Virus record (IMG/VR): IMGVR_UViG_3300001850_000308
Span: 1 to 22,663 of that record
DNA length: 22,663 bases
Strand: one strand, 5' to 3'
Origin: a virus
Below, piece after piece: positions 1-22,663 of this stretch; position 1 is the first letter of the stretch; each line of letters begins with the position of its first letter. Below the pieces are notes generated by a model. It made no database searches. It saw only the letters and a program-made list of their open reading frames with translations, and was not told the origin of the DNA. The translations under genes were made by a program, and so were the position numbers.

Positions 1-865
1 AATTTCCTGTATTAAATGTTGAAGAAAACCTTGCAGCAGCAGTAACACCCAGCGTTCCTGTTACAGTTAGATTTCCGCCTACTGTAGAATTCCCGGAAAT
101 AGCGGAAGAAGCAGCAGATACGGCATTTGAAACTGTTAACGACAAACCACTAATAGCACCAGAAAACGTACCTGTACCAGCGTTTAATGCTGAGATTGTT
201 CCTAATGAAGTTAGAGAAGAAGAAGTGATTCCTGATCCTAACGACGAAGAAGTTAAAACTGCAGTTCCAGCAATTAAATAAGAAGTGCTGGTATTGATAT
301 TACCTGTTACGTGTAAAGGATAAGAAGGGGAACTGTTTCCAATACCAACTCTGTTGTTTACTTCGTCGACGTAAATCGTATTGGTATCTACGCTTAGAGT
401 AGGAACGTTTAATCTTGTGCCGTCAAAGGTGAATCCAGTGGCACCCATAAAGGTTGTGCCGCCAAGATTAAATTGAACCTGATCGGCAGAACCGCCAGGA
501 GTTCCACCAATATATTGTGGTTTTACTTTTTTAAGAGCTGAATCCGTTGCGTCCCAGATTAACAGATAATCATTACTTGAGTCCACAGAAGTAATCGCAG
601 TACGGTTAGAAATTACTGTTGGATCTACTTTGTATTTAAACTGAGTTGCGTTTGAATATGAAGTGTCAATTACAACTTCGCCTATTATGGTTTTGTTTTT
701 CCAACCAGAATCGTACACGATTAAATCTGACGAAGAAGGACTTGCTGAGGAGAAAGATCCTCCTGAGGAAATAAAACCTTCTACTGAACCAATAAGAGAA
801 TTAACCTTATCGGACCACTGACCCAACGAATCCGTATTTTTTAATCTACTAATTGTGGATGCCAT
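1..865 (-). CDS. Tail fibre-like structural protein, N-terminal part (runs off the left edge)
   Basis: An open frame starts at ATG 865 and stays open to the window edge, giving 288 residues without a stop. It begins MASTISRLKNTDSLGQWSDK. From about residue 135 it carries motifs seen in phage fibres: MGATGFTFDG, then NRVGIGNSSPSYPLHVTGN, followed by low-complexity Ser/Thr/Gly/Leu repeats such as GNSTVGGNLTVTGTLGV. The NRVGIG..PLHVTGN pattern is common just before beta-structured repeats in marine phage fibres. The start lies 5 nt downstream of the stop of the 80-aa gene. A purine-rich AAAAAGGAAA lies inside the end of that gene, but is rather far from the ATG. It is the last visible gene of the leftward baseplate operon, which fits a fibre attached to the baseplate rim. 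The receptor-binding end is outside the window, so the exact fibre type cannot be given. Confidence 0.75.
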   Translation of the reverse strand, partial: MASTISRLKNTDSLGQWSDKVNSLIGSVEGFISSGGSFSSASPSSSDLIVYDSGWKNKTIIGEVVIDTSYSNATQFKYKVDPTVISNRTAITSVDSSNDYLLIWDATDSALKKVKPQYIGGTPGGSADQVQFNLGGTTFMGATGFTFDGTRLNVPTLSVDTNTIYVDEVNNRVGIGNSSPSYPLHVTGNINTSTSYLIAGTAVLTSSSLGSGITSSSLTSLGTISALNAGTGTFSGAISGLSLTVSNAVSAASSAISGNSTVGGNLTVTGTLGVTAAARFSSTFNTGN

Positions 866-870
866 TTAGA

Positions 871-1113
871 TTAAACGTTTCCTTTTTCCGAGATTGCACG
901 TAAAATGATATTCTTCAGGTCAGAAATTTCTTGTTTCAAATCGTTCTTTAACTGATCAACGTTGTCCCTAAGAGTATTTATCTGAGATTGAATCATTTGT
1001 TTTTCTTGTATTCTGCGGCGATACTCTTCACGAGCTTGGTCGTCGGTACAAAGTATCGCCTTTGAATTTAGATCGCGTACAATTCCAGGAGTTTCTGTTT
1101 TGATTATCTGCAT
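871..1113 (-). CDS. Small coiled-coil protein between DUF4815 protein and fibre (80 aa)
   Basis: The frame could begin at ATG 1128, but ATG 1113 (MQIIKTETPGIVRD) is the better start. It has a GGAG Shine-Dalgarno 5 nt upstream (1119-1122) and avoids overlap with the preceding gene, whose stop ends at 1115. Residues 1-25 look globular. Residues from about 30 to 78 are a charged heptad-like helix (QIN.LRDNVDQLKNDL), suggesting a coiled coil. There is no signal peptide or membrane segment. Small proteins of this kind often sit between the DUF4815-type gene and the fibre genes in marine T4-like phages. A structural adaptor or oligomerisation role for the fibre is an inference from position only; no function is established by the sequence. 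Confidence 0.8.
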   Translation of the reverse strand: MQIIKTETPGIVRDLNSKAILCTDDQAREEYRRRIQEKQMIQSQINTLRDNVDQLKNDLKQEISDLKNIILRAISEKGNV

Positions 1114-1114
1114 A

Positions 1115-4100
1115 TTACTCCACCACAATTGCTCTAAAATCAGCCACTCTTGGAATAAAGCTGGTGTTCGGGGAAGTCATCACGATCTTAAACTTGATCT
1201 CGACAAAGTCCTCATAGGTTGCGCCACCAGCTGTGTAGATCATCTTAGTTCCAGAACCCCCTACCTTTGTATAAGAGGCATTGTTGCTTGGTAAGTAAGT
1301 GTATTCCAGGAACTCAGTAGGATCTGGAGAGAATGAGCTAGTATCAGGCGAGCTTTGATCCATCAGAATCCAAGACTTAAGATCAATTACTTCTGAGTCA
1401 GAAGAAGATCTGATCTTATAGTAAACCTTTACATCAGTGCCAGAAGGTTTGTTAGCCGTCAGGAACACCTTAGCATATGAAGAATCATTCAGTAGTTTTA
1501 CTGTTCTAGTGATATACTTGGCCCAAGCATTACCGCCGCTGACTCCTGTTTCGCCAGTTACGTCGTTGTTAATGATGTTTTCAATTTGAACAACTGATTG
1601 TCTGTTCGCATTAATAACAGGTGAAACATACGGAGAAGTAACAGTTGAAACGATCTTCTTCAAGAATGATTCAGAAGAAGCGCTGATGTTGTGCTGATAA
1701 TTATATTGATAGTTCTTATTAGGAACAATCGTTGTATAAGTTCCATCAAGAGCACCCGTTGCACCTTGAATAGCAACCGATACCTTTGAAGAAGAGAAAG
1801 GATTAAAGTATCCAGCAGGAACCATTACAACGTCAGAAACACCAGGTCCTTCAGGTTTTCTGCTAAACGTGATTCCTGTTGCTCCTGGAATTGTTTTAAG
1901 AACGTCTTCGGACAAGACCGCAATATCTTCAACATTGTTGGCCATTCCGATAGTAGCGCCATTGTTGATATATGTAGGAAGGGTAGCACCAGAACCTGGC
2001 ACAATATAATTCAAGAAAATCTTATTCAAATAAAGTACACGTGCGCCGTTATTAAAGGTGTTGCTTCTACCAGGAGTAGAGTCAGGAACAACAGGCACAA
2101 GTCCTGTAGCTCCGCCAACTAAGGAATCGTCCTTGCTATAGTATAATCTGATCATATCAGAATTCATTCTATAGACGTAGTAATCGCCGTATGGAATACC
2201 CATAAATCCAGTTGAACCAGTATAGGTAACTTTGGATCCATTTGTGTATGGGTGGAACTTGATCTTAATAGTTCTATTGGTTGAGTCAACAACACCAGAT
2301 GTACCAGGGTCAAATCCCGTGGAACCGACGGTGGGTTTATCTTTATCGGTTGGTATAGTTACGACGTTATCTCCAGCTGTCGCGTCCCAGTCAGTAAACA
2401 CAGTTGTCATTGTACCAGTAATAAAGTCGCAACGATACAATTTAAACATCAGATCTTGGGTTTGTTCAGCTGTCCAAGTAGAAGCATTTTGAGACTTGAA
2501 TAAAGAACCAACGTAAGGTTGTTCCGAAATAACCTTTGTTGTTGCAACCTGTTGTTCTCCAATTTGAGCAACCCATGCTTCATAATTGTTTGAGTTGGAA
2601 ATCAATACAATCGCATATTCCCCAGGAGGTAAAAACACAACGTTGGGGAATGTAACAGTAGTTGCGGTGGCTGCAGTTTGTGAAACATTAACATTCGCCG
2701 CTGCCACGGTTGTAGAACAAAGAACCTGCGAAGAAGAAGGATAACCGTTTGTTGTTTCTCTGATCTGTACAACAAGAGGAATGTTGCTGTCTTTTGTCTT
2801 AAAGTACAGGTCAACCTTTGAGATGAACACTCCTTCGGGATAGATAACAGGATCCACGAAAAAGGTTTCGGCTAAAGGATCGATTGGGCGAGGAGGAGTT
2901 GTTGTAACATTTCTCCAGAAAGGCGCATTAGGATCAGGAAGCGCAACAGGAATATTAAGAGTTGTAGTAGTTAATTCCAATCCTTGTGCTGTATATCTTG
3001 CTTCTGCCGAAGTTGTTTCCTGTGAACGGTTAGGTGTATTAGAAGCTGTCTTTACGTCAGAGAGCAAGAAGTTTCTGTCGCCGACAAAGAACATTCCGAA
3101 AGGAACATCAAATGTACCAGAAACAGAACCTGTACTAGAGGTTGTTAGAGCACCACCCAAAGATCCGTTTGTAGGAGTGACATATACTGAAACCAGCTTG
3201 CCATCAAAGAACGGATAAACTGTAGTATTCGGCTTCATGCCAGTAGCAGAGAAAGAAATTCTTCTGGGTCTGATATACTCAGACATATTGACATCTCTTA
3301 CAATATCACCAGAAGAAATAGATGTTAAAGTAATAGGCGGAGGAATTGGTACAGTTACTTGTTCTGTAATTGGATTTTGTACAGTCTGGGCTGGAATAAT
3401 TAAGGTAACTAACTCTTGAGTCAGAGCCTGGGTCTGACCGTTTGGATTTACAGATGTTGTAGTTGTGCTCGATTGTCCGCTGGTGTTTGTTGAGGTAATA
3501 GCAACAGTATTAGAACCAGTTGTATTAGTAACGGATGTTGTTCTCCACCAGGACAAATCTAGTTCCGGGATGTTGGTTTCTTCAAACCCTGTTATTCTGG
3601 TTTCTGTTCCAAACCACATGTTGTTCCACTGATTATACAGTGTTCCATAAGGAGTTGAACCGATAAGGATATTGTCCAGATTTCCGTTTGGATTATTAAC
3701 ATCAGCAGGAACCGCACGAGTATCTTTCCAGAAGTCGTTGTTTGGAGTTAGAGTCAGGTTGCCGATCCAGTTAAATACAGAGAACGGATTGACATTAACA
3801 GAGCGAGACGCCAGTGGCTGATTGATAAACGTCGCGTCTGTAAAGTTTTTCGTGATCAGATCGCCGCGCTGCTGGTAGTTTGAAGAATCAGCTGTTTTTA
3901 GATATAGACCATAAGCCTTTTGCCTAAATTCAGATCTGAGTTCCTGAGACGCCACGTCAATAGAACAATGATAATCAGAATTACCAGGGTCGCCAACGTT
4001 GTGACCAGTAAACGAATCTACGATAAATCCGTTTTTAAATCTATCAAACCCTGCTGTATCTTTTACATTGAACAACGAAGTGCTTTTTTCTAGAGCACTG

Positions 4101-7100
4101 AGAGAAGTGTAATATTCTACGTTTTCAATTCTCTTTTCCAGCTTACCAATATCTCTCATTGTATAACGCTTATTCTCAATAAACTTGGTAGAAATTGAGT
4201 TTGGGGTATAGGTGTAAGCAGGGACATACAATTGATATAATGTCATACCATCGTCAATATCTTTTGGTGCCTTTGGTGTTAACGAAGGAATTCCCTGAAT
4301 ATCAACAAACGCTCCGTCTACTGTGACCGCGATTTTATCGATTCTTGGTAGATAATACTCTGAATCATAACCAAAATTTGTATTCGCCGAAACTAATGTT
4401 GTAGAACCAAAGGTTAATGGATTAGTTTTTGTTGGTCTACAGTCAATAGAATTCAGTAGATTAATTTTCTTACCAACCGATGTTGTGTAGTAGTAAGGAA
4501 TATCTTTGTTTGAATATGAATTTGCGCAGAAGAATCCATCATTAACACCGTGAGCCAAATAATCAAAGAACACAACCACAGCATCGTTTGTCGAAGAAAC
4601 ACCAGAATTTAACTTAATAGAAGCGATGTCGTAATAGTTGTCTCTCTGTCCGTTGTCTAAACTCCAGTTTTTGGTCGCGTCCTTTGATGGATTAAACCAA
4701 TCTTCCATTACAGGATCTGTGGTGCTAGAGATAATCTTGTTTACTCTAGTTACGTCTGGAACGTTTAAACCAATCGCTTGCAAGTAAACTACTGCGCCGC
4801 TCGAGTGAGTTGCCGCAGTTGTTCCGTTGTACCCTCTAATAACAGTTAGAGAAGTTGTACCACCGCCAGACTGAACAAACATTTGTTCCGAATCAACTTT
4901 AATGATAGAAGCAGTAGGAACAGTTGCCGCTGCTAAAGTTACTGCAGTTGTTGTTGTGCTGCTAATTGAACCATTGAGGGTTGTTGGTTTAGCGTACACG
5001 ATTCCTCTCGCAGAAGAAGTATAGGAAGTAGCTGCTGCGAAATAAGGACAAACTTTAAAGTAATCTGCTGTCGAGACAGCTGGGATTGGAGTAGCAAGAG
5101 TAATCGTGTCTCCGCTAAATGAAGAGATGGAATATGTAGTGTCGGAAGCATTTGGTCCACTTACAATTTTAAAGAGAGGATTACCAGGAGTTGTATTGAC
5201 TAATGCGCTGGTAACATAAGAAGGAACCTTTACTGTGCTGGTCGCACTAGCTGCTAGTTGAACATATCCTTCAGTAAATTCTGAATTCTTCTGAGTCTTT
5301 GTGTTTGGACTTGCATTGTTATTATTGATAACAGCAATTATGTTTACAGAATTTGACTGAGAAGGAGAAAATGTGATGGTGGCAGTTTGTTGAGATCCTG
5401 CTCCTGGACTGTCTAGCGCCAAAGTAAAGTTTGTCAGTTGAGCGCCTGTGCTTGCGTCTGAGATAATATATCCATACTGTAGAGCTTCTGACGCTGTTAA
5501 TGTAGTCCCTGCTGCTCCTTGAAATCTTTCTCGAGAAGATCCGGATTGAATAGTACACGCATTTCCAGCAACAGCTACGGAAGAGTAATATTTTCTGTAA
5601 GTCAGCTGGATATCTGTTAATTCTTTAACAGCTGTATATCCAGTATTGTAAACCAATGGAGAAATACCAGGGTTTAATAAACCCATTCCCGTTGCACCAG
5701 TATCATTGAACAACTGGAATTGTTTTTCTGAATTTGTGTAATTTAGTCCTGTTGCACCCGTCGCCAAATAGAGAACATTTGCAAAAGTTTTTGAAGCAGC
5801 AGTAATGGTTGTATCAAATAAATGTAGCTTGTAATTAGGACCCGTTGCTCCACTGTATTGAATGTCTCTTACTCTGGTATAACCGATTGGACCTGTCGCT
5901 CCAGCTTGGTCATAAAGGTACAATTTTTCAAAGGTATTGATATTTGGTAGAGAAGAAACAGGTTTTACATTGATGTAATTTCCATAATTAATAGGAGCAT
6001 CTGCGCCAGAATATGTTTCTGTTGTTCTTGCTTTTGGAATATCTAGATCTTGAGTAGCAATTGTTTCTACTTCATACCCCTTAACATAAGCCTTACCAGA
6101 AGACAGTCTACCAAGAAACGAACCAGTTGCTCCTGAATAAGATTCAATATTCAGTAAGAACGGACGAACAGTATAGTCGCCTGATTCGTCGTAGGTTCTG
6201 CGAGCTAGAACCTTTGCAAGTTCATTATATGTTGGTCTAGATACTTGTTTGTATAACTTACCTTGTCTGACTTCTAACAGCTCAATAAACTTACTTGCGT
6301 CTTCTGTATACCCTGTGTCCTTAGATTCTAATGTAAGATTAATCTTAAGACGATGTGCGCCAGGAGCAGCGTAGTTATAAGACCCGCTGGCATTATCTAA
6401 GAGCGTATTATCTTGATCTTCGTCTATAATAGAAACTGAAGAAACAAGACCAGCAATCTTATCGGGAACGTTTGTATACTTATGTAAGTAGGTTGTTTGC
6501 TTTGAATTTAAAACAAATGTTCCTTTTGTGAAGAAAATACCATCATCAATAGAAACAGTTGAAGAATCGCCAATAACAGAATAAGTTTCTAAATCATTTC
6601 CAGTAAATGTACCAGATTTAATTGTAGCCCAATTACCCTTGCCTTCTAAAGAGATTGTTTCTCCTTCTTCAAAAGCAAAACCGTTTAAAGGCTTGTAGAT
6701 AAGAGTTTTCGGTTCGGTGCCGTCAGAGTCTGCAACAACAGTAACTAATCCCTTGGCATAAACTCCGTTATGAGAGGTTGTGCCTGTTATAACTAAATCC
6801 TGTGCATCATCCACTATTACTTCATAAGAATTGTAATTGGTTTCAATTGTAAGGTATTTTGCAGTCTGTGTGTCAATTGTGGTAAGACCACCAATAACAA
6901 TCGATCCTTCTTTGAAAACATGCTTCCCGAATCTTTCTACTTGCATCTGTAGAATAGACTGTAGTTGATTGAGTTCTCTTGTCTGGACTGCATACCCAGG
7001 TCGGAATAGAATTCTCAGGAAGTCTTTATCGACTTCAGGAATACCCGCAGAATTTAATTTCTCTGGGGAATAATCGTCAAAATATGGTGCAGAATTTAGT

Positions 7101-7117
7101 TCTGTAATAACGCTCAT
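1115..7117 (-). CDS. 2000-aa DUF4815-type baseplate/tail structural protein
   Basis: The N-terminus (residues 1-60: APYFDDYSPEKLNSAGI, FRPGYAVQTRELNQLQSILQ, then VFKEGSIVIGG) matches the DUF4815 phage tail family as I recall it. A central part near residues 720-780 has a module ending VIRGYNGTT (R761). Around residue 1278 begins MSEYIRPRRISF.A.GMKPNT, then a sandwich-like domain with DVPFGMFFVGDRNFLLSD and ETTSAEARYTAQG. From residue 1413 comes DPLAETFFVDPVIYPEGVFI, then VDLYFKTKDSNIPLVVQIRE, a typical carbohydrate-module-like beta domain of this family. There are about eleven G-[A/S/E]-T-G tetrapeptides. The gene lies between gp8 and the fibre, so it probably forms the outer baseplate and anchors fibres, taking the place of T4 gp9-gp12, none of which is recognisable here. 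Its weak SD, GAGG, lies 12 nt upstream. The role is inferred; the family assignment is fairly secure. Confidence 0.85.
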   Translation of the reverse strand: MSVITELNSAPYFDDYSPEKLNSAGIPEVDKDFLRILFRPGYAVQTRELNQLQSILQMQVERFGKHVFKEGSIVIGGLTTIDTQTAKYLTIETNYNSYEVIVDDAQDLVITGTTSHNGVYAKGLVTVVADSDGTEPKTLIYKPLNGFAFEEGETISLEGKGNWATIKSGTFTGNDLETYSVIGDSSTVSIDDGIFFTKGTFVLNSKQTTYLHKYTNVPDKIAGLVSSVSIIDEDQDNTLLDNASGSYNYAAPGAHRLKINLTLESKDTGYTEDASKFIELLEVRQGKLYKQVSRPTYNELAKVLARRTYDESGDYTVRPFLLNIESYSGATGSFLGRLSSGKAYVKGYEVETIATQDLDIPKARTTETYSGADAPINYGNYINVKPVSSLPNINTFEKLYLYDQAGATGPIGYTRVRDIQYSGATGPNYKLHLFDTTITAASKTFANVLYLATGATGLNYTNSEKQFQLFNDTGATGMGLLNPGISPLVYNTGYTAVKELTDIQLTYRKYYSSVAVAGNACTIQSGSSRERFQGAAGTTLTASEALQYGYIISDASTGAQLTNFTLALDSPGAGSQQTATITFSPSQSNSVNIIAVINNNNASPNTKTQKNSEFTEGYVQLAASATSTVKVPSYVTSALVNTTPGNPLFKIVSGPNASDTTYSISSFSGDTITLATPIPAVSTADYFKVCPYFAAATSYTSSARGIVYAKPTTLNGSISSTTTTAVTLAAATVPTASIIKVDSEQMFVQSGGGTTSLTVIRGYNGTTAATHSSGAVVYLQAIGLNVPDVTRVNKIISSTTDPVMEDWFNPSKDATKNWSLDNGQRDNYYDIASIKLNSGVSSTNDAVVVFFDYLAHGVNDGFFCANSYSNKDIPYYYTTSVGKKINLLNSIDCRPTKTNPLTFGSTTLVSANTNFGYDSEYYLPRIDKIAVTVDGAFVDIQGIPSLTPKAPKDIDDGMTLYQLYVPAYTYTPNSISTKFIENKRYTMRDIGKLEKRIENVEYYTSLSALEKSTSLFNVKDTAGFDRFKNGFIVDSFTGHNVGDPGNSDYHCSIDVASQELRSEFRQKAYGLYLKTADSSNYQQRGDLITKNFTDATFINQPLASRSVNVNPFSVFNWIGNLTLTPNNDFWKDTRAVPADVNNPNGNLDNILIGSTPYGTLYNQWNNMWFGTETRITGFEETNIPELDLSWWRTTSVTNTTGSNTVAITSTNTSGQSSTTTTSVNPNGQTQALTQELVTLIIPAQTVQNPITEQVTVPIPPPITLTSISSGDIVRDVNMSEYIRPRRISFSATGMKPNTTVYPFFDGKLVSVYVTPTNGSLGGALTTSSTGSVSGTFDVPFGMFFVGDRNFLLSDVKTASNTPNRSQETTSAEARYTAQGLELTTTTLNIPVALPDPNAPFWRNVTTTPPRPIDPLAETFFVDPVIYPEGVFISKVDLYFKTKDSNIPLVVQIRETTNGYPSSSQVLCSTTVAAANVNVSQTAATATTVTFPNVVFLPPGEYAIVLISNSNNYEAWVAQIGEQQVATTKVISEQPYVGSLFKSQNASTWTAEQTQDLMFKLYRCDFITGTMTTVFTDWDATAGDNVVTIPTDKDKPTVGSTGFDPGTSGVVDSTNRTIKIKFHPYTNGSKVTYTGSTGFMGIPYGDYYVYRMNSDMIRLYYSKDDSLVGGATGLVPVVPDSTPGRSNTFNNGARVLYLNKIFLNYIVPGSGATLPTYINNGATIGMANNVEDIAVLSEDVLKTIPGATGITFSRKPEGPGVSDVVMVPAGYFNPFSSSKVSVAIQGATGALDGTYTTIVPNKNYQYNYQHNISASSESFLKKIVSTVTSPYVSPVINANRQSVVQIENIINNDVTGETGVSGGNAWAKYITRTVKLLNDSSYAKVFLTANKPSGTDVKVYYKIRSSSDSEVIDLKSWILMDQSSPDTSSFSPDPTEFLEYTYLPSNNASYTKVGGSGTKMIYTAGGATYEDFVEIKFKIVMTSPNTSFIPRVADFRAIVVE
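1119..1122 (-). promoter_or_regulatory. Shine-Dalgarno site GGAG deciding the start at 1113
   Basis: On the minus strand the sequence reads GGTGGAGTAATATGCAG, placing GGAG 5 nt before ATG 1113. It lies inside the final codons of the 2000-aa gene, so the two genes are probably translationally linked. It favours ATG 1113 over the in-frame ATG at 1128. Confidence 0.7.
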
Positions 7118-7138
7118 TTGCGCTCTTGCCTCTATTCC

Positions 7139-7146
7139 TATTTAGT
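7139..7146 (-). promoter_or_regulatory. Possible variant late promoter before the DUF4815 gene
   Basis: The minus strand reads CAATACTAAATAGG here, giving ACTAAATA, a variant of the T4 late box TATAAATA differing in its first two bases. It overlaps the stop codon of gp8 and would give a short leader containing the GAGG ribosome-binding site. It is only a weak candidate, because stop codons in AT-rich DNA readily create TAAATA by chance. Confidence 0.25.
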
Positions 7147-8713
7147 ATTGGATGATTACTTTAACATCTTCGATCTGATCGGGATATCTTGTAATAGCTT
7201 TTCTATTTTCGATATAAAGAACATTGCCCAGATTTGATACTGCTGTCGGATTAGTTGCGGCAGTAACTGTTGAAGAGACAGCACCAGAAGAAACATTGTT
7301 TGATCCATTAAAAGTACCAGAGATGGAACTTAGGTATAATTTCTTTGGTGCTGAAGTTGAATCATATTTAACGACTTTTCCAGTTGCACCAGAAGTTGCT
7401 TGTGTTACAGTAGAGTCTGCAACAAATGGACCGTTTGTTACTGTGCCTAATTCTAAAACAACTGTCTGATTAATAACGGAAGAATCTGCAATGATTCCAT
7501 AATGAGAGGTGGTGTCAGGTTGCACGTCCCAAGAATCAGAAAGAGTAATAACAGGAAGCAAAGAAGTTGAAGAGATTTTTCTTACTTGTCCCTTTCCTGG
7601 CCCATCTAAGATTATAATCTTTTTGCCTGCACTTGGGTAATAAGGCTTTGTGGAATCAGCATACGAGTGAGAAGTGTTCAATCCCATCTGAGTAGCAACG
7701 TTTAATCCCGTGGCACCTACTGTGTAGTAAGAGCTGGTAAAGATAGGATCTAGTATAAGAGAGATCTGACGATATTCATTTGTGTCTACAATAGAAGCGC
7801 CTTCGTCGCCGCTTACTCTTACCTTTACCATTACATTTGTTGCGTTTAATTCTTTTACAGGATCAGCGCCGTGATATGGAGAAGAACCTGCCACAGCATT
7901 TGTTTGAACATCCCATTGCAAACTGCTATCGTCAGAAGACAATGTCTTTACTGGAATCCAAGAAGAAGTATAGAACCTTTCGATATCAGCGGAAGAAAGA
8001 GTAAACATATACTTCCATTGATAACTATCGGCAGTTGTTTCTGAAACTCCAGCCGCTGTTGATGTAGAAGTCGGTTTAATTGTAGAAGCAGCACCAGAAT
8101 TATTTCCCAGACATTTATAGACATTATATTCGTCTGTAATTACATAAAATGGTCTTAGGCTAAATGTAGAAGAAGAAATAGCCGAAGGATCTGAGATTGT
8201 TACAGTTGGAGCAGAAGTATATCCAGAGCCACCATTAGTAATAGAGACAGAGATTACTGACCCTGAAGATATAGTTGCAGTTGCAGAAGCCGAACCAGAA
8301 CCAAAAGTAACAGTTGGAGCAGAAGTATATTCAGAACCTGGGTTAGTAATAGTAACAGCAGTCACTACACCGCCTGTAATAGTGACCGTGGCTGTTGCAG
8401 TTACATAAGTCTTAATTCTGGTTAGATCGGTAATATCTTCTGAAGATGAATATTGTTGATACCTCGCACCTGAAACCCAACCATAGTTTCTGATAACTCT
8501 AGCCGCGTTTGTTGACGAAACTTTCTTCGCATAAAGCATGTCTGTAAAGACATCAGAAGTTAGAGCATAAGAATCCTTGGGGATATCTGGTAGATTTTCA
8601 TTTGTCCAGGAATCTGGATTAGAGAAACCAAAATAGACCGATTCTTCGGCAATGGTATTTAAAAAATTATCAATGTTCTTGTGTCTCAAATTTGATGTTA
8701 AAATGTTTGGCAT
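7142..8713 (-). CDS. 8: Baseplate wedge protein gp8-like (523 aa)
   Basis: The two ends resemble T4 gp8 (334 aa): near the start FGFSNPDSWTNEN...VFTDMLYAKKV and NYGWVSGARY; then YNVYKCLGNN (about residue 197), YQWKYMFTLS, a conserved EYRQISLILDP, and the C-terminal LYIENRKAITRYPDQIEDVK. The extra length is largely explained by inserts. Residues about 103-177 hold two copies of a repeat V.ITN.GS.YTSAPTVT (119-137 and 156-174), and residues about 365-400 hold a GPGKGQ module also present in gp7. Two GATG tetrapeptides occur. In T4, gp8 joins gp7, gp10, gp6 and gp53 in the wedge; the order gp6-gp7-gp8 here agrees. The start has AAGG/GGG purines 4-12 nt upstream, and an exact late-promoter box lies about 100 nt upstream within gp7. 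Confidence 0.88.
   Translation of the reverse strand: MPNILTSNLRHKNIDNFLNTIAEESVYFGFSNPDSWTNENLPDIPKDSYALTSDVFTDMLYAKKVSSTNAARVIRNYGWVSGARYQQYSSSEDITDLTRIKTYVTATATVTITGGVVTAVTITNPGSEYTSAPTVTFGSGSASATATISSGSVISVSITNGGSGYTSAPTVTISDPSAISSSTFSLRPFYVITDEYNVYKCLGNNSGAASTIKPTSTSTAAGVSETTADSYQWKYMFTLSSADIERFYTSSWIPVKTLSSDDSSLQWDVQTNAVAGSSPYHGADPVKELNATNVMVKVRVSGDEGASIVDTNEYRQISLILDPIFTSSYYTVGATGLNVATQMGLNTSHSYADSTKPYYPSAGKKIIILDGPGKGQVRKISSTSLLPVITLSDSWDVQPDTTSHYGIIADSSVINQTVVLELGTVTNGPFVADSTVTQATSGATGKVVKYDSTSAPKKLYLSSISGTFNGSNNVSSGAVSSTVTAATNPTAVSNLGNVLYIENRKAITRYPDQIEDVKVIIQY
8202..8330. repeat. Two-copy direct repeat inside gp8
   Basis: Positions 8202-8222 and 8310-8330 are identical over 21 nt, with a period of 108 nt (36 codons). 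The flanking bases are also similar. In the protein they encode the two YTSAPTV segments. The strong identity at DNA level points to a fairly recent internal duplication in gp8, compared with the more diverged related copies in gp7. Confidence 0.8.
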
Positions 8714-8727
8714 TTTTCCCTATACCT

Positions 8728-11700
8728 TTAGATTACGGTAATTTCTGATTCTGATAAAACGTTTGTTCTCTTACCAGATGTGTTGTAATAACCCACAACG
8801 GAACCCACTAATATATTTATATCATTATATGAGATTTGTGTGGTATCAAACTCAAACGATCCAGGGTCTTTAATAACATACAATAAGTTTCTTTCTTTGT
8901 CCCAATATTCTACCTTCCCCTTTGCTCCACTGGCTGGTTGTAAGATATTTTCTCCAGGTTCAATGATAGATTCATCAAAATAAACATAAGGAGCTTCAAC
9001 ATACTCAGATCCCAAGTTTGTCATAGTAATCGAGGTAACAGAATCATTTGTTAATGTTGCAACAGCAGAAGCACCTGAACCTCCGCCTTTTCTAAATGTT
9101 ATTCTCGGGGTTTTAATGTAACCTTTGCCGCTGTTGTCAACGGTACAATTAAACACTGTTGTTGCGGTAACTGGATCCAAAATGGCTGTTGCGTGGGCTG
9201 TTTCAAATTTGTTTAAAGCGTCTGGTATTGATAAAATTACACCTGCCATAGCTGAATAATTCTCAACCTGTGCTGTTGGAGAATTAGTGTTGTACACATT
9301 TACATAAGCATACCCTGGTGTTGTTGGTGATGTCGCACCAACTTGAGTTAAAGTTACCAATGGAGTAAACAAATAACCGCTTCCTGGGTTAACAATAGTA
9401 ATTCCAGTAATGGCTCCTGTGGCTCCTACTGCTGCAACCGCCGTGGCAGTTGTGCCGTAAGGAGGTGCACCGATTGTTACAGAAACATAAACGCCTGTAG
9501 CACCAGAAGAATATCCAACGCCACTATTTGAAATTACGACCTCAGAAATCCCTGTTGCGCCGGAAGTATAATATCCATCATTAACCGAACCTGTGGCACC
9601 TGCAAAGTCAGGCACCAACCAATAAGTAGAATTCGAATTAGGACCAGTTGATCCTACGTTAATTGTGTGTCCTGAATTAAATCCTAGAACACCTGTAGCA
9701 CCATACGTTGTGACCTTAGAGAATTGACCTGCTCCTGGACCTGAGGTAACGTAGATTCTCCAGTTGCGATAACGGTGGTCGGTTTTATTATAGGCAGTTG
9801 CACCGATAGCATGTCCCGCAACCGAAGTCGAATTGTATCCTCTTGTAGCAGAGATATTAAAACAGCCTGTTGCACCGACAATGTAATTTACAAGAAGATC
9901 TTCTGAGTCAATTGCAAGAACGTCTCCGACCTTTACATTAAAGTTCTCAGAAGTGTTCAGAACAAATCCTGTAGCACCCACCGCTGCTGTTGCTCCTGTT
10001 GTTAAAGTAGAAATAGCGACAGGCGAATAGGGAACATAACGGTTAGGATCTAACACAGAAAGACCCAGAGCAGTGGCAGTTACATACGCAAATCTGTAAT
10101 TTTGGATAAGTCTGTATCCAATAGAAGTGGTAGAAACACCAGAAGTAAATGCGCTGTTAATAGTAATAACAGAAGTTGTTGGATTATATGCAGTTACATA
10201 TCTGTAATATGAAGTAGCTCCATCCGTTATAATCACAGACCAATTAACAAACTCGTCTTTATTAGTAGAAAATTTTGTAGCATCGGAAATATCAATTGTA
10301 GTATATGCTGTATTAGCAGTTACATTAGTTGTTCCGGAAAAATCAACATAAGGCGTTGGTATTGAATCTGATTTGGATTTATCTATGTCAAGATAAGTTG
10401 GACCAAGATCGGACAAAGTATATCCAATTCCGGTTGCTCCTGCACTATAAACTAACTCAGATACATAATAATCATCTGCGCCAGTAAACACATCGGTCAC
10501 AGAGAACAATCCAGTTGAACCGAGCACCACTGATTTTTCAAGATTTAATCTGATAAAATAAACAAGCCCAGCAGGATGAACTAATTCCTCTAACAAACCC
10601 TTGAATTGCTTAATCGATTCTTCTGATTGTAATTCATAAGAAAAATCTTGATAGTAATAAGGCAGTGCACCAGAAGCACCGTAAGCAATGTTTGGTGATC
10701 CTTGAATTTTCTTTGTAGAATCTAACTGCCCGTCGTCACCAATGTATCTACCGTTTGTAGAATAAAAGGCACCTGTGGCTCCATCCACATAAGTGTTGCC
10801 AAGTATACCTGTGGCACCTGTAATTGGATAAGTCAGTACAGTTTGTCCACCTGTGGGCGAAATGTAGCCATTAATTGTGGAAAGATACAATAAGGCATGC
10901 GGACCAGTAGAGCCAACCCGCTCTGCGTTTTCTAGAATGGCAGTAGCAACACCCGTCGCGCCTGTGATTAACAGTCTAGAACCAACATACTTATTCTGAA
11001 AGTCAGAAATATCTGATGGAGCTGGATACACTCTAAGAATATTATCCAACTGCCAGCGTCCTGCCGATGTACGAAGCACATCAACTTTTGGATAATAGAA
11101 GTTTACGTCCACGTTAAACAGAATTCTGTACAGAAAACGGACAGAATCTTCAATACCAGTTGAGTTGTAGAACTGGCGGATAAACTTTACAAACTTAGTT
11201 ACTTCTACTGAAGAAGCATCTGAGTTGTACAAATTCTGAGGTAAGGTAGGAATGTATTCATTTTTCAAGAAATCGATGAATAATTCCACTTCATTATCGA
11301 TATCTCTTGCCTGAGAAATAGATTTAGAAGTTTGACTTACTCCACCAGGAGAATCTATAATAACGGCTTCGGCGGTGGCTCCAGTTCCAGTTATATCTTG
11401 AATAACTATTCTTGGCTTTTCTTTTGATCTGTATCCACCACCGTAATTTGTTACTCGGATTTTCTCGAGCTTTCCATTTATAACATACGGTTGAAAGGTC
11501 GCGCCTTTGTTGTCCTGGATATATTCACCATAGGTAAACGAATCCGGATTTGTATCAATGATTTGTAGGGTAATTGTGGGATTAGCAGAGTAACTCTTGC
11601 CTGAATTTGTAACCTTTACAACAGGCAATTGTCCACTGGATCTGTCTAAGTAACTATAGTATTCCTTTATAAAGGATACAAATAATGGATATTCTTCCCT

Positions 11701-11757
11701 TACATACTGTGGGATTATTCTATCTACAAATAATGATCTCTTGAAGTTTAGATCCAT
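8728..11757 (-). CDS. 7: Baseplate wedge protein gp7-like (1009 aa)
   Basis: Three segments resemble the C-terminal half of T4 gp7 as I remember it: residues 13-37 (IIPQYVREEYPLFVSFIKEY; T4 has a similar FEAFCEAYIQYLS region), residues 186-220 (KFIRQFYNSTGIEDSVRFLY; T4 has FFESRSYDFYSTKGIEASYKFLF) and residues 386-400 (KGLLEELVHPAGLVY; T4 has VIRFVHPVGFGF). The T4 N-terminal portion has no counterpart. Instead there are six repeats V.[VI]TN.G.GY...P.[IV]T (near residues 48, 100, 740, 786, 871 and 909), a module with ATRGYNST (637-644), a GPGAGQ module (673-678), and 14 G-[A/S]-T-G tetrapeptides between 266 and 781. In T4, gp7 forms the wedge core with gp10, gp8, gp6, gp53 and gp25. The gene begins 1 nt after the gp6 stop. 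Assignment is strong from motifs plus position; the added repeats are of unknown role. Confidence 0.85.
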   Translation of the reverse strand: MDLNFKRSLFVDRIIPQYVREEYPLFVSFIKEYYSYLDRSSGQLPVVKVTNSGKSYSANPTITLQIIDTNPDSFTYGEYIQDNKGATFQPYVINGKLEKIRVTNYGGGYRSKEKPRIVIQDITGTGATAEAVIIDSPGGVSQTSKSISQARDIDNEVELFIDFLKNEYIPTLPQNLYNSDASSVEVTKFVKFIRQFYNSTGIEDSVRFLYRILFNVDVNFYYPKVDVLRTSAGRWQLDNILRVYPAPSDISDFQNKYVGSRLLITGATGVATAILENAERVGSTGPHALLYLSTINGYISPTGGQTVLTYPITGATGILGNTYVDGATGAFYSTNGRYIGDDGQLDSTKKIQGSPNIAYGASGALPYYYQDFSYELQSEESIKQFKGLLEELVHPAGLVYFIRLNLEKSVVLGSTGLFSVTDVFTGADDYYVSELVYSAGATGIGYTLSDLGPTYLDIDKSKSDSIPTPYVDFSGTTNVTANTAYTTIDISDATKFSTNKDEFVNWSVIITDGATSYYRYVTAYNPTTSVITINSAFTSGVSTTSIGYRLIQNYRFAYVTATALGLSVLDPNRYVPYSPVAISTLTTGATAAVGATGFVLNTSENFNVKVGDVLAIDSEDLLVNYIVGATGCFNISATRGYNSTSVAGHAIGATAYNKTDHRYRNWRIYVTSGPGAGQFSKVTTYGATGVLGFNSGHTINVGSTGPNSNSTYWLVPDFAGATGSVNDGYYTSGATGISEVVISNSGVGYSSGATGVYVSVTIGAPPYGTTATAVAAVGATGAITGITIVNPGSGYLFTPLVTLTQVGATSPTTPGYAYVNVYNTNSPTAQVENYSAMAGVILSIPDALNKFETAHATAILDPVTATTVFNCTVDNSGKGYIKTPRITFRKGGGSGASAVATLTNDSVTSITMTNLGSEYVEAPYVYFDESIIEPGENILQPASGAKGKVEYWDKERNLLYVIKDPGSFEFDTTQISYNDINILVGSVVGYYNTSGKRTNVLSESEITVI
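8814..8821 (-). promoter_or_regulatory. Internal T4-type late promoter upstream of gp8
   Basis: The minus strand reads GATATAAATATATTAG, containing an exact TATAAATA. It lies inside the 3' end of the gp7 gene. Transcription would start near 8808, about 95 nt before the gp8 start. T4 late promoters need only this -10 box, recognised by the gp55 sigma factor, so the match is meaningful, although AT-rich DNA can produce it by chance. Confidence 0.45.
9477..9539 (-). repeat. Example of gp7 N-G-GY repeat carrying a GATG insertion
   Basis: This stretch encodes gp7 residues about 740-760, VISNSGVGYS followed by SGATG and VYVSV. It is one of six related repeats in gp7, and the only one in which the tetrapeptide GATG sits inside the repeat, after the conserved GY, where other copies have a short three- or four-residue turn. 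Confidence 0.6.
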
Positions 11758-11758
11758 T

Positions 11759-13576
11759 TTAGGCTACCTGAACGTCAACCTTTATGTCGGTATCGAGTAT
11801 GGTGATAATTGTGTTTCTGTAAGAAGAAATATCACCAATGGAAAAGTCTCTTGGTTTTGCAATTAAGTCTAATGTAGAATCAGAATTTACTGAAGAAGGC
11901 GAGAAATTAGTTAACGTAACTTTACCAGTATCATAGTCAACTGTTCCAGCATTTGAATTAACAATAGACTTAACGTCTGCATTTGCCCCAGTGTATTTAA
12001 AGATTCTTAGGATTCCGTTTTCGTCGTCGTCAATAAACAAGTCTTCTGTTGGAGATCCAATTCTAGAATCGTTTACCGCTTTAAATGGAAATTTGTTTTC
12101 AATAGAACCAGGATGCACGCCGTTCTGGAAATCGATATTATAGGTTAGAGATTTATTCAGAATAATTGGGATATTTTTTCTCATTTTAAGAGTTGTAATA
12201 TTCCCAACAATTGAAGGATCGGTTGTATCGATAAGAGTAGAAAACTTTGAGTAGTTAAACGAAGTTCCGAACTGAGTAAGAGTTGTATCATTAAAGGTTT
12301 GGATTTGATCTAAAACTAAAGCCTTTATCTCAGCTGCAGTATAAAGAGTCTTGCGGTTGTTAAACTTGACATCAGTTGAAATTTCGAGGAACAGATATTC
12401 TGGGTCAACAACCTCTGGGATAATCGAAACAATATTTTTGCTTTTGATTACTTCGTCTGTGATATATTTCTTGGCTGCGTTTGAAAGGTAATACCCATCT
12501 ACAGGCTTAAACGAGATAAAGACTTTTCCATAAATCGGAGGATCGTTATCTTGCCCACCCCATACAGAAATTGTTTGGGCTAATGGATAATCTCTACCGA
12601 TAAAGTATTTGTAGTCTTCTGCAGTTACGGCTCTTCCCTGGGTTCTGAAGTTTTGTAAAGCGTTTAGTCGGATAGAATTCAGATCTTCTTCGGCATCCCC
12701 ACCATACGAAGAAACGACATTGTAAAAAATGATATCGCCAGACCCAAATCGATTGTCAATTTGGGTGGCTAATTCGAAGTCAGAAGCACCGTTACTTAAT
12801 TCCCCGTTTGAAGTCTGGTAGGAAATAATGACAATATTCCCAGCAGTTAGCTTTTTGCCTAGAACACCATCCCCAAAAGAGATCTCAAATTTCCTGTCTG
12901 TTGTTTCAAACAGATAGAAAATTTCTGAGTCTAGAGTTAACGTCTTAATGTCCGAGATTAGTTCATATGGTGTGGCCGCCGCGTCAGAAAAAGAAGATGA
13001 TTCTAGAACAGTAACTTCAATAGAATCCAGATCGACATCAAAGTTGTTTATGTAGAACTTTTGGTGTACATCCCCAGTTGATGTATAACGGATAGAAACC
13101 GTTGATCCTTCTCGAACTGTAATGGCGTCAAACGTGTATGTACCATTAGCATCCGCCGTGGCAGATTGCGCTTCTACTGGATACCAAACGTAAGTTACGT
13201 TATCTACAGAAGATGTAAAGTAATTTGTTTTGTCTAAGGTAATCGCCGTTCCTTCAGGATCATTAGAAGAAATGGTAAACGATAATTCCGCAATAGAAGA
13301 CTTTTTGGATCTTGGGGTATAACCAAGATTTTTTGCCAGAGAAACAACAGAGGATCTAGTCTGCGCCGTGTCAATAAAGTTCTCGTTTAACGCCATGTTA
13401 ATGTACACGGCATTATAATGGGTGTTGTATGCTAGAATATCTGTAAGGGTTGATAGTGCCGAACCAGAGAAATTATAATCAGTGAATTTGGAATTGTTGG
13501 CAATAAACGCAGAAAGGTTGGCTTTTATTCTGGTAAAATCCAGATCTGAGATTAGTTTTGTTGTAGTGTCCGCCAT
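11759..13576 (-). CDS. 6: Baseplate wedge protein gp6-like (605 aa)
   Basis: The first 110 residues carry the gp6/baseplate-J signature: YNFSGSALSTLTDILAYNTH, NMALNENFIDTAQTRSSVVS and AKNLGYTPRSKKSS. The middle has FETTDRKFEISFGDGVLGKK and a stretch RTQGRAVTAEDYKYFIGRDY, both typical of gp6/J proteins. The C-terminal part is beta-rich. The length is near the 660 aa of T4 gp6. In T4, gp6 dimerises to form the ring that holds the wedges together around the hub. It lies 3 nt after gp25 and 1 nt before gp7, exactly in the T4-like functional order. No strong Shine-Dalgarno is visible, suggesting translational coupling to gp25. It has none of the GATG tetrapeptides seen in gp7 and gp8. Confidence 0.92.
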   Translation of the reverse strand: MADTTTKLISDLDFTRIKANLSAFIANNSKFTDYNFSGSALSTLTDILAYNTHYNAVYINMALNENFIDTAQTRSSVVSLAKNLGYTPRSKKSSIAELSFTISSNDPEGTAITLDKTNYFTSSVDNVTYVWYPVEAQSATADANGTYTFDAITVREGSTVSIRYTSTGDVHQKFYINNFDVDLDSIEVTVLESSSFSDAAATPYELISDIKTLTLDSEIFYLFETTDRKFEISFGDGVLGKKLTAGNIVIISYQTSNGELSNGASDFELATQIDNRFGSGDIIFYNVVSSYGGDAEEDLNSIRLNALQNFRTQGRAVTAEDYKYFIGRDYPLAQTISVWGGQDNDPPIYGKVFISFKPVDGYYLSNAAKKYITDEVIKSKNIVSIIPEVVDPEYLFLEISTDVKFNNRKTLYTAAEIKALVLDQIQTFNDTTLTQFGTSFNYSKFSTLIDTTDPSIVGNITTLKMRKNIPIILNKSLTYNIDFQNGVHPGSIENKFPFKAVNDSRIGSPTEDLFIDDDENGILRIFKYTGANADVKSIVNSNAGTVDYDTGKVTLTNFSPSSVNSDSTLDLIAKPRDFSIGDISSYRNTIITILDTDIKVDVQVA

Positions 13577-13579
13577 GGA

Positions 13580-13975
13580 TTATCTGACTCTTTCTAGATT
13601 TACCTTTACTGTTACTGGCTCTGGGATGTTAACAACATAAAAGTGTATATCAATTCCAATTGAATTGTTATCGATGTTGTCAAAATTCACGTCTACTTTT
13701 ATTAACCTAGCTCTTGGTTCAAAGTTATTTATTACGTCTGAGATCTTTCTTTTAAGTGTAATAGCAGTAAACGCATCGGCATTTTCAAATAAAGAACGGT
13801 ATACGTCTGAGCCAAGGTTTGGAGAAAATGGTCTTTCTCCAAGGTTTGTTAAGACTAACAACTTCACAGATCTTTTAACAGCATCGATATCTTTAAGGGT
13901 GTAGATATCTCCTGTAGTGCTTTTCTCCAGGGAGATATCAAAATCCTTGTATCTGTTCTGTACAATTTTTGCCAT
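13580..13975 (-). CDS. 25: Baseplate wedge protein gp25 (131 aa)
   Basis: The length equals the usual 130-135 aa of T4 gp25. The family core is present: ALKxSVKLLVLTNLGERPF (residues 32-50, with V-K-R-S-V at the start) followed by PNLGSDVYRSLFEN (52-65). The ERPF...P..GS segment corresponds to the conserved EPR-type motif shared with type VI secretion TssE. Gp25 links the wedge and hub and helps start sheath assembly. It sits between the unrecognised 170-aa gene and gp6. The 12-nt gap before it is wholly AT (AATAAATAATAAAT) and lacks a Shine-Dalgarno site. Confidence 0.93.
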   Translation of the reverse strand: MAKIVQNRYKDFDISLEKSTTGDIYTLKDIDAVKRSVKLLVLTNLGERPFSPNLGSDVYRSLFENADAFTAITLKRKISDVINNFEPRARLIKVDVNFDNIDNNSIGIDIHFYVVNIPEPVTVKVNLERVR

Positions 13976-13981
13976 ATTTAT

Positions 13982-13989
13982 TATTTATT
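13982..13989 (-). promoter_or_regulatory. Possible late promoter variant immediately before gp25
   Basis: The minus strand reads CTAATAAATAATAAATATGGC. AATAAATA differs from TATAAATA at one base and lies 6 nt before ATG 13975, the same spacing as at gp4. It overlaps the stop codon of the preceding gene. With T4 promoter geometry, the mRNA would start about one base before the ATG. The match could be chance in this AT-only gap. Confidence 0.4.
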
Positions 13990-14500
13990 AGAGTACAAAA
14001 GGAATTCTTGGAATAGATGGGATCTTAGGTAGTTCAGGAATTGTAAGAATATTTCCTGTTGGTAAGATGTTTGGGTTCTTTAGTTTTTTTAACTCCATCT
14101 CTATTTGTGCCTGAAGTTGTTTTGCCTTTTCTTTTGCAATGCGTTCTGCTATTTGTTTTTTGTCGATCTTAGGATTTTCTTCCCCAGCTGCTGCGGCTTC
14201 TGCTTTAATCTTTTCAATTTCCGATTCAATTTCATAAGGAGAGAGTTGAGCTATGGATAATCCTGCGCTTTGAATATCTAAGGCAGTTGAATAAGCATAG
14301 TTTGGCAAATAAGTTGGAGTTGGTCTGCCTTGGTAAATAGCTATAAGATCTAATTCTTTTTGGTGTTCAGACTGTACCTTTGCGGCTTCCTCCTGAACTT
14401 TCCTGTTTGCCTTTTCTATCTTAGCGGCTATCCTGGAACCAACAACTGGAATCCCGATAAAGCCAACAGATGGAACGGATGGTATTGGAATATATGCCAT
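13988..14500 (-). CDS. Unrecognised 170-aa protein between spike and gp25
   Basis: I do not recognise this family. The protein has a symmetric look: both ends are Ile/Pro-rich (residues 1-20 with IPIPSVPSV and GIPVV; residues 150-170 with IPELPKIPSIPRIPFVL). Between them are two charged helices (about 22-52 and 88-142) rich in Lys/Glu/Gln/Ala, likely coiled coil, separated by a Pro/Tyr-rich linker near 58-70 (RPTPTYLPNYAYS). There is no signal peptide. It is not a PAAR repeat protein, though it lies just after the gp5-like spike where T4-like phages often carry small hub proteins. The start has a good AAGGA ribosome-binding site overlapping the gp5 stop. A hub, spike-plug or hub-assembly role is inference from position. 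Confidence 0.85.
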   Translation of the reverse strand: MAYIPIPSVPSVGFIGIPVVGSRIAAKIEKANRKVQEEAAKVQSEHQKELDLIAIYQGRPTPTYLPNYAYSTALDIQSAGLSIAQLSPYEIESEIEKIKAEAAAAGEENPKIDKKQIAERIAKEKAKQLQAQIEMELKKLKNPNILPTGNILTIPELPKIPSIPRIPFVL

Positions 14501-14506
14501 ATGATT

Positions 14507-14511
14507 TCCTT
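14507..14511 (-). promoter_or_regulatory. Shine-Dalgarno AAGGA for the 170-aa gene
   Basis: The minus strand reads TTAAGGAAATCATATGGC. AAGGA lies 6 nt before ATG 14500 and overlaps the TAA stop of the gp5-like gene, so re-initiation after the spike gene is likely. Confidence 0.7.
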
Positions 14512-15799
14512 AATTCCAGAACGGCGAGCCGCCTCTTGTAACCGACGGAGCAAGAGCAGAGAATACCGAAGAAGCTGTATTAGTAATACTCTCGGCAAGA
14601 ACGTTGACATCCCCAGTAGTTGCAATTTTAATAACTCCTAATGAACCAATATCTACAACTCCCCCACCAAGATTTAATAAAGCATTTGCCTGTAATCCTA
14701 CTTTTGCTCCCGTGACTTGAACCGAAGCCATACCCGAAAGAGTTGCCTGACCGAGAGAAGTAACTCCAGCATATGATCCTCCAAATAAAGAAGAAGATTC
14801 TAATCCAGTCATATTTACAGTTTGCGCCTGAAGAGAATAATTTCCCTGGACTCCCACAGACATATCGCCGCCAACCTGAATATTAAAATCATCATCCACA
14901 GAAAGATCTAGATTTCCGTGAACATCTATTTTAGTATTATCACCTGTGACAACGTAGGCTTCTTTTTGTACTTCTATATTTGCATTACCTACAATTAAAA
15001 CATTGCAGCCTTCGGTGGTTCCTTCTCTAGACCCACCAATTCTAATATTTGCATTACCATGAATATGGATATATTCATCGCCGTAGGTTAAATGGTAATT
15101 ATCCCTAACAACTTTTGTGATCTTAGTCCCGTCTGCCTGGATTTCATAAAACGTTCCTGTCTTATGATACTCATGAATTCTTTCGTTATTCGGAGTATCG
15201 TCCCATTCAAAGGTGTGACCAGATTCTGTTTCCCAGACATGGTTATGTGGATACTGAGCGTTGTATCCAGGATCAGGTTCATTCCAGGGTTCACCACGAG
15301 ATCCAGATTTATCCTGAGCTTTTTCTACATTTAAATCCAGGGTGTCAAACTTTTTGGGAACTATTGTTTTCTCAATATTTTCCCTACGAGCTAAACGGTG
15401 TACATCGTTTTCTGGAACATGATCTATCTTTGGATAATTTTCCTTAGGATCATTAAAGCCAATTCTTCCGTTTGGTAAGTCTTGGGGAATGCCAGCTAGG
15501 GTTCCAAACACAACTGGTTCTTGACAATTTTCGCCGTCTCTAAAAAACCCCACCACCCAAGTTCCTGGAAGTGGACCCAGCGGAGATTCCCCTACATCTG
15601 AAATAGCAGCAGAAGTAATTGGAGAAATTGGAAAAGCCCAAGGCAAATCTTCTGTAGGAATTAATTTCTTATTGTCTGTATGTAATCCCAGAATACGCAC
15701 ACGAACTCTGCCTAATTTCAAGGGATCAAAACGATCTTCTACGACCCCCTGAAACCAGACAAAATTGTCGAAACCCAGAAACTGTTTAGTTGATGGCAT
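14510..15799 (-). CDS. 5: Baseplate central spike gp5-like, lacking the lysozyme domain (429 aa)
   Basis: Residues 13-105 match the T4 gp5 OB-fold (WFQGVVEDRFDPLKLGRVRV and GLHTDN, PTEDLPWAFPISPITSAA, then GTWVVGFFRDG and VVFGTLAGI). Residues 185-230 match the start of the T4 spike domain (HVWETESGHTFEWDDTPNNE, then KTGTFYEI..DGT). From about residue 235 to 415 there are short beta-helix repeats with G-N and V-x-G patterns. T4 gp5 has a lysozyme domain of about 170 residues between these parts; here only about 75 residues (110-185) join them, with no lysozyme motif. The protein would trimerise below the gp27-like hub and puncture the outer membrane. It starts 1 nt after the hub gene. Assignment is secure; loss of the enzyme is visible directly. 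Confidence 0.93.
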   Translation of the reverse strand: MPSTKQFLGFDNFVWFQGVVEDRFDPLKLGRVRVRILGLHTDNKKLIPTEDLPWAFPISPITSAAISDVGESPLGPLPGTWVVGFFRDGENCQEPVVFGTLAGIPQDLPNGRIGFNDPKENYPKIDHVPENDVHRLARRENIEKTIVPKKFDTLDLNVEKAQDKSGSRGEPWNEPDPGYNAQYPHNHVWETESGHTFEWDDTPNNERIHEYHKTGTFYEIQADGTKITKVVRDNYHLTYGDEYIHIHGNANIRIGGSREGTTEGCNVLIVGNANIEVQKEAYVVTGDNTKIDVHGNLDLSVDDDFNIQVGGDMSVGVQGNYSLQAQTVNMTGLESSSLFGGSYAGVTSLGQATLSGMASVQVTGAKVGLQANALLNLGGGVVDIGSLGVIKIATTGDVNVLAESITNTASSVFSALAPSVTRGGSPFWN

Positions 15800-15800
15800 A

Positions 15801-17210
15801 TTATAGTGGCTCTGTTGCTAAAGTCTCTTTAACACACTCTAAGTCAATAGTATATTCGGTAGTATAAAATCTGTGGTGTATTGAAGTTACTAAGTAATTT
15901 CCTGAATAAAATTTATCTTTGGCTCCACTTTCTGCTGCCTTTTCTGGCGATGGCATCTCAAATTTGACAACATCTCCAGCTTCAAGCAATCCATCTCCGA
16001 AACATTTGATGTTTAACTTAAAGTTATTTAGAGATTGTAACCTTGATGCCTTTTTAGAAGAGATCTCAGTAAGGTGATTTGGAGATTCTGGGGTCCCAGT
16101 TGCAGACATCATGTAAAGAGATTTAGTATATGGAGGCGAAGTAAACCTGTTCCCAAGAATATCTACAACCCCATGAAATAATTTCCCTGGTCCTTTGGGT
16201 GGTTTTTCGACATGTTGAAATTCTGAAAAAGAACCGTCATAGTTAAATGTATTGTGTTTCCAAGTCTTTGTGATTATGTCATGAGTAAGTAGGGTTGAAT
16301 TAAATAGTCCGACTGTGTTGTTCTCTAAAGAATCAAAAGACTTAATAACTTCATAATTTATGACATTATTAAAAGACATATAAGACAAAATCTTTTGCGG
16401 ATCAGACCCTGGATCGTCGTCAATATTTGACGGTCCGAAATATAAAGTCTTTCTTGGGTTGTATGACAACAACCAATCTAAAGAACAAAACCAGAATTTC
16501 TGAGAAACTTCTCCTGTCCAATCAGAGAGCTTAACATTATCTAAGACTTCGTTTTCTGTATTAATAACATCGTCTGCATAAAAGGATTGGAAAAATAACA
16601 TCGGCGGTTTATACATTGAGTTTTCTGGAATTGCCCTGGAAGTTAACCAAGAAATTGCTCTGAGGGGAGTCCAGTAAGGGATAATGATATCGTTTAAATA
16701 CTTAGTCCCGTGTATCTCATATCTACTGAGCGGATTCAACTTTTGAAGTACATTAAGAACAATATCGGAAATTTTCTTTCCTGAATAAGACTGGGAAAAT
16801 CTAAGATTTTTGTCCAGGATTAATTCTTCAGAACAAAAATGTAACTCATAATTTTGTGCTCTGTCAGCAATTAATTCTTTTTCTTTGATGTCGGTTATTC
16901 TTCCGATAAACCTTATGACATTTTTCGGACCAGGTTTCCATCTTCCCAGATCGTCTTGGCGATAGTACTTTGGCAATTCTAGTTCAACTTCTAAGATCTC
17001 GTTTCCTAAAATGGAAAATCCGTCTGAGATTGGACTAGAAGTTAAATTAACTGTTTCTGTTAAAACCAAAAATCCTGTAATAGTCGGAGAATAGATAGAC
17101 TCATAAAAATTCATTTCCCTGATAATACCTTTGTTGATATCGACAAACGTATTATCGTTTCTCAGAGTAACCTTGTTGATATTATATCTACCTGGTAATG
17201 GCTTAGGCAT
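15801..17210 (-). CDS. 27: Baseplate hub protein gp27-like (469 aa)
   Basis: The gene directly precedes gp5, as expected of the hub on which the spike sits. The N-terminus (INKGIIREMNFYESIYSPTI, then TGFLVLTETVNL) and the segments IRFIGRITDIKEKE (about 98-111) and DKNLRFSQSYSGKKISDIVL (about 131-150) resemble the gp27/gpD/VgrG-type hub fold, in which a barrel with a G-x-I-x-x-x motif is followed by a segment of this kind. The C-terminal DVVKFEMPSPEKA and FYSGNYLVTSIHHRFY...YTIDLECVK are also typical of such hubs. It overlaps the gp53 gene by one base in a TAATG junction, so it is probably translated by coupling. It is longer than T4 gp27 (391 aa). Identity to gp27 is by fold-like motifs and position, not by strong sequence similarity. 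Confidence 0.8.
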   Translation of the reverse strand: MPKPLPGRYNINKVTLRNDNTFVDINKGIIREMNFYESIYSPTITGFLVLTETVNLTSSPISDGFSILGNEILEVELELPKYYRQDDLGRWKPGPKNVIRFIGRITDIKEKELIADRAQNYELHFCSEELILDKNLRFSQSYSGKKISDIVLNVLQKLNPLSRYEIHGTKYLNDIIIPYWTPLRAISWLTSRAIPENSMYKPPMLFFQSFYADDVINTENEVLDNVKLSDWTGEVSQKFWFCSLDWLLSYNPRKTLYFGPSNIDDDPGSDPQKILSYMSFNNVINYEVIKSFDSLENNTVGLFNSTLLTHDIITKTWKHNTFNYDGSFSEFQHVEKPPKGPGKLFHGVVDILGNRFTSPPYTKSLYMMSATGTPESPNHLTEISSKKASRLQSLNNFKLNIKCFGDGLLEAGDVVKFEMPSPEKAAESGAKDKFYSGNYLVTSIHHRFYTTEYTIDLECVKETLATEPL

Positions 17211-17857
17211 TATTGAGAAATTAGCCTTTCAAATTCAGCAACAAATGTATTAATAAAAGAGGGAGTGACAACGTAGAATTGTCTTTTCTTTTCGTTCTGA
17301 ACTGTTTCCCACTCCAACAAATCCTGGGAATATCTCATTAATCTGATTCCTGAGGCACCATTTTGGTATTCTGAATATGTATAATAAGAATCGTAGTCTG
17401 TCCCACCTATAGTTAGTTTATTTAAGGGAGAAGTTGCACCTGTATATGACACTTCCTGGAAGTTTTTAGCTTTGTCTTCGTTTTCGTTTTCCAGATAAGT
17501 TTCGTAATTAGGTCTTACCCAATACTTAAATTGTTGGGTCGCCGCTGCTGCCGATCCATATTTGCCGACAATGTATTCCCCAAATTCTCTGTAAGGCAAG
17601 GGAAAATCATAGAACCTATCAAAAAGATTATTTGCCAGTAGGATTGTCCAGTAATATTCCTGGGTTCCATAGAGCTTAATAGAGATAGATTCTAGAGTTT
17701 CTCCTTCTAACATTGTATACTTGTAAAATACTGCCTTGTCGTCATAAGGAGAAATCTTACGAACAACCCTGGATGTGATGTCTTTTAATACAATAGACTT
17801 GTTTGGATCCAGGAAATCTGGGTATAGTAGATAATTAAACTTAGAAAAGTATGGCAT
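17210..17857 (-). CDS. 53: Baseplate wedge protein gp53 (215 aa)
   Basis: The central segment EGETLESISIKLYGTQEYYW and LLANNLFDRFYDFPLP (about residues 50-86) is the gp53 signature: a LysM-like region followed by a YYW...L.NN..D motif, comparable with T4 gp53 (196 aa). The C-terminus ends with KKRQFYVVTPSFINTFVAEF, matching the family's final helix. An internal SYTGATSPLN echoes the GATG insertions of the other wedge proteins, but in imperfect form. In T4, gp53 completes the wedge and allows the six wedges to join around the hub. It lies 2 nt after the gp48-like gene and overlaps the hub gene by one base. Confidence 0.9.
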   Translation of the reverse strand: MPYFSKFNYLLYPDFLDPNKSIVLKDITSRVVRKISPYDDKAVFYKYTMLEGETLESISIKLYGTQEYYWTILLANNLFDRFYDFPLPYREFGEYIVGKYGSAAAATQQFKYWVRPNYETYLENENEDKAKNFQEVSYTGATSPLNKLTIGGTDYDSYYTYSEYQNGASGIRLMRYSQDLLEWETVQNEKKRQFYVVTPSFINTFVAEFERLISQ

Positions 17858-17859
17858 AA

Positions 17860-18876
17860 TTATTTTCCGAATAACCCACCAAGTGCTCCTGTCACTGAGT
17901 TGACTAACTGTTGTTCTTCTGCACCAGTTAACATTGGAGCTTCTTCTTTTTGGTGTTCATTGAAAACATCTGAGATAAGATCTTTGGTAATTAGTACCGT
18001 TTCCTTGAACCTGATTTTAAGATCAATTTCTACTGGTGCGCCTGTATTTCTGAACGTGGCGTATTCTCCTCCACCAGAATAGTCTACCTCCAGACTAGTG
18101 ATAACGCTGGTTGCGATCTTGGAAAGATATGTGTTCAATCTACAAAAAGTTTTTCCCTTTTCGTCTTTATCAATTCTCCAGAATTGAATATTAAAATCTG
18201 ATGGGTATTTGTATAGATACCCGCCTCCAACCAATGTTGGATGCATATGATATTTCAATTCGTTAATAATATTTTTGATTCCCTCAGATTCTTCTTGATT
18301 TTTTGCTATTAGCTTCCAGTTAAAATCAAATTCCCTGAACCTCGGACCTTGAAACAAAAGTTCTTTGTGCGGGTTCAATGCTAACTTATTTCTGAATCCT
18401 TCGACTTTAAGCCCATATATAGCAGCTTCTTTCACAAGCGACGCTGCCTTTCCTGCAATACCTCCTGCTATTGGAGCAGCAGCATTTAAGTATTTTTCAG
18501 CAAGGTCAGACATAGCTCCACCAGCAGACATTGCTAATTTAAGAGCTTCATTTCCAAATTCTAGATCTGTATAATCTACACCAAAGTTTGTTGCAATGTT
18601 TGTGGGAACAGGTAGATAGATAATTTTGGAAGTCTTTCTTCCTGTCTGGGGTGTAGGTGTAATTGTTAGAGAATTCCCAAACTGTTTATTACTGTAATAC
18701 TTAGCTAATTCTTGTCCAGTTAATCTAGTTCCATCTAACGCTTTGATTGTTCTAAATTCGTCTTGTTCTTCTTCTTTAACCGTATCAGTGTTTATGTACA
18801 GAGCCATAAATTGATTGCCGAATCGGTTAGAATCTGTTGCAAGAGTTGAGGGATATTTTAGAGCTTCAGTAGCCAT
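17860..18876 (-). CDS. 48: Baseplate tail-tube cap/junction protein gp48-like (338 aa)
   Basis: The open frame extends to an ATG at 18915, but ATG 18876 (MATEALKYPSTLATDSNRFG) is preferred. The 13 upstream codons would be translated from inside the divergent promoter, and the YPS...DSNR start is family-like. The segment FQGPRFREFDFNWKLIAKN (about residue 181 on) followed by ESEGIKNIINELKYHMHP is characteristic of gp48-type tube junction proteins, as is FNIQFWRI. A hydrophobic Ala/Gly-rich helix (about 101-145, AAAPIAGGIAGKAASL) precedes it. T4 gp48 is 364 aa and sits on the hub, where the tube starts. There is no Shine-Dalgarno; the ATG coincides with the expected transcription start of the late promoter. 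gp54 or a related tube protein is the main alternative. Confidence 0.82.
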   Translation of the reverse strand: MATEALKYPSTLATDSNRFGNQFMALYINTDTVKEEEQDEFRTIKALDGTRLTGQELAKYYSNKQFGNSLTITPTPQTGRKTSKIIYLPVPTNIATNFGVDYTDLEFGNEALKLAMSAGGAMSDLAEKYLNAAAPIAGGIAGKAASLVKEAAIYGLKVEGFRNKLALNPHKELLFQGPRFREFDFNWKLIAKNQEESEGIKNIINELKYHMHPTLVGGGYLYKYPSDFNIQFWRIDKDEKGKTFCRLNTYLSKIATSVITSLEVDYSGGGEYATFRNTGAPVEIDLKIRFKETVLITKDLISDVFNEHQKEEAPMLTGAEEQQLVNSVTGALGGLFGK

Positions 18877-18881
18877 ACAAC

Positions 18882-18889
18882 TATTTATA
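18882..18889 (-). promoter_or_regulatory. T4-type late promoter for the leftward baseplate operon
   Basis: The minus strand reads AGTATAAATAGTTGTATGGC. The exact T4 late box TATAAATA is followed by 5 nt and then ATG 18876. With T4 geometry (box at about -13 to -6) the transcript would begin at or very near the A of the ATG. It forms one arm of a perfect 17-bp palindrome with the plus-strand promoter. Confidence 0.8.
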
Positions 18890-18890
18890 C

Positions 18891-18898
18891 TATAAATA
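18891..18898 (+). promoter_or_regulatory. T4-type late promoter for the rightward gp4 operon
   Basis: The plus strand reads CTATAAATAACCATAATGAGG. TATAAATA is followed by 6 nt and then ATG 18905, so transcription would start about one base before the start codon. No Shine-Dalgarno precedes gp4. Confidence 0.8.
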
Positions 18899-18904
18899 AC
18901 CATA

Positions 18905-19351
18905 ATGAGGAACACTTATAAGGGAAAGTTCACACCGAAAAACCCACACAAGTACAGAGGCGACGTAAACAATATTGTCTTTAGATCTTCCTGGGAATAT
19001 AAACTAATGAAGTTCTTGGACGATTATGACGATGTCTTAGAATACGGATCAGAAGAAATAATCATACCTTATATCTCTCCGTTAGATGGCAAGATGCATC
19101 GTTACTTTGTAGACTTTTATGTAAAGCTACGGGACTCTTCTGGGAAAATCCAGACTTATATTATAGAAGTAAAGCCATGGGTCCAGACTCAGCCACCTGT
19201 TCAAAAGAAAAGGGTAACAGCTGGGTATCTAAAAGAATGTCAAACCTTTGCTGTAAACCAAGCCAAGTGGAAAGCAGCAGAGAAATTTGCCCAGATAAAC
19301 GGAATCCAGTTTAAGGTAATGACCGAAAAAGAATTGTTTGGTAGGCAATAA
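18905..19351 (+). CDS. 4: Head completion protein gp4 (148 aa)
   Basis: The full length matches T4 gp4 (150 aa) with shared blocks: GKFTPKNPHKYRGD, then IVFRSSWEYKLMKFLDDYDD, SEEIIIPYISPLDGKMHRYF, VDFYVK, YIIEVKPWVQTQPP, NQAKWKAAEKFAQ and the C-terminal TEKELFG. The pattern E (in SSWE), D (in YFVDF) and E-V-K fits a PD-(D/E)XK-like nuclease core, as has been noted for gp4/TnsA-like folds. In T4, gp4 acts after DNA packaging to finish the head for tail joining. Its place beside gp53 and gp5 recalls T4, where gene 4 also neighbours 53 and 5, although here it faces away from them. It has no Shine-Dalgarno and begins immediately after a late promoter. Confidence 0.93.
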   Translation: MRNTYKGKFTPKNPHKYRGDVNNIVFRSSWEYKLMKFLDDYDDVLEYGSEEIIIPYISPLDGKMHRYFVDFYVKLRDSSGKIQTYIIEVKPWVQTQPPVQKKRVTAGYLKECQTFAVNQAKWKAAEKFAQINGIQFKVMTEKELFGRQ

Positions 19352-19354
19352 ATA
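19347..19354 (+). promoter_or_regulatory. Possible late promoter variant before the tube-fold gene
   Basis: The plus strand reads GGCAATAAATAATAGTATGCC. AATAAATA (one mismatch to TATAAATA) lies 5 nt before ATG 19360, the same spacing as at the gp48 start. It overlaps the gp4 stop codon, so chance is possible. Confidence 0.4.
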
Positions 19355-19359
19355 ATAGT

Positions 19360-20106
19360 ATGCCTTTAAACCTACAAGAATTCATTTCAAATGTTTCTAG
19401 TGACACTCTGAAAAAGTCTAGATTTGAAGTTAAATTTTTAAGTTTTCCGAGTGTAACTAGTGATTTTTTAAATCTAGACCCAACAGAAGAACCAGTGTTT
19501 AGAGGCGGAACCTTTGACGTTAAGAACCTGACGTTTCGATGTGAATCTTGTTCTCTTCCAGGAATGCAGTTACTCACTAAAGACTATAAGTTGTATTCTG
19601 GGATGCCAAACCTAAAAATTCCAAACGGTAGAGAACACGACGACATCGACTTTACCTTTATTTCTTCCTCAGAGATGAGAGAAAAAAAGGCGATTGAAGC
19701 CTGGATTTACACGATCAATAATTTCTCAAATAACAACCTGGCGTATTATGACGACATTAAAGCGGATATCCAGATAGATGTGTATAGCGACGAATTTAAA
19801 TCGGCAACAGCAGATTATAAAATTACATATGAGCCTCCATATCAAGACGAAAGATTTAGAGGCACCTTGACTGAAATAATTCCAGGAACTCCATCTGGTC
19901 CAAAAAAAGTCTATTCAATTAAACTAATCGGCGCATATCCTCTCAGATTAGAAAGTCTTCCAGTTTCCTGGAACGACACAGATGAATTGATTAAATTCAC
20001 AACAACGTTTACATACGAACAACTAGAATTTATAGCAGAAGGTTTTTCTCATAATGAAAAGACCTTTGATAGAACCAATCAACCCAGCGACATACCAGCT
20101 CAATAA
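19360..20106 (+). CDS. 54: Tail-tube-fold protein, probably baseplate tube initiator gp54 (248 aa)
   Basis: The protein has the outline of the T4 gp19/gp54 tail-tube fold. An N-terminal LKKSRFEVKF strand is followed by LTFRCESCSLPGMQLLTKDY (about 53-72), then a middle part with DDIDFTFISSSEMREKKAIE and WIYTINNF (an extended strand and a helix), and a C-terminal YSIKLIGAYPLRLESLPVSW followed by DELIKFTTTFTYEQLEF. The last block resembles T4 gp19 LWPTNVGELQLDWDSN...IQTFEVTLALDYWE. At 248 aa it is longer than the major tube protein (163 aa) and shorter than T4 gp54 (320 aa), so tube initiator is preferred, with a tube protein variant as alternative. No good Shine-Dalgarno lies at a normal distance. 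Its position before gp26 and a tape-measure gene agrees with a role in tube or hub formation. Confidence 0.7.
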   Translation: MPLNLQEFISNVSSDTLKKSRFEVKFLSFPSVTSDFLNLDPTEEPVFRGGTFDVKNLTFRCESCSLPGMQLLTKDYKLYSGMPNLKIPNGREHDDIDFTFISSSEMREKKAIEAWIYTINNFSNNNLAYYDDIKADIQIDVYSDEFKSATADYKITYEPPYQDERFRGTLTEIIPGTPSGPKKVYSIKLIGAYPLRLESLPVSWNDTDELIKFTTTFTYEQLEFIAEGFSHNEKTFDRTNQPSDIPAQ

Positions 20107-20126
20107 TAATGGAGATATTATAATAA

Positions 20127-20849
20127 ATGGCATTACCTAAACTACAACATCCTACCTCTGAAGTGAAAATACCTTCTACAAAAGAGAAGTGTATTATTAG
20201 ACCGTATACTGTAAAGGAACAGAAAATTCTTCTGATGTTAAAAGAATCATCAGATTCAGACGAGATAGTAAGAACATTAAAAGACTTAATAACTTCTTGC
20301 TGTAATACGAAAATAAACGTGGAAAAACTTGCTTACTTTGATCTAGAATACCTATTTCTACAGATAAGAGCAATTTCAGTCGGCGAGTTTTCTTCTCTTA
20401 GCTATAAGTGCAACAACATTGTTGATGACAAACGATGCGGTAAGGTTAATCAAATCGATATTGATTTGACATCTATATCAGTAGACTTTTCTGGGGTTAA
20501 ACCAAAAGAAGTACAAATTCAGCAAGGTATCTCAATTAGGCTAAATTTCCCTAATGTTGAATCAGCGAAACATATTCTAGAATATAGAGAATCAAATAAT
20601 ATCGATTCTTTAATAGCTGCTATTATTAACGACGTAGATGTAATAAAAGACTCGGAGAAAATCTACGACGATTTCACTAAAGAAGAGTTAGCAGAATTCT
20701 TGTATGCATTACCAATTGAAGCCTTTGAGAAGATCTTAGAATTCTATATCTCTTGTCCGACGCTTAAAAAGGTTGTCAACTTTGTTTGTTCTTCTTGCGG
20801 TTATAAAGAAGAGATTACATTATCAGGAGTCCAGGATTTTTTCGAATAG
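20127..20849 (+). CDS. 26: Baseplate hub/tail assembly chaperone gp26-like (240 aa)
   Basis: The frame resembles the T4 gp26 family (PF12322-type; T4 protein 208 aa): a start with HPTSEVKIPSTKEKCIIRPY, then EQKILLMLKES, FDLEYLFLQIRAISVGEFSS, and LSYKCNN. C95, C104, C221 and C224 (CxxC at the C-terminus, VCSSCGYKEE) could form a zinc site; this is visible in sequence but untested. The ribosome-binding site GGAGA lies 11 nt upstream. Its last codons are GAT TTT TTC GAA TAG, containing a slippery heptamer, and the -1 frame continues to 21034. It directly precedes the tape-measure-like gene, the place of lambda gpG/gpGT, so it is most likely a tail assembly chaperone for that protein. In T4, gp26 is a hub-assembly protein. 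Confidence 0.82.
   Translation: MALPKLQHPTSEVKIPSTKEKCIIRPYTVKEQKILLMLKESSDSDEIVRTLKDLITSCCNTKINVEKLAYFDLEYLFLQIRAISVGEFSSLSYKCNNIVDDKRCGKVNQIDIDLTSISVDFSGVKPKEVQIQQGISIRLNFPNVESAKHILEYRESNNIDSLIAAIINDVDVIKDSEKIYDDFTKEELAEFLYALPIEAFEKILEFYISCPTLKKVVNFVCSSCGYKEEITLSGVQDFFE
20837..20843 (+). promoter_or_regulatory. Candidate -1 ribosomal frameshift site T TTT TTC
   Basis: The heptamer T TTT TTC is in the gp26 frame as TTT TTC, one codon before the GAA TAG end. Both codons are read by the same Phe tRNA and re-pair perfectly after a -1 slip. The -1 frame then has no stop until 21032-21034. No clear stem-loop is visible just after it; the 10-bp palindrome AATAGCTATT (20845-20854) has no loop. Confidence 0.7.
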
Positions 20850-21034
20850 CTATTTGTAATGACGATTTGACGAACTACTTTATCTCTAATTTCACTATGG
20901 CTCAGTATTATAAGTATTCATTAACTGAGTTAGATGACATGTATCCATGGGAAAGAGAAATCTATATTTCTTTATTAAACAAGCACATCGAAGAGGAAAA
21001 CGAGAGAAGAAAAAATGCCAACAGAAATGGATAA
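20843..21034 (+). CDS. -1 frameshift extension of gp26 (GT-like tail, 63 aa)
   Basis: After a -1 slip at 20837-20843 the ribosome reads 63 residues (RIAICNDDLTNYFISNFTMA at the start, then QYYKYSLTELDDMYPWEREI and YISLLNKHIEEENERR), giving a 302-aa fusion with gp26. The segment LTELDDMYPWEREIY...L...IEEEN resembles the T part of phage GT chaperones, where an [YP]WE.E motif before a charged helix is frequent. The internal ATG at 20897 has no Shine-Dalgarno, so independent translation of a 45-aa protein is the less likely reading. The -1 frame overlaps the start of the tape-measure gene (21015) by 20 bases. Confidence 0.7.
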   Translation, partial: RIAICNDDLTNYFISNFTMAQYYKYSLTELDDMYPWEREIYISLLNKHIEEENERRKNANRNG

Positions 21035-22663
21035 CAATTTTCAAGATCTTATCAGTAAGATAGATGCCTCGAATAACAATGTAGCAAGTTTAATTAAGTT
21101 ACTTAAGCGCAACACAGCCGAAGAAAGAAGAAAACCAACGCCTCTTTCCGAAGAAAAGATCAGAAAAGAAAGACTCAAAGAATTTGAGCAGAAACTAATA
21201 GAACTGCGCTTTGAGAAAAACCTAATCGGATTAAAAGAAGACCTGGCGAAAAAACAAAAATCAAACCTCGAAAAAGAATACGATAATATAAAGAAAAAGA
21301 GGGAATCAATTAAATCCGACCTGGAAGCAATAAGAGAATCTAGGAAGTCAAGAAAAGAAAAGGATCCTCTTAAATACCTCAAAGCTGCTGAAAAGTTTAG
21401 AGAAGAAGGGGATATATTTGGTTCTTGGTTGTTCAATCTCATTTCTAAAAGAAAGAAAGAAGAAGAAAGAGCAGAAGAATACTTACGTCAAACAGAAGCC
21501 GAACAAGCACAAAAAGAAGAAGAACTAAGAAACCAAAAATACCAAGAAGAGGAAAGATTACTAACTTCTTTGGTAGAAAAACTAAAAGGTTCTGTTGCTG
21601 AAGTTAAGCCTGTTATAACAGATGCTATTCCCGTTGAGGAACAAAAGGCACCAGAAAAGGTCACTCAGGCAGCAGTTGAACAGCAAATCACTAGCCAAGA
21701 AAAGCTGACAGATGCTATTCTCGTTGAGGAACAAAAGGCACCAGAAAAGGTCACTCAGGCAGCAGTTGAACAGCAAATCACTAGCCAAGAAAAGCTGACA
21801 GATGCTATTAGGGAAAATTCCCCAAAAGAAGAGATACAGGCTCCTAAAATTCTAGATGCTTCTATACATGATTATTCTAAAGAATCTTTAAAGCAATTAA
21901 AAGAAACTCTATTAGAAGCATTTAAAGAAGGAAATTTAGCTAAGTCTTCAGATATGGGAATGGGCATCCCAGGGATCCCAGGTCTCTCGCCAACAAGATT
22001 GTTGGGTAGGGGAGCATCAAAATTGGGAGAACTGGCAGTAGGTGGTGGAGAAGCTGCTGCAGCATTAAAGGGAGCATCAAAATTAGGAAGAATTATTCCT
22101 GCTGCAAAAGGACTAGCGAAATTTGGCGGACCAGCAGCTGGTTTATTAACAGCTGGTATTTCTTTAATGTCTGGAGAATCTGCAGGAAAGGCTGCATCAA
22201 AAGGAATAGGAGCTGGTGCTGGAACTGTAGTAGGTGGTGCAATTGGCGCATTAGGCGGACCAATTGGTGCGTTTATTGGCGCAACAGTTGGAGGATATCT
22301 CGGAGAAAAATTGGGGGACAAATTTTACGGTTTCCTCGAGGATTCCAATTTCCAGGAAACTGTTAAAGACTTTGGACAAAAAATAGACGACTGGAATATT
22401 CTAGGATTCTTTAATCCAACTCCGCAACAGCAAGGACCAGCGAGAGTTCCAGCAATTGCTCCAGTTAGTAAAGAGATGTTAAAGGGATTTCCAGCAGATT
22501 ATTCGCAAGACTTACTTAATGCTATAGGACAAGTTTATGCCACAGAAGGAAAAGTTCCAACAAAAATAAATTTAACACCAGGGAAAAATGGAGAACGACC
22601 AACATATGCAGCTGGGTTGGGACAATTCATTCCATCTACAGCTGTAAATCTTGCTAATAAACT
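21015..22663 (+). CDS. Tape-measure-like protein with C-terminal transglycosylase-like domain (runs off the right edge)
   Basis: The ATG at 21015 overlaps the end of the gp26 frameshift frame and has AGAAGA 4 nt upstream. It opens at least 549 residues. Residues about 35-195 are a charged Lys/Glu/Arg coiled coil. Residues 203-262 are two almost identical 30-residue repeats. Residues 320-450 are Gly/Ala-rich; part (about 377-442, GAGAGTVVGGAIGALGG and IGAFIGATVGGYLGEKLG) is a glycine-zipper hydrophobic stretch, as found in tape-measure proteins that insert in the membrane. From about 500 the end LLNAIGQVYATEGK with E511, then YAAGLGQFIPSTAVNLANK, resembles the start of an Slt-type lytic transglycosylase. 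Position after the chaperone pair supports a tail tape measure and cell-wall-piercing role, equivalent to T4 gp29. The catalytic assignment is inference from a motif cut by the edge. Confidence 0.75.
   Translation, partial: MPTEMDNNFQDLISKIDASNNNVASLIKLLKRNTAEERRKPTPLSEEKIRKERLKEFEQKLIELRFEKNLIGLKEDLAKKQKSNLEKEYDNIKKKRESIKSDLEAIRESRKSRKEKDPLKYLKAAEKFREEGDIFGSWLFNLISKRKKEEERAEEYLRQTEAEQAQKEEELRNQKYQEEERLLTSLVEKLKGSVAEVKPVITDAIPVEEQKAPEKVTQAAVEQQITSQEKLTDAILVEEQKAPEKVTQAAVEQQITSQEKLTDAIRENSPKEEIQAPKILDASIHDYSKESLKQLKETLLEAFKEGNLAKSSDMGMGIPGIPGLSPTRLLGRGASKLGELAVGGGEAAAALKGASKLGRIIPAAKGLAKFGGPAAGLLTAGISLMSGESAGKAASKGIGAGAGTVVGGAIGALGGPIGAFIGATVGGYLGEKLGDKFYGFLEDSNFQETVKDFGQKIDDWNILGFFNPTPQQQGPARVPAIAPVSKEMLKGFPADYSQDLLNAIGQVYATEGKVPTKINLTPGKNGERPTYAAGLGQFIPSTAVNLANK
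21621..21809 (+). repeat. 90-bp tandem duplication in the tape-measure gene
   Basis: Copies lie at 21621-21710 and 21711-21800, followed by a 9-nt start of a third copy to 21809. The two copies differ at one base (C21631 versus T21721), a Pro to Leu change. A 12-nt match, ACAGATGCTATT, lies at the junctions. The unit is 30 codons, so the frame is kept. Confidence 0.95.

Follow-up and report, generated by a model that had tools for sequence, protein, structure and literature searches.

Late promoters and leaderless genes in described systems

The late promoters of phage T4, which depend on gp55, gp33, and gp45, have the octamer TATAAATA; they stand before late structural genes on both strands and have no conserved -35 element (PMC2988020, section 3; PMC1524935, section 12). 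The late box spans positions -13 to -6 of the start point (PMC1524935, section 12; PMC2988020, section 3, where the first base is named -13). In phage Aeh1 the late box is CTAAATA, starting at -12, and it ends at -6 as the T4 box does (PMC1524935, section 12). According to PMC7892883, gp33 contacts the upstream duplex in the T4 complex, and gp45, which encircles the DNA, acts as a tether for the polymerase.

Late transcription in T4 is textbook knowledge. The late boxes of T2 and Syn9 lie about 20-35 nt before the ATG, which leaves room for leaders with Shine-Dalgarno sites. T2 also has two outward-facing late boxes that share four bases (TATTTATAAATA) between divergent baseplate-hub genes. 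These boxes are 17 and 21 nt from their ATGs, with AAGGAG sites in between. Overlapping divergent late promoters were reportedly described in 1989 by Scarlato et al. for the T4 baseplate cluster, between genes 51 and 26.

Bacteria offer two further comparisons. In bidirectional promoters with a symmetric -10 element, the -10 bases of the two strands coincide and the starts are usually 18 bp apart (defined as 7-25; PMC10268837). Leaderless genes with Pribnow-like signals are frequent in Actinobacteria and Deinococcus-Thermus (PMC3160421). Phage transcripts are often leaderless in general (PMC5312081). In the literature that we searched, mostly outside subscription journals, we recognized no paper describing leaderless late messages in T4-like phages.

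Two late boxes in a 28-bp gap

The window is the whole IMG/VR virus record IMGVR_UViG_3300001850_000308 (22,663 bases). Positions 18882-18898 match TATTTATA-C-TATAAATA, or TATTTATACTATAAATA, exactly. The first-pass annotation described this as a perfect 17-bp palindrome, and the sequence agrees: the arms are 8 bp long, and the flanking C 18881 and A 18899 are unpaired. Two of the three copies of TATAAATA in the whole window are within the palindrome. Its left arm is directed at the ATG of 17860-18876 (-) and its right arm at the ATG of 18905-19351 (+), and it fills 17 of the 28 bp between the two start codons (Table 1). In 1,500 dinucleotide-preserving shuffles of the window, the full octamer pair never appeared, whether at a spacing of 1 or of 0-8. 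The looser core pair TATTTA-(0-12)-TAAATA appeared in 171 of them, so it is the full octamers that carry the significance.

Table 1. Features at the palindrome and at the other late boxes of the window
Feature	Position	Strand	Remarks
Box variant CTAAATA, candidate leadered late promoter	7139..7145	-	21 nt before ATG at 7117
gp25-like baseplate wedge gene, downstream of the 13982 box	13580..13975	-	phrog_261, E 1.3e-44
Late box variant AATAAATA	13982..13989	-	6 nt before ATG at 13975
gp48-like baseplate tail tube cap gene, first of left operon	17860..18876	-	phrog_230, E 3.7e-50
Start codon of left gene	18874..18876	-	its A is the predicted +1 by the T4 rule (box at -13 to -6); leaderless
Left-firing late box TATAAATA	18882..18889	-	exact match; ends 5 nt before ATG at 18876
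Right-firing late box TATAAATA	18891..18898	+	exact match; ends 6 nt before ATG at 18905
Predicted +1 (18904 or 18905) and start codon (18905-18907) of gp4	18904..18907	+	leader of 0-1 nt predicted by the T4 rule
gp4-like head completion/closure gene, first of right operon	18905..19351	+	phrog_218, E 2.1e-58; has relatives
Late box variant AATAAATA	19347..19354	+	overlaps gp4 stop codon; 5 nt before ATG at 19360
Tail-tube-like gene, downstream of the 19347 box	19360..20106	+	phrog_45, E 2.7e-36

Both arms have the T4 octamer in the orientation of a promoter before virion genes, with no -35 element needed. A sigma-70-type scan of 18600-19200 found one site (1.7 expected), at 18691-18718 (-), outside the palindrome. 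Given these exact octamers, the late structural genes on both sides, and the paired boxes at homologous junctions (below), the palindrome is probably two T4-type late promoters placed back-to-back, a reading of the first-pass annotation that context and homology support. Genes for gp55, gp33, or gp45 were not seen in the 22,663-base record.

The distance to the start codons sets this site apart from T2 and Syn9. With a box at -13 to -6, a 5-nt gap puts the A of the AUG at +1, so with gaps of 5 and 6 nt the left message is predicted to be leaderless and the right one to have a leader of at most 1 nt. Neither gene is preceded by a Shine-Dalgarno site (we read both upstream regions); the box occupies that place. 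This geometry at both genes, which the first-pass annotation did not mention, may well be the main point of the site. In bacterial leaderless genes, too, a promoter signal immediately upstream of the start codon replaces the Shine-Dalgarno site (PMC3160421), but here the signal would be the box of a phage late sigma factor, in T4-like phages. Like the symmetric -10 promoters of PMC10268837, the site would give two opposite-strand starts from closely placed -10 DNA. It falls outside that class, however: it has two separate boxes with one base between them, a phage sigma factor, and predicted starts (18876 and 18904/18905) that are 28-29 bp apart.

We propose, with a probability of roughly 0.78, that the palindrome is a pair of T4-type late promoters, each of which starts transcription at, or one base before, the AUG of a divergent operon. 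Host RNA polymerase with a phage late sigma factor (gp55 type), a coactivator, and a sliding clamp would open either box, and the opened box would yield a leaderless mRNA. Each box would sit at about -13 to -6 of the AUG, where the ribosome-binding site usually is, and would serve the first gene of its own late operon. Because leaders would be unneeded, the two operons could share a 28-bp gap, and the palindrome would be a by-product of packing two outward leaderless promoters into it. The right gap of 6 nt, rather than 5, counts against this proposal.

Spacing between late boxes and start codons

A spacing of 5 nt between box and ATG is sharply preferred. Across 85 deduplicated loci gathered by protein similarity (697 kb, 827 ORFs), 43 copies of ATAAATA end 5 nt before an ATG; the counts at 4, 6, and 7 nt are 9, 8, and 7, and no other distance has more than 9. 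There is a second, broad peak near 27-30 nt, and permuted control motifs give no peak at 5 nt. In a wider count, with more loci and whole genomes, we counted different 8-residue N-termini at distances of 0 to 45: 80 have a box at 5 nt and no other distance has more than 17, so the peak is one base wide. A Shine-Dalgarno motif accompanies 5/117 in the class with the box at 4-7 nt, as compared to 86/178 at 19-36 nt, but this scarcity is largely forced because the box fills that place. Boxes at 5 nt also stand singly before many late genes.

In HTVC008M, a cultured phage of Pelagibacter, an abundant marine bacterium, 11 of the 178 regions upstream of first ATGs have a box at 5 nt (mean 0.40 and maximum 4 in 500 shuffles), with no excess at 20-40 nt (5, and 5.6 expected). 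T2, Syn9, and C48C1 have none at 5 nt (0/230, 0/174, and 0/175) and 23, 20, and 11 at 20-40 nt, where 6.4, 2.2, and 2.9 are expected. Both kinds occur together in contig G006 (3/137 at 5 nt; 11 at 20-40 nt, 3.5 expected). The counts are small for contig G005 (2/55 at 5 nt; 2 at 20-40 nt, 1.6 expected) and for the window (1/16 under the strict first-ATG rule; 1 at 20-40 nt, 0.3 expected). A wider rule finds two ORFs in the window with a box at 5 nt and two at 6 nt.

The N-terminus MAYSGK of gp4 is common to T2, where it follows AAGGAG, and to many relatives with the box at 5 nt, so the gp4 start codon is homologous among them.

Late boxes in HTVC008M

All 11 starts with a box at 5 nt in HTVC008M are annotated starts. 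They include those of the tape measure, gp48, gp2, gp4, a wedge subunit, a tail completion gene, and the curli gene csgF. The A of the AUG is at 18916 in gp2, 18943 in gp4, 19456 in gp48, and 31132 in gp25. The genome has annotated genes for the late sigma factor, the late-promoter factor, and the clamp. Operon-internal genes, the sheath gene, and the major head genes have Shine-Dalgarno sites instead, which implies that a single phage uses the two kinds of start.

At the junction of gp2 and gp4, HTVC008M has CAT-GTTAC-TATTTATA-TCTAAATA-AGGAT-ATG, with gaps of 5 nt on both sides (the order is gp2 / gp4-gp48-gp53, where the slash marks the junction). Both boxes are retained in its relatives L179-L203, down to 59% identity in gp4, and mostly end 5-6 nt from the ATGs, with changes in the spacer and in the neighboring codons. 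In L192-L196 and L199, the left box lies 8 nt from its ATG, and relatives past L203 do not keep the pair.

The box 5 nt upstream of the csgF ATG (L136, 7562) is a perfect late box, so csgF would be a leaderless late gene.

Paired boxes at other junctions

Both arms are conserved at homologous junctions. The first-pass annotation had proposed comparing orthologous junctions for paired boxes: they are present in the window's clade and in Pelagibacter phages, but at the gp4 junctions of T2 and Syn9 the boxes face inward, with leaders. Most pairs in the clade of the window abut or overlap; in L085 and L107, 7 bp separate the boxes. Among relatives the box-to-box spacing ranges from -4 to +8 bp (-4 to +7 at divergent junctions, with G005 at -4), and the box-to-ATG gap is mostly 5-6 nt. 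In the rows nearest to the window's gp4, the right box is 11 nt (L002/L003) or 9 nt (L004/L098) from the ATG. The message predicted at these distances has a leader a few bases long, and the exact spacing is thus not constant even among close kin.

At the inward-facing junctions of T2 (L122, 1430-1520) and Syn9 (L120, 1400-1490), each transcript would cross the promoter of the other, so that the leaders would be antisense to each other where they overlap.

Two good boxes occur at 35 divergent junctions, back-to-back at 13 and face-to-face at 22 (two of the latter, L032 and L039, look like misread starts). A gap of at most 7 nt on at least one side occurs in 11/13 of the back-to-back junctions and 0/22 of the face-to-face ones. 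This split is in part a matter of geometry, as outward is the only direction that leaderless promoters can face in a short gap.

At least 119 stretches of IMG/VR match the double-leaderless pattern, in which the gaps are 5 and 5-6 nt, as compared to 21 for a control pattern with gaps of 7 and 7-8 nt and 14 for one with gaps of 9 and 9-10 nt. ORFs of at least 60 aa lie on both sides at 51/64 unique sites for the 5-nt pattern (among the matches listed), 8/15 for the 7-nt pattern, and 3/10 for the 9-nt pattern, so some control sites also have genes on both sides. The space from TATTTATA to TAAATA is spread over 0-8 (54 unique sites, from 117 of the at least 119 stretches). The gene pairs vary: we scanned 20 proteins from 15 sites and found gp48/gp4, gp2/gp4, NUDIX/homing endonuclease, sheath stabilizer/Hc2, tail tube/glycosyltransferase, and others of no assigned kind.

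Contig G005 (L161, 5573-5597) has TATTTATAAATA, in which the outward boxes share four bases. They take up half of a 23-bp gap and end 5 and 6 nt from the ATGs. The neighboring genes are polynucleotide-kinase-like and NAD-synthetase/homing-endonuclease-like.

In a tree of 113 gp4 rows, the box is at 4-7 nt in 40, further away in 39, and absent by our rule in 34. The close-box state requires 13 changes, and at least 8 of these changes are forced by well-supported branches, on a tree with few columns and many weak forks. We somewhat favor the view that many marine and freshwater T4-like phages, including Pelagibacter phages, transcribe the first genes of their late operons into leaderless mRNAs; that one phage-sigma box sets the start of both RNA and protein; and that this arrangement was gained or lost repeatedly, letting divergent operons share gaps of 23-38 bp.

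If so, this would explain why a search for middle and late promoters in pelagimyophages was unsuccessful, as PMC7029224 reports. A phage sigma factor would directly set translation starts in abundant aquatic relatives of T4, and late messages could be translated apart from those led by Shine-Dalgarno sites. Late promoters would be easy to annotate (a box 5 nt before an ATG), calls of start codons and operons could be corrected, and whether ribosomes late in infection favor leaderless messages would become testable.

We also considered a link between leaderless late genes and a phage-encoded S21 ribosomal protein. Among 24 records, most of them fragments, S21 is in HTVC008M only, so no link is demonstrable.

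Other readings of the palindrome

The first-pass annotation suggested that the site sets the ratio of the two operons: the palindrome would be selected as one unit, and the polymerase would be forced to choose a direction. Two predicted open complexes would hardly fit side by side, given the gp33 and gp45 contacts (PMC7892883), and the box pair is retained at homologous junctions. Mutual exclusion of two polymerases is plausible, and likely on steric grounds, because the upstream DNA of each promoter is here the other promoter; we would expect the site to be used by one polymerase at a time. However, the box-to-box spacing drifts (-4 to +7, and 0-8 in IMG/VR) while the box-to-ATG spacing is nearly fixed, so selection seems to act on each promoter together with its own start codon. 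Late boxes at the same spacing also stand singly before many genes, and at the gp4 junctions of T2 and Syn9 the boxes face inward. The comparison of sequences thus gives no support to a tuned switch or ratio-setter, and we consider this explanation unlikely.

Alternatively, the boxes could be late promoters with unusual start points, with RNA starting upstream of the AUG or with the real start codons further downstream, so that there are leaders after all. The mRNA 5' ends discussed here are predicted ones, and gaps of 9-11 nt on the right side in some near relatives would fit. But a peak at 5 nt that is one base wide, the -6 box end common to T4 and Aeh1, the annotated starts of HTVC008M, and the match of the gp4 N-terminus to T2 all make this quite improbable.

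Palindromes of such size often bind dimers, and a perfect 8-bp inverted repeat could be the operator of a dimeric DNA-binding protein rather than a promoter pair. Yet the spacing of the arms varies by about 10 bp among relatives, the arms vary as late boxes do (the first base is free, with C at the second place), and single arms stand at the same distance from the ATG before many late genes, so we give an operator very little credence. Operator, hairpin, and terminator readings also find no backing in the DNA fold of 18860-18925, which is unremarkable (z -0.49), or in the arm spacing, which is not kept. An Rfam scan of the window gave no match.

Chance AT-rich sequence in a short gap is hardly credible: the gap is AT-rich and the core-only pair is seen in 171 of the shuffles, but the full pair is absent from all 1,500 and is conserved in relatives.

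Genes and other late boxes in the window

Under the preferred reading, two leaderless late promoters, the palindrome would serve two operons of virion genes. The left operon (-) encodes a gp48-like tube cap, a gp53-like wedge protein, a tail protein, a gp5-like hub, an orphan, gp25- and gp6-like wedge proteins, two proteins with wedge/Hc2-like matches, and one 2000-aa protein. The right operon (+) encodes gp4, a tail-tube-like protein, a baseplate-hub protein, and a protein with a weak tape-measure match. Some of these T4 gene numbers are presumed ones, assigned from the family names. The profile hits roughly match the wedge/spike operon (left) and head-completion/tape-measure operon (right) that were named in the first-pass annotation, with the tape-measure match being weak.

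The gene order is that of cyanophage Syn9 (gp53-gp48 / gp4), unlike HTVC008M (gp2 / gp4-gp48). In T2, by the annotated product names, the order is gp53 / gp4-gp2. A 5,856-base contig (L001/L082) carries gp4 and gp48-like proteins identical to the window's. Searches of viral_contigs with the gp48-like and gp6-like proteins gave identical matches only, and tRNAs in three related contigs gave no lead to the host of the window's phage.

The box at 19347 has a counterpart at 5-7 nt in seven relatives (L002, L085, L086, L087, L098, L107, and L118).

The third copy of TATAAATA, at 8814-8821 (-), lies inside a 1009-aa ORF, about 100 nt before the next gene start (8713), and is a possible internal late promoter. 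Inside the gp4 gene, at 19139-19154, there is a terminator-like hairpin with a T-rich tail (one found, as compared to 0.2 expected in the scanned stretch). Finally, the adjoining 523- and 1009-aa proteins at 7142-11757 match the same wedge, Hc2, and virion families, which suggests repeated domains.

Follow-up and report, generated by a model that had tools for sequence, protein, structure and literature searches.

Results

A predicted −1 frameshift at the end of gp26

In this T4-type phage, a −1 frameshift of the lambda G/GT type very probably yields both a short and a long tail assembly chaperone from a single gp26 gene. Such an extension of gp26 had been proposed in a first-pass annotation and is supported here by comparative evidence, from which we infer the shift itself. 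The window, i.e., the whole analysed stretch of 22,663 nucleotides, comprises positions 1 to 22,663 of the IMG/VR virus record IMGVR_UViG_3300001850_000308; the region 19800–22663 was read and its ORFs were listed. The features of the window described below lie on the plus strand.

The gp26 gene (20127..20849) encodes the 240-AA short form and ends with the codons GTC CAG GAT TTT TTC GAA TAG. The slippery heptamer T_TTT_TTC (20837..20843) stands in the phase required for tandem −1 slippage and is followed by GAA and then by the zero-frame stop TAG (20847..20849); its placement in frame, one codon ahead of the gp26 stop, had been annotated exactly to the base. After a −1 slip the C of the heptamer (20843) would be read twice, now as the first base of CGA, and translation would continue as TTT TTT CGA ATA GCT..., giving the junction VQDFF-RIAICNDDL.... 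The −1 frame (20843..21034), encoding the gp51-type domain of the long form, remains open for 63 codons up to a TAA at 21032–21034, and the predicted fusion of gp26 with this tail has 302 AA. The length of this frame and the 45-AA frame inside it, which begins at ATG 20897, had likewise been given with correct counts and coordinates. A Shine-Dalgarno (SD)-like AGGAG (20825..20829), a candidate stimulator suggested by the sequence and by the codon bias of relatives, lies 7 nt upstream of the heptamer.

The tail overlaps by 20 nt the start of the next gene (21015..22663), which runs off the window and partially matches the tape measure families phrog_167 (E 1e-8) and phrog_973 (E 3e-6), in agreement with the annotated order of chaperone followed by tape measure. 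The same order is found in the annotation of Rhizobium phage RHph_I1_18 and HTVC008M. Within the tape measure gene, positions 21618–21809 of the window hold a recent in-frame repeat, a 90-bp unit duplicated in tandem (2.1 copies, 99% match). Immediately upstream of gp26 lies a tail-tube-like gene (19360..20106; phrog_45 tail tube, E 3e-36). The source record (22,663 bases) contains one PF12322 gene, although this fragment alone cannot rule out a second.

Family and modelled structure of gp26

The gp26 protein matched PF12322, the T4 gp26 / T4_baseplate family, over profile positions 2–219 of 219 (E 8e-47, 160 bits; curated cut-off 24.5 bits) and phrog_150 with E 1e-52. Its AlphaFold2 model had a mean pLDDT of 93. 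A Foldseek search of the model against the PDB gave no significant match, a sequence search for relatives with solved structure returned weak unrelated matches only, and nothing relevant emerged from the NCBIfam search. When PDB chains were re-aligned with VIA-align 2, the top chain was the HK97 tail assembly chaperone (TAC) 2ob9 (Z 7.6, 84 aligned residues, 3.7 Å), followed by YqbN 3klu (Z 7.3), and the next best had a Z of 4.6. HK97 TAC and YqbN are the two solved tail assembly chaperones, and their matches cover gp26 residues 1–87; a Z of 7–8 alone can reflect a common arrangement. The model thus lends support, short of proof, to the N-terminal domain of gp26 having the fold of a tail assembly chaperone.

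The −1 tail corresponds to the gp51 domain

Searched on its own, the −1 tail matched positions 56–118 of 121 of phrog_634, the gp51 family annotated as ‘baseplate hub assembly catalyst’ (E 5e-23). T4 gp51 (249 AA) joins a PF12322 domain (residues 1–201) and the tail in one chain, and T4 gp26 (208 AA) is the PF12322 domain without the tail. A profile built from the predicted fusions aligned across the junction with the whole of T4 gp51 (profile positions 23–283), which bears out the suggested tie to that protein; the alignment of the same profile with T4 gp26 stopped at the FF motif. Comparison of these proteins shows the predicted fusion of gp26 and tail to be equivalent to T4 gp51. For P-SSM2, the predicted junction peptide is ...LQSFFRISMAHEDLESYYK. 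In Campylobacter phage vB_CjeM_WX1 (L048:2356-3096), a single 246-AA ORF comprises a gp26-type domain and a gp51-type tail, and thus a fused long gene occurs also outside Tevenvirinae.

Conservation of the slip site and of the −1 frame

Homologous loci were collected from viral contigs (37 + 80 loci), contigs of bacterial and archaeal genomes (59 loci) and named phages; removal of near-duplicates left 159 non-redundant loci, with 157 complete cases. All of the first 35 complete loci (35/35) carried TTTTTTC or TTTTTTT before the stop together with a homologous open −1 tail. Conservation of the heptamer had been set beforehand as a test that could refute the frameshift, and T_TTT_TTN was kept in 158/159 non-redundant loci vs. 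71.5 expected from the amino acids and the codon usage of the genes themselves. The log10 probability of this excess is about −57, to be taken as a scale and not as an exact value since the loci share ancestry. The last base of the heptamer in the 158 loci was C in 103, T in 45, A in 8 and G in 2. Other Phe-Phe pairs in the same genes were written as T_TTT_TT in 12 of 138 cases. These comparisons indicate selection on the heptamer itself, over and above that on the encoded amino acids.

The second frame was intact in the homologues too: the −1 tail was open for 53–73 codons in 157/157 complete loci, with 0 stops per 50 codons vs. 5.9 and 5.3 in the other two frames. Raw pN/pS was 0.29 in the −1 frame vs. 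0.92 and 2.27 in the others, and the differences between tails fell mostly on third codon positions. Both the heptamer and the −1 frame stay conserved down to about 25–30% protein identity. Comparison across the loci shows the −1 frame to be coding, evolving as a protein.

Several loci depart from the common pattern. The sole exception among the 159, L173, ends its gp26 ORF with ACG TTT TTT; the resulting GTTTTTT is similar to GTTTTT, the motif described for Vandenendeviridae. In Rhizobium phage RHph_I1_18 (L043:3690-3880), a TTTTTTA lies eleven codons before the gp26 stop and is directly followed by an overlapping TTTAAAC, and its two frames share a longer overlap than those of the other relatives. 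Relatives from the Ackermannviridae (Mooltan, IME250, Vibrio 1.255, K444, K448) keep the tail but lack the T6 heptamer; the T6 rule is therefore not universal. Ackermannviridae-type gp26 homologues (at L045:3760-3960, L196:2760-2960, L194:2106-2330, L197:2178-2405 and L046:3615-3880) retain a homologous −1 tail and have A_ATT_TTC or A_CTT_TTY in place of T6. The three Vibrio homologues of this type have TAATG at the gp26 stop. In the Ackermannviridae-type phages the long form may be made by slippage of a single tRNA, or may have been replaced by reinitiation.

Absence of a separate conserved tail start

A strong ribosome-binding site belonging to the 45-AA frame had been named as another possible refutation, and the homologues show no conserved, SD-preceded start in the downstream frame. 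In the window, no SD precedes ATG 20897. The first ATGs of the tail frame are scattered among relatives, mostly at residues 18–19, and most of them lie behind the conserved residues L8, N10, Y12, N15 and F16. The mean anti-SD energy was −0.3 kcal/mol before the tail ATGs vs. −5.6 kcal/mol before gp26, and protein conservation of the tail extends right up to the heptamer. Annotated gp51 starts vary between phages in public records. In 30/157 relatives the tail frame has an ATG no more than 12 nt away from the gp26 stop, and in some of these 30 reinitiation may contribute; the window has none there in that frame. Comparison among the relatives shows that a separate conserved start of the tail is absent.

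Candidate stimulatory elements

Codon choice ahead of the heptamer is biased. The conserved Glu-Gly ahead of the site is preferentially written with GAG (51/98, background 22%, p 8e-11) and with GGA or GGG (86/152, background 36%, p 1e-7); since the loci share ancestry, both p values are to be taken as scales. Together, the two biases place an SD-like element roughly ten bases ahead of the heptamer. In dnaX, SD-like elements at a comparable upstream place stimulate −1 shifting. The SD-like sequence of the window would probably raise the slip rate. No signal of a downstream RNA structure as stimulator was detected over 60 nt in 157 loci. A strong heptamer needs no such structure.

Slip site versus a second PF12322 gene

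Among complete genomes, a slip site together with one PF12322 gene was found in P-SSM2, P-SSM4, HTVC008M, Melnitz-1, nt-1, pf16, Moby and RHph_I1_18; in all of these except RHph_I1_18 a TTTTTTN lies beside the stop. The complete genomes of T4, Cronus and CGG4-1 have two PF12322 genes. In these three phages and in G28 the Phe-Phe pair is kept as TTC TTT after GAG or GAA, so that the heptamer is broken, and no homologous −1 tail was found behind gp26 in Cronus, CGG4-1 and G28. Slip site and second PF12322 gene were mutually exclusive in all cases checked. In Ackermannviridae the T6 site is absent, and Mooltan is also without a second PF12322 gene. Outside the T4 subgroup, the same −1 slip is predicted for almost every relative examined.

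We somewhat favor an evolutionary scheme in which the ancestral route to the long chaperone across T4-type phages was a −1 shift, tuned by a selected SD-like element and not by RNA structure. T4 gene 51 would then be secondary, gp26 having been duplicated with the tail joined in frame, after which the gp26 slip site was broken to TTC TTT.

Discussion

In the mechanism we propose, the majority of ribosomes would terminate at 20847–20849 and release the 240-AA short form, and a minority would slip back by one base on T_TTT_TTC, bypass the stop and translate 63 further codons into the 302-AA long form, which would carry the domain that other records name gp51. If the two forms act as in lambda G/GT, the tape measure protein, whose gene comes next, would be coated by many copies of the short form, and a few copies of the long form would use their extra domain to bring in tail-tube or hub subunits; the product of the upstream tail-tube-like gene may be such a partner of the long form. 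In the T4 subgroup, where the slip site is gone, the two lengths come from two genes, 26 and 51. We infer the slippage, its rate, the effect of the SD-like element and the binding partners of each form from these comparisons and analogies.

The existing annotation offers a different reading, namely that gp51 is a separate short gene, starting at TTG 20867 or ATG 20897, with translation either on its own or through reinitiation once ribosomes have stopped at the end of gp26. Most public records do annotate gp51 genes of about 45–61 AA, and a start close to the stop, as in the 30 relatives mentioned above or in the TAATG overlap of nt-1, K575 and Vibrio 1.255, would suit reinitiation. Yet the scattered first ATGs lack an SD and follow conserved residues, conservation reaches the heptamer, which is itself selected beyond its amino acids, and T4 gp51 joins a gp26-type domain and the tail in one chain. 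We consider a separate gp51 gene very unlikely.

Slippage could also be placed on the RNA polymerase and not on the ribosome, the site being a homopolymer run. The run consists of just six T in 112 of 157 loci (seven in 30, eight in 13 and nine in one), and typical transcriptional slippage sites are longer than this. Moreover, the phase of the run is always X_XXY_YYZ, and the bias of the codons ahead of it towards an SD-like element points to the ribosome; we consider transcriptional slippage very unlikely. That a T-rich stretch lies beside an unrelated small ORF merely by chance might be thought of for an AT-rich phage genome, with about 0.2 other in-frame T_TTT_TTN per gene in the family; this reading is refuted by the conservation of the site in 158/159 loci, the coding −1 frame and the gp51-family match, and we give it practically no credence. 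Ribosomal −1 frameshifting on the heptamer is hence the reading we retain.

With a single recoded gene, two incorrect gene models would be dropped: gp26 as a complete gene, and a ‘truncated’ gp51 whose start had been guessed. This correction probably reaches hundreds of cyanophage, pelagiphage and related records; the tail matched 559 phage records, a minority of which were inspected individually. The alternation of slip site and duplicated gene offers a natural experiment on why two chaperone lengths are made and on what sets their ratio.

Comparison with known systems

Sullivan et al. 2010 (PMC3037559) described gp51 of cyanophages and marine vibriophages as missing the N-terminal ~200 AA of the T4-type protein; for the cyanophages this was interpreted as a shortened gene; the searched portion of that article contains no mention of frameshifting. 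Their ‘truncated gp51’ is the same tail as that in the window, and the predicted frameshift would explain their observation of a short marine gp51 and its truncated look. No earlier report of a cyanophage gp26/gp51 frameshift was found in the open-access papers searched.

The T4-like tail assembly chaperones were identified by Vladimirov et al. 2022, a work accessible to us through PMC10885494 and PMC12846349, and according to the PRFect study some T4-like phages do not frameshift but carry one short gene and one long, fused gene (PMC10885494). We found no earlier mention of the SD-like codon bias or of the codon contrast with T4, both of which Vladimirov et al. 2022, known via the citing papers, may contain. 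T4 gp26 and gp51, the hub assembly chaperones, have the same domains as the two forms predicted here, gp26 corresponding to the short form and gp51 to the domain plus tail; T4 encodes them in two genes that are transcribed divergently and lack a slip site, whereas the window uses one gene.

For phage Adele, a chaperone frameshift at GTTTTT has been described for Vandenendeviridae/Andersonviridae (PMC12846349). As in the window, a poly-T −1 site lies at the end of the chaperone gene of a contractile-tailed phage and the downstream frame is usually annotated as its own ORF; the phage family and the motif differ, and the likeness rests on the site and the annotation.

Another close system is the classical lambda gpG/gpGT tail assembly chaperone frameshift (Levin 1993; Xu, Hendrix and Duda 2004; both as cited in PMC5009743), which according to a 2016 review is conserved in a wide range of long-tailed phages ‘except T4’ (PMC5009743). 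As in lambda G/GT, the putative −1 shift of the window falls close to where the short chaperone gene ends, the tape measure gene follows downstream, and the predicted long form has an extra C-terminal domain; unlike it, the protein belongs to PF12322, the heptamer is T_TTT_TTC and an SD-like upstream element is suggested. The mechanism class is thus already known, and the locus in the window is a well supported member of it.
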